From Verrucomicrobiota bacterium JB022 (GTDB taxonomy: Bacteria > Verrucomicrobiota > Verrucomicrobiia > Opitutales > Oceanipulchritudinaceae), in NCBI GenBank assembly GCA_030673845.1, contig JAUTCQ010000017.1, positions 310,001 to 374,000 of the forward strand: a stretch of DNA of 64,000 nt, in the 5' to 3' direction. Positions 1 to 64,000 of the stretch are shown here, in pieces (positions within the stretch are counted from its first letter, which is position 1; each line of letters opens with the position of its first letter). The notes beneath the pieces are model-generated. The model was not told where the DNA came from. It worked only from the letters and a program-made list of their open reading frames with translations, and made no database searches. The translations under genes and the position numbers were made by a program.

Positions 1-752
1 AGCTTGGTCGCCAGCGCCTGGACTTGTGCCAGCGTATCGCGCGACTGGGCGACGAGCGCGGGGATGTCGGCGTCGACGAGCGTCTGGTTCACGTTTTGCG
101 TGGTGCGCACGAGCTCCTGATTGATCGCGCCGACATCGAGGGCCTCGACCACCGCATTAGAGTTACGCAGCAGGCGAATCGTCTCGTCGTTGATCGTCTT
201 CATGTCGATCGCGCTGAAACGGGCCACGATGTCCGAAGCCGAGGAGCCGACCTGAGCCAGCACGGAGGGCTCGGTGGGGATCTCCTTGTATTCGATGCGC
301 TGCTGGTGCGGGAACTCCAGCGGCACGGGAGTCTGGACGTAATCCAGCTCGATGTAGAGCTGACCGGAGATGTAGCTCGTCACCACCAGCTTGCCCCGCA
401 GACCGTCCTGGATTTCGGCCGCGAGCACCTCCTCGTCGCGCAAATCGGCCTGCACGCCCAGGTCTTCTTCCAGCCGACGGGTGTCGATCTCGATAAAGAC
501 GGGAATTGCAGTCGTCTCGGGCGACTGGTTGTAGCGGATGCGCACATCGCTGACCCGCCCGATGGGCACGCCTTTGAACTTGACCGGAGCGCCCACGGCA
601 AGGCCATTCACGGTCTCGTCGAAGTAGAGCAGGAACGTCTCTTCCTTGGAAAAGATATTCTTGGCACCCACGTAGATGACGAGGCCGGTCAGCAAAACGG
701 CCGCCCCGATGACGAAGGCTCCGATGACGGCAGGTGAAGCACGGCGACTCAT
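1..752 (-). CDS. MCE/MlaD family lipid-transport protein (partial)
   Basis: The reading frame opens at an ATG on the minus strand and runs off the left edge, giving about 250 residues without a stop. Residues about 10-30 form one N-terminal membrane anchor. Residues about 40-120 resemble an MCE domain, with the characteristic stretch VNGLAVGAPVKFKGVPIG. The part after residue 170 is helical, with NQTLVDADIPALVAQ-type repeats expected of the C-terminal helical region. MCE proteins are periplasmic, inner-membrane-anchored substrate-binding parts of ABC systems that move phospholipids between membranes. The permease and ATPase genes would be expected beyond the window edge but are not visible. 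No Shine-Dalgarno sequence precedes the start. The family is clear; the substrate is not. Confidence 0.85.
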   Translation of the reverse strand, partial: MSRRASPAVIGAFVIGAAVLLTGLVIYVGAKNIFSKEETFLLYFDETVNGLAVGAPVKFKGVPIGRVSDVRIRYNQSPETTAIPVFIEIDTRRLEEDLGVQADLRDEEVLAAEIQDGLRGKLVVTSYISGQLYIELDYVQTPVPLEFPHQQRIEYKEIPTEPSVLAQVGSSASDIVARFSAIDMKTINDETIRLLRNSNAVVEALDVGAINQELVRTTQNVNQTLVDADIPALVAQSRDTLAQVQALATK

Positions 753-877
753 GAACGAGAAAGTTTTGCCGCTAACCTTACCCGTCAACGGCTAAACGCC
801 AAATGAAAAAGCGCATTTGCCGGACAGCCGGAAGCAGCGCCCTCCACGGCGGGCACCTTGCCGGATAAACGGCAGGC

Positions 878-1774
878 CTACTCCACAAACCCTTGCAGCT
901 TCAGCCAATACGCGAGGTCGTAAGTCCACGGCAGCAGCTCGCGCGGGTCGCTCTGGCCCGGCGTATAGCTCCTCACGCCGAGCCCGAGCCCATGGCGCCC
1001 CGTCTGGTAGAGATGCAGGTCGTGCGGCACTCCATGCTCGCTCAACGCTTCGGCAAAGAGGATCGAGTTACCCACCTGCACGGTAGAATCGTCATAGGTG
1101 TGCCAAAGGAAGGTCGGCGGCGTCTCGGCAGTCACCTGCTTTTCGTTCGACATCAGCTCGATCAGCTCCGCCGGCGGCTGCTCGCCCAGCAGGTTACGCT
1201 TCGAGCCCTTGTGAGCTAAGTCTCCCATCGTGATTACCGGATAGCACAGGATGCCCAGGTCGGGCCGCGAGCTGACGCGGTCGATCGGGTCTTCGGCGGT
1301 CGGTGTGCCGGCATCGAAATGGGTCAACGCCGAGGCGGCGAGGTGCCCGCCGGCGGAAGAGCCCATCACGCCTACCCGGCCCGGGTCCAGCTCCCACTCC
1401 TTGGCATTGGCGCGCACGATCCGGACGGCACGCTGCACATCGTGAAGCATCGAAGGATGCCGATAGCCGTTAGTCCCCAGGCGATATTTGAGCACAAATG
1501 CCGTCACCCCGTGTTCATTCAGCCAGAGGGCATAATCACGCCCCTCGTGGGTAGCCAGATGCCCATACCCTCCGCCTGGGCACACGATGATAGCCGCTCC
1601 GGTCGCCACTTCCTCTGCCGGCCAATACGGCGTCAGCGTAGGCACATCGGTCGCTTCGGTGCCTTGGGCGCCAGGCACTTCGCCCGCAGGCCAAAGCGTC
1701 GTTTCCTGCTCGGGGCGAGCCTGCAAGTAAACGAGGAACGACGTAAGGGCCAGGAAAGTCATCCGTAAGATCAT
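878..1774 (-). CDS. secreted alpha/beta-hydrolase (acetylxylan esterase-like)
   Basis: A protein of about 298 residues with a hydrophobic N-terminal segment (MILRMTFLALTSFLVYLQA) that looks like a signal peptide. An oxyanion-hole type motif CPGGGYGHL is followed by the nucleophile elbow GSSAGGH (GxSxG), then a probable acidic residue in HTYDDSTV and the catalytic His in GRHGLGLG. This order fits alpha/beta-hydrolases of the BD-FAE / acetylxylan-esterase type, which remove acyl groups from plant or algal polysaccharides. The frame is open for 24 further codons upstream, but those lack signal-peptide character, so I start at 1774; ATG at 1762 is an alternative. The sequence just upstream is pyrimidine-rich, with no Shine-Dalgarno site. 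The exact substrate cannot be told from sequence. Confidence 0.8.
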   Translation of the reverse strand: MILRMTFLALTSFLVYLQARPEQETTLWPAGEVPGAQGTEATDVPTLTPYWPAEEVATGAAIIVCPGGGYGHLATHEGRDYALWLNEHGVTAFVLKYRLGTNGYRHPSMLHDVQRAVRIVRANAKEWELDPGRVGVMGSSAGGHLAASALTHFDAGTPTAEDPIDRVSSRPDLGILCYPVITMGDLAHKGSKRNLLGEQPPAELIELMSNEKQVTAETPPTFLWHTYDDSTVQVGNSILFAEALSEHGVPHDLHLYQTGRHGLGLGVRSYTPGQSDPRELLPWTYDLAYWLKLQGFVE

Positions 1775-1958
1775 GGGAGGAGGTAGCTTATGGGGTACAG
1801 GTTGGTTTTGTCGGGGCAAGCCCAGCAAATGCCGACCGGCAGGCAAAGTCGATGCCTAAAAAGCTGACGCCATACAGGTGCGGTGCATCCATTCAGGCAA
1901 CGAATCAACTGGACAAGGCCGCACGCATCTCCACCTTAACGCTGTAAACCCTTTCTTT

Positions 1959-2045
<87 letters not shown>

Positions 2046-2151
2046 AGTTTCTGCGGGTTACAAAGCTTTCTTTAGTAACTCCTTATGGAGTAAAAGCGTT
2101 GGAAGATCCTTCGAGACGGTCCGAGCACGATGAAGGATGTGTCGGGTATGG

Positions 2152-4866
2152 TCAGAGGGCTTGGCTCCGGACTCGATAGAGGTCTGGCTTCACGGTAGCC
2201 GCCATCGCTTTGGGATCGATTTTCCATTCGTGGAGAAATGCGGCGATGCGCTGTGCGGTACCAGCGGGGTCTTGAATGCAGTCCGCATAGGCCACTTCGA
2301 GTAGCTGGAGGTTGCTGTTGCGGCTTTGGGCCCAGGCCCGAAGGTTTCCGAGGATCTGGTTACGGTGTTGCTGCAACTGGGCTTCGGAGGCTGTGGAGGG
2401 CTTGGCGCCTTCACGCTCGGCCGCGAGCATGCGAGATTGAGAGTGGGCAATCTCTTTTACCGGGCGGTCCATCCAGACGACGCGGTAGGGATACCCGCGC
2501 AGGAGGTGAGGCAGTTGGAGGGAGACAACTTTGACGACTTTGCCACAGGCCTCGCCGATCACTCGGGGTTGCTTTTGCAATGTTTTGATCGGCTCCCACT
2601 CGTAGTAGCCCTGCGGGTTGTGCATATCGGCCTCGCGCTGAGCATCCACTTGCCCGGGGATACCGCCTGCGGTAAGCATCTGCATCATCAGCGAGGTGCC
2701 GGAGCGCGGCAGCCCGGAAACCACCGCGATGGGGGCGGCGTTGCTACGCTCCTGCTGGCTTCGCCTGGGCTCGAGCATCGTGACGAGGCTTGCCTGATCG
2801 CGCTGCTGCTCGCGGGCCTTGCGCCAGCCTTCAAAGCGGGCGGCACTCTGCGTTCGCAGACTTTCGCAGCGCTCTTCGATCTCACGGTCCATCTGGTCGC
2901 TCAAACTTTCTACGGGCGCGTGATATGCCTCGTCGTCGAGCTTGAGTGTCGCGCCAGTCTTGAGGGACTGGCGGATCCAGCCCAACCGAGCATTGGTAAA
3001 GTCGGGCTTTAGCTCCAAGGCCCGGGTAAAGGCCGCCTTCGCGTCTTCATGTTGGGTGCGTTGGTGCCGCACCTGGCCGAGCAGGAACCAGCCCATGGCC
3101 TCGCTCGGCCAGCGCTCTACCAGGGCTTGGAGAAGGTTATGAGCCGTCTTGAGCTCTTGCATGCCCATGAGGGCTCGAGCCCGGCAGAGCAGCAACTGCC
3201 GATTATCGCCCGCGTCGAGTGTGCGCAAGAGTGCTTCAGCCTCCTCCCAACGCTCCAGCCGCAGAAGCACACGGGCGCGCAATTCTCGCATCTGTTCGTC
3301 GGCTGCACGCTCTGTCGAAGAGTCGGCTTCCAGCCAGAGGAGCGCTTCTGCGGCCCGGCCCCATTGGAGATTCAGCTCGGCCAGAACACGGTTGAGGCGT
3401 GGCTCGCCCGCATAGTCGAGCAGAGTCTGGGCGGTGGTTTGAGATTCCTGGTGCAATCCCAGCCGAGCTTGGCACTGGGCCAGGGGCAAGGCATAGTGCG
3501 GCACTTCCGGGCACTCGAAGTAGGCCCGTTCGAGGTGGGGCAGGGCTTCTGCTGCCCGCCCAGCATGAAAGAGAGACTGCCCGAGATTCCAGGCATTTTC
3601 GCGCTGGGTGAGCACCTCGGCAGATTCGAAGGCCTCGCCGGTCCGGTCCACATAACCCAGATCTTCGAATTGGCGGAGCAGTGCGGCTGCGGCGGTATCG
3701 GAAAAGGCTTCGCTCTGGAAGTTGCTCAAGGGAGGCCCCTCCTGCTCCCAACTGGCAATGGGGGCCGGGGCCTCGACGTGTTCCGCAAAAATCTCGTCGA
3801 GCGCGCGACCGGACATGTCTTGGCCTTGGGGAAGCCCGAAGTAGCGCAATACCGTCGGCGCAACGTCCAGCAGGTTAGTCGCAGGCACTTGGCTGCCGGC
3901 CCGAATCCCGGGGCCCGCGAAGGCAAAGAGCCCGTGCCGACGGTGCCAGGCGGCAATGCCCGCCGGCACTTGGGGCGTGAAGGCCGGGCGCTCGGCACCT
4001 GAAAGGAAGCCGTGATCGCTGACGACCATACAGGCCGTACCCGCAGGTGCGGCGGCGAGCAAGTCGCGCAGGAGCAAATCTTGCAATTCGTAGGCGCGTG
4101 CGACCACGCCTGAGTAACGCGCGTAATCCTCTTCGCTGATCTCTGGGCGGCGAGGGGGGGCAAACTCGATAAAGTCGTGGCAGATCCAATCGAGAAAGTG
4201 GTAGTAGACTGCCAGGAAGTTGAAGGCCGGGTCGTCGCGAAGAGTGGCGACAGAGGCATTATGGAGTGTGTAGAGCTCGGCCAGCCGCTCCAGCAGGCGC
4301 TTGGGGCGTGGGTCTTTCTTCAGGTCGATCTCGTCCAGAAGCGGGAGAAAGAAACGCAGGATATTGGGGTCGAGCTTCCCCGGAGTCGCGCGTAAATCCG
4401 CCAGTAGCTCCATCATTTCTGGCGGGTGGACGGAGCCTGCGGGCGGCGGGGTGGCGGCGGTGCCTGGGCTGAACTTGGCAAAAGTTTCCGCCACGCAGAC
4501 GCCGTTGAGCCTCTCCGCAGGGTGGCTGGCAAACCACCCGAAAACGTGCGTTCGCAAGCCCTTTTGCGACAGGATATTCCAAAGCGCCTTCACCTTGCGG
4601 CTGTGGCTGCTGCAGGGCCGTAGCTCACCGGTGGAAGGATCGATCTCGGTAAATCCGAGCACGCCATGCTCTGCCGGATGCTTGCCGGTGGCGATGGTAT
4701 TCCATAGCATGGGCGAGAGATAGGGCGGAAGGCTCTCGATCGCGGCTCGGGCACCCCCGGAGCAAAGCTCGGCCAGTTGGGGCATTTTGCCGGCGCTCAG
4801 CAAAGGCTTGGCCATCTGCCAGTCAGCGCCGTCCCAGCCCACCATAATCAGTCGTGGGGTGTGCAC
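2152..4866 (-). CDS. type I phosphodiesterase - TPR - sulfotransferase fusion
   Basis: A 904-residue protein with three parts. Residues about 5-360 match the alkaline-phosphatase superfamily, phosphodiesterase/nucleotide pyrophosphatase type: metal-binding start VGWDGADW, the nucleophile region [19 protein letters not shown], and VVSDHGF near residue 285. Residues about 410-640 are tetratricopeptide-like repeats (for example [20 protein letters not shown]). Residues about 705-900 resemble a sulfotransferase: the PAPS 5'-phosphosulfate loop is [16 protein letters not shown] near residue 712, and a Ser-containing 3'-phosphate segment IAHSQSRML follows. There is no signal peptide, so a cytoplasmic location is likely. 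Each domain is recognisable; having all three on one chain is unusual. The substrate is unknown. It converges on the tRNA-Leu. Confidence 0.85.
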
Positions 4867-4976
4867 CCCGCCAAATCAAGTTGCCTCCTTTCGGCATGGC
4901 GAGCTATTTCTATCTTGCCACTTTAGGGAACGATATATAAGGTGTTACGCTTAGTTGTCTCCGTCCTGTATATATT

Positions 4977-5588
4977 ATGAATAAACTCACCTCCCTTTCC
5001 GCTGCCTCTCTTGCCGTTACCAGCGCATCCTTTGGGGCAATCGTTTTGGTCGATGTCGTGCCTGATCTCGTGATCTCCCAGGGGCAGGATATGTATATCG
5101 ACTTTGATACGCAGACCGCATCTTTGGATGTGATCGATGGCTTCGATGTGCGCCTTTTCATCGCAGCTTTTGACGTCTATTTGAATCCAGAACAGTCCTG
5201 GCTGGTCAGCGCCGATTCTAGCTCTTTCCCGTATGTTCTGAAATTCTCGCAGGGTAGCGACCTGACCTTCGCGAATCCCACCTCGAATAACAACTCTCAG
5301 ATTTCATACGACAATCTGGGCTATTGGGAGACGGAAACTTCCCTTACCCTCGGCTACGCCGCGCTGACGGACGGCTCGAATGAAGCGTGGCTGGAGCTGA
5401 ACTACGATCCCGCCGCCAATACGTTGGGTCTGACCCGCTTTGCCTACAGCACCAATGGCGAACAGCTGACGGCTGGCGTGGCTCCTGCCCCAGTTGTCCC
5501 CGAGCCTTCCACGACTGCGGCCATCGCTGCTTTGCTTGCTGGCAGTGCCGCGCTCTACAAGCGCCGTCGCGATAAGGCTGCAGCTTAG
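4977..5588 (+). CDS. PEP-CTERM sorting-domain protein
   Basis: A 203-residue exported protein. It starts with a signal peptide (MNKLTSLSAASLAVTSASFG), continues with a beta-rich acidic body of no recognised family, and ends with the tripartite PEP-CTERM signal: VPEPST, a hydrophobic helix (AAIAALLAGSAALY), and the basic cluster KRRRDKAAA. In bacteria with exosortase, such tails direct proteins to the cell surface or extracellular matrix. No exosortase gene is in the window. The sorting tail differs from those of the three paralogues at 31.7-34.0 kb. An AT-rich stretch (GATATATAAG around 4930) precedes the gene and may hold its promoter; no Shine-Dalgarno site is visible. Confidence 0.85.
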   Translation: MNKLTSLSAASLAVTSASFGAIVLVDVVPDLVISQGQDMYIDFDTQTASLDVIDGFDVRLFIAAFDVYLNPEQSWLVSADSSSFPYVLKFSQGSDLTFANPTSNNNSQISYDNLGYWETETSLTLGYAALTDGSNEAWLELNYDPAANTLGLTRFAYSTNGEQLTAGVAPAPVVPEPSTTAAIAALLAGSAALYKRRRDKAAA

Positions 5589-5597
5589 GATACCGCT

Positions 5598-5712
5598 AGA
5601 GCAGTTCCGTTTAATCCGAATCCGTGAAACACAGTGGGCTCTTCTGGCCGTTCGCTTCGCCGCGGCTCAAAAATAGATCCCGTCCACTGTTTCAGCTAAT
5701 ACGGAATGCTCT
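5598..5712. repeat. imperfect inverted repeat, MITE-like
   Basis: The left arm at 5598-5637 begins AGAGCAGTTCCGTTTAAT. The right arm at 5684-5712 reads, on the other strand, AGAGCATTCCGTATTAGC followed by TGAAACAGTGG. The arms match over most of about 29 positions, with a short insertion in the left arm, and enclose about 45 bases. It lies between the PEP-CTERM gene and the convergent GNAT-like gene. It could act as a terminator-like structure or be the remnant of a small non-autonomous element. Confidence 0.55.
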
Positions 5713-5734
5713 GGTTTTGAGGATGCAGGCCGGT

Positions 5735-6175
5735 TCAGGCGTCCAGGCTGAAATGCCAGACTTGAATCTGCTCCTCTTCTTCAACCGGGCGGAGAGTGAA
5801 GCCGGCTAAGCGAGCCATCTCCGCACGCGCGTCACCTGGGGGGAGTTGCAAATCCAAGGATTTGGCTCCCCTTGTTTGTGCCTCGGCCTTCAAGGAGCTC
5901 AGGAGCATTTGAGCCGCCGAACTGCCCATATAGCGCGGACGGAGTCGAAAATGCAGGTGCGCCTCCACTTCACTGCGAAACTCGACGAGGCCTACCCCCA
6001 CAATACGCTCCGGAGCCTCCGCCAACAGCAGACGAGGGGCTAGAGGGTAGGTGTTCTGGTCGATTTTCGGGAAAAACTTTCGGACGCGCGGCAACTCATC
6101 CGGCCAGGGAGGACGGACGCTAAGGGCTTCATTTTCCTCGAATCGCTCGGAATCGAGATTGTCAGGCTCGGACAT
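5735..6175 (-). CDS. GNAT-like N-acetyltransferase family protein
   Basis: A 146-residue protein with the order of segments expected of a GNAT fold. RIVGVGLVEF gives the central strands, HLHFRLRPRYMGSSAAQML sits where the acetyl-CoA loop and following helix would be, and AQTRGAKSLDLQLPP is followed by AEMARLAGFTLRP, resembling the usual 'GF' strand near the C-terminus. The acetyl-CoA loop is not the textbook Q/RxxGxG/A, so activity is uncertain. The first 25 residues are acidic and likely disordered. Its neighbours do not suggest a substrate. Confidence 0.55.
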   Translation of the reverse strand: MSEPDNLDSERFEENEALSVRPPWPDELPRVRKFFPKIDQNTYPLAPRLLLAEAPERIVGVGLVEFRSEVEAHLHFRLRPRYMGSSAAQMLLSSLKAEAQTRGAKSLDLQLPPGDARAEMARLAGFTLRPVEEEEQIQVWHFSLDA

Positions 6176-6253
6176 CGGGCAGTGGTGGGCGACGCCGCAC
6201 GCGCTTGGCGAGTTTAACGCATTGATCCTCAGACACAGAGTAAGCGCCCCGTT

Positions 6254-6754
6254 TTACTCCAACTCCATGGCCAAGACCTTGTCGGTCTGTTTTTGGCGGA
6301 ATTGCTGGAGCTTGGCGCGGATGGATTCGTCTTGCAGGCCGAGGATGGAGGCGGCGGCAATGGCCGCGTTCTTGGCCCCGGCGTCACCGATGGCGAGGGT
6401 CAGCACCGGCACTCCGGCGGGCATCTGCACGATCGACAGGAGGGAGTCCATCCCGGCGAGCGCCTTGCTTTTCACCGGCACGCCCAACACCGGCAGCTCC
6501 GTCATCGCGGCGACCATGCCGGGCAGGTGGGCCGCGCCGCCCGCGCCTGCAATGATGACCTGCAGGCCGCGCCCGGCGGCGCTCTTGGCGTATTCGACCA
6601 ACAGGTCGGGCGTGCGGTGGGCGCTGACGATGCGCTTCTCGTAACGTGCACCAAACTGAGTCAGCAACTCGGCGGCGTGGCGCATGGTCTCCCAATCGGA
6701 GATGCTGCCCATGATGATACCCACTTGCGGGGCGGAAGCGTCAGGATGCGTCAT
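6254..6754 (-). CDS. purE: N5-carboxyaminoimidazole ribonucleotide mutase PurE
   Basis: A 166-residue protein of normal PurE length. The family motifs are present: [13 protein letters not shown] at the N-terminus, [13 protein letters not shown], and the glycine-rich [14 protein letters not shown] loop. PurE class I moves the carboxyl group from N5-CAIR to CAIR in purine synthesis and works as a cytoplasmic octamer. The start is placed at [11 protein letters not shown] because the motif-containing part begins shortly after it; the 14 codons further upstream (MCFTRAACF...) look non-native. No purK lies beside it. Confidence 0.92.
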
Positions 6755-6890
6755 GCACGCCACTGTGGCAAAGCACGCCGCGCGGGTGAAGCACATTTCC
6801 GTGGTAAGGGAGGGAATGTTTTACCCGAAAAGGCAGAGAAACGGAGACGGATTTCCTGATTTTTCTGAGTTCTCTGGTTAGGAAATGGGA

Positions 6891-7031
6891 TTAACCACAA
6901 AAGGCACAGAAGTCACAAAAATGAAGGTCAGGAAGGCGAGTAGAGCACCGCACTATTCTGGTTCCTCACCTTAAATACAGGAGGAACCGATTACGCGGAG
7001 CTTCTGTGCCTTTTATGCTTTCTGTGGTTAA
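6891..7031. repeat. inverted repeat with CACAAAAGGCACAGAAG motif
   Basis: The left arm is at 6891-6912 (TTAACCACAAAAGGCACAGAAG). The right arm at 7001-7031 is its reverse complement, interrupted by an 8-base insertion (ATGCTTTC): bases 6899-6912 pair with 7001-7014, and 6891-6899 pair with 7023-7031. About 90 bases lie between the arms. It is downstream of cysS and upstream of purE, so it could serve as a transcription end for cysS. Its make-up from short CACA-type units resembles other intergenic repeats in this window. Confidence 0.65.
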
Positions 7032-7058
7032 AATAGACCCTGACCAAATCTCCCTGCC

Positions 7059-8519
7059 TTACCCCTTCACCACGTCGTAGCCATCTTTGCGATCCAGGAT
7101 TTGCCAGCCTTTGGCGGTCAGCTCGGCGCGGAGGGCGTCGGCGGCGGCGAAGTCGCGGGACTGCTTGGCTTGCCAGCGCTTTTCGGCCAGTTCGGCGATC
7201 TCGGCGGGGACTTCGACCGCTTCGGGCTCCTCTTCCTTCGCCGTAAAGAGCGGGATGCCGAGGGCGTAGAGCAGGGTGGCCGCACCTTGCAGGGCCGCAC
7301 GGGCTTCGTCGGCGGACTCGATGCGCTTGCTGGCACGCTTGACGGCGCTGAAGAGGCTGCCGAGCGCCGCCGGCGTGTTCAAGTCGTGGCAAAGGGCCTT
7401 CCACGCGTTTTCGAATTCGCCCAGGTCACCCGCGAACGGCGGCACGAGCTGGCCGAACTCTTCGCGGCTCATGCCGGACTTTTCGAGCAGGGGCAGGAGG
7501 CCCTTTTCGAGCTTTTCGAGGCCGCTCTGAGCGGCGGCGATGCCGGAGAGGGTAAAGTTGAACTGCTGGCGGTAATGGCCTTGCAGGAAGGCTAACCGGA
7601 TGGCGGCGGGTGAGTAGCCCTTTTCCAGCAAGTCGTCGATGGTGAAGAAGTTGCCGAGGCTCTTGGACATCTTCTTGCCCTCGACGAGCAGGTGCGTGCT
7701 GTGCATCCAGTGGCGGCAAAACGGCTGGCCGGTGGCGGCTTCGCTCTGCGCGATCTCGTTTTCGTGGTGGGGGAAGCACAGGTCTTCGCCGCCGCCGTGC
7801 AGGTCGAACGACGGGCCGAGGTAGCGCATGCTCATGGCGCTGCACTCGAGGTGCCAGCCCGGGCGGCCCGCGATCTCCTTGCCCGTCTCCGGGTGCTTGG
7901 GGCCTTGCCAGAGGTTGGGGCCGTCTTCGGTCTTGTGTGCCTTCCAGAGGGCAAAGTCGGCCACGGCTTCGCGCTCGTATTCGTCGGCCAGGTTGGCGGT
8001 GCCGGCGCTGTTGGTGTCCTGCGAACGCAGTTGCTCCGGGTCGAAGTGGGCCAGCTTTCCGTAGTCGGCAAAGCTCGTCACGCGGTAGTAGACGCTGCCG
8101 TCGCCGCCGACATAGGCGTGGCCCTTCTTCAACAGCTCCTCGACCAGCTCGATCTGCTCCTTGATGTGGTCGGTCGCGCGCGGCTCGACATCGGGGGTCA
8201 AGAGGTTGAGCGCGCCGCAGTCCTCGTGGAATTTGTCGGTCCAGCGCTGGGTAAACTGAAGCAGCGACAGGCCTTCTTCGAGCGAGCGGCGGATCGTCTT
8301 GTCATCCACATCGGTGATGTTGCGCACGTAGTAGGGCTCGTAGCCGGCCACTTGCAGTGTGCGATAAAGCACGTCGAAGCGCGTGAAGGTGATGAAGTTA
8401 CCGATGTGCGCCGGGCCGTAGACGGTCGGTCCACACACGTAGAGCTGGTAGCGTTCACCCGCCCGCTTTTCGAGCGCCTTGACTTCCCGACTCAGGGTAT
8501 CGTGCAACTTGATCACCAT
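7059..8519 (-). CDS. cysS: cysteine--tRNA ligase
   Basis: A 486-residue class I aminoacyl-tRNA synthetase charging tRNA-Cys. The HIGH-type signature is in CGPTVYGPAHIGNF, with the zinc-ligand Cys29 and HIGN at 38-41. Two further zinc-site regions follow, GWHLECSAMS and GGGEDLCFPHHENE. The KMSKS motif is in KKMSKSLGNFF near residue 283. The C-terminal helical region ends in AKGWQILDRKDGYDVVKG, usual for CysS. It lies downstream of leuS on the same strand but is separated by a 360-base repeat-bearing gap, so co-transcription is doubtful. Confidence 0.97.
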   Translation of the reverse strand: MVIKLHDTLSREVKALEKRAGERYQLYVCGPTVYGPAHIGNFITFTRFDVLYRTLQVAGYEPYYVRNITDVDDKTIRRSLEEGLSLLQFTQRWTDKFHEDCGALNLLTPDVEPRATDHIKEQIELVEELLKKGHAYVGGDGSVYYRVTSFADYGKLAHFDPEQLRSQDTNSAGTANLADEYEREAVADFALWKAHKTEDGPNLWQGPKHPETGKEIAGRPGWHLECSAMSMRYLGPSFDLHGGGEDLCFPHHENEIAQSEAATGQPFCRHWMHSTHLLVEGKKMSKSLGNFFTIDDLLEKGYSPAAIRLAFLQGHYRQQFNFTLSGIAAAQSGLEKLEKGLLPLLEKSGMSREEFGQLVPPFAGDLGEFENAWKALCHDLNTPAALGSLFSAVKRASKRIESADEARAALQGAATLLYALGIPLFTAKEEEPEAVEVPAEIAELAEKRWQAKQSRDFAAADALRAELTAKGWQILDRKDGYDVVKG

Positions 8520-8881
8520 GCCCTAAACAAAGAGGCCCACTCCGGGACGAATTCAACACAAAACGGGCGAAGTTGGCGGACTAAGGCTGGCACCCGAAGG
8601 GTGCAGGTTTAGGCAGACGGTAACCGGAAGTCGCCTGCGGCGACATCGCGGCTAATCGCTGACATCCCTGAAGGGATGCAGGAAAGCTTTCTCCCGCAAA
8701 GAGCCAGAGCATCCGCAGGATGCCAGCGATTAGCCGGATTTCGGAGCGTTAGCGACGACTTCCGGTAATGCCACAAAAACGGAAAAGCACCCTTTGGGTG
8801 CCAGCGCGCCTACACCGCTCCAACAAAACGGGCGTGCCTTGGTGAAGACACGCCCGTCACAAATCAAACCACCAATCTCCC
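8520..8881. repeat. compound nested palindrome in a 362-base gap between leuS and cysS
   Basis: The gap holds four small perfect hairpins: GCACCC-GAA-GGGTGC at 8590-8604, CATCCC-TGAA-GGGATG at 8663-8678, GCATCC-GCA-GGATGC at 8709-8723 and GCACCC-TTT-GGGTGC at 8787-8801. They are arranged symmetrically. Between them, ACCGGAAGTCG (8623-8633) pairs with 8756-8766, and GGCTAATCGCTG (8650-8661) pairs with 8724-8735. All pairs share a centre near 8693, where AAAGCTTT lies at 8683-8690. The unit is therefore about 212 bases of palindromes within a palindrome. No coding potential is apparent. The leuS terminator is also in the gap. Confidence 0.75.
8822..8857 (-). terminator. rho-independent terminator of leuS
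   Basis: On the minus strand, ACGGGCGTG and CACGCCCGT form a 9-bp GC-rich stem with a 12-base loop, followed by TTTTG. It starts about 25 bases after the leuS stop codon. Confidence 0.8.
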
Positions 8882-11461
8882 CTAATTCGCTACCACGTTG
8901 AGGATCTTGCCGGGGACGTAGATGACCTTGCGGATCGTCTTGCCTTCGAGGTGGGGGGCCACCTTCGGGTCGGCCTTGGCCTGTTCGAGCACCTGGGCTT
9001 GCGTGGCGTCTTTGGCGACGAGGGCTTCGCCGCGCGGCTTGCCGTTGATCAGCAGGCCGATCTTCACCTCCGAGGATTCAAGCAGCGAGGCGTCGTACTT
9101 CGGCCACGGTGCCTTGGCCACGGTGCCTTCGCCGCCGAGGCGCGCCCACAGCTCTTCCGCGATGTGCGGGCAGATGGGGGCGAGCAACTGGGCGAGAGTG
9201 CGGCCGGTCGAGGCCTGGACGGTCTCGGCCTTTGTCACGTGGTTCATGAAGATCATCATCTGGCTGACGGCCGTGTTGAAGCGGATGTGCTCCATGTCTT
9301 CCGACACCTTCTTGATCGTCTCGTGCAGCAGCTTGAGCGTATCGGGCTGCTCGTCGCCTTCGGTCTGCACCTTGGCGTTGAGGCTGCCGTCGCGCCCGCA
9401 GAACTCGTTCCACGTCTTCTGGAGGAAGCGGTAGACGCCCTTGATGCCGTCGCTCTTCCACGGCTTCATGTCTTCGAGCGGCCCCATAAACATGAGGTAG
9501 GCGCGCAGGGCGTCGGCCCCGAACTCGCTGATGTAGTCGTCGGGGTTGACCACGTTGCCGCGGCTCTTGGACATCTTTTCGCCGTCTTCGCCGAGGATGA
9601 TGCCCTGGTGGAAGAGGCGCAGGAAGGGCTCGGGCTCCTTCAGCACGCCGATGTCGACGAGCACCTGGTGCCAGAAGCGGGCGTAGAGCAGGTGAAGCGT
9701 TACGTGCTCGGTGCCGCCCATGTAAAAGTCGACACTGCCCCAGTAGTCGCGGATTTCCGGCGCGATCAATTCGTCCACGTTCTTGGGATCGAGGTAGCGC
9801 AGGTAATACCAGCAGCTACCGGCCCACTGCGGCATGGTGTTGGTTTCGCGGCGGGCGGGCACCCATTCGTCGCCTTGCGGGCGCTCTTCGGTGCGGCTGA
9901 CGCCTTCACCCGTGCGCAGGTTGAACCAGATGTCGACCCACTTGGTGATCTTGGCCAGCGGGCTTTCGCCGGTGCCGCTCGGCTGATAGTTTTCCGTCTC
10001 CGGCAACGTCAGCGGCAGTTGCGAGGGGGGCACAGGCAGGCCGTAGAAGGTCTCGCCCTGGTCTGCGTAGGCCACGGCTTCGGTCGGCATGTTGTCTGCC
10101 ACTTCGCCGCCAAGGGCCTTGGCTTGCTCGTAGGCGGCCTGATCGACAAAGACGATGGGGAAGGGCTCGCCCCAATAACGCTGACGGCTGAAGAGCCAGT
10201 CGCGCAGGCGGTAATTGACCTGGGCCTGACCGCGCTGCTTCTGCTCCAGCCACTTGATCATGGCGGCCTTGGCCTCCTCGATCTGCATGCCGTTGAGGAA
10301 GTCGCTGTTGATCGCGGGGCCGTCGCCGGTGTAAGCTCGTCCATTGAAGTCCTCCGGCGGCTGCACCGTACGCAGGATCGGCAGGTCGTACGTCTCGGCA
10401 AATTCCCAGTCGCGCTCGTCCTGACCGGGCACGGCCATGATCGCGCCGGTGCCGTAGCTGGCCAGCACGTAATCGGCGATCCAGATGGGCACGCGCTTGC
10501 CGTTGACGGGGTTGAGCGCGTAGCTGCCGGTGAAGACGCCCGTCTTGACCTTGGCCAGCTCGGTGCGCTCCAGGTCGCTCTTTTTCGCCGCCGCCTCGAT
10601 GTAGGCGTCGACGAGGGGGCGCTGCGCCTCGTTGGTCAGTTGCGGCACCAGCTTGTGCTCGGGCGAGAGCACCATGTAGGTGACGCCAAAGAGCGTGTCG
10701 GGCCGGGTGGTGTAAATCTCGATCTGCGCATCGCTCTCGGCCACGTCAAACGTGACTTGCGCGCCGGTGCTGCGGCCGATCCAGTGGGCCTGCTGCTTTT
10801 TCGACGATTCGGGCCAGTTGACGTTTTCGAGGCCCTGCAACAGCTTCTCGGCGTAGTTGGTGATGCGCAGCACCCATTGGCGCAGGTTCTTGCGCACCAC
10901 GGGGTGGCCGCCGACTTCGCTCTTGCCGTCGATCACTTCCTCATTGGCCAGCACGGTGCCGAGCGCGGGGCACCAGTTGACGGGCTGCTCGCTGACGTAG
11001 GCCAGACCGTGCTTGTAGAGCTGCAGGAAGATCCACTGCGTCCACTTGAAGTAGATCGGGTCGGTCGTGTTGATCTCGCGGTCCCAGTCGATGGCGAGGC
11101 CCAGCTTGTTCAGCTGACTGGTGAAATTCTTGACGTTTTGCTGGGTCGTCACGCGCGGGTGCTGACCCGTCTTGATCGCATACTGCTCCGCCGGCAGGCC
11201 AAAGGCGTCCCAACCCATCGGGTGCAGCACATTGTGGCCGGTGGCCCACTTGTAGCGCGCGAGCACGTCGCCCCCGGTAAAGTTCTCCGCGTGGCCCGCA
11301 TGGAGGCCCGCCCCGGAGGGGTAGGGATACATCTCCATGACGTAGTATTTGGGGCGCGTCGTGTCTCCGTCGATTGCGCGGAAGGTTTTTTCCACCGCCC
11401 ATTGCTTTTGCCAATAGGCTTCAATCGCCGAAAAGTCGTAATCTTTGCACTGCGTGGCCAT
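8882..11461 (-). CDS. leuS: leucine--tRNA ligase
   Basis: An 859-residue class I synthetase charging tRNA-Leu. The HIGH motif is HAGH at residues 54-57 (PYPSGAGLHAGHAENF). The editing domain follows around residues 220-420, with TTRPDTLFGVTYMVLSPEH and GTGAIMAVPGQDERDWEFA. KMSKS is in GEKMSKSRGNVVNPDD near residue 627. The C-terminal anticodon-binding region ends in KGKIL-type sequence (KVIYVPGKILNVVAN). Length and domain order are normal for bacterial LeuS. A weak purine stretch (AGAGAGCG) precedes the start. Its own terminator isolates it from cysS. Confidence 0.97.
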   Translation of the reverse strand: MATQCKDYDFSAIEAYWQKQWAVEKTFRAIDGDTTRPKYYVMEMYPYPSGAGLHAGHAENFTGGDVLARYKWATGHNVLHPMGWDAFGLPAEQYAIKTGQHPRVTTQQNVKNFTSQLNKLGLAIDWDREINTTDPIYFKWTQWIFLQLYKHGLAYVSEQPVNWCPALGTVLANEEVIDGKSEVGGHPVVRKNLRQWVLRITNYAEKLLQGLENVNWPESSKKQQAHWIGRSTGAQVTFDVAESDAQIEIYTTRPDTLFGVTYMVLSPEHKLVPQLTNEAQRPLVDAYIEAAAKKSDLERTELAKVKTGVFTGSYALNPVNGKRVPIWIADYVLASYGTGAIMAVPGQDERDWEFAETYDLPILRTVQPPEDFNGRAYTGDGPAINSDFLNGMQIEEAKAAMIKWLEQKQRGQAQVNYRLRDWLFSRQRYWGEPFPIVFVDQAAYEQAKALGGEVADNMPTEAVAYADQGETFYGLPVPPSQLPLTLPETENYQPSGTGESPLAKITKWVDIWFNLRTGEGVSRTEERPQGDEWVPARRETNTMPQWAGSCWYYLRYLDPKNVDELIAPEIRDYWGSVDFYMGGTEHVTLHLLYARFWHQVLVDIGVLKEPEPFLRLFHQGIILGEDGEKMSKSRGNVVNPDDYISEFGADALRAYLMFMGPLEDMKPWKSDGIKGVYRFLQKTWNEFCGRDGSLNAKVQTEGDEQPDTLKLLHETIKKVSEDMEHIRFNTAVSQMMIFMNHVTKAETVQASTGRTLAQLLAPICPHIAEELWARLGGEGTVAKAPWPKYDASLLESSEVKIGLLINGKPRGEALVAKDATQAQVLEQAKADPKVAPHLEGKTIRKVIYVPGKILNVVAN

Positions 11462-11641
11462 GATCGCTCTCTAGGTAAAGCGGCCAGCTTGCGGCGCGGG
11501 GCGGCGGAGGTCAACGCCGGAAGGGCGTGCACGATAGGTTGAGAAAATCAGGTGCGATATTTGCAAAAAGCCGGACAATGGGCCATTGTGCCTATGTCTC
11601 TGCTAGGCTGAGACCCGATCTAGCTCTCATTCTGCAATGTC

Positions 11642-11917
11642 ATGAGTATCCGTTCCGAAGTCCAACGGCGTCGACGCTATCAGCTATTGCTGACCATGGG
11701 CATCGTCTGCGCTCTTTTTGTCATGGCCCTGGGTCAGCATTTCGACCAACCCTACCTGCGCCTGCCGCTCAACGGTGCGCTGAGCCTGAGCGTGGTCCTG
11801 ATCACGAGCGGTATCCTCTTTTCGGCCAGCACCTGGCGTTGCCCCGCCTGTCAGAGCCACTTGGGCCACTCGATCAATCCGAGCCATTGCCGGGGCTGCG
11901 GGCGTCGCTTGCGTTAG
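11642..11917 (+). CDS. small membrane protein with C-terminal zinc ribbon
   Basis: A 91-residue protein. Two hydrophobic segments (about residues 15-33 and 43-63) are followed by CPACQSHLGHSINPSHC and CRGCGRRLR, that is, two CxxC pairs that would bind one zinc ion as a zinc ribbon facing the cytoplasm or periplasm. No family name is assigned and no function is claimed. It sits alone between leuS (divergent) and the acyltransferase gene. Confidence 0.6.
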   Translation: MSIRSEVQRRRRYQLLLTMGIVCALFVMALGQHFDQPYLRLPLNGALSLSVVLITSGILFSASTWRCPACQSHLGHSINPSHCRGCGRRLR

Positions 11918-12098
11918 TTAAGCGCGAGGAGTTTGCAGATTTACTTTAGTTGCACATCGCCTGCCTAACGTCAGTTTTGGCCTTGCAGGTTGAAGGATGC
12001 GCACCGGCGGCTGCCGATTGATCCGGGCCGCTGATGCTGCCCAGGAGATGGGCGTTGGGGTAATCGGCTGGTGCTGATCCCGCTCCTTGCCCGGTTCG

Positions 12099-12755
12099 AT
12101 GTCATTACAGTCTTTTTACTTGTCTGAACACCCGGGCGTACGGGTGTATTGGCCCGCTATTTGTGCTGGCATGGCCTCCGCTGAAAGCGAAACCACCATC
12201 TCTCATCGCTTCCGGCCCATGCTTCCTGCCCTCCTGAAATCCCCCAGACGATCAGATGTGGCGCTACGCCTGATCAACTTCTTCGTCCAACGCCTTGTCG
12301 GCCTTAATGCCGACTTCCCGCACGCGGTGCACTTTACGTCTCGCGTGGTGAACCCGCAAAAGCTGCGCTACCACCCAGACGATGAAACGCTGCGCAGCTT
12401 CGCCCGCTCGGCCGGGTGCTACTTCCAGCCCAACAACGGCATTTACCTCGGGCGGCGCGTGCTGATCGGCCCAGGGGTCAAGATCATCAGCGCCAACCAC
12501 CGCGACCGACAAGTCGATGCCTGGCAGCAAGGGGCGCCGGTCGAGATTGGCGACGATTGCTGGATCGGCGCCAACGCGGTGATCCTGCCGGGGGTGCGCC
12601 TGGGCGCGCGCTGCATCGTGGGGGCAGGGGCCATCGTCACGCAGTCCTTCGACGAGCCCGATTTGATAATCGGCGGCAACCCAGCGCGCGTCATTCGGCG
12701 CCGCTCAGCCCGGGCCACGTGCGAAGAGGAAGCGCTCAACGCCCTCGTATCCTGA
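12099..12755 (+). CDS. hexapeptide-repeat (left-handed beta-helix) acyltransferase
   Basis: A protein of about 218 residues. The C-terminal half shows the isoleucine-patch hexapeptide repeats of the LbH acyltransferase fold: GIYLGRRVLIGPGVKIISANH, then VEIGDDCWIGANAVILPG, VRLGARCIVGAGAIVT, and the terminal DLIIGGNPARVI typical of maltose/galactoside O-acetyltransferase-like enzymes. The catalytic His is probably in ISANHRD. The N-terminal 100 residues are not recognised. An alternative start is ATG at 12216. These enzymes move acetyl or other acyl groups from CoA to sugars; the acceptor is unknown. Confidence 0.8.
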   Translation: MSLQSFYLSEHPGVRVYWPAICAGMASAESETTISHRFRPMLPALLKSPRRSDVALRLINFFVQRLVGLNADFPHAVHFTSRVVNPQKLRYHPDDETLRSFARSAGCYFQPNNGIYLGRRVLIGPGVKIISANHRDRQVDAWQQGAPVEIGDDCWIGANAVILPGVRLGARCIVGAGAIVTQSFDEPDLIIGGNPARVIRRRSARATCEEEALNALVS

Positions 12756-12825
12756 GCCGGGCGCATTTGCCGATAAATCCGCTTGTGCCGGGCGGGCCGG
12801 GGCGCGAACCTGAGGGCGGTATCCT

Positions 12826-13188
12826 ATGGTTCTCATCCTCACGCTTTTCATGGCGATCGTCGCCCTCGACACGATGCGCAAGCGGGCCCGTCTGCGGCAA
12901 ATGGAGGAATCGCCGTTGAGCAAGGCGACTCCCGAGCAGTTCCGCGAGTGGCGCACGCAGCAGCGCAAGGCCCTCGACCTGCTCATGCGGGCCTGCAAGA
13001 TCTATTTCTTCACCTGTGTGCCCGCTACCTTTGTCGCGCCGCGCCTGCAGAGCGAATCGCTTGCGCTCGGCATGGTGATCATCGCCGGGCTCGGCCTCGT
13101 CGCGACGCTCGTCTTTGCCATCCGCCACTGGAAGGAAGCCAGCAAGGCCCGCGACTTGCGCAAGGAATACCACATCATCTTCGCCTAG
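12826..13188 (+). CDS. small membrane protein, unknown function
   Basis: A 120-residue protein predicted to cross the membrane about three times: a very N-terminal helix (VLILTLFMAIVAL), a second around residues 58-70 and a third around 80-98. Between the first and second is a charged stretch rich in Arg, Lys and Glu. No family is recognised. It follows the acyltransferase gene by 70 bases on the same strand and could share its transcript. Confidence 0.55.
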   Translation: MVLILTLFMAIVALDTMRKRARLRQMEESPLSKATPEQFREWRTQQRKALDLLMRACKIYFFTCVPATFVAPRLQSESLALGMVIIAGLGLVATLVFAIRHWKEASKARDLRKEYHIIFA

Positions 13189-13196
13189 GGGCTATG

Positions 13197-13228
13197 GGGC
13201 CACGGATAAACACGGATTTACACGGATG
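13197..13228. repeat. tandem ACACGGAT-type short repeat
   Basis: CCACGGAT, ACACGGAT and ACACGGAT follow one another with 3-4 base spacers (GGGGCCACGGATAAACACGG, then ATTTACACGGATG). A related unit occurs at 54592-54660. The last copy supplies the ATG of the next small gene. Confidence 0.6.
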
Positions 13229-13519
13229 AAGTGGCTCTTGGGCTTAAGCCTCTCGCTGATTGGCGTGAGTTTATTGACGACCTGTATTCTTTTGCTGGCA
13301 AGCCGGGCATTTACCGTGTCTGGACTTCCGAATCAACCAGAGGCTTGGGGCTGGGCAGGAAACGCTTTCTGGAGTGCCGCGCTGTTGACCGGTGTGGTTG
13401 TGGCGGTGGGCTTGATTGGATGGGGCGGTTACACGCTTAGCGCTGGAATTAGATCTTCCATTTTTGCCCACAAAAAAGGCGCTCCCGCCGAAACGGAAGC
13501 GCCTGGGGAAACTCGTTGA
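13226..13519 (+). CDS. small two-helix membrane protein, unknown
   Basis: A protein of about 97 residues. The N-terminus MKWLLGLSLSLIGVSLLTT reads as a signal anchor, and a second hydrophobic helix lies near residues 50-75. The last 20 residues (HKKGAPAETEAPGETR) are encoded by the terminator of the convergent argG gene, so the native C-terminus may once have been elsewhere. The start codon lies inside a short dispersed repeat and has no ribosome-binding site. No family is recognised. Confidence 0.4.
   Translation: MKWLLGLSLSLIGVSLLTTCILLLASRAFTVSGLPNQPEAWGWAGNAFWSAALLTGVVVAVGLIGWGGYTLSAGIRSSIFAHKKGAPAETEAPGETR
13472..13503 (-). terminator. rho-independent terminator of argG
   Basis: On the minus strand, GGCGCTTCCG and CGGGAGCGCC form a near-perfect stem around a short loop, followed by TTTTTTG. 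It begins about 26 bases after the argG stop and lies within the 3' end of the convergent small membrane-protein gene. Confidence 0.85.
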
Positions 13520-13528
13520 GGCAGGGCC

Positions 13529-14782
<1,254 letters not shown>

Positions 14783-14800
14783 GGGAAAAAAGGTGTGATG

Positions 14801-14993
14801 AACAGGAGTTAAAAGGAGTTAAAAGGAGTTAAAAAGAGGCGGTTTGGAACAGAAGGTAACGAGGTGAACGAAGAGGATTTTACCGCAGAACTTCGAGAAC
14901 GCGAAGACAGAAAGGGCAAAACTTATACCCAGCCCCTTCGCGTTCTCATCCTCTGCGATCAGGAACTCTTTTTCACTCCTTTTAACTCCTGTT
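14801..14993. repeat. 193-base interrupted palindrome between argF and argG
   Basis: The 19-base outer arms AACAGGAGTTAAAAGGAGT (14801-14819) and 14975-14993 are perfect inverted copies. The left arm is extended by direct repeats of GGAGTTAAAA (three units). Inside, GAGAACGCGAAG at about 14895-14906 pairs with CTTCGCGTTCTC at 14937-14948. It could attenuate argF-argG read-through or be a small mobile repeat. Confidence 0.7.
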
Positions 14994-15004
14994 CCAATTT
15001 TCTC

Positions 15005-15949
15005 CTAGGCTTCGGCGAGTTTGCAGAGGATCGCCTTCTGCACGTGGAGGCGGTTTTCGGCCTCGTCGTAGACGATGGACTGGGGGCTCTGGTAGACTTC
15101 AGCGGACACCTCTTCGCCTTCGTGGGCGGGGAGGCAGTGCATGAAGTAGGCACCGGGGCGGGCCTCGGCCATCATGGTGGCGTCGACCTGATAAGGGGCG
15201 AGCTCGCGCAGGCGGGCTTCCTTCTCGGCCTCGTCGCCCATGCTCACCCACACGTCGGTGTAGACCACGTCGGCGTCCTTGGCGGCAGCCTTGGCATCGG
15301 TGGTAAACTCGTAGGTGGGCTTGAGCCCGGCCTGGCGTAACAGCGTGTCGACGACGGGGCGGGGGCGGTATTTCTCCGGCCCGGTAAGGCTGATCTGCAT
15401 GCCGAAGTGCGCCGCGCCGAGGATCCAGCTATGGGCCATGTTGCTCGCGCAGTCGCCCACAAACGTGATCTTGCGGCCTGCGAGCGAGTCGACAAGCGAC
15501 TTGCCGGGCTGGGCCCAACGCTCGATCAGCGTAAAGAGGTCGCTATAGATCTGGCAGGGGTGCAGCAGGTCGGTCAGCGCGTTGACGACGGGCACGGTGC
15601 CTTCGCGCGCCAGCTCTTCCACCACGTCGTGGCTGAAGGTGCGGATGACGATGCCGTGGATGTAGCGGCTGAGTACGCGGGCGGTATCGGCCACCGTTTC
15701 ACCCCGGCCCATCTGCGTCTTGCTCTGGTCGAGGTACATCGGGTGGCCGCCCAGCTCGTGGATGCCGACTTCGAAGGACACGCGGGTGCGGGTGCTGCTC
15801 TTGTGGAAGATCAGCGCCCAAGTCTGCCCTTCCAGCGGGCGGGGCTGGCTGGAGCGGCCACGGCCTTCTTTGAGGGACTTGGCCAGTTGGAAGATCTCCT
15901 CGGCCTCGTCGCGGGTAAAGTCGGTATCTTGCAGGAAACTTCTCGCCAT
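15005..15949 (-). CDS. argF: ornithine carbamoyltransferase
   Basis: A 314-residue enzyme making citrulline from ornithine and carbamoyl phosphate. The carbamoyl-phosphate motif STRTR is at residues 52-56, HPCQIYSD matches the HPxQ element, and HCLPAHEGEE near residue 272 carries the ornithine-side catalytic Cys. Length is normal. It starts 12 bases downstream of argD on the same strand, consistent with co-transcription. Confidence 0.97.
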   Translation of the reverse strand: MARSFLQDTDFTRDEAEEIFQLAKSLKEGRGRSSQPRPLEGQTWALIFHKSSTRTRVSFEVGIHELGGHPMYLDQSKTQMGRGETVADTARVLSRYIHGIVIRTFSHDVVEELAREGTVPVVNALTDLLHPCQIYSDLFTLIERWAQPGKSLVDSLAGRKITFVGDCASNMAHSWILGAAHFGMQISLTGPEKYRPRPVVDTLLRQAGLKPTYEFTTDAKAAAKDADVVYTDVWVSMGDEAEKEARLRELAPYQVDATMMAEARPGAYFMHCLPAHEGEEVSAEVYQSPQSIVYDEAENRLHVQKAILCKLAEA

Positions 15950-15961
15950 CGGTTCAGGTAG

Positions 15962-17197
15962 TTAGGCTGTGGGCGTGGTGCCAAAGACAAAATCGAGGAT
16001 CTCGATGCCGTTTTCGAGGTCGCGCATCGAGGCGTTGAGCGCCGGCAGGAGACGGATCGCATCCGTGCCGCCGCGGACGGTGAGCAGCCCTTGCTCGCGC
16101 AGCTTGCCCATCCAGAAGCTCGGGTCGCCCTTGACGACGAGCGCGAGGTGGTAGCCTTGCCCCCGGACGCCCGAAAGCTTCTCCGGGTGGCGGCGCACCA
16201 TATCCTCCAGTTGTGCCACGAAGGCCTGGGACTGGGTCGTCACCTTTTCGAGCAAGTCTTCCTGCTCGATGGCGTCGATCACTGCGTTGGCGGCGGCGCA
16301 GGCCAGCGGGTTGCCCCCGAAGGTCGAGCCGTGGCTGCCGGCGGTAAAGAGCTCGTCGTAGCCGCGCCGCGCCCAGATGGCACCGATGGGGAAGCCACCG
16401 CCGAGGCCCTTGGCCATGCCGATGGCATCAGGCACAATCCCGGCCTTTTCATAGGCAAAGAAGGTGCCCGTCCGGCCGATGCCGCACTGGACTTCGTCGA
16501 TCAGCAGCATCACGCCCCGCTCGTCGCACAGCTCGCGCAGGCCTTGGAGAAACTCGACCGTAGCCGGCAACACGCCGCTTTCGCCCTGGATCGTTTCGAT
16601 CATCACCGCACAGGTGGCGTCGTCGATCGCATCGGCAAAGGCCTGCACGTTGTTGAACTCCGCGTGAGCAAAGCCCGGCAGCATCGGTTCGAAGCCGTGC
16701 TGGATCTTCGCCTGCGGGGTGGCGGCCATCCCGCCAAACGTCCGCCCGTGGAAGGCTTTCTCGGCGGTCACGACCTTGTAGATCTTGCCCGCTTCGCCCC
16801 CTGCGCGCTGGCGGCCCCAGAGCCGGGCCAGCTTGATCAGGGCCTCATTGGCTTCGGTGCCGCTGTTGCAGAAGAACGCCCGGCCTTCGCCTGCGCGCTC
16901 GCACAACCGCTGGGCCAGCCGGCCTTGCGTCTCGAAGTGGTAGAGGTTGCTGAGGTGGGCGAGCTGGGAAGCCTGCTGCTGCACCACCTGCACCCAGTGA
17001 GGGTGGGCGTGCCCGAGCGTATTGGTGGCGATGCCGGAGCAAAAATCGAGATAACGTCGGCCCTCGGCATCCCAGACATAGCTACCCTGGCCGCGCACGG
17101 CTGTGAACGGGGCGGGTGCATAGTTCTTCATCACGTGCGCCTCATACTGGGCGGCCACGCGCTGACTGGTGACTTTGCTGGCGGTTACGGAGGCCAT
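15962..17197 (-). CDS. argD: acetylornithine aminotransferase
   Basis: A 411-residue class III PLP aminotransferase converting N-acetylglutamate semialdehyde to N-acetylornithine. Family motifs are FCNSGTEANEALIKLAR, LLIDEVQCGIGRTG, and the PLP-lysine region GMAKGLGGGFPIGA near residue 263. Its ATG overlaps the argB stop (TAATG), so translation is probably coupled. A role also in lysine synthesis is possible for this family but not shown here. Confidence 0.95.
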   Translation of the reverse strand: MASVTASKVTSQRVAAQYEAHVMKNYAPAPFTAVRGQGSYVWDAEGRRYLDFCSGIATNTLGHAHPHWVQVVQQQASQLAHLSNLYHFETQGRLAQRLCERAGEGRAFFCNSGTEANEALIKLARLWGRQRAGGEAGKIYKVVTAEKAFHGRTFGGMAATPQAKIQHGFEPMLPGFAHAEFNNVQAFADAIDDATCAVMIETIQGESGVLPATVEFLQGLRELCDERGVMLLIDEVQCGIGRTGTFFAYEKAGIVPDAIGMAKGLGGGFPIGAIWARRGYDELFTAGSHGSTFGGNPLACAAANAVIDAIEQEDLLEKVTTQSQAFVAQLEDMVRRHPEKLSGVRGQGYHLALVVKGDPSFWMGKLREQGLLTVRGGTDAIRLLPALNASMRDLENGIEILDFVFGTTPTA

Positions 17198-18078
17198 TAA
17201 TCCTGTGTTTTGACGATTTCTGTGCCGACACCTTTGTCGGTAAAGATTTCGAGCAGCAGGCTGTGCGGCAGCCGGCCGTCGATGAAGTGAACGCGGTGCA
17301 CGCCTTGGTTGACCGCGTTCACGGCGCTGTCCACCTTGGGGAGCATGCCCTTGCCGATGGTGCCGTCGGCCTTCAGCAGCTTCACTTGCTCGACCGGGAG
17401 GGTTGAGATGAGGGTGCTGGGGTCCTTCGGGTTGCGCAGCAGGCCGGGCACGTCGCAGAGGTAGACGAGGCGGCGCGCACCGAGAGCAGCGGCCACGGCA
17501 GCGGCAGCCACATCGGCGTTCACGTTGTGGAGGTCGCCATTCACGTCTTTGGCGACGGGGGAAATTACGGGCAGCTTGCCTTGGTCGATCTGGGTCTGGA
17601 TCGCGTCGGCATCGACGGCGTCGACCACGCCCACATAGCCGAGGTCGACCGGTTGGCCGTCGGCGTCGGCGGTCAGGCGGTGGCAGGTGAGCACGTCCTG
17701 GCCGCGCACCCCGGCAGGCTGGGCACCCTTGGAGCGCAGGTTATCGCAGATGCCAGCGTTGATTTTGCCGTTGAGCACCTGCTCGACGATTTTCACCGTC
17801 GCGGCGTCGGTCACGCGCAAGCCGTTGATGAAGACGGGCTCGAGCTTGGCTTCGGCCATCGCCTGGTTGATCGCCGGGCCGCCGCCGTGCACGACGACGA
17901 CGCGCAGGCCCACCGCCGCGAGGAACGCGAGGTCGAGCGAGACGCCATGCTGCGCCTGCTCGGTGTCCATGAACGAGCCGCCAAACTTCACCACGAAGAT
18001 GGAGTCGCGAAAGCGCTGGATGTAGGGCAGGGCCTCGAGCAGGACCTCGGTCTTGGTCTGGATGTCGATGTCGATCAC
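17197..18078 (-). CDS. argB: acetylglutamate kinase
   Basis: A 293-residue amino-acid kinase phosphorylating N-acetylglutamate. The N-terminal nucleotide motif is VVKFGGSFM (K31), and the substrate loop VVHGGGPAINQAM follows near residue 64. The C-terminal GGMLPK-type segment is represented by GKGMLPKVDSAV. The order argJ-argB-argD is that of the classic cluster; it begins 12 bases after the argJ stop codon. Confidence 0.96.
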   Translation of the reverse strand: MIDIDIQTKTEVLLEALPYIQRFRDSIFVVKFGGSFMDTEQAQHGVSLDLAFLAAVGLRVVVVHGGGPAINQAMAEAKLEPVFINGLRVTDAATVKIVEQVLNGKINAGICDNLRSKGAQPAGVRGQDVLTCHRLTADADGQPVDLGYVGVVDAVDADAIQTQIDQGKLPVISPVAKDVNGDLHNVNADVAAAAVAAALGARRLVYLCDVPGLLRNPKDPSTLISTLPVEQVKLLKADGTIGKGMLPKVDSAVNAVNQGVHRVHFIDGRLPHSLLLEIFTDKGVGTEIVKTQD

Positions 18079-18090
18079 AGTCGGAAAAGC

Positions 18091-19332
18091 TTATTCGGAT
18101 TTGTTGTAGTCCACGTAGCCCTCGGTGAGGTCGGCCGCGAAGAAGCGCTGGCTGGCCTCGCCCTGACCCAGGTGCAGCTCGATCGTGAAGTTGGGCAGGC
18201 TCACGATCTGCTTCCAGGTCGGCTTGAGGTCGGGGTAGAGCCGCGCCTTGACGAAGGCGGGCACGGCGGGCGTGTTGGCGCTCGCGCGGTAATACAGCTC
18301 GATCTCTTCCTCGCGCATGGGCACGCCCGCATAGCCGGCCGCGTCGAGGATCCGGCCCCAGTTCGGGTCGTTGCCATACCAGGAGCTCTTGACGAGCAGG
18401 CTGTTGCCGATCGCGCGGGCCACCTTCTCGGCGTCCTCCAGCGAGGCGGCGCCCGTCACCTTCAGCTCCACGACCTTGGTGATGCGCTCGCCATCGCCCA
18501 CGATCATGCGGGCCAGGCGTTGGCAGACGTGGTGCAGTGCAGTTTCAAAGGCGGCGAGCGCTTCCGATTCTGCCGTGATCTCGATGCCGCTGACGCCGTT
18601 GGCGAGCACCAGGACGGTGTCGTTGGTGCTCATGTCGCCGTCGACGCTGATCGCGTTGAAGGTATCGACCACGAAGCGGGAAAGCATCTGCTGGAGCAGG
18701 GGCTGCTCGACCTTCGCATCGGTCGCGATAAAGGCGAGCATCGTGGCCATGTTGGGCTCGATCATGCCCGCACCCTTGGCCATGGCGGAGAGGGTGATCT
18801 CCTGCTCGCCCACCGGCACCTTCACGGTCACGACCTTGGGCCGCGTGTCGGAGGTAAGGATGGCGTCGGCGGCCTTCAGGCCTTCGATGTGGGTCGAGCC
18901 GAGCTGCTGGGCGGCCTGCTGGATGCCCGGCAGGATTACGTCCATCGGCAGCGGCTGGCCGATCCGGCCGGTCGAGGCCACGAAAAAGCCTTTGCCTTCT
19001 TGCCGGAGCGCGCGTGCGGTTGCCTGCTGCATCGCCTCCGCGTCTTTCCGACCCTCGTCACCCGTGCAGGCGTTGGCGTTGCCGCTGTTGGCGACGAGGC
19101 CGTGGCAGGGCTGGGCGGACTTCAGGATTTCCCGGCAGAGCTGGACGGGCGCGGCGGGCAACGCGTGCTGCGTGAAGACGCCCGCCGCTGTGCAAGGCTG
19201 CTCGGAGTAGGCGACGGCAAGGTCCAGGCGGTCGGTGCCCTTGCGGCGGATGTCGGCCGCGACGGCGGCGGCCTGGAATCCAGGCGTGTCAGTCAGCCCG
19301 GAGGGCGAGAGGACTTCGTAAAACAAGGGCAT
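18091..19332 (-). CDS. argJ: bifunctional glutamate N-acetyltransferase / amino-acid acetyltransferase
   Basis: A 413-residue ArgJ that recycles the acetyl group from N-acetylornithine to glutamate. The self-cleavage and nucleophile site is visible in KGAGMIEPNMATMLAF, where the Thr of ATML becomes the N-terminus of the beta chain. Other conserved parts are VANSGNANACTG and SVDGDMSTNDTVL. Having argJ means the acetylated cycle is used; whether this copy also uses acetyl-CoA cannot be read from sequence. Confidence 0.96.
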   Translation of the reverse strand: MPLFYEVLSPSGLTDTPGFQAAAVAADIRRKGTDRLDLAVAYSEQPCTAAGVFTQHALPAAPVQLCREILKSAQPCHGLVANSGNANACTGDEGRKDAEAMQQATARALRQEGKGFFVASTGRIGQPLPMDVILPGIQQAAQQLGSTHIEGLKAADAILTSDTRPKVVTVKVPVGEQEITLSAMAKGAGMIEPNMATMLAFIATDAKVEQPLLQQMLSRFVVDTFNAISVDGDMSTNDTVLVLANGVSGIEITAESEALAAFETALHHVCQRLARMIVGDGERITKVVELKVTGAASLEDAEKVARAIGNSLLVKSSWYGNDPNWGRILDAAGYAGVPMREEEIELYYRASANTPAVPAFVKARLYPDLKPTWKQIVSLPNFTIELHLGQGEASQRFFAADLTEGYVDYNKSE

Positions 19333-19365
19333 CGTTTGGATCAGTTAAAAGGCGGGCGTCGAGGG

Positions 19366-20391
19366 TCAGAGCAGGCCGGTTGCTTCCGGCAGGCCCAGGC
19401 AGAGGTTCATGATCTGCACGGCCTGGCCGCTGGCCCCTTTGACGAGGTTGTCGATCACGCTGTTGAAAATGAGGTTGCCGGTCCGCGGATCGTAGGTGGC
19501 GCACATGTCGCACCGGTTGGTGCCGTGCACGTCCTTGGTCTCGGGGAAGTCGCCGGGCTTGCGGGAAATGACGAAGGGGCGGCCACCGTAGGCTTCGCTC
19601 CACGCCGCGTAGACGTCGTCGAGGCTGCCCTTGGCCTTGGCCACGATGGTGCTCTCGATGCCCCGCTTCATCGGCACGAGGTGGGGGATGAACTGCACCG
19701 TTACGTCGCGCTGGGCGGCGAGGCTCAGTTGCTGCTCGATTTCGCCCGCGTGGCGGTGGTGGGGCAGCCCGTAGGCTACCACGCTCTCCCACCGCTCGGA
19801 GAAGCTGTAGAATTCGGTCGCCTTCTTGCCCGCGCCGCTGACGCCGCTGACGCTGCTGATGATGATATTCTCGGCCTCGATCACGCCCGCCTTGAGCAGG
19901 GGGACGAGGGGCAGCTGCACGCTGGTCGGGTAGCAGCCAGGGCTCGCAATCAGCCGGGCGTCCTGCCACTGCTCTTGCGACAGCAGTTCGGGAATCACGT
20001 AGGGCACCTTCGCCAGCCACTGGGGCGCCGGGTGGTCGTGACCGTAGTTGGCCTTGTAGCGCTCTGGCGTATCGAGCCGGAAGTCGGCGCTCAAGTCGAT
20101 CACCCGCTTGCCGGCTTCGACGAGGGGCAGCGCAAAATCGGCCGCCACCCCGTGGGGCAGGGCGAGGAAATACACATCCACCGGGGCCGCCGAGAGTTGC
20201 TCCACGTCGGAAGCGGTAAACTCGAGATTGCCGACCGTGCCGCGCAAGTGCGGCATCACTTCGTACACCCGCTTGCCGGCGAGGCTGCGCGAGCCGACCA
20301 CGCTGAGAGTGACTTGCGGGTGGCGGGCCAGCAGGTCGATCAGGATTTCTCCGGAATAGCCGGATGCACCAACGATACCAACTTGCGTCAT
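19366..20391 (-). CDS. argC: N-acetyl-gamma-glutamyl-phosphate reductase
   Basis: A 341-residue NADPH-dependent reductase. The dinucleotide-binding loop is GIVGASGYSGE at residues 5-15. The catalytic Cys is in ASPGCYPTSVQLP near residue 152, and the conserved HRHAGEIEQQL carries the catalytic His. It is the first gene of the arginine cluster, transcribed toward argJ with a 33-base gap. I see no clear arginine-repressor box in the 60 bases before it. Confidence 0.96.
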   Translation of the reverse strand: MTQVGIVGASGYSGEILIDLLARHPQVTLSVVGSRSLAGKRVYEVMPHLRGTVGNLEFTASDVEQLSAAPVDVYFLALPHGVAADFALPLVEAGKRVIDLSADFRLDTPERYKANYGHDHPAPQWLAKVPYVIPELLSQEQWQDARLIASPGCYPTSVQLPLVPLLKAGVIEAENIIISSVSGVSGAGKKATEFYSFSERWESVVAYGLPHHRHAGEIEQQLSLAAQRDVTVQFIPHLVPMKRGIESTIVAKAKGSLDDVYAAWSEAYGGRPFVISRKPGDFPETKDVHGTNRCDMCATYDPRTGNLIFNSVIDNLVKGASGQAVQIMNLCLGLPEATGLL

Positions 20392-20451
20392 AAGCGGGGC
20401 GGGGAAAGTGGGGAAAAGGGAACGTTAATCAGGAATAACAGGTGCTGAAAA

Positions 20452-20494
20452 GCAAAAAGCCTGTGCTCGCCGGGCGTTTGCCCACGAGCACAGG
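20452..20494 (-). terminator. rho-independent terminator of rplM-rpsI
   Basis: On the minus strand, GCCTGTGCTCG and CGAGCACAGGC form an 11-bp perfect stem around a 14-base loop, followed by TTTTTGCTTTT. It closes the ribosomal operon and separates it from argC. Confidence 0.9.
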
Positions 20495-20530
20495 CCTGCA
20501 AAGATTGCGGCTGTAGGGAGGCAGTTCGCC

Positions 20531-20935
20531 TTAGCGCTTGGAGAACTGGAAGCGCTTGCGGGCGCCCGGTTGACCGGCCTTCTTACGCTCGCGACGACGG
20601 GGGTCGCGCTTGAGGTGACCGGCCTTCTTCAGGGCGGGGCGCAGCTCGGGGTTCATGCGCTCGAGCGCACGGGCGAGGCCGTGGGCGATCGCTTCGGCCT
20701 GGCCGATGGGGCCGCCGCCGATTACCTTCACCACGAGGTCCACGCTCTCGCGCTGGTCCACCGTCGTGAGGGGGGCGCTGGCGATACGCTGCAGGTTCTC
20801 GTCGTAGCAGTAGTCTTCGAAAGCGCGGCCGTTGACGGTGATTTGGCCGGTGCCGCCGGTTTGGAGGCGCACGCGAGCGGAAGCCGTCTTGCGACGACCG
20901 GTACCAAGGAAGGTGTTAGCGGTAAGGCTGCTCAT
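20531..20935 (-). CDS. rpsI: 30S ribosomal protein S9
   Basis: A 134-residue S9. The N-terminal GTGRRKTASARVRL and the conserved C-terminal RERKKAGQPGARKRFQFSKR, whose last residues SKR reach the P-site tRNA, are intact. It follows rplM by 22 bases, the usual rplM-rpsI order. Confidence 0.97.
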   Translation of the reverse strand: MSSLTANTFLGTGRRKTASARVRLQTGGTGQITVNGRAFEDYCYDENLQRIASAPLTTVDQRESVDLVVKVIGGGPIGQAEAIAHGLARALERMNPELRPALKKAGHLKRDPRRRERKKAGQPGARKRFQFSKR

Positions 20936-20957
20936 CTGTTAGCTGCAGAAAAAGGTT

Positions 20958-21386
20958 CTAGATTTCCAGCTTTTTGGGCTGTTGGGCTTCATGCGGGTGC
21001 TCGCTGCCAGCGTAGATGCGGAGCTTTTTCATCTGAGCGCGGGCAAGGCGGTTGCGGGGCAGCATGCCCTTCACGGCGTTCTCGATGATGAATTCCGGGC
21101 GGCGGGCGCGGAAGTCGGCAAGGCTGATATGCTTTTCATTACCCCACCAGCCAGAGTAGAACATATACTTCTTGTTCAGCTCCTTGTTCCCCGTCACGGC
21201 GACCTTGTCGGCATTGATGACGATCACGAAGTCGCCCGTGTCGGTGTGGGGGGTGTAAGTCGGGCGGTGGCGACCGCGGAGGACGTTCGCGATCTTGACC
21301 GCAAGGCGACCGAGCACCTGGTCAGTCGCGTCGACCACATACCATTGCGGGTTTACGTCGGTCTGTTTGGCGAGAAAGCTCTTCAT
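20958..21386 (-). CDS. rplM: 50S ribosomal protein L13
   Basis: A 142-residue L13. Family segments WYVVDATDQVLGRLAV, KIANVLRGRHRPTYTPH, GDFVIVINADKVAVTGNK and KGMLPRNRLARAQMKKL are present. It is the first gene of the rplM-rpsI operon. The start has no Shine-Dalgarno site, which is notable for a highly expressed gene. Confidence 0.97.
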   Translation of the reverse strand: MKSFLAKQTDVNPQWYVVDATDQVLGRLAVKIANVLRGRHRPTYTPHTDTGDFVIVINADKVAVTGNKELNKKYMFYSGWWGNEKHISLADFRARRPEFIIENAVKGMLPRNRLARAQMKKLRIYAGSEHPHEAQQPKKLEI

Positions 21387-21455
21387 TGCTGGAAAAAACG
21401 TGTAGCAAGTCGGAAGAGGGTAGCAGTGTCAACCCAGAAACGACTCGCGGGTGGG

Positions 21456-21491
21456 TAAAAAAGAAGCGCACCCGAATTGCTTCGAGTGCGC
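21456..21491 (-). terminator. rho-independent terminator of the porin-like gene
   Basis: On the minus strand, GCGCACTCG and CGGGTGCGC form a 9-bp stem with one mismatch-type wobble around an 8-base loop, followed by TTCTTTTTT. It starts 35 bases after the porin-like stop codon. Confidence 0.8.
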
Positions 21492-21525
21492 AAGAAAAAA
21501 GAAACGCGATGCGTCCCGTAACGAC

Positions 21526-22245
21526 TTAGAAACCGGTGGTGACGGACACGCCGTACCACACTTCGCTCTTGTCGTTGCTGTACATCTGGCGCTCGTTGGA
21601 GCCCGAGTAGTTCACGTAGCCGGTGAGGCTGGCGTTTTCGGCGAGGGCATAGCTCAGGGCGGCGCTCACACCGTAGTACCAGTAGTCGTCGAAGGACTCA
21701 GTTTCGTAGAAATCCGAACCAGCGTCGCCAAGGTCAACCCAGCCGGCGAACACGGAGGCGTCGGCGGAGAGGCTGTCGGTCAGGGCGTAGCTGTAGCCAG
21801 CGGAGGCTTCAATCGTGAAGTTCTCGAGGTCGAAGTCGTAGAACACATAAACGGCCGGGCTCAGGAGCACGTCGAACGAAGCACCTGCGTAGATTTCGAA
21901 GGTGTTGTCGTTTTCGAAGTCTTCGCTATCCGGGTAGGCGTAGTAGGTGCCGCCGACGTCGAGGGAGACGATTTCGGAGAGCTCAAAACCGTAACCACCG
22001 TAGATGTCCACTTCGCTGTCGCCAGCGCCGGTCACCGGGAGGGCACCCCACACGCCGAAATACACGTTGTCGGCGCTGAAGTCGATCGCCGGCATGAAGG
22101 TTTCTTCGGCGAGTTGGGCGCCGCGGAACACGTAGGAGTTCTCGAAGGCGAAGGTGGTGCTGACGGAGATGTTGTCGACGCTTTGGGCGCTCAGAGCGGA
22201 GACGCTGCCAAGAGCAGCGATCATGATAGCCTGGAACTTGTTCAT
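21526..22245 (-). CDS. TorF-like putative outer-membrane porin
   Basis: A protein of about 239 residues beginning with a signal peptide (MNKFQAIMIAALGSVSALSA). The mature part alternates polar and hydrophobic residues, is rich in Tyr and Asp, and ends in VWYGVSVTTGF with a C-terminal Phe, all typical of an outer-membrane beta-barrel. The early segment TTFAFENSYVFRGAQL resembles the start of TorF-type putative porins. The start is chosen at the signal peptide rather than at an ATG 38 codons upstream. It has its own terminator and a long upstream gap, so it is probably a single-gene unit. Confidence 0.7.
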   Translation of the reverse strand: MNKFQAIMIAALGSVSALSAQSVDNISVSTTFAFENSYVFRGAQLAEETFMPAIDFSADNVYFGVWGALPVTGAGDSEVDIYGGYGFELSEIVSLDVGGTYYAYPDSEDFENDNTFEIYAGASFDVLLSPAVYVFYDFDLENFTIEASAGYSYALTDSLSADASVFAGWVDLGDAGSDFYETESFDDYWYYGVSAALSYALAENASLTGYVNYSGSNERQMYSNDKSEVWYGVSVTTGF

Positions 22246-22568
22246 CTTTGTAGTTGGTTTGGTTGGTCTAGCTAATCTGAGAACTTGAGAGACTGCACGT
22301 ATGGATGGTGCCTCTGGTTCTGTCAAATCAATAGGGTTGCGGGGCGGCATGCAGCACAATGCAGGCCAAACGCCTTTACTGGGGGAATCTCACGAGTTCG
22401 AGAGGTGTTTTTGCATGATGGAAGGCAAGTGTGAGCGGTTTTGCTCAGGATAAGCGGTGTTTTTAGCTGAGGAAAAATCTTTGCAAAAAATTTTGAGCAG
22501 GGGGCAGTTTTTGGCGTCCACACCCTTTTGGCTGGCACCTCCCGGCCCCATCGCATACCTCTGCCCGC
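22246..22568. other. 323-base divergent intergenic region
   Basis: This gap separates the minus-strand porin-like gene from the plus-strand Dabb gene, so both promoters should lie within it. The middle part (about 22430-22510) is AT-rich, with TTTTTAGCTGAGGAAAAATC and an A-tract. A possible sigma-54 start was considered and not supported. No open frame with coding character and no RNA fold was recognised. Confidence 0.4.
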
Positions 22569-22871
22569 ATGTTGAAGCACATCGTATTCTTCCGTTTCCA
22601 GCCTGAGGCCGAGGGCCGCGACGCCGCCGGCAACGCCCTGGAGGTAAAGCGCCAGCTCGAGAGCCTGCCGGCCAAGATCGCCGAAATCCGCGCGCTCGAA
22701 GTGGGGGTCGACATGATCCGCAGCGAGCGCTCGTGGGATCTGGCGCTCTACAGCGCGTTCGACGACCTGGAGGCGATGAAGCGCTACCAGGTCCATCCCG
22801 CCCACCAGGAGGTGATCGGTTTTATCAAGAAGGTGGCCTCTTCGATCGCGGCGGTCGATTACGAGGCTTAG
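22569..22871 (+). CDS. Dabb (stress-responsive A/B barrel) domain protein
   Basis: A 100-residue protein formed by a single dimeric alpha/beta-barrel domain. It begins MLKHIVFFRFQPEA, which is the usual Dabb start, and contains WDLALYSAFDDLEAMKRY and VHPAHQEVIGF with the conserved His near residue 77. Bacterial members are small homodimers of mostly unknown role. It stands alone and converges on the dipeptidase gene, with only 4 bases between the stop codons. Confidence 0.85.
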   Translation: MLKHIVFFRFQPEAEGRDAAGNALEVKRQLESLPAKIAEIRALEVGVDMIRSERSWDLALYSAFDDLEAMKRYQVHPAHQEVIGFIKKVASSIAAVDYEA

Positions 22872-22875
22872 GAAG

Positions 22876-24138
22876 TCATTCGCCTTGAAGGCGGGCGGCG
22901 ACGGCGGCGGCTTCGTCGAGGACGCGCATGGCGTTGCCGCCCCAGAACTTCCGCAAGTCTTCCTCCGTATAGCCGCGGCGGAGCATCTCGACCGTCACGT
23001 TGGTGAAGTCGCCGACGCTCATCAGGTCGGCAGCGCCGCCGCCACCGTCAAAATCGCCACTGATGCCAATGTGGTCGATGCCCATGACTTCCACCATGTG
23101 GTCGATATGGTCGACTACGTCCTTCAGCGGCACGAGCGGGCGCGGGTACTTCTTTTCGATCGCGACGCGCTCCTCGATCGCCGCCTGTTGCTCGGCGGGG
23201 CTCAGGTTGCCCCAGTCTCCATACTTCTGGAAGTAGGCGCGGTAGGCGTTGGCGCGCTCCGGGTCGACCTGCTCCGTCATCATGTAGCCGCTGAAGACGT
23301 TCATCTGCACCACGCCGCCTTTTTTGGCCACCGCCTGCAGGAGCGGGTCGTTGAGCGAGCGGGGGTGCGCAAAGCATACGTAGCAGCCGCTGTGGGAGGC
23401 GATGACGGGGGCCTGGGAGATTTCGAGGATGTCCCACACCGTCTTGTCCGCCGCGTGGGAAATATCGACCATGATGCCCAGGCGGTTGCATTCTTCGATG
23501 GCCGCCTTGCCGAGCGTGCTGAGCCCGAAGTGCAGGGCATCCTTGTCCGTCGACGAGTCGCCGAGGTCGTTGTTGCGGCTGTGGGTGACGCCAAAGTAGC
23601 GCACACCGAGGTCGTAATAATCTTGGAGCAGGTCGATATTGCGGCCGATGGTGTAGCCGTTCTCGATCCCGAGGAAGATGACGTGCTTGCCTTGGGCGCG
23701 CAGGGCTTCGGCCTCCTCCGGGGTGGTGGCAATGCCGCACAGCTCCGGGTGCTGCGCGGCAACTTCGTGGATGACGTTGGCGATGGTGAAGCCCTCCTCG
23801 ATGGCGTGCTTGCGGCCTTCGGGGGTCAGCGGCCCCTGGCCGACGTAGACGACGAAGAAGCCGCCGTCGAGGTTCCCGTCTTTCATGCGCGGGAAGTCGA
23901 CCTGGCTGGCGTGCTCTTCCCAGCTGTGCCGGTGGCTGATGTCGAAGCCGGGGCGGCGCAGCACGATGGGCACGTCCATGTGGGTGTCGATGGTCAGAAA
24001 GCTGTCCATCAGGCGCTTGGCTTCGGCGCGGAGCTGTTCTTCGCTCCAGTCGGTGCGGGGCTCGCCCGATTGGGCCTGCAGGGGCGCGAGCGGCAGCAGT
24101 GTGGACACGGCGAGGAGAAGAGTGGAGAGGTGCTTCAT
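22876..24138 (-). CDS. membrane-dipeptidase family (M19) peptidase, exported
   Basis: A 420-residue zinc peptidase of the renal dipeptidase family, which splits dipeptides and Cys-Gly from glutathione breakdown. A signal peptide (residues 1-22) is followed by the first metal site THMD (H53, D55), a bridging Glu in LGIENGYTIG, and metal His residues in DISHAADKT and IASHSGCY. The substrate-side Asp is in GISGDFDGGGG near the C-terminus. The metal ligands appear complete. It begins 24 bases after the gamma-glutamyltransferase gene on the same strand, a pairing that matches successive steps of gamma-glutamyl peptide degradation. Confidence 0.92.
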   Translation of the reverse strand: MKHLSTLLLAVSTLLPLAPLQAQSGEPRTDWSEEQLRAEAKRLMDSFLTIDTHMDVPIVLRRPGFDISHRHSWEEHASQVDFPRMKDGNLDGGFFVVYVGQGPLTPEGRKHAIEEGFTIANVIHEVAAQHPELCGIATTPEEAEALRAQGKHVIFLGIENGYTIGRNIDLLQDYYDLGVRYFGVTHSRNNDLGDSSTDKDALHFGLSTLGKAAIEECNRLGIMVDISHAADKTVWDILEISQAPVIASHSGCYVCFAHPRSLNDPLLQAVAKKGGVVQMNVFSGYMMTEQVDPERANAYRAYFQKYGDWGNLSPAEQQAAIEERVAIEKKYPRPLVPLKDVVDHIDHMVEVMGIDHIGISGDFDGGGGAADLMSVGDFTNVTVEMLRRGYTEEDLRKFWGGNAMRVLDEAAAVAARLQGE

Positions 24139-24162
24139 GAAGGCAGTTAAAGGAAGGGACGA

Positions 24163-25911
24163 TTAGTAACCGAGGGCGGCGGTGTCGGGGCGGCGCGGAT
24201 CGCCGGCGCCGTAGAAAAAGCCATCGCGGTAGAGGATCGAGTTGGTCGTGCCCATGGCCCAGCCGACGTTGACTTCGTGGCCCATTTCCTTGAGCAGCTC
24301 GAGGGTGTCGGGGCTGAAGCCGCGCTCGACCGCCAGCCGGTCGGGCAGCCACTGGTGGTGCATGCGCGGGGCGGCGACGGCTTCGGCGATGTTCATGTCG
24401 AAGTCGATCACGTTGAGCAGCACCTGGAGCGTCTGGGTGATGATCAGACTGCCGCCGCGACTGCCCGAGATGAGGAAGGGGCGACCGTCTTTCATCACGA
24501 GGGTGGGGGACATGCTGCTGAGCATGCGCTTCTCGGACTCGATGGCGTTGAACTCGCCGCCGATCAGGCCGAAGGCGTTGGGCACGCCCGGCTTGGCCGA
24601 AAAGTCGTCCATCTCGTTGTTGAGGAAGAAGCCCATGCCCGGCACGAGGATCTTGGAGCCGAAGGAAAAGTTGATCGTGTAGGTGTTGACGACCGCGTTG
24701 CCGTATTCGTCCATCACGCCAAAGTTGGTGGTATCAAGGCCCTCATGCGGCGCTTCGCCGGGCAGGATCTCCTTGCTCGGGGTGGATTTGGCGGGGTCGA
24801 TCTTGGTGCGGATCTCGTCGGCATAGCTCTTGGAGAGCAGCCATTCGAGCGGCACCGGCTCAAAGTCGCTGTCGCCGAGGTGCTTGGAGCGGTCGGCGTA
24901 GGCATACTTCATCGCTTCGGCCATCGTGTTGACGGTGCGGGCGCTGTTGTGGCCCATCGCGGGCAGGTCGAAGCCTTCCAGAATGTTCAGGATCTGCACG
25001 ATGTGGACGCCGCCGGAGCTGGGGGGCGGCATCGAAATGACGTCGTAGCCGCGGTAGGTGCCGGAGACGGGTTGGCGGACCGAGGGGCGGTAGATCTTGA
25101 GGTCTTCGGCGGTGATGATGCCGCCATTGGCCTCCATGTCGGCCACCAGCGCCTCGCCGATGGCTCCCTCGTAGAAGGCCTTCGGGCCCTCTTTGGCGAT
25201 CAGGCGCAGGCTCTTGGCCAGCGCGGGCACTTTCAAGGTCTCGCCCACCTGGTAGGGCGTGCCATCCTCATGGTAATACATGGCCATGGCCTCGGGCGAC
25301 TGGCTGAGCCGTTCCTTGCCGTCAACCAGGGACGCATACAAGTCCATCCCCACCGGGAAGCCGTCTTCCGCCAGTTTGATGGCGGGGGCGAGGGCATCGG
25401 CGAGGCTGATGGTGCCGTATTTTTCCAACGCCATCGCGAGCCCCGCGACGGTGCCGGGGACCCCGGCGGCGAGGTGGCTGTAGCGCGAGCGTTCCGAAAC
25501 TACGTTGCCCTCGGCGTCGAGGAACATGTCGCGCGTGGCGGCCAGCGGGGCCTTTTCGCGGTAGTCGATCGCGACCGTCTCGCCGCTCTTGGCATCGTGG
25601 ACGAGCATGAAGCCGCCGCCACCCAGGTTCCCCGCCTGCGGGCAGGTTACGGCCAGGGCAAAGCCTACGGCCACCGCTGCGTCGACGGCATTGCCGCCGT
25701 TTTTGAGGATGTCGAGCCCGGCCTGCGTGGCCAGCGTCTCCCGGCTCGTCACCATCCCGTGCTGTGCGACGCTCGGGTGGGCCGTGGCCACGCTACTGTA
25801 GACTGGCATTTCTTCCGCCGACAGGGCCGATTGGGCGCCCAGGGGCAGGGTGAGGGACACGGCTCCGCAGAGCCAACGACGCAATGAGCCAAGAGAAGGT
25901 GCAGGTGCCAT
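24163..25911 (-). CDS. ggt: gamma-glutamyltransferase
   Basis: A 582-residue Ntn-hydrolase of the gamma-glutamyltranspeptidase family that cleaves gamma-glutamyl bonds in the periplasm or outside. The N-terminal region carries the signal sequence (SLRRWLCGAVSLTLPLGAQSAL) and the conserved GGNAVDAAVAVGFAL. The self-cleavage and catalytic Thr is in DTTNFGVMDEYGN near residue 393. The late SPTLVMKDGRPFLISGSRGG and FDMNIAEAVAAPRMHHQW match the small subunit. The usual His after the TT pair is Asn here. It is the first gene of a pair with the dipeptidase and diverges from an amino-acid symporter. Confidence 0.93.
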   Translation of the reverse strand: MAPAPSLGSLRRWLCGAVSLTLPLGAQSALSAEEMPVYSSVATAHPSVAQHGMVTSRETLATQAGLDILKNGGNAVDAAVAVGFALAVTCPQAGNLGGGGFMLVHDAKSGETVAIDYREKAPLAATRDMFLDAEGNVVSERSRYSHLAAGVPGTVAGLAMALEKYGTISLADALAPAIKLAEDGFPVGMDLYASLVDGKERLSQSPEAMAMYYHEDGTPYQVGETLKVPALAKSLRLIAKEGPKAFYEGAIGEALVADMEANGGIITAEDLKIYRPSVRQPVSGTYRGYDVISMPPPSSGGVHIVQILNILEGFDLPAMGHNSARTVNTMAEAMKYAYADRSKHLGDSDFEPVPLEWLLSKSYADEIRTKIDPAKSTPSKEILPGEAPHEGLDTTNFGVMDEYGNAVVNTYTINFSFGSKILVPGMGFFLNNEMDDFSAKPGVPNAFGLIGGEFNAIESEKRMLSSMSPTLVMKDGRPFLISGSRGGSLIITQTLQVLLNVIDFDMNIAEAVAAPRMHHQWLPDRLAVERGFSPDTLELLKEMGHEVNVGWAMGTTNSILYRDGFFYGAGDPRRPDTAALGY

Positions 25912-26057
25912 GCGCGGCTGGCAGCAGCTTTACTGCCGATGGGCGGCCAACGTGGCACCTTTGCGCAAAATGGCTCAACAGTAGGTTAGGATAGCGAAAA
26001 TACGATCAGATATTCGGATGGACCTGATTGCGGTATTTCGTATGCTGATGCCCACGC

Positions 26058-27536
26058 ATGGCTGAGCTCGTCAACTGGCTAAACGGGATCATTTGGAGTC
26101 CCGCGCTTATCTTTCTCGCCCTCGGTACCGGGCTCTATTTTTCGTTTGCGACCCGCTTCCTCCAGTTGCGGCACGTCAAAGACATGTTCAGCTACCTCTT
26201 TGGGGGCGACAAGTCGCACCAGGGGCTGACGTCGTTCCAGGCCTTCGCGCTGGCCGTCTCCGGTCGCGTGGGCACGGGGAATATCGCCGGGGTGGCGACC
26301 GCCATTGCGATGGGCGGCCCGGGCGCGCTCTTCTGGATGTGGGTGATTGCGTTCGTCGGTGCGGGCTCGGGCTTTGTCGAGGCGACGCTGGCCCAGATCT
26401 ACAAGCGGGAGGTCGACGGCGAATTCCGGGGCGGCCCCTCTTACTACATCGAAAAGGGGTTGGGCATCAAGTGGTTCGCGGCGCTCTTCGCTGTCGCGAT
26501 GCTCATTGCCACCGGGCTCTGCCTGCCGGGCATCCAGGCCAACAGCATCGTCGTGGCGACCGAGGAAGCCTTTGGCATCCCGCGCCTGACGATGGGGGCG
26601 GTGATCGTCGTGTTGCTCAGCCTGATCATTTTCGGCGGGGTCAAGCGGATCGGGCGGACCGCTCAATATGTGGTGCCGATCATGGCGATCGGTTACATCC
26701 TCGTCGCGCTCGTGGTGGTGGGGATCAACATCACAAAGGTGCCCGAGGTGTTCATGCTGGTCGTGCGCAGCGCGTTCGGGGCCGATGCGGCCTTCGGGGG
26801 CATTCTGGGCGCGGCCATTTCGATGGGCGTCAAGCGTGGCATCTACTCCAATGAGGCGGGGCAAGGCACGGCGCCGATGGCTGCCGCCACTGCAGTGGTC
26901 GACCACCCGGCCAAGCAAGGCCTCGTGCAGGCATTTTCGGTCTATTTCGACACCTGGCTCGTCTGCTCGGCGACCGGCTTCATGATCCTTGTCTCGGGGC
27001 TTTACAACGTATCCAACGGGGCCGATGGCTTTATTATCGAGAACTTGCCGGGCACACCCGACGGGCCGATCTATACCCAGATGGCGGTCGACAGCGTTCT
27101 TCCCGGCTTCGGCAGCGCTTTTGTGGCGGTCGCGCTCTTCTTCTTCGCCTTCACCACCCTGATGGCCTATTACTACTACGCAGAGACGAATGTGGCCTAC
27201 CTGATCAAGAGCCCGGTCACGCGCTGGCGTTCGATTCTGGCGGTGCGCGTCATCTTTCTTGGCATCACGCTGTATTGCTCCGTCAATACCGCCGATCTGG
27301 CCTGGGCGCTGGGCGATGTGGGCGTGGGGCTCACGGCGTGGCTCAACTTCATTGCTATTCTGCTGCTGCAAAAGCCTGCTCTCGAATGCCTGCGCGACTA
27401 CGAGCGCCAGCAAAAGCAAGGGCTCGATCCGGTCTATCGCCCGCTCGAAATGGGGCACGACAACGCCAACTACTGGATTGCCCGCAACGAAGAAGCCGAA
27501 GCCGAGCCCGAACGCGTCGCCGTCGGGGAACGGTAG
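26058..27536 (+). CDS. sodium:alanine/glycine symporter (AGCS family)
   Basis: A 492-residue inner-membrane transporter with about 11 hydrophobic helices. The AGCS signature region is QAFALAVSGRVGTGNIAGVA near residue 70, followed by AMGGPGALFWMWVIAFVGA, and later GVKRGIYSNEAGQGTAPMAA, all strongly conserved in this family. These carriers bring in alanine or glycine with sodium or protons. It diverges from gamma-glutamyltransferase and dipeptidase genes whose products release glycine and other amino acids. No glycine riboswitch is visible in the 146-base gap upstream. Confidence 0.93.
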   Translation: MAELVNWLNGIIWSPALIFLALGTGLYFSFATRFLQLRHVKDMFSYLFGGDKSHQGLTSFQAFALAVSGRVGTGNIAGVATAIAMGGPGALFWMWVIAFVGAGSGFVEATLAQIYKREVDGEFRGGPSYYIEKGLGIKWFAALFAVAMLIATGLCLPGIQANSIVVATEEAFGIPRLTMGAVIVVLLSLIIFGGVKRIGRTAQYVVPIMAIGYILVALVVVGINITKVPEVFMLVVRSAFGADAAFGGILGAAISMGVKRGIYSNEAGQGTAPMAAATAVVDHPAKQGLVQAFSVYFDTWLVCSATGFMILVSGLYNVSNGADGFIIENLPGTPDGPIYTQMAVDSVLPGFGSAFVAVALFFFAFTTLMAYYYYAETNVAYLIKSPVTRWRSILAVRVIFLGITLYCSVNTADLAWALGDVGVGLTAWLNFIAILLLQKPALECLRDYERQQKQGLDPVYRPLEMGHDNANYWIARNEEAEAEPERVAVGER

Positions 27537-27732
27537 GGGATACCGTGCTCGGCGTCTTGGCGTGAGGCCCTGTCCCTCCCTCTGCCGATTTCACAAAAGC
27601 ACAGGCGGCACGAGAAGAGAGGGTGGTCAACTGTGAAATGGTGCGGGCGTAGCCGGGGGGCTGGGGGAGGGGCATAACAGGCCGCGTTGCCGACCCCATT
27701 GGCGACCACTCACTCCCAACCCCATCTCTCCC

Positions 27733-29769
27733 ATGAAACTCTGGCTTTGCCTACTCCTGCCGGCGGCTTCGCTGGCGGCGGCCCCATCCCTACCCACCAG
27801 CCTGGAGGTCAATAGCGGCCTCACCCCCGTCTTCCCGTTCCCCTCCTTCGATTGGGCCGACAGCACCGACGCCGCGCACTACCAGGTGCAGATTGCGAGC
27901 GACTCGTTCTTCACCACGGTGGTGGTCGATACCACTTCGCAGATCTCACGCTACGCTCGACCAGCGGCCCTTGGCGTGGGCACCTACTACTGGCGGGTGC
28001 GAGCCGTCGACGACGCTTCCGCCACCAGCGCCTGGGCCAGCGGCAGCAGCTTTGCCGTCAGCACGCCCGTCAACGTCGTTTCGGTCGACCCCAGCGACGA
28101 CGCGGCTGCTATCCAGAGCGCGATCAATGCGGCGCTGCCGAGTGGTGCGGTGTATGTCGAGTTTGCGCCTGGCACCTACGATCTCGCTCCGCCCAGCGGC
28201 GCCACCTACGACTTCGTGCTCAACCTGCGCTACGCTGACCACGTGTGGATCGACGGCAATGGCGCGAACATCAACATCACCTCGCCTGCCTCGGGCTTCA
28301 TCTTCCTCGACGACACGACCAACATCCTGGTCGAAGACTTCGTGATCGACTACACGCCCTTGCCCTACGCGGTGGCGGAGATCACCGGGACGAGCAATGC
28401 GGGCACGGGCTCCGTCACCATGGAGGTGTTGCCCAACTCGCCCCGTTTCAATGACGCCCACATGCTGGCGAGCTGGACGACCTGGGGCTGCGTGCTCGAC
28501 GACGTCGTCGACGGCAAGCTGAAGGACGGCAGCCGTCTGCTGCAGACGTTTTACACCAGTAACGTGACGCAATCCACGAGCGACCCCGACGTCTTTACCT
28601 TTGCGCTGTCACACACCAACTACCTGCGCTTCTACGACGTGGGCGACCGTTACATCCACTTCGCCCGCGAAGGGGCCGAGCCCATGTTTACCTCCGACCG
28701 CGCCAAGGGGGTGACGTTCTCCAACATCACCAACTACGCCGCGCCGGCTGGCCACTACTCCATGATGTGGTCGAGCGACGTGAAGGTGCTCAACTGTAAC
28801 TCGCTGATCAAGAGCGGGCGCATCTGGGGGGCGAATGCCGACTTTGTGCATAGCAACTCCAACCCCATCGGCCCATGGGTCGAGGGGTGCACGGTGGAAG
28901 GCATTGGCGACGACATCGTGGCGCTCTACCTCAAGGGCCTCGAAATTACGGACGTCGACGACACCGACGCCCACCTCGTCACGATCCGCCAACCGAGCAG
29001 TTGGTCCGTCTTTGCGGGTGACGACCTCGTGCTGTTTTCTCCCACCCATGGCACCGTTCTGGGCGAATACACGGTCGTCACCCGCACCTCGCTCGGTGGT
29101 GGGCTCTACCAGCTCCAGCTCGACGACGAGGTGGACGAGTCTGGCCTGATCCTGACCGGGGCGCGCGACGAGGTGGACCAGTTCTTCAATTACGGGATGG
29201 CCAATGCCGATTTTGCCATCCGCAACAACACCTTCGGGCCCGGGCGCCGCCATGGCGCGATCATCCGTGGTGTCAATGGCGTGGTGGAGGGCAACCTGTT
29301 CTCGCAACTCGGCGTGGCCGGCGTGCTCTTCGAAAACGAGGCCGACTTGTGGTACAACGGTCTCTATTCGCGCAACATCCAGGTGCGGAACAACACCTTC
29401 CTCGGCTGCACCTATTCCGAAAATGCGATCGATCAGGGCTCCATCACCCTCCGCATCTCGAAGGCCGACCGTAGCGACAGCGCAGCCCAGTTGCATCAGA
29501 ACTTCGTCATCGCGGGTAACGACATCGTCGACTGGAGCCGCTACGCCATTCGCGCCAGCAATGTCGCGGCGGTCGACATTCTCGACAACGACGTATCGTC
29601 GTCGACGCTCACGGGCTTCCGCGTGCCAAACCAGGACAACGTAATTCTTGAAGTGTCCGACGCCGACGACGTGCTGATCCAGGGCAACGACTTCTCGGGC
29701 GAGACCCGGACCGTGGATGCGGTTTTCGCCATCCACGACGCGACCAATGTAGACAATCAGGATGACTGA
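27733..29769 (+). CDS. secreted parallel beta-helix protein with FN3-like N-terminal domain
   Basis: A 678-residue protein with signal peptide MKLWLCLLLPAASLAAA. Residues about 20-115 resemble a fibronectin type III-like module (FDWADSTDAAHYQVQIAS, then TYYWRVRAVDD). After a short linker, DDAAAIQSAINAALPSG begins a right-handed parallel beta-helix with repeated N-V-x-I-x-x-N turns (for example NIQVRNNTFLG, FVIAGNDIVDWS), as in pectate-lyase-like carbohydrate enzymes. Catalytic residues cannot be assigned. Its last 8 bases overlap the start of the next gene, so the two are translationally linked and probably act on the same glycan. Closest enzyme family unknown to me. Confidence 0.75.
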   Translation: MKLWLCLLLPAASLAAAPSLPTSLEVNSGLTPVFPFPSFDWADSTDAAHYQVQIASDSFFTTVVVDTTSQISRYARPAALGVGTYYWRVRAVDDASATSAWASGSSFAVSTPVNVVSVDPSDDAAAIQSAINAALPSGAVYVEFAPGTYDLAPPSGATYDFVLNLRYADHVWIDGNGANINITSPASGFIFLDDTTNILVEDFVIDYTPLPYAVAEITGTSNAGTGSVTMEVLPNSPRFNDAHMLASWTTWGCVLDDVVDGKLKDGSRLLQTFYTSNVTQSTSDPDVFTFALSHTNYLRFYDVGDRYIHFAREGAEPMFTSDRAKGVTFSNITNYAAPAGHYSMMWSSDVKVLNCNSLIKSGRIWGANADFVHSNSNPIGPWVEGCTVEGIGDDIVALYLKGLEITDVDDTDAHLVTIRQPSSWSVFAGDDLVLFSPTHGTVLGEYTVVTRTSLGGGLYQLQLDDEVDESGLILTGARDEVDQFFNYGMANADFAIRNNTFGPGRRHGAIIRGVNGVVEGNLFSQLGVAGVLFENEADLWYNGLYSRNIQVRNNTFLGCTYSENAIDQGSITLRISKADRSDSAAQLHQNFVIAGNDIVDWSRYAIRASNVAAVDILDNDVSSSTLTGFRVPNQDNVILEVSDADDVLIQGNDFSGETRTVDAVFAIHDATNVDNQDD

Positions 29770-31831
29770 GACACGGATAGTCTATCGGAACTGGCGGCTC
29801 TCCCCGGGGTGGGGAGGGCCGTTTCTGCTCGGTTGCCTCGCCTGGCTGCTCAGCGTGCCTGCCGTCGCAGCTCTCACGCTCGACGCGCGCGACTTTGGCC
29901 TGCGCGAGGGGCAGGACGCAACCCCGGCGATCCGTGCGGCGCTGGAGGCGTGCCGCGAACAGGGTGCCGACGTGCTCCGCTTGCCGCCGGGCCGCTACGA
30001 TTTCCACCCCGAGCGGGCCAACGAGGCCTATCGAGCGATCAGCAACCACGACAACGGGCTCAAGGCGATCGCGTTCCCTCTCTTCGGCTTCAACGGGCTC
30101 ACGATCGAAGGCGAAGATACCCAGTTGATCTTTCACGGCCAGATAGTGCCGTTTACGGTTGAAGACTCGCGCGACATCACCCTGCGGGGCTTTTCTATTG
30201 ATTGGGCGGTGCCGTTCCATTTTCAAGGCCGGGTGGTGGCGGTCGATCCCGAAGCCCGCAGCTACGAACTGGAGGTTCTGCCCGGCATCGACTACGAGAT
30301 CCGCGAAGGCGTGCTGCTTCACGGCGAGCAGACGGGGGACGAGCGCACTTCCTGGCGGCGCAACCTCGAATGGGGCGGCTGGTTCGTCAGCAAAGACGGC
30401 CCCATGGTGCCCGAGTCGACCAACCCCTACGGCCCGCTCAACTACCACCGTTGGGATGCCGAAGCGCAGCAGCCGAGCAAGGTCGAGGCCGTGGCCCCCG
30501 GGCGGATTCGCCTGACCGGCGTTAGCGAGCGCCTGCCGGAGGTCGGCTGGATCTACGTGGCGAAGGGCCGGGCAGGGCAGACGCCGATCACCGGGCTCAA
30601 CCGCCTTTCGCCCGCCATCCACCTGCAATCCAGCGACCGCGTGACGCTCGAACGGGTGACGATTCACCACGCGGGCGGTATGGGCGTGATTGCCGAACGC
30701 TGCCGCGACGTGACCTTGCGTGCCCTGCAGGTGGTGCCGCCTCCTGGCAGCGGTCGCACGCTTTCGACCACGGCCGACGCCACGCACTTTGTGGGCTGCG
30801 GCGGTACGATCCGCCTCGAAGACTGCGTCTTTGCCCGGATGTTCGACGACGGGCTCAACGTCCACGGCGTCTACCTGCCGGTGCGCGAGCGCCTCGACGC
30901 CCACCGACTGGGGGTGCGCATCAACCACTTTCAGCAGACGGGCCACCGTTTTGCCGAGGCGGGCGACACCCTGCGTTTTTCCACCGCCGCAACCCTCATC
31001 CCCGGCCCGGAGCTGGCGGTGGGGCGCGTGGAGTGGGTCAACGAAAGCTACGCCATTCTGCACTTTGCCGAGCCCTTGCCGGAGGACGTGGGCCCGGGCT
31101 GGGTGGTGGACAACCCCAGTTGGCAGCCCGACCTCGTGATGCTGCGCTGCGAAGTCCGCGACAACCGCGCACGTTCCGTGCTGGTGACGACGCAGGGCCG
31201 GGTGCGGATCGAAGACTGCCGCTTTCTCCGCCCTAGCCTGCAGGGCATTTTAATCGAGGGCGACAGCCATTACTGGCACGAGTCCGGCCCCGTGCGCGAC
31301 GTGCTGATCCGGGGCAACGAGATCGAGATGTTGCACCCGACTTTGCCCGTGCTGCAAGTGATGCCGCTCGCCGGCGGCATCCGCGATACACGTGAGTCCT
31401 ACCACCGAGGTATCCGCGTCGAGGGCAACCGCATCGCCACGCCCAGCGGGCATCTCGTCAAAGCCCTGCGCGTCGGCGGCTTCAGCTTCCGCGACAACAC
31501 GGTCCGCTACTCCGGCCAAGGTCAGCCGCCCGTCGCCGTCGGCCTGCGCTTCGAGTTGAGTGAGGGCGTAACCGTCGAGGGCAATCAGTCACCGGACTGG
31601 GCCGCGCTGCCCGTCTGGCTGGATGGGCAGCAACAAGAAAGCCCTGCCGCGTTAAACGACAGGGCCAAGCAAAAGGAAAAATGGGTGACGCTTACGCCTT
31701 GCGACGACGGAAGGCCGCAAACGCAAGCGTGGCCAAGCCCGCCAGAGCGGCGTAGGTGGAGGGCTCGGGCACTGCTGGGGCCGGGGCGGCTCCGTTTACC
31801 ACGAAAGCGTCGTTGGCATAAGAGCCGCTAA
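29762..31831 (+). CDS. GH110-like alpha-1,3-galactosidase candidate, with aberrant C-terminus
   Basis: A 689-residue secreted protein; the hydrophobic stretch GPFLLGCLAWLLSVPAVAAL ends a long signal peptide. RDFGLREGQDATPAIRAALE opens a beta-helix. The segment TTADATHFVGCGGTIRLEDC and FDDGLNVHGVYLPV closely recall the conserved core of glycoside hydrolase family 110, which removes terminal alpha-1,3-galactose; the acidic residues in the DD of MFDDGLN and nearby are candidate catalytic ones. This identification is from memory of the family. From residue about 626 on the frame reads through the terminator of the next gene and 140 bases antisense to it, giving a basic, Arg- and Pro-rich tail that is unlikely to be native. 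The natural stop was probably lost. Confidence 0.7.
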   Translation: MTETRIVYRNWRLSPGWGGPFLLGCLAWLLSVPAVAALTLDARDFGLREGQDATPAIRAALEACREQGADVLRLPPGRYDFHPERANEAYRAISNHDNGLKAIAFPLFGFNGLTIEGEDTQLIFHGQIVPFTVEDSRDITLRGFSIDWAVPFHFQGRVVAVDPEARSYELEVLPGIDYEIREGVLLHGEQTGDERTSWRRNLEWGGWFVSKDGPMVPESTNPYGPLNYHRWDAEAQQPSKVEAVAPGRIRLTGVSERLPEVGWIYVAKGRAGQTPITGLNRLSPAIHLQSSDRVTLERVTIHHAGGMGVIAERCRDVTLRALQVVPPPGSGRTLSTTADATHFVGCGGTIRLEDCVFARMFDDGLNVHGVYLPVRERLDAHRLGVRINHFQQTGHRFAEAGDTLRFSTAATLIPGPELAVGRVEWVNESYAILHFAEPLPEDVGPGWVVDNPSWQPDLVMLRCEVRDNRARSVLVTTQGRVRIEDCRFLRPSLQGILIEGDSHYWHESGPVRDVLIRGNEIEMLHPTLPVLQVMPLAGGIRDTRESYHRGIRVEGNRIATPSGHLVKALRVGGFSFRDNTVRYSGQGQPPVAVGLRFELSEGVTVEGNQSPDWAALPVWLDGQQQESPAALNDRAKQKEKWVTLTPCDDGRPQTQAWPSPPERRRWRARALLGPGRLRLPRKRRWHKSR
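31634..31665 (-). terminator. terminator of the first tandem PEP-CTERM gene
   Basis: On the minus strand, GCCCTGTCG and CGGCAGGGC form the stem around TTTAACG, followed by TTTCTTG. The same hairpin recurs after the two paralogues at 32573-32603 and 33328-33360. It lies inside the 3' end of the GH110-like frame. Confidence 0.85.
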
Positions 31832-32306
31832 TGGCTTCCGGATTCGGGTTGCCAGATAAGTAACTGACCTCAAACGTACCTGACAGATCGACCGTGAGGA
31901 GCTGGGTCCATAAAACGCTAGTGTCCGAATCGCTCGTTAGATCGCCGTAGAAAGAAATGCTATCGCCGAACATCATGGAATCCAGCGTGAAGTTAAAATT
32001 TGCCCCTTGGAAAACGAAGGGGGTAGAGTCGTATTCAGCGGTTCCGCTCAGCGAGGTCGACTGGAGGGATAAGTAGAAATCGGAAACCGTGGCCGTTTCC
32101 GACATTCCACCTTGCGGTAGCGGAGTAAAGAACACGCCACTTCCGCTACCGTATCCGTTGACGATGAAGGAACCAGTGATCGTATAAGTACCCGTGGTGG
32201 CCTGGCTGATCTCCGTCGAGTCAAATGACAAATCGATGGAGAGAGCTGCGAACGACTGGGAGAGGATGCCAGCGGTCAGTGCGGCGAAGGTGATGAGACG
32301 TTTCAT
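31692..32306 (-). CDS. PEP-CTERM protein, tandem paralogue 1
   Basis: A 204-residue exported protein: signal peptide MKRLITFAALTAGILSQSFA, a beta-rich body starting LSIDLSFDSTEISQATTGTY, and the sorting tail VPEPSTYAALAGLATLAFAA followed by FRRRKA. The body is plainly related to the two genes upstream (shared features: LSLQSTSLSGTAEYDSTPF, a TVDLSGTFEVSY strand). The body family is unknown to me. The last 140 bases overlap the antisense GH110-like frame. It is probably exposed at the cell surface after exosortase processing. Confidence 0.85.
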   Translation of the reverse strand: MKRLITFAALTAGILSQSFAALSIDLSFDSTEISQATTGTYTITGSFIVNGYGSGSGVFFTPLPQGGMSETATVSDFYLSLQSTSLSGTAEYDSTPFVFQGANFNFTLDSMMFGDSISFYGDLTSDSDTSVLWTQLLTVDLSGTFEVSYLSGNPNPEAISGSYANDAFVVNGAAPAPAVPEPSTYAALAGLATLAFAAFRRRKA

Positions 32307-32629
32307 GATGTTTTCTAACGGATTGAGTAGGGTTTATATCCTATGTTTGGCTTCTTTCGTGTCAAAGTAACAATCGATAGGAATTGCTTTTTTTGAATAG
32401 GTTTAAATTCGTGAAAATTAACTTCACTTATCCCCGAGAGGATTTCCATTTATGGGACAAGGCTGGTCGCTCTTGCCCTGTGGTGGCGGTTTATGCTGCC
32501 AGTTAGGTAGAGATGGTGGCTCGCCGCAGGCAGGTCGGCCATGCTCTCCAGTCGAACCTTTGCTGAAGACACAAAAAAGCCCTGCCGCGTTAAACGACAG
32601 GGCCAAGCGAAAGTAAAGATGGGTGACGC
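32307..32629. other. 323-base gap between tandem PEP-CTERM genes
   Basis: It holds the terminator of paralogue 2 (32573-32603) and the promoter region of paralogue 1, which includes an AT-rich stretch at about 32325-32430. The middle part (32440-32560) has no recognisable gene. No open frame with coding character is seen. Confidence 0.5.
32573..32603 (-). terminator. terminator of the second tandem PEP-CTERM gene
   Basis: The stem GCCCTGTCG/CGGCAGGGC with loop TTTAACG is followed on the minus strand by TTTTTTGTG. It is base-for-base the same hairpin as the one at 31641-31665. Confidence 0.88.
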
Positions 32630-33223
32630 TTACGCCTTGCGACGGCGAAGGGCCGCGAAAGCAAGCGTGGCCAGGCCCGCCAGAGCGGCGTAGGTGGAGG
32701 GCTCGGGCACAACGGTGTTGCTGATCGTCAGCGCGCCGTTGCCGAAAGAGCCATAGAGGTCGGAAATCTCCGGCGTCGCCCCGTAGAGTTGGGAGACGAT
32801 GAAGGTGCCCGTGAGGTTGATCGTCACCGTTTCGCCCGTAAACTCGTGATCTTCCGGGCCATACAGGAAGCCGTAGAACGCGAGGTTCTCATTGTAGAGC
32901 ATCGGGAAGTAGCTGAACATCAGGTTCGCCGAGGTGATCGGGTAGGGCGAGCCGTCGAGGCTCGTCGTGCCACTGATCGAGGTGGTGCTTAGCTGCAGGT
33001 CGAATTCACCCAGCTCCGCCGGCATTAGCGCCTCGGGGAGGTTGATGTAGTAGCTGCTGCCGCCAATACCGAGGCCCGGGTCTTCAATCGTGCCCGTGAG
33101 CGAGAACGTGCCGGTGGTGCTGGTGGCGATCGTATCGCTATCGAAGGTGATCCCCAGCGAAAGAGCGGCGGAGGCAACTGAGGTGAAGGCGCAAAGGCAG
33201 GCCAGAAGACTTAGAGAACGCAT
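32630..33223 (-). CDS. PEP-CTERM protein, tandem paralogue 2
   Basis: A 197-residue exported protein. The start is set at MRSLSLLACLCAFTSVASAA, a clear signal peptide, instead of 35 codons upstream. The body ALSLGITFDSDTIATSTTGT parallels the neighbours, with an FSLTGTIEDPG strand and LQLSTTSISGTTSLDGSPY. The tail is VPEPSTYAALAGLATLAFAA plus LRRRKA, differing at one residue from the other two copies. Function unknown; surface exposure is inferred from the tail. Confidence 0.85.
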   Translation of the reverse strand: MRSLSLLACLCAFTSVASAALSLGITFDSDTIATSTTGTFSLTGTIEDPGLGIGGSSYYINLPEALMPAELGEFDLQLSTTSISGTTSLDGSPYPITSANLMFSYFPMLYNENLAFYGFLYGPEDHEFTGETVTINLTGTFIVSQLYGATPEISDLYGSFGNGALTISNTVVPEPSTYAALAGLATLAFAALRRRKA

Positions 33224-33327
33224 GATATAGGGTTTGATGTACCTGATGATGAGTGAGTTCAGTTGGTTAAAGGATGTTTTGAGGAATATTACAAAACGTT
33301 TCTGGGCTTTTTTCTGGCGCGCGGGCA

Positions 33328-33360
33328 CAAAAAAGCCCCGCCGCGTTAAACGGCAGGGCT
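33328..33360 (-). terminator. terminator of the third tandem PEP-CTERM gene
   Basis: The stem GCCCTGCCG/CGGCGGGGC with loop TTTAACG is followed on the minus strand by TTTTTTGTG. It is the same hairpin as in the two paralogues, with a few substitutions that keep pairing. Confidence 0.88.
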
Positions 33361-33386
33361 AGGCGAAAGGAAAGTTAGAGGGACGC

Positions 33387-33995
33387 TTATGCCTTGCGAC
33401 GGCGGAAGGCCGCGAAAGCGAGCGTGGCCAGGCCCGCCAGAGCGGCGTAGGTCGAAGGCTCGGGGACGACAGGGCTGGCTGCGCCGACGGTTACACCGCC
33501 GTCGCCGTAGGAGTTATAAAGGTCCTCCAGATTTATGCTCCCATAGGAGCTGTCGATCTCAAAGGTCCCTTCCAGATCAATGGTGAGGGGCTGGCCGACC
33601 AAGCCGGCGACTGAAGAATCACTGAGCAAATTTACCGAGAGATATACCTGCTCGCCGGTCATCATCTCATCCACCATAAAGTAGAACTTTGCGCCGTTGA
33701 AGGTGAAGGGCGTGGAGTCGTAGCTTGCGGTGCCGGTAAGTGAAGTCGATTGGAGCGAAAGATCGAAACCAGAACTGGAGGCACTTCCCGCCGACATGCC
33801 ATGCGCTAGATCGAGAGTGTAATATCCGCTGCCTTGGGCGGATCCAGTTGGGGTGTGGGTGCCACTGATGGCGAAGGTGCCCGTGGTGCCCATCGCGAAA
33901 TCGGTAGAATCGAACGACAATTCGATCGTGAGGGCAGCAAACGACTGGGGCAGGATGCCCGCTGACAGTGCGGCGAAGGTGAGGAGATGTTTCAT
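33387..33995 (-). CDS. PEP-CTERM protein, tandem paralogue 3
   Basis: A 202-residue exported protein: signal peptide MKHLLTFAALSAGILPQSFA, a body beginning LTIELSFDSTDFAMGTTGTF, and the sorting tail VPEPSTYAALAGLATLAFAA plus FRRRKA. It is closest to paralogue 1, sharing LSLQSTSLTGTASYDSTPF and the same signal peptide pattern. No Shine-Dalgarno site precedes the start. The body has no recognised domain; it is probably a surface or matrix protein. Confidence 0.85.
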   Translation of the reverse strand: MKHLLTFAALSAGILPQSFAALTIELSFDSTDFAMGTTGTFAISGTHTPTGSAQGSGYYTLDLAHGMSAGSASSSGFDLSLQSTSLTGTASYDSTPFTFNGAKFYFMVDEMMTGEQVYLSVNLLSDSSVAGLVGQPLTIDLEGTFEIDSSYGSINLEDLYNSYGDGGVTVGAASPVVPEPSTYAALAGLATLAFAAFRRRKA

Positions 33996-34200
33996 GAAAT
34001 TAGTAAGAGAGGCGCTAAGTTGAGCGGTAAACGCGCAAGTCTTGGTATAACGGTCTTTTTTGAAACGCTTTAGGAATTTTTGGACCTTATTTGCCGAAAC
34101 GTCTCCTCAAGTCCGCCCGGGATTGGCCAACGAGGATTGAGGCGCAGCTATATAATTTGATGCTGCAAAGCTGGCCGCACCTGCCTCATAGTGGCCGTTT

Positions 34201-35991
34201 ATGCTGTCAGTCCGGAAAGTGAAGATGGCCTTTGGCGGCCCGCCGTTGCTCGACGAGGTGTCGTTTGAGCTGGGGAAGCAGGAGCGCGTATGCATTGTGG
34301 GCCGCAACGGCGCGGGCAAGTCGACCTTGCTCAAGATCGTGGCGGGCGTGCTCCCAGCCGACGGCGGCGAAGCCTACCTGCCCGCCGGGCGGCGCATGGC
34401 CTTCCTCTCGCAGGAAATCCCCGACCACCACGGCACCATCACGGAGATCGTCACCGCCGGGCTTGAGCCTTTTCACCTGCCCGAGTGGGAGATGCAGACC
34501 AAGGTCGAGCGCACGCTGGAGCGCATGGAGCTGGACGGTGCGGTGCGCTACGAAAACCTCTCCGCCGGCCTCAAGCGTCGGGTGCTGCTCGCGCGCGGCG
34601 TCGTGACCGAGCCCGATGTGCTGCTGCTCGACGAGCCGACGAACCACCTGGACATCGAGTCGATCGCCTGGATCGAGCGCTTCCTGCAGGACTTCGCGGG
34701 TGCGGTGCTTTTCATCACGCACGACCGTGTCTTCCTGCAAAACGTCGCCACCAGCATCCTTGACCTCGACCGGGGCCGCCTCACGCGCTGGGATTGCGAT
34801 TACAAGACCTACCTCTTGCGCAAGGAGGAGTTGCTCGCGGGCGAGGCCAAGCAACAGGAGAATTTTGACAAGAAGCTGGCGCAGGAAGAGGCATGGATCC
34901 GCCAGGGCATTCAGGCCCGCCGCACCCGCAACGAGGGCCGTGTGCGCGCGCTCAAAAAGATGCGTGTCGAGCACCGCGAGCGCCGCCAAAAGGCCGGTAG
35001 CGTGCACCTCGAGATCGAGCAGGCTCAGCGTTCGGGCATGAAGGTGATCGCTGCCGAAGAAGTCACCTACGCCTACGACGGGCTGCCCGTGATCATGGAC
35101 TTCAGCGTCTCGATCAGCCGGGGCGATCGCATCGGCATCGTCGGCCCCAACGGCGCGGGCAAATCCACGCTGCTCAAGCTGTTGCTCGGCAAGCTTCAGC
35201 CCGATTCGGGCACGGTCGAGCACGGCACCGCGCTGCAAGTCGCCTATTTCGACCAGACCCGCGCGGAGCTGGATGAAACCGCCACCGTGCGCGATACCAT
35301 CGGCGACGGCCAGGAATGGGTCGAGATCAACGGCCGCCGCATCCACGTGATGCGCTACCTTGCCGACTTCCTCTTCCCGCCGGACCGCGCGCAAAGCCCC
35401 GTCAGCATGCTTTCCGGCGGCGAGCGCAACCGCCTGTTGCTCGCCCGCATCTTCACCCGCCCCTGCAACGTGCTGGTGATGGACGAGCCGACGAACGACC
35501 TCGACCTTGAGACGCTCGAACTGCTCGAAGATCTGCTCTCGACCTACGCCGGTACGCTGTTGCTGGTCAGCCACGACCGTGCGTTCCTCGACAACGTGGT
35601 GACGGAGCTGCTCGTGCTCGAAGGCGACGGCCGCGTGCAGACCTACGTGGGCGGTTATCAGGACTACCTCGAGCAAAAGGCGCAGGCCCGCCGTTGGGAA
35701 GAGCAGAAGGCACAGGCCGCCAAGCCCAAGCCAACGGGCAAGCCCGAGAAGGCCCGCAAGTTCCTCAACCGTGAGCGTTGGGAGCTGGAGCGCTTGCCCG
35801 CCGAGATCGAAGCCCTCGAAGACGAGCAGGCCCAGTTGACCGACGAGCTGGGCGACGCCTCCCTTTACACTACCAATCCCGCCCGCCTGCCCGAGATCCA
35901 GGAGCGCATGAAGGTGATCGAAGCCGAACTCGCCACCAAATACGCCCGCTGGCAGGAGCTCGAAGAGCTCCGCGAAGAGCTGGAAGGGTAA
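34201..35991 (+). CDS. uup: ABC-F family ATPase, Uup-like
   Basis: A 596-residue soluble protein with two ABC ATPase domains and no membrane segment, the ABC-F plan. Domain 1: Walker A GRNGAGKS at 34-41, signature NLSAGLKRRVLLA near 119, Walker B VLLLDEPTNHLD near 141. Domain 2: Walker A GPNGAGKS near 315, signature LSGGERNRLLLA near 403, Walker B VLVMDEPTNDLD near 425. A C-terminal coiled coil of about 70 residues (ERWELERLPAEIEALEDEQA onward) matches the Uup DNA/ribosome-binding tail. ABC-F proteins act on the ribosome or on branched DNA; which applies here is not decidable. In signature 1 the second Gly is Ala. Confidence 0.88.
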   Translation: MLSVRKVKMAFGGPPLLDEVSFELGKQERVCIVGRNGAGKSTLLKIVAGVLPADGGEAYLPAGRRMAFLSQEIPDHHGTITEIVTAGLEPFHLPEWEMQTKVERTLERMELDGAVRYENLSAGLKRRVLLARGVVTEPDVLLLDEPTNHLDIESIAWIERFLQDFAGAVLFITHDRVFLQNVATSILDLDRGRLTRWDCDYKTYLLRKEELLAGEAKQQENFDKKLAQEEAWIRQGIQARRTRNEGRVRALKKMRVEHRERRQKAGSVHLEIEQAQRSGMKVIAAEEVTYAYDGLPVIMDFSVSISRGDRIGIVGPNGAGKSTLLKLLLGKLQPDSGTVEHGTALQVAYFDQTRAELDETATVRDTIGDGQEWVEINGRRIHVMRYLADFLFPPDRAQSPVSMLSGGERNRLLLARIFTRPCNVLVMDEPTNDLDLETLELLEDLLSTYAGTLLLVSHDRAFLDNVVTELLVLEGDGRVQTYVGGYQDYLEQKAQARRWEEQKAQAAKPKPTGKPEKARKFLNRERWELERLPAEIEALEDEQAQLTDELGDASLYTTNPARLPEIQERMKVIEAELATKYARWQELEELREELEG

Positions 35992-36011
35992 TCTCTCAGC
36001 CTCCGACGCCC

Positions 36012-36239
36012 ATGCCCGCCTCGAAAAAGACCGCAAAAAAGAAGCTCGTAGCCGAGTCCGGCCAGCCGGTTCTGCTCTCGGGCGGCAATCCCCAGATCGC
36101 CAAGGCCGACGGCGACGCGCCCGTGCAGGCCTACATCGCCGCCATGCCGGAGTGGAAGCGCCGTGTCGGCCAGCAGCTCGACGCCCTCCTCACGCGCACA
36201 CTGCCGGAGGTCCACAAAGCCGTGCGCTGGAAGCCGTAG
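36012..36239 (+). pseudogene. truncated DUF1801 protein remnant
   Basis: The frame encodes 75 residues ending KAVRWKP. The segment GGNPQIAKADGDAPVQAYIA and MPEWKRRVGQQLDALL are the N-terminal half of DUF1801 proteins, which normally continue after the KW motif with an SPFYG-type strand and about 70 more residues. A TAG stop cuts it at that point, and I cannot find the continuation in the next 60 bases in any frame. I read it as a gene that has lost its 3' half. It follows the ABC-F gene by 20 bases. Confidence 0.65.
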
Positions 36240-36291
36240 AGGTAAAAGCGACGGCCTTGACGCGAAATGGGCGTGCGATCATGGTGGAGCT

Positions 36292-36465
36292 ATGAAAGTC
36301 GTCGGTAAACGGCAGCCAGCGCCAGGCAATCTCGAAAATTGGGATGCCCTGCAAAAGCTCGCCATATCGCTACGGGGCAACAAGCCGTTCCACCCGCGCG
36401 GCGTCTTCCGCTTCAAGACTTGGGAGGAGAAAGCCGCATGGGACCTCAAGATGATGGGCCGCTAG
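36292..36465 (+). CDS. small partner protein of a nucleotidyltransferase module
   Basis: A 57-residue basic protein with no membrane segment. The C-terminal half, FHPRGVFRFKTWEEKAAWDL, resembles short proteins encoded just before DUF6036-type nucleotidyltransferases. Its last 28 bases overlap the start of that gene, so the two are co-translated. An antitoxin or adaptor role is an inference from context only. Confidence 0.6.
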   Translation: MKVVGKRQPAPGNLENWDALQKLAISLRGNKPFHPRGVFRFKTWEEKAAWDLKMMGR

Positions 36466-36932
36466 AAGCACGACCACCGACGCGGGAGGATTTACTCGAT
36501 CTGTGTCGCGAACTTAACGCCCGCAACGTCGACTATATGGTTGTAGGGGGAATGGCTATCATTCAGCACGGCTACCTACGGGCAACCGAAGACATCGACC
36601 TTTTGGTCCGGACGACGCTGGAAAACGAGCGTAACGTGATTGACGCTCTTCTATGCTTGCCCGACAAAGCGGCTGCAGAGCTGGAGCCAGGCGACATCGA
36701 GAAATACAACGTCATCCGCGTGGCGGACGAATTTGTCGTGGACCTCATGCACCAAGCCTGTGGGATCGATTTTCAGGAAGCTGCTCCTTTCATCAAGAAA
36801 GTCACTATCGACGAAGTCGAAATCCCTTTCGCCAGCCTGGAGCTGTTGTGGAGGATGAAGCAGACCGTTCGAGAGAAGGATAAGCTCGACCTGCTATTTA
36901 TCCGTGAGCAGTTGAAGAAGAATCAGCGGTAG
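36438..36932 (+). CDS. nucleotidyltransferase (MNT/AbiEii-like fold)
   Basis: A 164-residue protein. VDYMVVGGMAIIQHGYLRAT followed by EDIDLLV gives the G-G and D-x-D elements of the minimal nucleotidyltransferase fold; an acidic VVDLMH strand follows near residue 95. The C-terminal helices (FASLELLWRMKQTVREKDKL, DLLFIREQL) resemble the DUF6036/AbiEii group. Such proteins occur in toxin-antitoxin modules where they AMP-ylate or pyrimidylate a target. The start overlaps the 57-residue partner gene. I am confident in the fold, less so in a toxin-antitoxin role. Confidence 0.75.
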   Translation: MGPQDDGPLEARPPTREDLLDLCRELNARNVDYMVVGGMAIIQHGYLRATEDIDLLVRTTLENERNVIDALLCLPDKAAAELEPGDIEKYNVIRVADEFVVDLMHQACGIDFQEAAPFIKKVTIDEVEIPFASLELLWRMKQTVREKDKLDLLFIREQLKKNQR

Positions 36933-36983
36933 ATCTCGCTGATACAACTCACCCAACTGGGAGGTCGGGAGGCTTGCTTACTC

Positions 36984-37982
36984 CTACTCCTGTGCCCGCG
37001 AATCCCACACGCGGACCGCATCGTCGCCGTAGATCTCTCGAATAATCATGACGTGCTCGTGAACCGATGGGGTGCCTTCAAATTCCTGCATGCGTTTGGC
37101 GGCAGATAGCGGCGCCCCGACCAGAATGTCGTGCAGGATCATGTCGGCCAACGCGGTCGGATAGCTTCGCGCGCGCAGCAGGGCCAGCAGCTCCTGATGG
37201 GCGTGGCGGTCCTCCTCGGTCAGGGGGCGGCTATGTTTGAGGACGCGGGTACGGTTCTGGTCGTAGCCGATGGCTTGGGCGAATTCCAGAGCGGCGGCAT
37301 CGCCGTGCTCGAACAGCTCTTGGAGGTTGGCCGACATGGCTTTGCCGTCGATCAAGGAATCGCTTGAAGTCGCGCTTACTGTTTCGCGGAATTGCGCGGC
37401 CAGCTCTCCATGTTGCTCTCGAATCTCGCGGGCTTCGTCGCTCGCATCTGGAAAATCCGAGACGAGGAAATAGGCGGCGGGTTTAAAGGTGGCGACCAAT
37501 CGCTGAAGTTCGCGATGCTGCACGTTTTCTTCCTGGTCAAAGGGATACCACTTCCCGGCCCGCTGCTTGGCGAGGAAGACGTTGCCCAGCGCGTCGCCTG
37601 CCCGGTAGTGAATGGCCGCGGCTTCGCGTCCCTCACGATCGAGATAGGGAAACGCAGCGAGCACCTCGGGTGGATTGGAAGCAACGTGCTCCTTCCACTG
37701 TGCAAACGCCTCCTGCGACAATTCAGGCGCTTCACCTTCCCGAAAAAGCTGTTGATACGTCTCCAGGCTGGGCACCGACCAATACTGCTCGAACAGCTCC
37801 AGCCACGGGTTTGAACTGTCGTCGGTGGCGGCGAGAAGGCTGCCCTGAGTCAACGTCATGGTCGAGGCGCCTCCCCAGTTGATCGTAAGGGTAGGGGAGG
37901 GTTTGCGGGCGCAGGCGACAACCGCAGTCAGGGCGAGCGCCAGCAGAGCCGGCAGGAGAAATCGAGGCAGTAAGGGGCGCAT
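36984..37982 (-). CDS. putative lipoprotein, unknown function
   Basis: A 332-residue protein. The N-terminus MRPLLPRFLLPALLALALTA followed by VVACARKPS is a signal peptide ending in a possible lipobox (VVAC, not the strict consensus). The mature part is mainly alpha-helical and acidic, with no repeat or recognised motif. It is flanked by the nucleotidyltransferase module (convergent) and gpmI (divergent), neither of which suggests a role. Confidence 0.6.
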   Translation of the reverse strand: MRPLLPRFLLPALLALALTAVVACARKPSPTLTINWGGASTMTLTQGSLLAATDDSSNPWLELFEQYWSVPSLETYQQLFREGEAPELSQEAFAQWKEHVASNPPEVLAAFPYLDREGREAAAIHYRAGDALGNVFLAKQRAGKWYPFDQEENVQHRELQRLVATFKPAAYFLVSDFPDASDEAREIREQHGELAAQFRETVSATSSDSLIDGKAMSANLQELFEHGDAAALEFAQAIGYDQNRTRVLKHSRPLTEEDRHAHQELLALLRARSYPTALADMILHDILVGAPLSAAKRMQEFEGTPSVHEHVMIIREIYGDDAVRVWDSRAQE

Positions 37983-38261
37983 AAGAGGCAGTTTTGAAGG
38001 GGTAAGTGCTCTATGGTAAGAACGTAACTTTACAGGGGAAGGTTTTTGTTCGTTGGGGCAGAGGTTTTACTGTCGCAAGCCCTCTTTCACCCCCTTTCCC
38101 ACCTCCCGCCTTGCCTTTGTGGCGTGTAGCCCCACCATATGCGGCGCAGATGGCGACGGTGCGCATGCTTTGGCTTGTCATCGGGCGCTGGAGGCTGCAA
38201 AAGTCGCACTCGGTCCGTTTAGTCGGGCTAATCGAAATTTAACCTGAATTAAGAAACCATT

Positions 38262-39832
38262 ATGTCGCGCCAACCGGTAGTGCTCATCATCCGAGATGGC
38301 TGGGGTGAAAACCATAACTCCGCCCACGATTCCTTTAACGCCGTCAAGCAGGCCAAGACGCCGGTGGCGCACAAGCTGAGCGCCAACTGGCCCCGCACGG
38401 AGATCATGGCGTGCGGTCGCGACGTGGGTCTCCCCCGTGGCGTGATGGGCAACAGCGAAGTCGGCCACCAGAACATCGGGGCCGGTCGCATCGTCGACCA
38501 GGAGATCACGCGCATCGACAAGGCCTTCGAGGAAGGCACCGTGGCCGACAATGCCGTGCTCAACGCTGCCGTCGCACACACCGCCAACAGCGGCGGCGCG
38601 CTGCACCTGATGGGCCTCGTGTCCGACGCCGGGGTGCACGCGATGCTCGAGCACCTCTACGGCCTCGTGGAGTTTGCCAAGAGCAAGGGCGTGGAAAAGC
38701 TCTTCATCCACTGCTTCACCGATGGCCGCGACACCCCGCCGTTTTCCGGCAAGGGCTATGTCGAGCAGCTCGAAAAGAAGCTGCTGCAGATCGGCCTCGG
38801 CCGCATCGCCAGCGTCTCTGGCCGCTTCTGGGCGATGGACCGCGACTTGCGCTGGGACCGCGTCGAAAAGGCCTACAACTGCCTGACCGGCAACAAGGTC
38901 GAGCGCACTGCCGCCAGCGCCATCGACGCCATTCAGGGCTACTACGACAAGCCGCTCGACGACAACCGCAAGGGCGACGAGTTTGTGGTGCCGACCGCCA
39001 TCGTCGACCACCAGGGCAACCCGGTGGGCCCGATCTCCAGCGGCGACGCTGTGGTGTTCTTCAACTTCCGCGGCGACCGCCCGCGCGAGCTGACCCGCGC
39101 CTTCATCGAGTCCGGTTTCGACGGTTTCGACCGCGGCAAGCAGCTCGACCTCTACTACGCCACCATGACGGAGTATCAAAAGGGCCTTTGCGACCACGTG
39201 GTGTTCCGCAAGCCGGCGAAGATGCCGAGCATCCTGGGCTCTTATGTGGCCGAGCTGGGCATCCCGCAGTTCCGCTGCGCCGAGACGGAAAAGTTCCCGC
39301 ACGTGACGTTCTTCTTCAACGACTACCGCGAAGAACCTTTCGACGGTGAAGACCGCGAGCTGATCCAAAGCCCGAAGGAAGTCTCCACCTACGACCAGAA
39401 GCCCGAAATGAGCGCCTACCAGGTGAAGGACGCCACCAAGAAGGCGATCCTCTCCGGCAAATACGGCCTCATCGTGGTCAACTTTGCCAATGCCGACATG
39501 GTGGGCCACACCGGCGTGCTCGGTGCCGCCGTCAAGGCCTGCGAAACGGTGGACGAATGCGTGGGCGAGCTGCTGGAAGCCATCGACCAGGTGGGCGGCA
39601 AGGCCGTGATCACCGCCGACCACGGCAACAGCGACCAGATGCAGTTCGAAGACGGCTCCGGCGCGCACACCTCCCACACGCTCAACCCGGTGGAAGTCGT
39701 CGTCTACGGCCAGGGCTGCGACGGCCTGAAGCTGAAGCAGGGCGGCCGCCTTGCCGACATCGCGCCGACGGTGCTCAAGCTGATGGACCTGCCGCAACCT
39801 GCCGCCATGACCGGCGAGTGCCTGATCCAAGC

Positions 39833-39836
<4 letters not shown>
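38262..39836 (+). CDS. gpmI: 2,3-bisphosphoglycerate-independent phosphoglycerate mutase
   Basis: A 524-residue metalloenzyme of the alkaline-phosphatase superfamily interconverting 3- and 2-phosphoglycerate. The first metal-binding segment is [10 protein letters not shown], the phosphoserine nucleophile is in [17 protein letters not shown] near residue 66, [11 protein letters not shown] follows, and the second metal cluster is formed by [12 protein letters not shown] and [11 protein letters not shown]. Length is usual for the family. Its stop overlaps the start of the phosphofructokinase gene (ATGA), so two opposed parts of glycolysis are made together. Confidence 0.96.
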
Positions 39837-41095
<1,259 letters not shown>

Positions 41096-41404
41096 TGTTA
41101 CGTTGAGCGAACCTTTCCGCATTGGCACCCCTCCAGGGTGCTTTATGTTTCGAACGGTTACCTGCAGTGTCGGTTCGCTTTGCGAACCTCAACGCAGGCT
41201 AAGTGATGGCATCCCTTCGGGATGCTGTAACTTACAGCAATCCAGAGGCTTGCCAGCTCTTAGCGCGGGGTTGAGGTCCGCACCAGCGGGCCGATACCCC
41301 GGGTTCTTCTTTGCTCATCCCCGGTCCTCACAAGGCCGGGGATTTTTTATTGCCAACTTTCGGAGGCGATTGACGGATGATGATGACGCCCTATGATGAC
41401 GTTC
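41096..41404. repeat. clustered hairpins downstream of the phosphofructokinase gene
   Basis: This 309-base gap contains GCACCC-CTCCA-GGGTGC at 41125-41141, GGTTCGC-TTT-GCGAACC at 41172-41188 (flanked by CCTGC/GCAGG), GCATCCC-TTC-GGGATGC at 41209-41225 and CTGTAA-C-TTACAG at 41225-41237, followed by the terminator. The segment GGCTAAGTGATGGCATCCC resembles GGCTAATCGCTGACATCCC in the repeat at 8520-8881, so both probably belong to one dispersed family. No gene is seen before the antitoxin start. Confidence 0.7.
41317..41349 (+). terminator. rho-independent terminator of gpmI-pfp
   Basis: ATCCCCGG and CCGGGGAT form an 8-bp stem around an 11-base loop, followed by TTTTTTATT on the plus strand. 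It lies about 220 bases after the phosphofructokinase stop, beyond the hairpin cluster. Confidence 0.8.
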
Positions 41405-41629
41405 ATGCGCACCATCATCGAAGTGCCCGAGGACGTCATTGCTTCGCTGGATCGGATCGGGGAGCGCGAGCAGCGGTCGCGGGCGGCCCTTATCCGCGAA
41501 GCGATTCAGGCCTACCTGCGGCAAAAGCAGGCTTCAGAAGCTGCCGACGCCTTTGGCATCTGGAAAAACCGTCAGGAAGACGGGCTGTCGTATCAAGAGC
41601 GTTTGCGGGGTGAATGGGACGCTGAATGA
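41405..41629 (+). CDS. ribbon-helix-helix antitoxin
   Basis: A 74-residue protein. MRTIIEVPEDVIASLDRIGE followed by RSRAALIREAIQAYL is a ribbon-helix-helix DNA-binding domain of the CopG/Arc type; the C-terminal part (FGIWKNRQEDGLSYQERLR) would bind and block the toxin. The start is placed at the Met before RTIIEV rather than 4 codons upstream. Its stop overlaps the toxin start by four bases. Such antitoxins usually repress their own promoter. Confidence 0.85.
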   Translation: MRTIIEVPEDVIASLDRIGEREQRSRAALIREAIQAYLRQKQASEAADAFGIWKNRQEDGLSYQERLRGEWDAE

Positions 41630-41991
41630 AGGCCGTCTTCGACACCAACATCCTGATCGACTACCTCAACGGCATTGAATCAGCCGCCCAGGAACTTGCG
41701 CTTTACGACACACGGATTATCAGCGCCATCACCTTGATCGAGGTCTTGGTTGGCGTGCGCAGCATGCAGGAGGAAAAGGCGGTGCGGGGTTTCCTCGCGA
41801 CTTTTACGGTGCGAGACGTCTCCGCCACCATTGCCGAGATTGCCGTTCGGTTGCGTCGCGATCATCGCCTCAAGGTGCCCGACGCCATTGTTTATGCCAC
41901 TGCGCGGGCGGAAGAATGCCTCTTGGTCTCTCGCAACACGAAAGACTTTGACCCAGCTTGGCCTGATGTCCGAGCGCCCTACCGGGTGTAA
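41626..41991 (+). CDS. PIN-domain toxin, VapC type
   Basis: A 121-residue PIN-domain ribonuclease. The acidic active-site residues are Asp in VFDTNILIDYL, Glu in SAITLIEVLVG, Asp in KVPDAIVYATA and Asp/Asn in SRNTKDFD near the C-terminus. VapC-type toxins cut specific tRNAs or rRNA when freed from the antitoxin. All catalytic positions look intact, so the pair is probably functional. It converges on the Spy/CpxP-like gene with 10 bases between. Confidence 0.9.
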   Translation: MKAVFDTNILIDYLNGIESAAQELALYDTRIISAITLIEVLVGVRSMQEEKAVRGFLATFTVRDVSATIAEIAVRLRRDHRLKVPDAIVYATARAEECLLVSRNTKDFDPAWPDVRAPYRV

Positions 41992-42001
41992 GAACTGGCA
42001 T

Positions 42002-42853
42002 TTAGCGCCGTGGGCCGCCCGGGAATCCGTTTTCGAGGCGTTCCCGGATCACGGCCACCTGGTCGGGCGGCAGGGATTGCTCCAGCTGCTGGTTGAGCGC
42101 TTGCCCAAAGGCTTCGAAATTCGGTCCTTCGTCTTGTGAGAACGAGGCTTCGGCGGCGCGGTAGACGGCGCTGTAGAGCTGGTCTTTCTGGCCTTCGTCG
42201 AGCCCCAGCCCGGCGGAAAGCCGGCTCATGGTCGCGTTCGACATGGTTTCGAGGCGGCCTTGGCGCAAGTCGGCCTGGTAATCCTGATAAGTGCCCATCT
42301 GCTCCGGCGTCAGGATGTTGCGCAGCTCCTGATTGTAGGTATCCCACGGATCGGCGTCGGGGGAGTCTTCGCCTCGGGCCCGGGCGAGCATACGCGCTTC
42401 CATCTGGTCGCGGATCTGGGTCATCACAAAGTCGAGCCGCTCTTCCTGCCACGGCTCCAGCTTGGTCACCTGATTCAGCTCGCGGCGACGCCCTTCGATC
42501 CGGCGGTCGATGCCCCGGTTGTAGCGCTCGAAGCGGCGCTGTTGGTCGGGCGTCAGGCCGTTTTCATTCACCGCCTCCTCTTCTTCTAGAGCGACGGCGG
42601 GGGTATTGTGCGCGAGGTCTTGCCAATACTCGACTTCGCCTTCCAGCTCGGTGATGCGGCGGTTGGCCTGGCCAAGGTTGACGTTGGCGTCTTCCAACGC
42701 GGTCAGCAGCTTGTTCAGGTTGCGCCCTTCGGCGGGGGCGGTCGAAGCTTCCACGGGGTCGGGGGCTTCGGTTTCATGCAGCGAATACGCGACGGTGCCG
42801 CCTACGACGGCCCCGACCAGCAATCCTGTGGATAACGCAACCCAGACTTTCAT
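42002..42853 (-). CDS. membrane-anchored Spy/CpxP-like helical protein
   Basis: A protein of about 283 residues. The N-terminal helix KVWVALSTGLLVGAVVGGTV anchors it in the membrane. A coiled coil (RNLNKLLTALEDANVNLGQA onward) follows. The rest has repeated L-T-P-x-Q-type segments (GLTPDQQRRFERY, ILTPEQMGTYQDY, LPPDQVAVIRERLENG) like the LTxxQ motif of Spy/CpxP periplasmic chaperones. The homology is suggestive, not firm. ATG at 42865 is an alternative start. It diverges from the UbiA-like gene. Confidence 0.55.
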   Translation of the reverse strand: MKVWVALSTGLLVGAVVGGTVAYSLHETEAPDPVEASTAPAEGRNLNKLLTALEDANVNLGQANRRITELEGEVEYWQDLAHNTPAVALEEEEAVNENGLTPDQQRRFERYNRGIDRRIEGRRRELNQVTKLEPWQEERLDFVMTQIRDQMEARMLARARGEDSPDADPWDTYNQELRNILTPEQMGTYQDYQADLRQGRLETMSNATMSRLSAGLGLDEGQKDQLYSAVYRAAEASFSQDEGPNFEAFGQALNQQLEQSLPPDQVAVIRERLENGFPGGPRR

Positions 42854-42949
42854 CTCAATCCACATAAACCCCTGGAACCGGCGCGTCGATGCAAAGAGGT
42901 GCGACTTTTTTCCGTGAAGCGTGCGGCGAAAGGGCGTAAACCTGTCTGC

Positions 42950-43717
42950 ATGCAGTCGCGGCTCTCCTCCTGGCGCTGGCTCGTCTGGCTTTCGCTCGAC
43001 GCACCTCTCGTGGCGCTGGTGTGGACGCTGGCCTGGAGCCGCCAGTTGACGGGTAGCGCGTTTCACGCGGCCAACGTGCTCGTGCCGCTGGCGATCTGGC
43101 TCGGATACGTGGCCGACCGCCTGCTCGACGTGCGCCGCAGTCCGGGCGGGCACCTCGATACCGAGCGCCACGCCTTTTACCGCCGTTACCAGCGCACCTG
43201 GCTGGTCATTTGGCTCGTGGCGCTGGCGGTCGAGTTTGGGCTGTCGCTGCTCTGGCTCGACGGGGCGCAATGGCTGCGGGGTGTCGTGCTGGCGGGTCTC
43301 TCCCTGGGCTACGCGCTTAGCCTGGCGTGGTGGCGGGGCTGGCCGCGTATCCTCTACAAGCGCGTGGCCGTCTCGCTCCTTTTTGCGGGCGGCGTGCTCG
43401 TCTTTTTGCCTTGGGGCGAGGAGGCGGGGCATGCCTGGCTTTGCCTGTCTCTGCTGGCGTTGATCAACCTGCTGCAGTTGACGAGTTGGCAGGCAGGTTC
43501 GCGCCGCTTGGGCTGGTTCGCGCTCCAGTTTGCCTGTGCCGCTGGGTTGATGCTGCTTGTCATGCCCACCTGGACCGGGGGGATGCGGATCGGCCTGCTC
43601 GCGTCCGCTGTCGCCATGCTGTTGTTGCAACTCTGGAAGCGCCCCCGCGAAGAACTCGACCGCCTATTGCCCGACGTTTGCCTCTTCCTGGGCGGTCTGC
43701 TCGCCTGGCTGGGGTAG
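42950..43717 (+). CDS. polytopic membrane protein, UbiA prenyltransferase-like
   Basis: A 255-residue protein with about eight hydrophobic helices. LGYVADRLLDVRRSPGG near residue 50 sits where UbiA-superfamily prenyltransferases carry the Asp-rich NDxxDxxxD motif and has a similar placing of Asp residues. TERHAFYRRYQ follows, as in related proteins. The second Asp motif is weak. I call it UbiA-like with moderate confidence; it could be a non-catalytic relative. Confidence 0.55.
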   Translation: MQSRLSSWRWLVWLSLDAPLVALVWTLAWSRQLTGSAFHAANVLVPLAIWLGYVADRLLDVRRSPGGHLDTERHAFYRRYQRTWLVIWLVALAVEFGLSLLWLDGAQWLRGVVLAGLSLGYALSLAWWRGWPRILYKRVAVSLLFAGGVLVFLPWGEEAGHAWLCLSLLALINLLQLTSWQAGSRRLGWFALQFACAAGLMLLVMPTWTGGMRIGLLASAVAMLLLQLWKRPREELDRLLPDVCLFLGGLLAWLG

Positions 43718-43724
43718 AGCTGGA

Positions 43725-44054
43725 TTAGCTCTCCGTCGGCAGCCCGATCTTGCTGCGCTCGCGTAGGTAGAGGTAGAAGGGCAGGCCGCACGAGGGTCCG
43801 ACCAGCAGAGTGGCGACGACCGCCAGCCCAGAGCCGCGCACGGTGTCTTTCTCCGGGCCGAAGGCGATCCAGGCCAGCAAGGCGAGGGCGGTGAACACCA
43901 CATCGAGCCACGCAAACGAGGCAACGCGGGAAATTACGATCTCGTGCCAGAACTGTTCTACATTGAGGCCATTCGAGCCCAGCCAATGTACGAAGGGCAG
44001 CATCGGCACGATCAACCCGAACAGGCACAGCACGAGGTAGATTTTGGAGCGCAT
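43725..44054 (-). CDS. DUF2834 family small membrane protein
   Basis: A 109-residue protein with three hydrophobic helices starting at MRSKIYLVLCLFGLIVPMLP. The C-terminal CGLPFYLYLRERSKIG matches the usual DUF2834 ending (GLPLFLYLRE-type). Function is unknown for this family. It is convergent with the UbiA-like gene and 7 bases from it. The start is chosen at the hydrophobic N-terminus, 19 codons inside the longest frame. Confidence 0.65.
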   Translation of the reverse strand: MRSKIYLVLCLFGLIVPMLPFVHWLGSNGLNVEQFWHEIVISRVASFAWLDVVFTALALLAWIAFGPEKDTVRGSGLAVVATLLVGPSCGLPFYLYLRERSKIGLPTES

Positions 44055-44182
44055 GGTGACGAATAGGACGAGGCGAGTCTGGACCACCGGCGCGGGCTCG
44101 GCAAGCGTCACCGAGGCGGCCTCATGAAATCCCCTTAAAAGAAGGGTTTGTAACCCTCTGCTCCAACTGTCAGAACCTGCTT

Positions 44183-44857
44183 ATGAGCGGGAAGCCGGAG
44201 CGCTACAGCCGCCTGGCCGGGATCTACCCCTGGCTGGAAACCTTTGTTTTTGGCCGCAAACTACGTTTGGCGCGCATCGCATTACTCGGGAAGGTCAAGC
44301 GACCTCGACGCGTCCTGTTGTTGGGCGACACGGAGGCGCGGATGCTGCGCGCGTTGCACCGGCGCTTTGCCCTGCGCGAGGCCACCGGCGTGGAGTTCAG
44401 CGAAGGTATGCTCGCCCGGGCCATCGTCCGGGCCGAGCAGGCCGAAGTGGACCAGACGGTAGACCTGCATTGGCATCTCGCCGACGCCCGGGAATGGGAC
44501 TTCCCCGAGCAGGCTTACGACCTCGTCGTCACCACCTTTTTCCTCGACCTGTTTACGCCTGAGGAAGTGCGCCAGATCGTCGCCCGGCTCTCCCGCGCGC
44601 TCAAGCCCGGCGGGCAGTGGCTGGAGGTCGATTTCGACCCCTCTGCGCCCTGGGGCTCGCGCTGGCGACGCGGCGCCAGTTACCGCTTTTTCCGCTGGGC
44701 GGTCGACCTCTACCCGCAGGAGCTTCCGCCGACCGAGCAGATTGCGACCGAAGCCGGCTTTCAGGTCGAGCAACGCTGGCGCGACTCCGGGCATGAGTGT
44801 CGTGCCCTGTTGCTGAGCCTTGCCACCGCCGACTCCGCCTCTACGGTGAGGGCATGA
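44183..44857 (+). CDS. class I SAM-dependent methyltransferase
   Basis: A 224-residue enzyme with a Rossmann-like SAM site: RRVLLLGDTEARMLRAL stands for motif I (with GDTEA in place of the common GxGxG), VEFSEGMLARA is motif post I, YDLVVTTFFLDLFTPEEV is motif II, and ALKPGGQWLEVDF is motif III. The substrate is unknown. Its last bases overlap the sufE start (ATGA). Confidence 0.8.
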   Translation: MSGKPERYSRLAGIYPWLETFVFGRKLRLARIALLGKVKRPRRVLLLGDTEARMLRALHRRFALREATGVEFSEGMLARAIVRAEQAEVDQTVDLHWHLADAREWDFPEQAYDLVVTTFFLDLFTPEEVRQIVARLSRALKPGGQWLEVDFDPSAPWGSRWRRGASYRFFRWAVDLYPQELPPTEQIATEAGFQVEQRWRDSGHECRALLLSLATADSASTVRA

Positions 44858-45258
44858 CGATCCGCGAAAAGGAAAACCAGCTGATCGAAGAGCTGAACCT
44901 GATCCCTGACGCCCAGGAGCGCCTGAGCTATGTGGTGGAGCTGGGTACCGCCTACGCACCGTTGCCCGAAGCCCTGCGGCAAGATGCCTTCCGCGTGCGC
45001 GGTTGCCAATCGGCCGTCTGGATCGTGCCGCAGGCCGAAGGGGCGCGCTTTGCCGTGGATGCAGATTCGAGCATCGTCAAAGGCATCGCCTGCCTGCTGG
45101 GCGACATCTACTCGGTCGGCACCCCGCAGGAAGCCGCCGCTCACGAGTCCCAACTGCTTGCGCAGACCCGCATCGACGCCCACCTCTCGCCCAACCGCCG
45201 CCGCGGCCTCCAACTCGTCGCCGCCCGCTTGCGCGAGTTGGCGGGTGGGTTGGCCTAG
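44854..45258 (+). CDS. sufE: SufE family sulfur-transfer protein
   Basis: A 134-residue protein of SufE length. The active-site Cys is in FRVRGCQSAVWI near residue 51, as in SufE proteins that accept persulfide from the SufS cysteine desulfurase for Fe-S cluster assembly. ERLSYVVELGTAYAPLP is the usual N-terminal helix. The start overlaps the stop of the methyltransferase gene. No sufS, sufB or sufC is in the window. Confidence 0.9.
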   Translation: MTIREKENQLIEELNLIPDAQERLSYVVELGTAYAPLPEALRQDAFRVRGCQSAVWIVPQAEGARFAVDADSSIVKGIACLLGDIYSVGTPQEAAAHESQLLAQTRIDAHLSPNRRRGLQLVAARLRELAGGLA

Positions 45259-46715
45259 CTTGAGCCGTTGGTAGATTCGAGAGCCATCGCCTCCGCCTCC
45301 CGGGTGCCTTCCGTCGCGAAGGCGAGGATCGACCAGAAGAGCACGGCCCCCATGGGGCCTTCGAGCACGACGCCAAAGGCCGCGCCGCTGAGCAGCATCC
45401 AGCACCAGCACCAGTAGCGCAGTGTGGGGTGCAGGCTGCCTTGCGCCCGGCTCAGGCGGACGCTGCGCCAGGTGCCGCGCAACATGCCCCAGCAGATCAC
45501 GCCAAACGCGGCCAGCCCCAGCAGGCCCATGCGCCCGTAGATCGTCAGGATGACGCTGTGCGGGCTGCGCGCGGTAAAGTTGTCCAGCTCGCTGTGGTAG
45601 TAGGCTTCCACGAAGGCCGAGGAGAGGCTGTAGCCAAAGCCTAGCCCCGTAATTGGCGCGTGCTGGGTCGTCTCGCGCAACACCGTTTCCCACCACACGA
45701 GGCGAAAGCGATTGTTGTCGCCGCTGGAGCGGGCGTCGCGGTTGGTGTAGTGGAAGTCGCCCCCCACATCGACGAGCGACAGCGTGTGCTCGTAGACGCT
45801 CCAGACGCGCGTCTGGCGAAAGTCGTCCGCCGCCGCAAAGCTCAGCCATACCACCGGCAGGGCCAGCAACAAGGCACCGCTGGCCGTGATCCACGGGGCC
45901 CGGCGCTCGCCCGCCAGATACAGCAGCCACAGGCAGAAGACAAAGCCCGGGATGGCCGCGCGGTTAGTCGTATGAAGCATCAGCAGGCACGAGAGCAGGG
46001 CCAGCAGCAGCCACAGGTGTTGTCGCGACTGGCGGAAAGCGTGGTAAAAGAACACGAACGCGCCGCCAAAGTAGCAGGCCACGAGGTCGCCCTTGTAGAA
46101 GATGAACGGGATGCCCGCCACGCGCACTTCGTTGACGAAAAACTCGCGGAACTGGGTAAAGAGGAGGTAGCCGGGCACCAGCGCCACGCAGCCCAGCAGC
46201 AGCGACAGCTCGACCAGGCGACGACTCTCCGGGTGGCGCGCCACCGGCTGGCAGAGGAAGAAAAAGCCCGCGTAGTAGACGAGCGCAAAGTCTCGCAACG
46301 CCAGCACCCCGTATTGGCGGAGGTCGCCCAAGGCCAGCCGCGCCACGCCGATGATCATCAGCAGCAGGATTCCCATGCCGACGGTGTCGAAGCGGTAGGG
46401 CAGGGATTGCCGTTGTGCGAGGAAGCGCAGGCCAAGCAGCGCCATGACGACCAGCGCCATTTCGCCGACGAAGACCCCGCCGAGGTTGAGCTGCGCAAAG
46501 CCGCGGTTGCCCGCGATGTAGCCAAAGACGAGCACCGCGAGGATCAGGCCCTCGAACGACACCGGGCGGGCGCGCTGCAAGGTGTAGAGGGCGAGGCCGA
46601 AGGGCAGGGCAAGCGCCCACAGCCAGCCGCCGCTCGCTACCTGCACGCCGAGGAAGCCGCCGCCGAGCAACAACCCCACGCTCGCCCAGATCCGTCGCCA
46701 ACGCCCGTCGATCAC
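45255..46715 (-). CDS. O-antigen ligase/polymerase family membrane protein
   Basis: A 486-residue protein with about 12 hydrophobic helices and one larger loop around residues 285-380 (from TRVWSVYEHTL to the SPHSVIL region). It has the plan of O-antigen ligase (WaaL) and Wzy polymerases, with the conserved loop element ITGLGFGYSLSSAF followed by ARSPHSVILTIYGRMG; the SPH-type His there is typical of ligases. Ligase and polymerase cannot be told apart by eye. Its start overlaps the stop of the flippase gene by four bases. Confidence 0.8.
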   Translation of the reverse strand: MIDGRWRRIWASVGLLLGGGFLGVQVASGGWLWALALPFGLALYTLQRARPVSFEGLILAVLVFGYIAGNRGFAQLNLGGVFVGEMALVVMALLGLRFLAQRQSLPYRFDTVGMGILLLMIIGVARLALGDLRQYGVLALRDFALVYYAGFFFLCQPVARHPESRRLVELSLLLGCVALVPGYLLFTQFREFFVNEVRVAGIPFIFYKGDLVACYFGGAFVFFYHAFRQSRQHLWLLLALLSCLLMLHTTNRAAIPGFVFCLWLLYLAGERRAPWITASGALLLALPVVWLSFAAADDFRQTRVWSVYEHTLSLVDVGGDFHYTNRDARSSGDNNRFRLVWWETVLRETTQHAPITGLGFGYSLSSAFVEAYYHSELDNFTARSPHSVILTIYGRMGLLGLAAFGVICWGMLRGTWRSVRLSRAQGSLHPTLRYWCWCWMLLSGAAFGVVLEGPMGAVLFWSILAFATEGTREAEAMALESTNGSS

Positions 46716-48169
46716 GGCGTGGCTCCTTTTCGGGCCAGCAGCTCACGCCACGCTTTCAGCTCGGCCCGCGCCCGAGGGCTGCGCAAGAGCCAGGCTGCAA
46801 GTAACCCACCCGCGAGTAAGGTGCTCAAAACCAGTTGGTAAAGGTCGGGGAAATCCGTGGCCTGCTCGACCAAGGCAAAAACCGCGCCCACCACCGCCGC
46901 GCACAAGGTTGGAGCGATCATGCGCTTCCAGCCCGCCTCGGGCGCGTGAGGGCGTAACCGCGCCAGCATGCGGTGCAGCCGGGCCAGCATCAGCGCAAAA
47001 CAACCCGCGCTGTAGCCTGCGACCAGCGCCAGCGGCGAGTGCAGCGCACCGAGCCCGATCAGCGCAAAAACGACTGCCGCCTGGACGAGCGCCCAGTTAC
47101 GTGTGCGGCGGGTCGCTCCTTGGGCGAGGTCGAGCCACATGCAGGCATACCAGAAGAGGAAGCCCGTCGCCGCGAGGGTCAGCAGTTGCAGATAGGGCAA
47201 GCCGACCGACCAACCGGGCCCGAGCGCCACGCGGATCACGCTTTCGCCCGCCGCCAGCACCACAGCCACGACCGGCAGCCATAGCCAGGCGAGCACCTGC
47301 AGCAGGCGCAAAAAGTAACGGGCCTGCCGAGGCGGGTAGCTCTGCAGGCGACTGAGCGAGGCGTGCGAAACCTCACCGACTGCGATGCGCAGGTTGCGAG
47401 TCGGCATCTCCACCAGCGTAAACATGCGGTTGTAGATACCGAGTAGCGCGGCAGGAGCGATGGCGCCGAGCAAAAACTGATCGAGCCGCAAGGTATGCAC
47501 GCTCACCAGCCGCTGCACGAGCAAGTCGCGCGTATAGCGGCCAAACACCTCCGGCAGCGGGGCCCAGCTCCAGCGGAAGGGGTCGCGCCGTTGGCAGGCC
47601 AGCAGCCATATGGTCAGGAAGGCCTCGCGCGCCACATGCATTACGATCAGCGCCGCCATGCCATAGCCCCGCCACGCGACCAAAACCGACATACCCACCC
47701 CAAAGGCCATGGCGACAGTCAAGGCCACGTTCAGCTCTGTAAAGCGCATCTGGCGGCGCCAGCGGGCCTGTGGCTGGAGATTGAGGCCGCCGACCAGAAA
47801 GAGGAGCGACAGCCCCAGGGCGGGTGCGACGAAGCCCGGCTCCCCGTAGAGCAGCTCCAGCAACGGCCCGGTCAGTGCCATCAGGCCCGCAAACCCGAGC
47901 CCGAGCGCCGCCGTGCGCCAAAAAAGGCTGCGAAAGGTCTCGGCGGCTACTTCGGGCACCTGCACCACCGCCTCCAGCCAGCCAAAGCTGCGCAGGTTAT
48001 CCAGAAAGATGACCACGCTCCAGAGCAGCGCGAAGTGGCCGAACACCGCCGGCTCGACGAGGCGGGCGAGGACCATGATGCCCGCAATGGTGGTCAGCGC
48101 GCGCAGGGCCTGCCCGACCACGGCGGCCGCCATTGCCTGCCGGTTGCTCTGGGCAGGTTCGGCGCTCAC
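46712..48169 (-). CDS. polysaccharide flippase (Wzx-like, MOP superfamily)
   Basis: A 485-residue membrane protein with about 12-14 hydrophobic helices. It begins with a short cytoplasmic tail and GQALRALTTIAGIMVLARLV, a common flippase start; FLDNLRSFGWLEAVVQ and LGIYNRMFTLVEMPTRNLRI are typical of the lipopolysaccharide-exporter/Wzx group. It would move undecaprenyl-linked oligosaccharide across the inner membrane. It forms an operon with the ligase/polymerase gene and diverges from a glycosyltransferase gene. Confidence 0.82.
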   Translation of the reverse strand: MSAEPAQSNRQAMAAAVVGQALRALTTIAGIMVLARLVEPAVFGHFALLWSVVIFLDNLRSFGWLEAVVQVPEVAAETFRSLFWRTAALGLGFAGLMALTGPLLELLYGEPGFVAPALGLSLLFLVGGLNLQPQARWRRQMRFTELNVALTVAMAFGVGMSVLVAWRGYGMAALIVMHVAREAFLTIWLLACQRRDPFRWSWAPLPEVFGRYTRDLLVQRLVSVHTLRLDQFLLGAIAPAALLGIYNRMFTLVEMPTRNLRIAVGEVSHASLSRLQSYPPRQARYFLRLLQVLAWLWLPVVAVVLAAGESVIRVALGPGWSVGLPYLQLLTLAATGFLFWYACMWLDLAQGATRRTRNWALVQAAVVFALIGLGALHSPLALVAGYSAGCFALMLARLHRMLARLRPHAPEAGWKRMIAPTLCAAVVGAVFALVEQATDFPDLYQLVLSTLLAGGLLAAWLLRSPRARAELKAWRELLARKGATP

Positions 48170-48269
48170 GGTTGCAGGCGGGCGGGCACAGGGTGCATGG
48201 AGAAAGCGGCGACCATCTGGCCACGCATTTTGTTGCGGGGGGCAGGCGATTCAACCTCAATTAGCGGCG

Positions 48270-49160
48270 GTGTCGGCCTCGCCTCGCTTCAGTATCATCC
48301 TGCCCACTCGCGCCCGTCACGGCACGTTGGGCCGGGCCTTGGCCAGCCTGTGGGCGCAGACGTATCCGGATTTTGAGGTCATCCTGGTGGATGCGAACGA
48401 TCCTGACGAGCGGGTGCGGCAAGTGCCCGCGCTTCAGCCGTTGCTGGCCGACCCCCGGCTGCGGGTGATCGAGATGCCCGTCGCCTCGCCTTCCGGAGTC
48501 TCGCGCAATGCCGCGCTGCGGGTGGCCCGGGGCGAGTGGATCGTATACCAGGACGACGACGATGCGGCTCGCCCCGACCGTCTGGCGCGTCTGGTTGAGC
48601 GGATCGAGCGTGAGCCTGATTGCCCGCTCTTGCTGGCAGGGCTGTGTTATCACCTACGGGAGCGGCGGCGGCTGGTCCAGTGCGATCGAGAGGTGCTGAC
48701 GGGTGACGAGCGGTGGACGGTCGCCTTCCCCTCCACGCTCACCTTTTGCCATCGGCGAGAAGGTGCGCCCGTCTTCCCGGAAGAATTTCGCGGCGGGGAA
48801 GACAACTACTTCTATGCGTCCATGCTGGCCTGTTGGCAGCCCGCCAAGGTGCCGGTCGTAAATGTGCCGCTGGTCGACGTCTACCCACAGCCGAGCCCGC
48901 ATCTGGTGGCCAAGCAGCGGGGGCTGGTGCGCACGTGGCGCTGCCTGTTGCGAGACTTCCGGGCGCAGATGCCGCCCCGCGTGCGCCGCCACTTTGTACT
49001 GCACACGGTTTTGAGCCGCTATAAGTATTGCCGTCTCGACTACGGGTTTGCCCGCTACGGCGCGGCTTACCTGCGGCAGGCTGGTCTGCGCGGCGGGCGC
49101 TACCTGCTCAATATCCTGCTCGCCCGGTCGGAGTGGGGCCGCCGTCGGGCCGTTTCGTAG
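48270..49160 (+). CDS. family 2 glycosyltransferase
   Basis: A protein of about 296 residues. FSIILPTRARHGTLGRAL is the start of a GT-A (GT2) fold, followed by DFEVILVDANDPD and the metal and nucleotide site WIVYQDDDDAARPDRL. GGEDNYFYASMLAC later gives the ED motif of the acceptor side. No ATG lies near the start of the domain; GTG at 48270, a few residues before the first strand, is the likely start. It would add one sugar to a surface polysaccharide with the flippase and ligase encoded in the opposite direction. Confidence 0.85.
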   Translation: MSASPRFSIILPTRARHGTLGRALASLWAQTYPDFEVILVDANDPDERVRQVPALQPLLADPRLRVIEMPVASPSGVSRNAALRVARGEWIVYQDDDDAARPDRLARLVERIEREPDCPLLLAGLCYHLRERRRLVQCDREVLTGDERWTVAFPSTLTFCHRREGAPVFPEEFRGGEDNYFYASMLACWQPAKVPVVNVPLVDVYPQPSPHLVAKQRGLVRTWRCLLRDFRAQMPPRVRRHFVLHTVLSRYKYCRLDYGFARYGAAYLRQAGLRGGRYLLNILLARSEWGRRRAVS

Positions 49161-49165
49161 TTTTG

Positions 49166-49621
49166 CTAGTAGTTGCTGACCAACATGCTGACGGGCTTCA
49201 GCGTGTAGTATTTCACCGGCTGGCCGTTTTTCAGGCCGGGCTCGAAGCGGTATTGGCGGCAGGCCTTCAACAACATCCCGTGGGCTTGATTGGAGTTGGC
49301 CTGCACAACTTGTGCGTTGATCACGTTGCCCTCTTCGTCCACGTAGAGCAATACGTGGTAGACGAAGGTGTTTTCGCCAAAATACTTCGACCAGATGGCG
49401 CGGCTGAACTGTTTCCACGCCGTGCTGTGCCGCACCTCGTCCTCGTTCAGCAAGGCCGGCTGGTTGTCCAGCTCCTCATAAGGCATCACCGTATTCGGCA
49501 CGGCAATCTCCTGCTGGAAGACCATCTCTTCCCCCGGTGCGTGTGCGGGGGTGGTCCCACAACCGGCAAGGCCAAGGCCGGTCAACAAGGCAAGGAGCAA
49601 GGCGTGGAGGGTGGCGCGCAT
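49166..49621 (-). CDS. TonB-C-like lipoprotein, paralogue 1
   Basis: A 151-residue protein with a lipoprotein signal (LLTGLGLAGCGTT, lipobox LAGC). The part from residue 85 on resembles the C-terminal domain of TonB: YHVLLYVDEEGNVINAQVV, then LLKACRQYRFEPGLKNGQPV. It lacks the long membrane-spanning and Pro-rich part of true TonB. It is clearly related to the next gene upstream. A periplasmic role at the outer membrane is likely; the partner is unknown. Confidence 0.7.
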   Translation of the reverse strand: MRATLHALLLALLTGLGLAGCGTTPAHAPGEEMVFQQEIAVPNTVMPYEELDNQPALLNEDEVRHSTAWKQFSRAIWSKYFGENTFVYHVLLYVDEEGNVINAQVVQANSNQAHGMLLKACRQYRFEPGLKNGQPVKYYTLKPVSMLVSNY

Positions 49622-49628
49622 CGGTGGC

Positions 49629-50120
49629 TTAGTCGAACGATTCGGGGACGGGCGGCTGGTAGTTGGGCCGGAAGCTGACCGTCATCGAAATACGATCGTT
49701 GTAGAAAAACTTGGTCGGCTGGCCGTTGAGCGTGCCCGGGGTGAACTGGAACTGCTTGCAGGCATCGATCAGCTCCTTGTGCCCAAAGCCGGAGTTGGCC
49801 TCCTGGATTTGCGCATCGTAGACGTGCCCGCTTTCGTCGACAAAGATCACGACCTTGTAGTCGTAGGTGTATTCGCCAAAGAAGAGGCGCCCGATGGTGC
49901 GGCCAAAGCGGTCCCACTCTTCGCTTTGGCGGGCCTGCTCCGCATTGATGGGCTGCGGGATCACATCGAGCTTGCCAGCGGGAATGACGTCGGCCGGGAC
50001 GGGTACGATCTCTTGGAACACCATTTCGGCCGTAGGCGGATTGCCGCCGCCAGGCACGGTTTCGCAGCCCGTGAGGCTCAAACCCAGCAGCGCAAATAGA
50101 CTCAACCAACGTAAGGACAT
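49629..50120 (-). CDS. TonB-C-like lipoprotein, paralogue 2
   Basis: A 163-residue protein with lipobox LTGC (SLFALLGLSLTGCETV). It shares with its neighbour the EMVFQEI.PVP start, YDYKVVIFVDESGHVYDAQI, and ACKQFQFTPGTLNGQPTKF, the TonB C-terminal strand-helix-strand pattern. The start is taken at MSLRWLS, which has a weak AAGGA in front. The genes are 7 bases apart and co-directional, consistent with tandem duplication. Confidence 0.7.
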   Translation of the reverse strand: MSLRWLSLFALLGLSLTGCETVPGGGNPPTAEMVFQEIVPVPADVIPAGKLDVIPQPINAEQARQSEEWDRFGRTIGRLFFGEYTYDYKVVIFVDESGHVYDAQIQEANSGFGHKELIDACKQFQFTPGTLNGQPTKFFYNDRISMTVSFRPNYQPPVPESFD

Positions 50121-50243
50121 TTCCTTGGTTTGTTTTCCCACTACAAGAACGGCAAGGATAAAGACGGCTCATTTACGAGGGCAGGCGTAGGTTGCTTATA
50201 ATGCGAAGTTTTGGTAGACAAAGTTTTTCGCCCGCCTCCGCCT

Positions 50244-50663
50244 ATGAAGCCTGACCAGAAACCGCTGATCCTTGGCCCTCAGGAAGGCCGCCGTTATGCC
50301 TGCGGCCCGATGACCGCCGTTTTCAAAGCCGATGGCGACGAGACAGACGGGCGTTACAGCGTCTCCGAATGGACGGTGGCCCCGCACAGCCCCGGGCCGG
50401 GCCCCCATACGCACGACGAAAATGAGGAGCTGTTCCTCGTCACCGAAGGCACGCTTGCCATCCTGGTGGGGGAGGATTGGATCGACGCCCCGCGCGGCTC
50501 GTTTATCCGCATCCCTGCCGGAACGGTGCACGATTTTGAAAACCGTAGCGATATGCCCGCTACGCTCTTCAATGTCTACCTGCCGGGGGCTTTCGAGCCC
50601 ATGATGCCGGCGATTGTGGAATGGTTCGCCGCGCAGGAACGCGGCGAACCTCAAAAAGCCTAG
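50244..50663 (+). CDS. cupin domain protein
   Basis: A protein of about 139 residues. GPGPHTHDENEELFLVTEG is cupin motif 1 (His, His, Glu metal ligands) and SFIRIPAGTVHDFENRSD is motif 2 (His). These residues would bind one divalent metal. Cupins of this size include isomerases, dioxygenases and sugar-binding proteins, and no substrate is evident. The stop overlaps that of the convergent rpiB by four bases. A TTG start at 50211 would add 11 residues. Confidence 0.85.
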   Translation: MKPDQKPLILGPQEGRRYACGPMTAVFKADGDETDGRYSVSEWTVAPHSPGPGPHTHDENEELFLVTEGTLAILVGEDWIDAPRGSFIRIPAGTVHDFENRSDMPATLFNVYLPGAFEPMMPAIVEWFAAQERGEPQKA

Positions 50664-51100
50664 CGTTGCTCGACTTGGTGGACCTTGTTGATCCGGGTAA
50701 CGTGGCGGCCACCTTCGAACTCGGTATCGAGCCAGGTGTCGATGATCTGCGGCACGATCTCCGCAGGCATCATGCGGCCACCAAGGGCGATGACATTGGC
50801 GTTGTTGTGCAGCTTCGTCAGCCGGGCGCTTTCGACGTTCCAGCAGACGCCGCAACGCACGCCCTTGACTTTGTTGGCGGCGATGGCCTCACCGTTTCCG
50901 CTGCCGCCAAAGACGACCGCGCCGTCGCTCTCGCCCTTCACGACCGTCTCGGCCGCCGGCACCACGAAGTCCGCATAATCCACGGACTCCTCGCTGTTGG
51001 TGCCGAAGTCGATCACTTCGATGCCACGGCTCTGGAGGTGAGCCTTGACGATTTCCTTGAACCGGTAGCCGGCGTGGTCTGTGCCCAACGCGATTTTCAT
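50660..51100 (-). CDS. rpiB: ribose-5-phosphate isomerase B
   Basis: A 146-residue RpiB/LacAB family isomerase acting on ribose 5-phosphate in the pentose phosphate pathway. The N-terminal MKIALGTDHAGYRFK and phosphate-binding GRHVTRINKV fit. The active-site loop is FGGSGNGEAIAANKVKG: the Cys of the E. coli type is absent and the GSGNGE sequence matches the type known from mycobacteria, in which Glu is the base. LHNNANVIALGGRM is conserved. Confidence 0.92.
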   Translation of the reverse strand: MKIALGTDHAGYRFKEIVKAHLQSRGIEVIDFGTNSEESVDYADFVVPAAETVVKGESDGAVVFGGSGNGEAIAANKVKGVRCGVCWNVESARLTKLHNNANVIALGGRMMPAEIVPQIIDTWLDTEFEGGRHVTRINKVHQVEQR

Positions 51101-51214
51101 CGCCAACAAGACTCACAACTTGCCGCCCCGGAGCAAGCCGATTGTGCGGTCAGGGCCGCTTCTTCTCCATCGAGACAACCTGTCGCTGGCCGTCGCTTTT
51201 CTGATTCCTTCAAC

Positions 51215-51604
51215 TCACTGAAGCGGGGGAAGCTCCGCTTCAGGCCATGGTCCGTTGATGAAATACACCTGCTTGGTCTGAGCGTGGACCCAAACCAAAC
51301 CCATGTAGTCGAATGGTGGACGCGCCAATATTACCGACCAGACCGGATCTCGCCTATCTCCAAAGTCTTGTACGTCGTATCCCAGCCTAAAATAGTTTAC
51401 TCGGGCGACCTTTACTTCCGGGTCAAAATTATCGGCCAGCCTTGTCTTGTAGACCTCCAGCGCTGCCTGACCAGCCTCCTCTTCGGAAATTGAGAATACC
51501 TCTTCAGGCCGAGGGCGCATTCTCAAGTCTTGGCTATTCAGTAAATGAAGCAGGACCAGAGAAAACAGAAGCAGCGAAAGCCTTCGAATACCTGCACGCT
51601 TCAT
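51215..51604 (-). CDS. small exported protein, paralogue A
   Basis: A 129-residue protein with signal peptide (RRLSLLLFSLVLLHLLNSQ). The C-terminal part DPVWSVILARPPFDYMGLVW followed by VHAQTKQVYFINGPW is shared with the next gene upstream. The W-x-V strand and the V-x-x-x-T-x-x-V-Y-F-turn recall PepSY-type domains, but only loosely. Its start overlaps the stop of paralogue B by four bases. Function unknown. Confidence 0.6.
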   Translation of the reverse strand: MKRAGIRRLSLLLFSLVLLHLLNSQDLRMRPRPEEVFSISEEEAGQAALEVYKTRLADNFDPEVKVARVNYFRLGYDVQDFGDRRDPVWSVILARPPFDYMGLVWVHAQTKQVYFINGPWPEAELPPLQ

Positions 51605-51978
51605 CTGCTCGCCTCCGAGCCTTTGTTCAGGTCTACCCACGGCCCGTGAACAAAGTAAATTTCTCCAGTCTCCGTATGGACCCAGATCATTCCAAGGTAA
51701 TCTCCTAAAGACCGGCCAAAAGTAATGGTCCATATTGGGTCCCCTTTCTTGGCAAACCCGTCAACGTCGAAGCCCAATATGAAAATCTGAGCCTCTGATC
51801 CTAAGGTCTTAGGGCCTATGTTTGCTTTGGTGAGATACGCTTTCGTGGCGATGTTGCGAGCTTCGACTGCTGAGATAGGTGTCGGCGGTAAATCCCCCTC
51901 TTCTATTCCCAAATCTTGCGAACTGGTAAAATGAAAGAACCCAAGGGAGATCAGAACAAAAAGCAGGTGTTTGTTCAT
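51601..51978 (-). CDS. small exported protein, paralogue B
   Basis: A 125-residue protein with signal peptide MNKHLLFVLISLGFFHFTSS. AVEARNIATKAYLTK gives a helix, and DPIWTITFGRSLGDYLGMIW followed by VHTETGEIYFVHGPW matches paralogue A. The helix-plus-strands plan is PepSY-like in outline. It begins 10 bases after hemB on the same strand and could be transcribed with it. Base composition is lower in GC than in neighbouring genes, which may mean later arrival. Confidence 0.6.
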   Translation of the reverse strand: MNKHLLFVLISLGFFHFTSSQDLGIEEGDLPPTPISAVEARNIATKAYLTKANIGPKTLGSEAQIFILGFDVDGFAKKGDPIWTITFGRSLGDYLGMIWVHTETGEIYFVHGPWVDLNKGSEASR

Positions 51979-51988
51979 CCCCCCCTCC

Positions 51989-53059
51989 TCAAATCCCGCC
52001 GCTTTGCTCGAAGATAGGGGCGACGTTGCGTTCGTCGCCGTGCTTGAGGCTGTGGGCGACGTCGCGGGCGAAGTAAGTGAGGATCATGTCGGCGCCGGCG
52101 CGCTTGATCGCCAGCAGGCTTTCGTCGCGGGTGCGCTTGAGATCGAGCCAGCCGAGCTGAGAGGCGGCCATGATCTGGGCATATTCGCCGCTCACCTGAT
52201 AGGCGGCCACCGGCAGGTCCACGGCGTCGCGTGTCTGGCGGATGATGTCGAGGTAGGCACCCGCGGGCTTCACCATCACCGCGTCGGCCCCTTCCATCAC
52301 GTCCAGCTCCACTTCGAGGGCGGCTTCGCGGGCGTTGGCGGGGTCGAGCTGGTAGGTGTGCTTGCCGAGCAAGGTCGTGCCGGCGGCCTGCGCACTGCCC
52401 ACCGCATCGCGGAAGGGCCCGTAGTAGGCGCTGTTAAACTTGGCGCTGTAGGCGATGATACCCGTGTTGGTGTAGCCCGCCTCGTCGAGGGCTTCGCGGA
52501 TCACGGCGATCCGGCCGTCCATCATGTCGCTGGGGGCGACAAAATCCACACCGGCCTCGGCTTGCAGCACGGCCATGCGCGCGAGGCGCTCAAGCGTCAG
52601 GTCGTTGTCGACATCGCTGCCGTCGGCGGTCAGCACGCCGTCGTGGCCGTGGGTGGTGTAGGGGTCGAGCGCGACGTCGGTGATCACGCACAGCTCCGGC
52701 ACGGCCTGCTTGATCGCGCGGACGGCCCGCAGCACGAGCGTTTCCCGGTTCAGGGCCTCATCGCCCGTCGGGTTCTTGAGCGAGCTGTCGAGCTTGGGAA
52801 AGAGGGCCACCCCGCGGATGCCGAGCTGGGCCAGCTGCAGGCACTCGCGCACCAACTGGCGGATGGGCCAACGCTGCTGCCCGGGCATCGACTGGATCGG
52901 CTCCGGCGCGCCGTCTCCCTCGATCACGAACAATGGCATGATCAGGTCGTCGGCGGTCACGCGCGTTTCCTGCACCATCGCACGGATGGCGGGGGTGCGG
53001 CGGAGGCGGCGCGGGCGGTGGGTCAGTCGGTAGCCAGGGAGGGTAGGGCCTTCGGACAT
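51989..53059 (-). CDS. hemB: porphobilinogen synthase (delta-aminolevulinate dehydratase)
   Basis: A 356-residue HemB that condenses two 5-aminolevulinate molecules for haem synthesis. The Schiff-base lysines are in IIAYSAKFNSAYYGPFRDA and ADAVMVKPAGAYLD. In the metal region, DVALDPYTTHGHDGV, Asp replaces the three Cys of zinc enzymes, which marks the magnesium-type enzyme. The start is at the ATG of SEGPTLPGYR; a TTG three codons upstream is less likely. It diverges from the NADH dehydrogenase gene. Confidence 0.95.
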   Translation of the reverse strand: MSEGPTLPGYRLTHRPRRLRRTPAIRAMVQETRVTADDLIMPLFVIEGDGAPEPIQSMPGQQRWPIRQLVRECLQLAQLGIRGVALFPKLDSSLKNPTGDEALNRETLVLRAVRAIKQAVPELCVITDVALDPYTTHGHDGVLTADGSDVDNDLTLERLARMAVLQAEAGVDFVAPSDMMDGRIAVIREALDEAGYTNTGIIAYSAKFNSAYYGPFRDAVGSAQAAGTTLLGKHTYQLDPANAREAALEVELDVMEGADAVMVKPAGAYLDIIRQTRDAVDLPVAAYQVSGEYAQIMAASQLGWLDLKRTRDESLLAIKRAGADMILTYFARDVAHSLKHGDERNVAPIFEQSGGI

Positions 53060-53181
53060 GGTAGACAATCTGGACTACCCGGGGCGTCGAGGCAAGGCCG
53101 CAGCTTGCCTTTGATCTGGGCCCTCCAGAGAATTTGAGACAGCGTTGCATTTACGCCCGATCCAAGCATGGTACCTTTACC

Positions 53182-54582
53182 ATGGCTGATAACATGCATC
53201 AGGCGGAGACTCACCGGCCACGCATCGTGGTCCTCGGAGCCGGCTTCGGCGGGCTCACTTTCGCCCAGAATTTTGACGACTCTCAAGCGGACGTGGTCGT
53301 GGTAGACCGCCAAAACCACCACCTCTTCCAGCCGCTGCTCTACCAGGTTGCCACGGCTGGGCTCTCCGCGCCCGAGATCGCCAAGCCCATCCGCCAGATC
53401 CTCCGGCAAAAGCGCCACACCACTGTGCTGATGGATGAAGCGGTCGACCTCGACCTGACGCGCCGCGAGATCCAGTTGCGCGACCGCCCGCAGCCGCTGC
53501 CCTACGATTACCTCGTGCTGGCCGTCGGCGCGCGCACCAACTATTTTGGCAACGACCAGTGGGAGCAGTTCGCGCCCGGCCTCAAGAGCCTCGACGATGC
53601 CACCCGCCTGCGTCACAACCTGCTGCTCGCCTTCGAGGAGGCGGAAAATACCGACGATCCCGAGCTGCGCGAGCGCCTGCTGACCTTCGTGGTCGTGGGT
53701 GGCGGCCCGACCGGAGTCGAGATGGCGGGGGCGATTGCCGAGCTTGCCCGCCACGTGCTCGACCGCGACTTCAAGCGCGTGGACCTCAAGGCGGCCAAGG
53801 TGATCCTCGTGGAGGGCATGGACCGCGTGCTGCCGCCCTTCCCGCAAAAGCTTTCCGAAAGCGCCCGCCGTCAACTGGAGGAAATGGGCGTCGAAGTCAT
53901 TACCGGCGAATTGGCCAAAGACATCCGCAAGGGGGAGATCGAGCTGCCCAGCCGCACGATCAAGGCCGAAAACATCATCTGGACCGCCGGGGTGAAGGCG
54001 AGCGCGCTGCTCGATCAATTGCCCGTGGAAAAAGACCGTGGCGGCCGTATCATGGTCAAGCCCGACTGCTCACTGCCCGGCTTCGACCACGTCTTTGCGC
54101 TCGGCGACATCATCAACCTAAAGGACACCAAAGGCCGTCAGGTGCCCGGCATTGCTCCCGGTGCCATGCAGACGGGCGAATACGTGGCCAAGCTGATCGG
54201 CGAAGAGCTGAAGGCACAGGCCGCCCACCAGAAGCTGCCCGAGCGCAAGCCCTTTACCTACTGGGACAAGGGCAACATGGCCACGATCGGCAAAAAGCGG
54301 GCCGTGGCGCAGGTGGGCAAGCTGGAGTTTGGCGGCTTTTTCGCCTGGCTCGGTTGGCTGTTTATCCACCTGATGTTCCTGATCGGCTTCCGCAACAAGC
54401 TGGCCGTGCTCCTGCAGTGGGCCTACGCCTACATTCGAGACAAGCGTGGCGCGCGGGTCATCACCAACATGGACGGCTCCTTCCTCTTCAAGAACGAGAA
54501 GGCGCAACCCGTCCACCGGGCTCTGCTCCGGCGCGGCCGCTCCCACTCCGTCGCCCAGACGGTGGCAGGCGGCAAGCAGTAA
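53182..54582 (+). CDS. ndh: type II NADH dehydrogenase (NDH-2), NAD(P)/FAD-dependent
   Basis: A protein of about 466 residues. RIVVLGAGFGGLTFAQ is the FAD dinucleotide fold, YQVATAGLSAPEIAKPIR is the conserved NDH-2 segment, VVVGGGPTGVEMAGAIAEL is the NADH fold, and VFALGDIINL is the FAD-binding C-terminal motif. The hydrophobic FFAWLGWLFIHLMFLIGFRN near the end is the membrane-contact helix. NDH-2 passes electrons from NADH to quinone without pumping protons. The first ATG of the frame that fits is at 53182; 53194 is possible. Confidence 0.9.
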   Translation: MADNMHQAETHRPRIVVLGAGFGGLTFAQNFDDSQADVVVVDRQNHHLFQPLLYQVATAGLSAPEIAKPIRQILRQKRHTTVLMDEAVDLDLTRREIQLRDRPQPLPYDYLVLAVGARTNYFGNDQWEQFAPGLKSLDDATRLRHNLLLAFEEAENTDDPELRERLLTFVVVGGGPTGVEMAGAIAELARHVLDRDFKRVDLKAAKVILVEGMDRVLPPFPQKLSESARRQLEEMGVEVITGELAKDIRKGEIELPSRTIKAENIIWTAGVKASALLDQLPVEKDRGGRIMVKPDCSLPGFDHVFALGDIINLKDTKGRQVPGIAPGAMQTGEYVAKLIGEELKAQAAHQKLPERKPFTYWDKGNMATIGKKRAVAQVGKLEFGGFFAWLGWLFIHLMFLIGFRNKLAVLLQWAYAYIRDKRGARVITNMDGSFLFKNEKAQPVHRALLRRGRSHSVAQTVAGGKQ

Positions 54583-54591
54583 TCTTATCTG

Positions 54592-54660
54592 GCCACGGAG
54601 CTACACGAATTTCCACGGATAACTCAGAGAATCCGTGTTTCATCCTGTAAATCCGTGGCT
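54592..54660. repeat. imperfect palindrome of CCACGGAT-type units
   Basis: GCCACGGAGCTACACGAATT followed by CCACGGAT forms the left arm; the right arm read on the minus strand is GCCACGGATTTACAGGATGA followed by AACACGGAT. The arms match at most positions. The units are the same as in the direct-repeat stretch at 13197-13228. It lies between ndh and the convergent cmk. Confidence 0.6.
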
Positions 54661-54669
54661 TGAATAGAA

Positions 54670-55350
54670 CTAACCCAGCTTCGCGGCGCGGGCGTCTTCG
54701 ATCAGGCCCGAGATTTGCGCGATCACCTCGTTGAGCGTAAAAGAGCCGGTGTCGATACGCTGGGCGTCGGCGGCGGGGACGAGCGGGGCCGTCTTGCGCT
54801 GCTGGTCGGCCTTGTCTCGGTCGCCAATGGCGTCCACCTGGCCCTCGGCGGCGCGGCGCTGGGCACGGGTGGATTCGTCGGCAAAAAGGAAGACCTTGAG
54901 GTCTGCATCCGGGAAAATCACGGTGCCGATGTCGCGGCCATCCATGATCAGGCCGTCGAAGCCACTGCGGCGGGCCTCTTCGGCCAGTCCGCGCTGATAG
55001 GCCTTCACCGCTTCGCGCACCTCGGGCAGGGCGGCGTAGCGGGAGACGAGGCTGTTCACTTCGTCGGCCCGCAACTCCTCCATCGTCGGCTGGCGACCGT
55101 TAACGGTCACGTTGGCCTCGCGGTCGTCGATACGGCAGCCCAGGGCCAGTTGCTCCAGCAGCGTAATCAAGTCCGGGCTGGCAATGGGGGCGACGGCGGC
55201 CTCCAGGCAGGCGAGCGTCAAGGCGCGGTAGTGCGTGCCGGTGTCGACGTGCAGCAGGTTGTGCAGCCGGGCGAGGCCGCGTGAAGTCGACGATTTGCCG
55301 GTCGCCGCGCCGCCGTCCAACGCGATGATCAGGAATTGCTCTTGCGCCAT
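54670..55350 (-). CDS. cmk: (d)CMP kinase
   Basis: A 226-residue nucleoside monophosphate kinase. The P-loop is ALDGGAATGKSSTSRGLA at residues 10-27; GLIMDGRDIGTVIFPDADLK is the conserved substrate segment, and STRAQRRAAEG lies in the lid. The start is set at MAQEQFLI, since the 25 codons upstream overlap the aroA end region and lack family character. It is the third gene of a tyrA-aroA-cmk block seen in many bacteria; rpsA often follows but does not here. Confidence 0.93.
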   Translation of the reverse strand: MAQEQFLIIALDGGAATGKSSTSRGLARLHNLLHVDTGTHYRALTLACLEAAVAPIASPDLITLLEQLALGCRIDDREANVTVNGRQPTMEELRADEVNSLVSRYAALPEVREAVKAYQRGLAEEARRSGFDGLIMDGRDIGTVIFPDADLKVFLFADESTRAQRRAAEGQVDAIGDRDKADQQRKTAPLVPAADAQRIDTGSFTLNEVIAQISGLIEDARAAKLG

Positions 55351-55411
55351 GTCCGAAAAGCTTGGGCGATTGGGAGGGCAGGGCAACGGCAAACGGCGCT
55401 GCCCTCGCCAC

Positions 55412-56854
55412 TTACGCGCGGGCACCCCAAGGCGTGCGCGTTTGGTATTGGTAGTCCGAGTCTTCGCGGATGAGGCGCAGGATCTCGAAGAAGTTGGGGA
55501 AGGTCTTGCCGCAGCAGGCGGGGTTGCGGATTTTCAGCCACGGTTGGTTGTCGCCGCGCACATTGGCGCAGCCCAGCACGGCAAAGCTCATCGCGACGCG
55601 GTGATCGTCGTAGGTGTCGATCTCCACCCCACGCTCGGCTGCGGCGCGCAGCGATTCCGGGTCGGGGATGATTTCGAGGGAATCCTCGGTCTCGATCACG
55701 TTGTCCGGCCCCAGGAGCTTGCGTAGCTCGGTCGCCATGGCGGCCACGCGGTCGGTCTCCTGATGGCGCGTGTGGGCGATGCCAGTGATCTTGGTCGGCT
55801 CGTCGAAGAGCGGGGCAATCGCGGCCAGCGTGAGGAAGGTGTCCGAAAACTCGCGGAAATCGACCGTGCCGGGGCTTTGGGCGACGCTCGGCTGATGAGT
55901 CGGCCCGGTGGTGTCGGGGGTGAATTCCGCGATTACGTCGCCATTGGGGCGGTAGTAGACCTGCAGGCCACACTGCTCCGCCACCGGGATAAACTGGCGG
56001 TCGCCCTGCCAGGTAAGCCCGCGCTGCAGGTCGGCAATCGCGACCGACCAGGTGGGCCCGCCCCGGTTGACCAGCGGCACGGCGAGGAAGTAAGACGCTG
56101 CCGTCATGTCGGCCCCCACGATGTACTCGTCGGGGTTGAACTTGTAGCTGCGGCCACGCGAAACCTGGAAGCAGAGGAGCTCGCCCCGGATGCTTTCCTC
56201 GATTTCCTGCCCCAGCTCCTTCATCAGCCCGAGGGTCATGTGGACGAAGGGGCGGCGCACGTTGGCGGCCGAAAGCTCAAAGCTGCACTCGCTGAGCGCA
56301 TAGGGGGCCACCATCAGCAGCGCGGAAAGGATCTGGCTGCTCGCGCTGGCATCGACTTGCACGAGGCCGCCCTTGAGGCCGTGCGTCTCCATCGTAAAGG
56401 GGAAGCAACCCGGCTCGTCGTGGAAGGTGAACTCGCAGCCTTGGGCCTGCAGGGCCTCGATCAGCCCGCCCATCGGGCGCTTGCGCATCGCTTCATCGCC
56501 GTCGAGGTGGAATTTGCCATCTTCGCGCAACGCGAGGAAGGCCGTGAGGAAGCGTGCGACCGTGCCGGCGTTGCCCACGTGAATGTGGGCCTCTTCGCCC
56601 GGGATCCAGCCGCCGGTGCCTTCGACCACGATGGTTTCAGTGTTTTCATCGGCCTCCACCTTGATGCCCACCTGGTCGAGCGCCGTGGCCATGATACGGG
56701 TATCGCGGCTGAAAAGGGCGTTGCGGAGCGTGACCCGCTGATTGCTGAGAGCGGCGAGAATCAGGATGCGGTTGGTCAGGCTCTTCGAACCGGGGACGCG
56801 CACACGGGCGCGCACCGGCTGAGAAAAGGGAACGATAGGCAGCGGATCTTGCAT
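55412..56854 (-). CDS. aroA: 3-phosphoshikimate 1-carboxyvinyltransferase (EPSP synthase)
   Basis: A 480-residue enzyme joining shikimate 3-phosphate and phosphoenolpyruvate, somewhat longer than the usual 430-450. VPGSKSLTNRILILAAL is the N-terminal substrate motif, and GNAGTVARFLTAFLAL is the LGNAGTAxR signature. IAHTRHQETDRVAAM is the C-terminal signature; the Lys common before ETDR in E. coli-type enzymes is Gln here. TYDDHRVAMSFAVLG is present. It lies between tyrA and cmk on the same strand. Confidence 0.95.
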   Translation of the reverse strand: MQDPLPIVPFSQPVRARVRVPGSKSLTNRILILAALSNQRVTLRNALFSRDTRIMATALDQVGIKVEADENTETIVVEGTGGWIPGEEAHIHVGNAGTVARFLTAFLALREDGKFHLDGDEAMRKRPMGGLIEALQAQGCEFTFHDEPGCFPFTMETHGLKGGLVQVDASASSQILSALLMVAPYALSECSFELSAANVRRPFVHMTLGLMKELGQEIEESIRGELLCFQVSRGRSYKFNPDEYIVGADMTAASYFLAVPLVNRGGPTWSVAIADLQRGLTWQGDRQFIPVAEQCGLQVYYRPNGDVIAEFTPDTTGPTHQPSVAQSPGTVDFREFSDTFLTLAAIAPLFDEPTKITGIAHTRHQETDRVAAMATELRKLLGPDNVIETEDSLEIIPDPESLRAAAERGVEIDTYDDHRVAMSFAVLGCANVRGDNQPWLKIRNPACCGKTFPNFFEILRLIREDSDYQYQTRTPWGARA

Positions 56855-56953
56855 GGTCGGACGGATTGACAGCAGGCTCAGTAAAAACAGGGGAAGAGGG
56901 CGAGGGAAATCTTAAAGTGTTTGGGCAGGGCTCGCCGATCCAAAAAAGCGCGT

Positions 56954-57796
56954 TCAGGCCAGCTCGTCGCGATAATGCTTGCCCCGTTCGAGGATGTGGC
57001 GCAGCTGCGGCCAGTCACGGTTGGCTACGGTGGAGCGCAGGCGCGCGAGCTCGTCTTCGAAGGCCGTGAGAGAGCGCAGCACCTCGTCGCGATTCTGCTC
57101 CACGATGTCGCGCCACAGCGTCGGGCTGCCGGCGGCGATGCGTGTGGTGTCGCGCAAGCCGTTGCCTGCGAAGGCCTGCCACGCGTGGTCTTTCTGGGCC
57201 AGCAGGCTGCAGAGGGCACTGGCGAGGAGGTGTGGCAAGTGGCTGATGTTGGCGACGATCTCGTCGTGGCGGTCGGGGTCCATCGTCGTCACCTCCATGT
57301 CCAGCTCGCGCCAAAAGCGGCAGATCTTTTCGACCGCTTCGCGCGGAGTGTCGGGCAGCGGGGTGACGAGGCAGGCGCGGTCGCGAAAAAGATCGGCCTG
57401 GGCGTGCGCGAGGCCCGTCTTTTCCGAGCCAGCCATCGGGTGCGAGCCCACAAAGGCCACCCCTTCGGGCATCGCGGCTTGTGCATCGCGGCAGAGCTGA
57501 CCTTTGGTGCTGCCGACGTCCGTCACCAGCGCGCCCGGCTGCAACACCGGGGCCAGCAACGCAGCATAACGGGCGATCTCGTTGACCGGGGTGCAGATCA
57601 CGACCAGGTCCGCCCCTTGGGCGGCGGCCTCCGGCTCGGCAAAGACGGCGTCGCACCACGGCTGCGCCTCGCACTCCAGGCGGGTTTCGGCGCGGCGGGC
57701 CCACACATGCACGCGCTCCACCAGGCTCACGCGCTTGGCGGCCATCCCGAGGGAGGCACCTAAAAGGCCGGGGGCGATGATCGTCAGTTGTTGCAA
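56954..57796 (-). CDS. tyrA: prephenate dehydrogenase
   Basis: A protein of about 280 residues. LTIIAPGLLGASLGMAA is the NAD-binding loop (A-P-G in place of G-x-G), VICTPVNEIARY follows, GSHPMAGSEKTGLAHA is the conserved prephenate dehydrogenase motif, and SHLPHLLASAL carries the later conserved His. The frame is open far upstream but lacks a good ATG; TTG at 57796 directly before the first strand is the likely start, without a ribosome-binding site. With aroA it serves aromatic amino-acid synthesis. Confidence 0.9.
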   Translation of the reverse strand: MQQLTIIAPGLLGASLGMAAKRVSLVERVHVWARRAETRLECEAQPWCDAVFAEPEAAAQGADLVVICTPVNEIARYAALLAPVLQPGALVTDVGSTKGQLCRDAQAAMPEGVAFVGSHPMAGSEKTGLAHAQADLFRDRACLVTPLPDTPREAVEKICRFWRELDMEVTTMDPDRHDEIVANISHLPHLLASALCSLLAQKDHAWQAFAGNGLRDTTRIAAGSPTLWRDIVEQNRDEVLRSLTAFEDELARLRSTVANRDWPQLRHILERGKHYRDELA

Positions 57797-57928
57797 GTTT
57801 GAGGCGGGGGTTCGGGTTTCTATGCTTGCGCAACCGGGGTTGCTGGTCGGTAATGGCGCTTTTCGCCTGCCGCTTAGGTTCCCGACCGCGGAGGCGCTGA
57901 CAAGCCTGAAAATCTTCCTTTGCTGGAT

Positions 57929-59785
57929 ATGGTTCGTGGCCGCAAGCCTTTGATTCGCCGAGAAGAACGCCGTCGCATGCGTCGCCAGAAGTGGCAACGC
58001 TGGGTCATTGCCCTTGCGATCGTGAGTGCCGTGGTGCTCGGCTTTCTCTATGGCCTCCCCGGCGTCCGCTGGGATGAGCATGAGATCGAGCAGCTTTCGA
58101 TCGAGTTGAAGCCCGAGCAGCTTGCCCAGCTACGTGGCGAGCTGGACGCCACCCTCTCCGAAGCCGAGGCCGCGTGGGAACGCGAAGGCAAGCTTTCCAA
58201 GGCTCAGTTGGAGCGGATCGACGACGCGCTCCAACAACAGCGCGGTTTGATCCTCGCCCTGCGCAATGCCGCCTACGCCGAAACGCCCGAAAGCTGGTCG
58301 TCGGGCCAACTCGTGCTGCGGCCCGATCGCGACCGCCTGCGCGCGCTGGAAAAAGTGCGCGACCTTGGGCGTGGGCGCGAGCTGTCCGAACGCTCCCATG
58401 TGGCTGAGGCCGAGGGGCGCACGCTTTTCGAAGCCGGCGAGCAGGATGCCGCCTATCGCAAGATCGAGGAGGCCCGCCGTCTGCAGGCCGAGCTCAACTC
58501 GCTGTATCCTCACAGCCCGAAGGTCGATGAACCGCGCGCCGAGCAGCTGCGCATGCTGTTGCAGCGTTGGCAACTCGCCCCCCAAATGGAGCGCCTTGCC
58601 GAGCTGAGCGCGCAGGCGGAAGACGCCTTGGCCGAGGGAAATTACGACGAGGCCCTCACCCTCTTTGAAAACGCGCTCAGCTATCAGCAGCGTATCAACC
58701 GGCAGCTCAATCGCCTGCCGCAAGACAGCGTGCGCCGTGAGCGCGAGCTGGAGAAGCAAATCGCCGACCTGAAGGTGCGCGAAACCAAGCTGCAGCTCGA
58801 CCAGTTGGTGGCCGATGCCGAGCAGGCCGTGGCCGAAGGCAATGGCGCTCGCGGTTTGGCGCTCTACCGTGAGGCGGCCGCCTTGCAAAAAATGATCACC
58901 GAGGGCTACCGCGACAGCACCTACGCCAGCTTCGACCGCGTGCATGAGCTGGAAGACGCCGCCTATGGTGCCCAGGTGCGCCCGGTGGTGGCGCAGCTGG
59001 AGCGTGATCTGGCCCAGATTCGCCGCCAACTCGCCAATGGCGAGACGCGAGCGGCGTCCCAGGCCGTCGTGACGACTTTCCGCCAGCTGCAGAAGGCACA
59101 GGAGCTGCCCGAAGGCTCGCGCTATGTCGCGGAAGAATTGGCCGAAGAAGTGAACCTGCTCTACCGCCTGCGACAAGACCTCGACTCGATTCAGGGCTGG
59201 GTCGAAGCCCGTTTACGCCCCCTGCCCGAGAGCCCTTCCCGCTTGCTTGACCGCGAAGTCCACCAAGCTCTTTACGAGCAAGTGATGCAGCGCAACCCCT
59301 CCGGCCAGAAAGGCATGGGCCTGCCGGTCGAGTCGGTCAGCTTTGCCGAGGCCGCCAGCTTTGCCCGCCGCCTCGGCTGGATCGTGGGCCAGCAGGGCCG
59401 CTTGCCGCGTCAGGACGAATTTACCGCTGCGGTAGGCCAGACGGGGACCGACGAAGTCCGCCGCGAAGCCTGGAGCAGTGCGAGCCAGTACGAAGACCCC
59501 CAGCGTGCGCTGCCGCAGCAGCCCGCCGCACTCCAGCCCAACGAACTGGGCTTCTACGACCTGCTCGGTAATGTCTCGGAATGGATCGTGGCCACGGTGC
59601 CCGAACCCGGCGCGCAGGCCGTCGCTGGGGGCACCTTGCGCGACAATCCAATCCGCCTGCGCTCGGTGCCGGTGGAGCCCCGCAACGTAAACGAGCGCAA
59701 CCCTTTTACTGGCTTCCGCGTGATCATCGAGCCGCTCGGCACCTCAACCGAAAATCTGGAGGAAGACGATGGAGCCGGAGAATGA
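57929..59785 (+). CDS. membrane-anchored coiled-coil protein with C-terminal SUMF1-like domain
   Basis: A 618-residue protein. One membrane helix at about residues 25-45 (WVIALAIVSAVVLGFLYGLP) follows a very basic cytoplasmic tail. Residues about 55-440 are long charged helices with TPR-like or coiled-coil pattern (AEDALAEGNYDEALTLFENA). Residues about 450-610 resemble the formylglycine-generating enzyme/SUMF1 fold: VESVSFAEAASFARRLGW, ELGFYDLLGNVSEWIV, AVAGGTLRD and NPFTGFRVI. The active-site Cys pair of true formylglycine-generating enzymes is missing, so a binding role is more likely than catalysis. The next small gene overlaps its end. Confidence 0.75.
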   Translation: MVRGRKPLIRREERRRMRRQKWQRWVIALAIVSAVVLGFLYGLPGVRWDEHEIEQLSIELKPEQLAQLRGELDATLSEAEAAWEREGKLSKAQLERIDDALQQQRGLILALRNAAYAETPESWSSGQLVLRPDRDRLRALEKVRDLGRGRELSERSHVAEAEGRTLFEAGEQDAAYRKIEEARRLQAELNSLYPHSPKVDEPRAEQLRMLLQRWQLAPQMERLAELSAQAEDALAEGNYDEALTLFENALSYQQRINRQLNRLPQDSVRRERELEKQIADLKVRETKLQLDQLVADAEQAVAEGNGARGLALYREAAALQKMITEGYRDSTYASFDRVHELEDAAYGAQVRPVVAQLERDLAQIRRQLANGETRAASQAVVTTFRQLQKAQELPEGSRYVAEELAEEVNLLYRLRQDLDSIQGWVEARLRPLPESPSRLLDREVHQALYEQVMQRNPSGQKGMGLPVESVSFAEAASFARRLGWIVGQQGRLPRQDEFTAAVGQTGTDEVRREAWSSASQYEDPQRALPQQPAALQPNELGFYDLLGNVSEWIVATVPEPGAQAVAGGTLRDNPIRLRSVPVEPRNVNERNPFTGFRVIIEPLGTSTENLEEDDGAGE

Positions 59786-59888
59786 GCAGGGCGAGCAGGC
59801 CAAGTTCTGGCTCATCGTATTGACCATCGTGCTGATGCTGCTTCCCGGCGTGCTCTGGGCGGGGCGTCACTGGTTCGGCTGGTTTTAG
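59769..59888 (+). CDS. 39-residue single-pass membrane peptide
   Basis: A short frame starting within the last 17 bases of the SUMF1-like gene: an acidic N-terminus MEPENEQGEQAKF, one hydrophobic helix (WLIVLTIVLMLLPGVLWAG) and the end RHWFGWF. The overlapping start suggests coupled translation with the larger membrane protein, which it may accompany in the membrane. The composition is convincing for a real membrane peptide, but no family is known to me. Confidence 0.5.
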   Translation: MEPENEQGEQAKFWLIVLTIVLMLLPGVLWAGRHWFGWF

Positions 59889-60003
59889 GCCAGCTCTACT
59901 CCGGCCGAGCCCGGGCAATCGACTCGCCGAGGCGCGCGAAGTTCGGCCCACCGAGGCGCGCCAGCGGGTCCAGCCGCTCCACCGGCAGCTCGCTGCGTTC
60001 GTC

Positions 60004-60537
60004 CTAATGGTCGATGCCCAGCTTCGGGTGGAGAAACAGCCGCTCCACCTCGCACAAGATGAGGCCCTGCCGGCCGTGGCCGACTTCGTGCACCGCATGC
60101 AGGCGGCAAAAGAGGGCGGCGTGGGCGGATGCCAAGCGGGGCAGGGGGATGTCCGGCTCTTCGACCAGCGGCAACTGTTGCGCGTCGATCTCGGAGGCTT
60201 CCGGGGCCAGCGGTTTGGCCGATTGGTTGACCTCGTCCAGTTCCTGCATCGAGGGCAGGTGGATCATCGCCATGCCCGTGCGCTCAAGGTTGCGCCAGGT
60301 ATCCTTTTTATCGCCGTTGGGCCTGCGTCCGATCGAGACGGAGACGATCGGCGGGTTGCTCGTCACCGCGTTGAAGAAGGAGAAAGGCGCGAGGTTGCAA
60401 CTGCCATTTGCATTGCGGGTTAAAATCCATGCGATCGGTCGGGGCACGATCAGATGGGTCATCCAACGATAGTGAGCCGGTGAGTTGAGATTTTCGCGTT
60501 CGATCCACATAGCTTCAATAAGGTTTGCGTCGGCCAT
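60004..60537 (-). CDS. flavin reductase-like protein with in-frame TAG near the C-terminus
   Basis: A 177-residue frame of the FMN-binding split-barrel flavin reductase family: YRWMTHLIVPRPIAWILT, CNLAPFSFFNAVTSNPPIVS (FMN site), and DTWRNLERTGMAMIHLPS. It stops at TAG (60004-60006) after HPKLGIDH. In the same frame the next 35 codons read DERSELPVERLDPLARLGGP followed by NFARLGES, which is the normal C-terminal end of this family (P-L-x-R-L-G-G-x-x-Y/F), up to a second TAG at 59896. The gene is therefore probably 59896-60537 with one nonsense change. MWIEREN is an alternative start. Confidence 0.8.
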   Translation of the reverse strand: MADANLIEAMWIERENLNSPAHYRWMTHLIVPRPIAWILTRNANGSCNLAPFSFFNAVTSNPPIVSVSIGRRPNGDKKDTWRNLERTGMAMIHLPSMQELDEVNQSAKPLAPEASEIDAQQLPLVEEPDIPLPRLASAHAALFCRLHAVHEVGHGRQGLILCEVERLFLHPKLGIDH

Positions 60538-60588
60538 ACCGCTAGGGCAAAACATATCTTCAGTGGTACCGGCGCCACCGGCTGCGTC

Positions 60589-61605
60589 ATGAGAGAGACT
60601 ATCCGCACTATACGTATCTTTTTCCTCCTGCTGTGTATTACCGCTGCCGTGCTCGTGACGGTCGCGGTGCCCGAGTGGGAAGGCTTGTGGCTACGGGCGG
60701 TCGCCATCGGCGGTGGGCTGGGGGCTCTCGTCGTGCTGGTCGACATCATGCTCAAGGGCTTTTCCCTGCGCGGTCTCTCCGCTCTGACGTTTGGCCTTTT
60801 CATCGGCTGGGTGATGGCGACGCTGATCTCCAGTTCGCCGTTTTTCGACATCCCCTACGAAAGCCTTTCCAGCCCCCTGCGGCAAAACATGTACCTGATC
60901 CGCCTCGGGCTGTTTGTTGTGCTGATGTATCTGGGGGCGGTGCTCGCCCTGCGTGGCCGGGATGAGTTCAATCTGGTGATCCCTTACGTGCGCTTCGTGC
61001 CGCACCAGGTAGACGTGCCGCTGGCGGTCGTCGACACCAGTGCGCTGATCGACTCCCGGATCGCGGGCATTTGCGAGAGCAAGTTCATGGGCTACGGGCT
61101 CGTGATCCCCCGCTTTGTAATCGACGAGCTCCACCGCGTGGCCGATTCGTCGGACCCGGTGCGTCAGGCTAAGGGCCGTCGTGGGCTGGAGACGCTACGC
61201 CGCCTGCGCGATCTGCCGCACCTCGACCTGCGCATCAACGAGAGCGAGGTCGAGAACCGCCAGAATGTCGACGCCAAGCTGATCTTCCTCGCCCAAAGCC
61301 TCAAGGCCCGGATCGTGACGACCGACTTCAACCTCGCCCAGATCGCAGAGTTCCACAACGTCGAGTGGCTCAACCTCAACGCCTTGGGCAAGGCCTTGGT
61401 GCCGCGCCCCGTCGTGGGGGAGCGCTTCGAGATCAAGCTCGTCAAGCCCGGCAAGGAGAGCGACCAGGCGGTGGGTTATATGTCCGACGGCTCGATGGTC
61501 GTCGTCAGCCACGCGCGCAGCCTGATCGGTCAGGAGATCGCGGTGGAGGTCCAGAGCGTGGTGCCATCCAATGCGGGCGTCATCCTTTTTGCCGACAAGG
61601 TTTAA
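60589..61605 (+). CDS. PIN-TRAM domain membrane protein, YacL-like
   Basis: A 338-residue protein. Four hydrophobic helices occupy about residues 1-125. The PIN domain follows: VVDTSALIDSRIAGICES with catalytic Asp, LVIPRFVIDELHRVAD, NVDAKLIFLAQSLKARIVTT then DFNLAQIA with later Asp residues. The C-terminal 60 residues (YMSDGSMVVVSHARSLIGQE, then VQSVVPSNAG) are a TRAM domain expected to bind RNA. The whole plan equals Bacillus YacL-type proteins of unsettled function. The acidic PIN residues appear intact. Confidence 0.9.
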   Translation: MRETIRTIRIFFLLLCITAAVLVTVAVPEWEGLWLRAVAIGGGLGALVVLVDIMLKGFSLRGLSALTFGLFIGWVMATLISSSPFFDIPYESLSSPLRQNMYLIRLGLFVVLMYLGAVLALRGRDEFNLVIPYVRFVPHQVDVPLAVVDTSALIDSRIAGICESKFMGYGLVIPRFVIDELHRVADSSDPVRQAKGRRGLETLRRLRDLPHLDLRINESEVENRQNVDAKLIFLAQSLKARIVTTDFNLAQIAEFHNVEWLNLNALGKALVPRPVVGERFEIKLVKPGKESDQAVGYMSDGSMVVVSHARSLIGQEIAVEVQSVVPSNAGVILFADKV

Positions 61606-61804
61606 TTTACAATTGTTGGTGGCATATCTTTAGGATCGGTGGTAAGCGTTTACCGCAGAACACGTAAAGGGCCCGTGAAAACCCCTGCAGTGGACCCAAT
61701 ACCCCACTATTTACTTGGCTTTGCGGGGTTCTTGCGTATTCATTTTCGTCGTAGTCAAGTCTGTTGGCTACGATCCATACGCTAACCGCAAGATTGTTAT
61801 TATT

Positions 61805-62224
61805 ATGAAGAAGAAGTCCGGTTTCACCCTCGTTGAAATCATGATCGTCGTGGTCATCATCGGCCTCCTCGCCGCCATGGCCATCCCCGCTTTCCAAAGC
61901 GTCCGCGTCTCCTCCCAGGCCGGTGCCGCTGAAAACAACCTGAAGCAGATCGCCCAGACCGGTCAGCGCGCCATCATCGAAAACGGCCTCGCCTCCGTGA
62001 CCTATGATGAGCTCATCAGCACCGGTAATGCTGCAGGTACTGCTGAGTGGGATCTTCCTTACCTCAAGACTATCCAACCTGCTTCCCGCGAAGACTATAC
62101 TGGTCTGACCGTTTTCGAAGAAGGCGGTTGGCTTAAGGTTTCGTTGGACGGTTCGACGACAGAGTCTCTTTCCGGCACAACGACACCTTCGACCGACAGT
62201 TCCGTCATCATCTGGGAATACTAG
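61805..62224 (+). CDS. type IV pilin / pseudopilin-like protein
   Basis: A 139-residue protein. MKKKSGFTLVEIMIVVVIIG is a class III signal: a short basic leader, prepilin peptidase cleavage between G and F, and Glu at mature position 5. The hydrophobic helix continues (LLAAMAIPAFQSV), and an Ala/Asn-rich helix leads to a short globular part. No Cys pair is present at the C-terminus. No pilus assembly genes are nearby. A terminator follows 37 bases after the stop, so it is expressed alone. The start is set at the leader Met and has no Shine-Dalgarno site. Confidence 0.88.
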   Translation: MKKKSGFTLVEIMIVVVIIGLLAAMAIPAFQSVRVSSQAGAAENNLKQIAQTGQRAIIENGLASVTYDELISTGNAAGTAEWDLPYLKTIQPASREDYTGLTVFEEGGWLKVSLDGSTTESLSGTTTPSTDSSVIIWEY

Positions 62225-62260
62225 TCCCAGCCCTGAAGCAGTTTTTATAGATGCTTTTGG

Positions 62261-62290
62261 AGCCCGCCGTTTTGGCGGGCTTCTTCTTTG
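62261..62290 (+). terminator. rho-independent terminator of the pilin-like gene
   Basis: AGCCCGCC and GGCGGGCT form an 8-bp stem around GTTTT, followed by TCTTCTTTG on the plus strand. Confidence 0.82.
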
Positions 62291-62335
62291 TACGGCCCTT
62301 GCCAAGCAGACGGCAGGTTGCCAACGTCTAGGCCC

Positions 62336-63040
62336 ATGTCATCTTCATCGGATCAGCCCCGTTCGCTGCTGCAGTCGCTGTTGCCGCTCATTATTGTGGG
62401 CGGGATTGGCGCGCTGGTGGTCGGCGCGCTCTGGATTGGCCTCGGCACGGATCGTTTGATCGCCTGGGTGGGCACGGCCAGCCGAGGGGTGCAAGACTGG
62501 CTGCAGGTGATCCCGCCGTGGGCGTATTGGCTGTGCTTTGCACTCCTCCCCGCGCTGGGGGTGCCGCTGACCTTCTTTTACCTCACCGCGATCCCGGTGA
62601 TGGGGGCATACGGGCCTGCTTGGGCGATTGTGGCGGCCGGAGGGGCCGTGTTTGCCAATATGTGGCTGAGCTACGTGCTGACAGATAGCGCCTTGCGCCC
62701 GCATCTGCAACGCCTGCTGGAGAGCCGGGGCTGGAGCATCCCGCGCCTGCCGCCGAGCGAGATGGTGCAGACGATCCTGACGATCCGTCTTTCGCCCATG
62801 CCCTACGCGATGCAAAACTACCTGCTCGGGCTGAGCGAGTGTGGTTTGCGCCGCTATCTTACGTATTCCTTTCCGCCGCAAATGCTTATCGGCACGCTGG
62901 TCATGCTGATGGGCGACAGCATATTGAAGGGCAACTTCGGGCTGCTGATTCTCGGGATTTTCCTGTTTCTGCTCTTGAGCATCGCCCTGCGTTACCTGCG
63001 CCGTTACCTCAAGGCCAAGGCAGAGCCTCGCAATGCGTGA
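62336..63040 (+). CDS. VTT (DedA/TVP38-like) domain membrane protein
   Basis: A 234-residue protein with about six hydrophobic helices. The central part AYGPAWAIVAAGGAVFANMW and QTILTIRLSPMPYAMQNYLL, followed by LTYSFPPQMLIGTLVMLMGD, match the VTT (SNARE-associated/DedA) pattern in which an Arg and Pro (RLSPMP here) lie in a re-entrant loop. Such proteins are linked to lipid carrier movement in other bacteria. Its stop overlaps the xseA start. Confidence 0.78.
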   Translation: MSSSSDQPRSLLQSLLPLIIVGGIGALVVGALWIGLGTDRLIAWVGTASRGVQDWLQVIPPWAYWLCFALLPALGVPLTFFYLTAIPVMGAYGPAWAIVAAGGAVFANMWLSYVLTDSALRPHLQRLLESRGWSIPRLPPSEMVQTILTIRLSPMPYAMQNYLLGLSECGLRRYLTYSFPPQMLIGTLVMLMGDSILKGNFGLLILGIFLFLLLSIALRYLRRYLKAKAEPRNA

Positions 63041-64000
63041 CGCGCTGATCAGCACGGTGCAGCAGGCCCTGAGCGTTTCGGAGCTGACTGAAAAGATCCG
63101 CGAGACCCTGGAGACCGGCTTTGGCGAGATCTGGGTGCGCGGCGAGGTCAGCAACCTGCGCAACCAGAGCAGCGGGCACGTCTATTTTTCGCTGAAAGAT
63201 GCCGGCGCGCAGATCAGTGCGGTGGCCTTTCGCCAAGTCGCTGCGCGGTTGCCCTTCCAGCTCAAGGACGGGCAGCAGGTGGTGGCATTCGGTCGTCTCT
63301 CGGTCTTCCCTCCCCGGGGCGGCTACCAGCTCGTGGTGCAACTCGTCGTCGAGGAAGGCCTGGGGCGTCTGCAGGCCAAGTTCGAGGCGCTCAAGCGCAA
63401 GCTCGCCGATGAAGGCCTGTTCGACCCTGAGCGCAAGCAGCCGATCCCACCGCTGCCGCGCACCGTGGGCTTTGTCACCTCTCCCACCGGTGCAGCCCTG
63501 CGCGACTTTGTCAGCATTCTGCAGCGCCGAGGCTGGGCAGGCACGCTGCGGGTCTTCCCCGCTCGGGTGCAAGGGCAGGGGGCAGCCGAGGAAATCGCCC
63601 GTCAGATCCACCGGGCCGATCAAGGAAGCTTGTGCGACCTGTTGGTGATCGGACGGGGTGGGGGCAGCCTTGAAGACCTCTGGCCCTTTAACGAAGAGAT
63701 CGTGGTGCGCGCGGTGGCGGAGTGCTCGCTGCCGGTCATCTCTGCGGTCGGCCACGAGATCGACTATGCCTTGAGCGACTTCGCGGCTGACCGCCGTGCG
63801 GAGACGCCTTCCGCTGCCGCCGAGCTGATCAGCAGCGCCTTCCTGGAGCAGCGCGAGCGGATGCTGGCGCTCGCTGAGCGCCTCGACCAGACGGTCGACC
63901 TCGGGCTGGAGCGCCGGAGCGTGCGCTTCGAGCGTCTGCGCCACCGCTGGCAGCAACAGGCTCCACGCCACCGGCTGGAGCAGGGCTGGCTGCGCCTCGA
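63033..64000 (+). CDS. xseA: exodeoxyribonuclease VII large subunit (partial)
   Basis: The frame starts at ATG 63033 inside the previous gene and runs off the right edge after about 322 residues. The N-terminal OB fold is visible (GEIWVRGEVSNLRNQSSGHV, then YFSLKDAGAQISAVAF). The catalytic region includes RTVGFVTSPTGAALRDFVS, DLLVIGRGGGSLEDLWPFNE, AVGHEIDYALSDFAADRRAE and TPSAAAEL, all hallmarks of XseA. The helical C-terminus begins at the edge. With XseB it degrades single-stranded DNA; xseB may lie beyond the window. Confidence 0.96.
   Translation, partial: MRDALISTVQQALSVSELTEKIRETLETGFGEIWVRGEVSNLRNQSSGHVYFSLKDAGAQISAVAFRQVAARLPFQLKDGQQVVAFGRLSVFPPRGGYQLVVQLVVEEGLGRLQAKFEALKRKLADEGLFDPERKQPIPPLPRTVGFVTSPTGAALRDFVSILQRRGWAGTLRVFPARVQGQGAAEEIARQIHRADQGSLCDLLVIGRGGGSLEDLWPFNEEIVVRAVAECSLPVISAVGHEIDYALSDFAADRRAETPSAAAELISSAFLEQRERMLALAERLDQTVDLGLERRSVRFERLRHRWQQQAPRHRLEQGWLRL

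Follow-up and report, generated by a model that had tools for sequence, protein, structure and literature searches.

The locus lies in a window of 64,000 nucleotides, the whole stretch of DNA that was analysed, from Verrucomicrobiota bacterium JB022. Two genes on the minus strand, leuS (8882-11461) and cysS (7059-8519), flank the gap in which the original prediction had placed a nested palindrome, and both are confirmed by NCBIfam models (TIGR00396, 1001.9 bits against a cut-off of 548.4, and TIGR00435, 423.7 bits against a cut-off of 340, respectively). The palindromic element occupies 8586-8805 and lies ~67 bases before the start of cysS, as read on the strand of that gene. Directly past the leuS stop lies a terminator-like inverted repeat (8828-8857), and a T-rich run comes after it on the leuS strand.

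The element consists of two half-units in inverted orientation, a doublet with three hairpins per half, bounded by GCTG and CAGC at its edges, as seen in its fold, its paired arms and its copies. Each half runs in the order outer hairpin (H_out), REP-like hairpin (REP) and inner hairpin (H_in). In the left half, GCTG (8586-8589) directly precedes H_out, GCACCC-GAA-GGGTGC (8590-8604, plus strand), which is followed by a bulged REP-like hairpin of the 31-nt subtype, CCGGAAGTCG...CGACATCGCGGCTA (8624-8654, minus strand), whose NTAG foot on the minus strand points toward the centre, and by H_in, CATCCC-TGAA-GGGATG (8663-8678, plus strand). Beyond a central spacer of 29 nt (8680-8708), the right half begins with H_in, GCATCC-GCA-GGATGC (8709-8723, minus strand), and CAGC (8724-8727), continues with a bulged REP-like hairpin of the 35-nt subtype, TAGCCGGATTTCG...CGACTTCCGG (8731-8765, plus strand, with a TTAG foot at 8730-8733), and closes with H_out, GCACCC-TTT-GGGTGC (8787-8801, minus strand), and CAGC (8802-8805). 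The four small perfect hairpins of the original prediction are all present, and the two larger bulged REP-like hairpins, which it had missed, bring the total to six. Its two longer arm pairs are exact matches, with ACCGGAAGTCG at 8623-8633 (plus) and 8756-8766 (minus) and GGCTAATCGCTG at 8650-8661 (plus) and 8724-8735 (minus), and neither has a further exact match in the window. An inverted-repeat search finds two pairs of arms with 95% complementarity, 8586-8604/8787-8805 and 8649-8667/8718-8736, and the arm-pair centres fall at 8692.5-8695.5, in agreement with the proposed common centre near 8693. Folded as DNA, the element reaches -61.2 kcal/mol where the shuffles average -34.3 (z -7.84), and folded as RNA -115.7 where they average -71.8 (z -9.54); none of 200 shuffles was as good in either case.

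Dispersed copies and the pairing of their stems

A DNA search with the element region returned 75 matching pieces at E ≤ 10 in its own genome. The best copy is 82% identical over query bases 16-198 of 251, and the copies have diverged, so that recent movement is not evident. By script, 39 half-units were parsed, 34 in the own genome and 5 in the genus-mate G001, together with 16 inverted doublets (15 and 1, respectively), which span 211-441 bp except for one shortened copy of ~193 bp. Copies lie at ~20 places of the own genome, as the predicted REP/MITE-type unit with copies elsewhere would have it; within the window, neither BLAST nor pattern counts found a second copy of the element's family. 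Ten of the 15 own-genome doublets overlap ORFs by 0-27 bases and five by ≥35 bases, the ORFs being crude and possibly spurious.

A covariance model built from the half-units, mostly a sequence model with 7 pairs, was scored on 19 genomes at E ≤ 0.01. It matches both halves of the element, at C17:318589-318679 (plus) and 318709-318802 (minus), that is, window 8589-8679 and 8709-8802. Scoring covered the best 150 or fewer candidates per genome (of 2862 in the own genome and 2633 in G001), and the counts are lower bounds: at least 53 matches in the own genome and at least 62 in G001, with one weak match (E 0.0037) in G002 and none at this threshold among the candidates scored in 16 of the 19 genomes. 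In a DNA search of 55 genomes, the own genome included, with up to 14 candidates scored per genome, the matches at E ≤ 0.001 were confined to the own genome and G001.

By score and partly by sequence, 37 of the 53 own-genome matches were assigned to family A, the family of the element, and 16 to a related set B, for which 8 of the 16 loci were inspected, among them the degenerate C13:204380, which may belong to A or B. An element of set B with the same build lies in the window at 41122-41305, with H_out GCACCCCTCCAGGGTGC, REP CCTGCAG...GCAGGCTAAG and H_in GCATCCCTTCGGGATGC; its second half has a different REP (CTTAGCGCGGGG...CCCCGGG), and an outer hairpin was not seen there. On contig C27 of G001 (loci L097 and L076), a Y1 gene is surrounded by many set B half-units, spaced at intervals of a few hundred bases. 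Judged by the lower bounds, set B is apparently larger in G001 than in the own genome, and family A the opposite. G001 also carries an ~80-base stretch five times within 4.3 kb (C10:12152-16441), and again elsewhere in that genome.

The stems of the small hairpins are kept paired throughout the copies. Across the 39 half-units, 232 of 234 cells are paired in the outer stems and 228 of 234 in the inner stems, with 5 and 16 double-change cells against shuffle means of 0.54 and 2.66, respectively; with all 39 counted, none of 2000 shuffles reached the numbers of paired or of double-change cells, a test in which related sequences may beat such shuffles even without structure. When only distinct stems are counted (7 outer and 12 inner), the paired count was reached by 58 and 0 of 2000 shuffles, respectively, and the number of distinct inner-stem pairs with a double change by 38 of 2000. 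Some inner stems are swapped wholesale, such as GCAAGC/GCTTGC and CAAGCC/GGCTTG. In 12 of the 16 doublets, 27 stem positions differ between the two halves; at these positions the local pair holds in 47 of 54 cells and the long-range pair in 26 of 54, a comparison that disfavours long-range pairing by construction, so that the local count alone is taken as evidence. Within the small hairpins most stem changes are compensated, in line with the compensatory changes that the original prediction had called for; the opposite outcome that it had named, a sequence unique in the genome with neither copies nor such changes, did not occur. RNAalifold on a MAFFT alignment of the half-units recovers seven pairs only, all in the REP stem: the loops of the small hairpins differ in length, which leaves these hairpins misaligned, and the stem pairs were counted by script instead. 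Three rows stand outside the alignment and the counts, namely the degenerate C3:223011-223041 (CGGTTA for CGGCTA), the truncated C17:451358-451433 and C16:101019-101113.

At the REP foot, the hexamer CGGCTA (TAGCCG on the other strand) is found in all 39 aligned half-units, which were selected with a pattern that contains it and allows up to 2 errors, and the base preceding TAG is C in 19, T in 13, A in 5 and G in 2. The outer stem is preceded by TG in 39 of 39 half-units and by CTG in 28. Under a simple rule, which seems to mislabel one half (C3:223869), REP subtypes of ~31 and ~35 nt co-occur in 11 of 16 doublets, and such mixed-subtype doublets can be likened to the heterodimers discussed in the available part of PMC3733652. 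For the Marinomonas Mb REP system, the available text of PMC8266576 gives, with a CT-bearing substrate, strong enrichment only at the last two bases of GTAG.

A Y1 transposase gene and the build of its flanks

A profile search gave three Y1_Tnp matches in the own genome. One of these genes, hereafter tnp (C3:223244-223705, with the Y1_Tnp domain match at 223256-223594), lies between two doublets, C3:222879-223234 and C3:223700-223935; it starts a few bases past the left doublet, and its end runs into the edge of the right one. The original prediction of a transposase elsewhere in the genome therefore holds as to a Y1 gene between two copies, but the gene is not that of a canonical RAYT: it scores 71.6 bits with the IS200 model NF033573 (cut-off 55) and only 14.4 bits with the RAYT model NF047646 (cut-off 80). 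Of 25 relatives of tnp, the IS200 model matches all 25 at E ≤ 0.001 and the RAYT model 10, and the HUH motif (DHVH; H55, H57), Tyr113 and Gln117 are invariant in 25 of 25 aligned relatives. The nearest solved structures are 2fyx, 2xm3, 2xma, 2a6m (the ISHp608 transposase) and 2vhg. The closest homolog found, G001 C2:174863-175312, is 69% identical and has the same half-units on both sides.

Within the own genome, tnp alone belongs to the element's transposase family; both remaining Y1 genes are different. The second, C6:34985-35416, is 55% identical, and the repeats that adjoin it look by eye similar in build and other in sequence; our guess is that it serves set B. The third (L033, G000:C13:309577-309834) is closer to RAYT than to IS200: it scores 48.2 bits with the RAYT model (cut-off 80) and 18.2 with the IS200 model (cut-off 55), below both.

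The flanks of tnp relatives were scanned for a strict pattern of a hairpin, a TAG with a stem and a second hairpin, against dinucleotide shuffles. Around 55 tnp loci from the genome search, 30 of 108 flanks (23 of 55 loci) match, against 5 of 540 shuffles, and a relaxed scan of the same loci gives 38 of 108 against 6 of 540. In the best 80 of 580 relatives, a set of named loci, the strict pattern is present in 29 of 159 flanks and at 21 of 80 loci, compared with 7 of 795 shuffles; the relaxed scan of the 30 best named loci gives 25 of 59 against 3 of 295. Most flanks have no strict match (78 of 108 for the 55 loci and 130 of 159 for the best 80 of 580 relatives), several strict positives of the named set (L270, L283, L287 and L299) are by eye unlike the rest, and some positives look like chance. 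As controls, the cysS flanks of relatives were positive in 2 of 22 (11 of 14 loci used), both in G021, and tiles of the window in 2 of 122, both being the second window element at 41122-41305, with 11 of 610 shuffles positive. In G021 (L137 and L066), an A/T-rich hairpin repeat (TAGCGATTTATT...) adjoins both cysS and the tnp homolog.

Convincing builds come from records titled Planctomycetota, Verrucomicrobia-type, Acidobacteria-type (Chloracidobacterium and Thermoanaerobaculia), Sumerlaeota and Methylobacter, many of them MAGs whose taxon titles may mislead; they share the arrangement of the element and differ from it in sequence. In a further set of 55 loci, 25 from the genome-search set and the 30 best of the named set, the nearest half-unit has H_out toward the gene in 46 of 52 cases, and on both sides in 12 of 55 loci. 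Methylobacter tundripaludum SV96 carries a compact unit with tnp between two single half-units, and its genome gave no other match at E ≤ 0.01.

Origin of the doublets

A comparison with G001 bears on how the doublets came to their places. In that genome leuS is not upstream of cysS, and the gap that holds the element is a synteny break with no clean empty site. Of the 32 crude gaps in the window 20 are mappable and 5 of these are synteny breaks, including both element-bearing gaps (8519-8951 and 41095-41626); that the elements mark rearrangement points is only suggested by this. A presence/absence test of 18 places covered 1.2 of the ~4.1 Mb of G001: for 12 places one or both flanks had no match, and for the 6 with both flanks matched, 3 were colinear and 3 were not. 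The doublet C17:448 is absent at the colinear G001 place (C13 ~55,822), where about a dozen bases take its place, and the tnp locus is absent at its syntenic place, with 22 bases (C13:14311-14332) against 1228 in the own genome between the ends of the BLAST matches; at the third colinear place, C3:192, the G001 gap holds other sequence. The flanks of C3:216 lie on different G001 contigs, as do the best matches for the flanks of C13:323, and those of C3:41 lie on one contig in opposite directions. The differences at C17:448 and tnp record presence and absence and are no proof of insertion as against loss.

We consider it probable, at roughly 0.83, that the element is a non-autonomous REP/REPIN-like mobile doublet that would be moved as a single strand by the transposase of tnp, its movement being inferred. 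By analogy with the single-strand transposition of IS200/IS605 and of TnpA_REP, the hairpins may form in single-stranded DNA, for instance in the template of the lagging strand at a replication fork. The protein encoded by tnp would then recognise the REP hairpin with its NTAG foot, H_in and H_out serving as determinants on either side, cut via its tyrosine, excise the doublet and join it elsewhere. The long palindrome may exist largely because two like ends face each other, and the unlike halves, with REPs of 31 and 35 nt, may guard the doublet from removal as a perfect palindrome.

The NTAG feet point inward in doublets and outward around tnp, so the doublet is no simple product of an internal deletion in the tnp unit; two abutted ends would fit. 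Such abutment is the core of the best competing account, in which circle junctions or the loss of tnp left the doublets behind as end-to-end junctions or tandem remnants of an autonomous unit, [H_in-REP-H_out-tnp-H_out-REP-H_in], and the doublets do not replicate by themselves. The feet are arranged as abutted ends would give, the compact unit with one half-unit per side exists in Methylobacter tundripaludum SV96, and the absence of the tnp locus from the syntenic G001 place is also in its favour. Against it, the own genome has 15 parsed doublets for one tnp of the family, and the centres of some doublets are related. A centre of 24-36 nt is present in 6 of 16 doublets, and the 29-nt centre of the window copy is similar to those of three others, C4, C13:323 and C13:318 (0-1 of 1000 shuffles as good); the C12 centre is related to that of C4 (0 of 1000) and not to that of the window copy (221 of 1000). 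The C3:216 centre is related to no other tested centre, with 80 of 1000 shuffles as good for the window copy and at least 80 of 1000 throughout. These related centres suggest that the doublet spreads as one piece, and we regard an origin as mere junctions as unlikely, though a serious contender.

Three further accounts fare much worse than the mobile doublet. The element might be a structured RNA or a regulatory element of the leuS-cysS gap, such as a leader, a terminator or an mRNA-stabilising hairpin array, and its strong RNA fold and its position just upstream of cysS would suit this. An Rfam search of the region, however, gave nothing at gathering score, only two weak matches, the best being MIR9471 with 20.6 bits against 150; leuS has a terminator-like repeat of its own, and by eye no half-unit was seen over the 800 bases preceding the G001 cysS. 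With copies at some twenty places of the genome and no Rfam match at gathering score, the folded RNA that the original prediction had offered as its alternative is not needed, and this account is very improbable. A MITE derived from the tnp unit through an internal deletion would explain the terminal inverted repeats common to the element and the tnp locus, but such a deletion would leave H_in outermost, whereas H_out is outermost in all 16 parsed doublets, which makes this reading slightly less credible still. An account by a hot spot of recombination, or by palindromic debris left at rearrangement points by chance, would agree with the synteny breaks and the three non-colinear places described above, yet a sequence-conserved family, its association with a transposase, its conserved orientation and the position of C17:448 and the tnp locus in colinear DNA leave it no better a prospect than the deletion.

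Relation to known systems and meaning

HUH and YxxxQ motifs and hairpin ends are traits of the IS200/IS605 family. The present system shares them, together with the match to the TnpA model, and differs from that family in having three hairpins per end, a single TnpA gene of the element's family in the own genome and dispersed copies without a transposase gene.

With REPIN/RAYT systems, as described in the available part of Bertels and Rainey 2011 (PMC3116915), the element shares an inverted palindromic REP doublet with a variable spacer and compensatory changes, a Y1 gene with adjoining copies, and more than one family per genome. Those systems have one hairpin per half and a GTAG foot, whereas here there are three hairpins and NTAG, and the neighbour distances of GI and GII doublets, 71 and 110 bp (PMC3116915), compare with doublets of ~193-441 bp here. 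The transposase differs as well, that of the element scoring as IS200-type and below the RAYT cut-off. Because the foot is not GTAG (or GTRG) and the RAYT model falls short of its cut-off, this is not a canonical REP/RAYT system.

The TIRtrons (TIRYT) of the Di Nocera group (2013), in the available text of PMC3733652, have a Y1 gene framed by long terminal inverted repeats, sometimes double-palindromic, and moderately abundant dispersed TIR families; the tnp locus likewise has such long repeats on both sides of its Y1 gene and copies of them dispersed in the genome. That text also describes Pseudomonas composites of a degenerate GTAG-1 REP and an unrelated stem-loop. What sets the present system apart is one three-hairpin build across many sequence families of one clade, which was not found in that text. 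Class 3 TnpA_Y1, according to the available part of Quentin et al. 2018 (PMC6006769), shares the IS200-like Tyr...Gln motif and atypical dispersed flanking structures, is found principally in Planctomycetes, Acidobacteria and Proteobacteria, and has been considered to comprise possible intermediates between IS and REPtron. Its foot is given as CnGA, against NTAG and GCTG here, and its motif is printed with four dashes, against the three residues between Tyr113 and Gln117 here. As far as the available text of these sources goes, the system comes closest to TIRtrons whose TIRs are double-palindromic and composites of a REP and a stem-loop (PMC3733652), and to class 3 TnpA (PMC6006769); no description of a three-hairpin transposon end was found in the available text of the open-licence PMC literature. 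Apparently new with respect to known REP/REPIN-type repeats are the three-hairpin ends and the 'inside-out' doublet.

We tentatively propose, with rather less than an even chance, that a widespread IS200-like Y1 clade of Verrucomicrobiota, Planctomycetota, Acidobacteriota and some Proteobacteria uses such a tripartite end and has repeatedly yielded inside-out six-hairpin REPIN-like parasites. If true, this would be a living intermediate between IS and REP/REPIN, in which the step from a selfish IS to a domesticated repeat could be dissected, and it would bear on how REP/REPIN systems arose from IS200-type IS. Two sister species carry families of apparently different size, and a named strain of methanotroph has a compact version of the system. 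Palindromes nested in this way would be accounted for in these genomes and no longer be mistaken for RNAs, and a clade of IS200-like proteins would gain a concrete, recurrent DNA partner with definable parts: the NTAG foot, H_in, H_out and their orientation.
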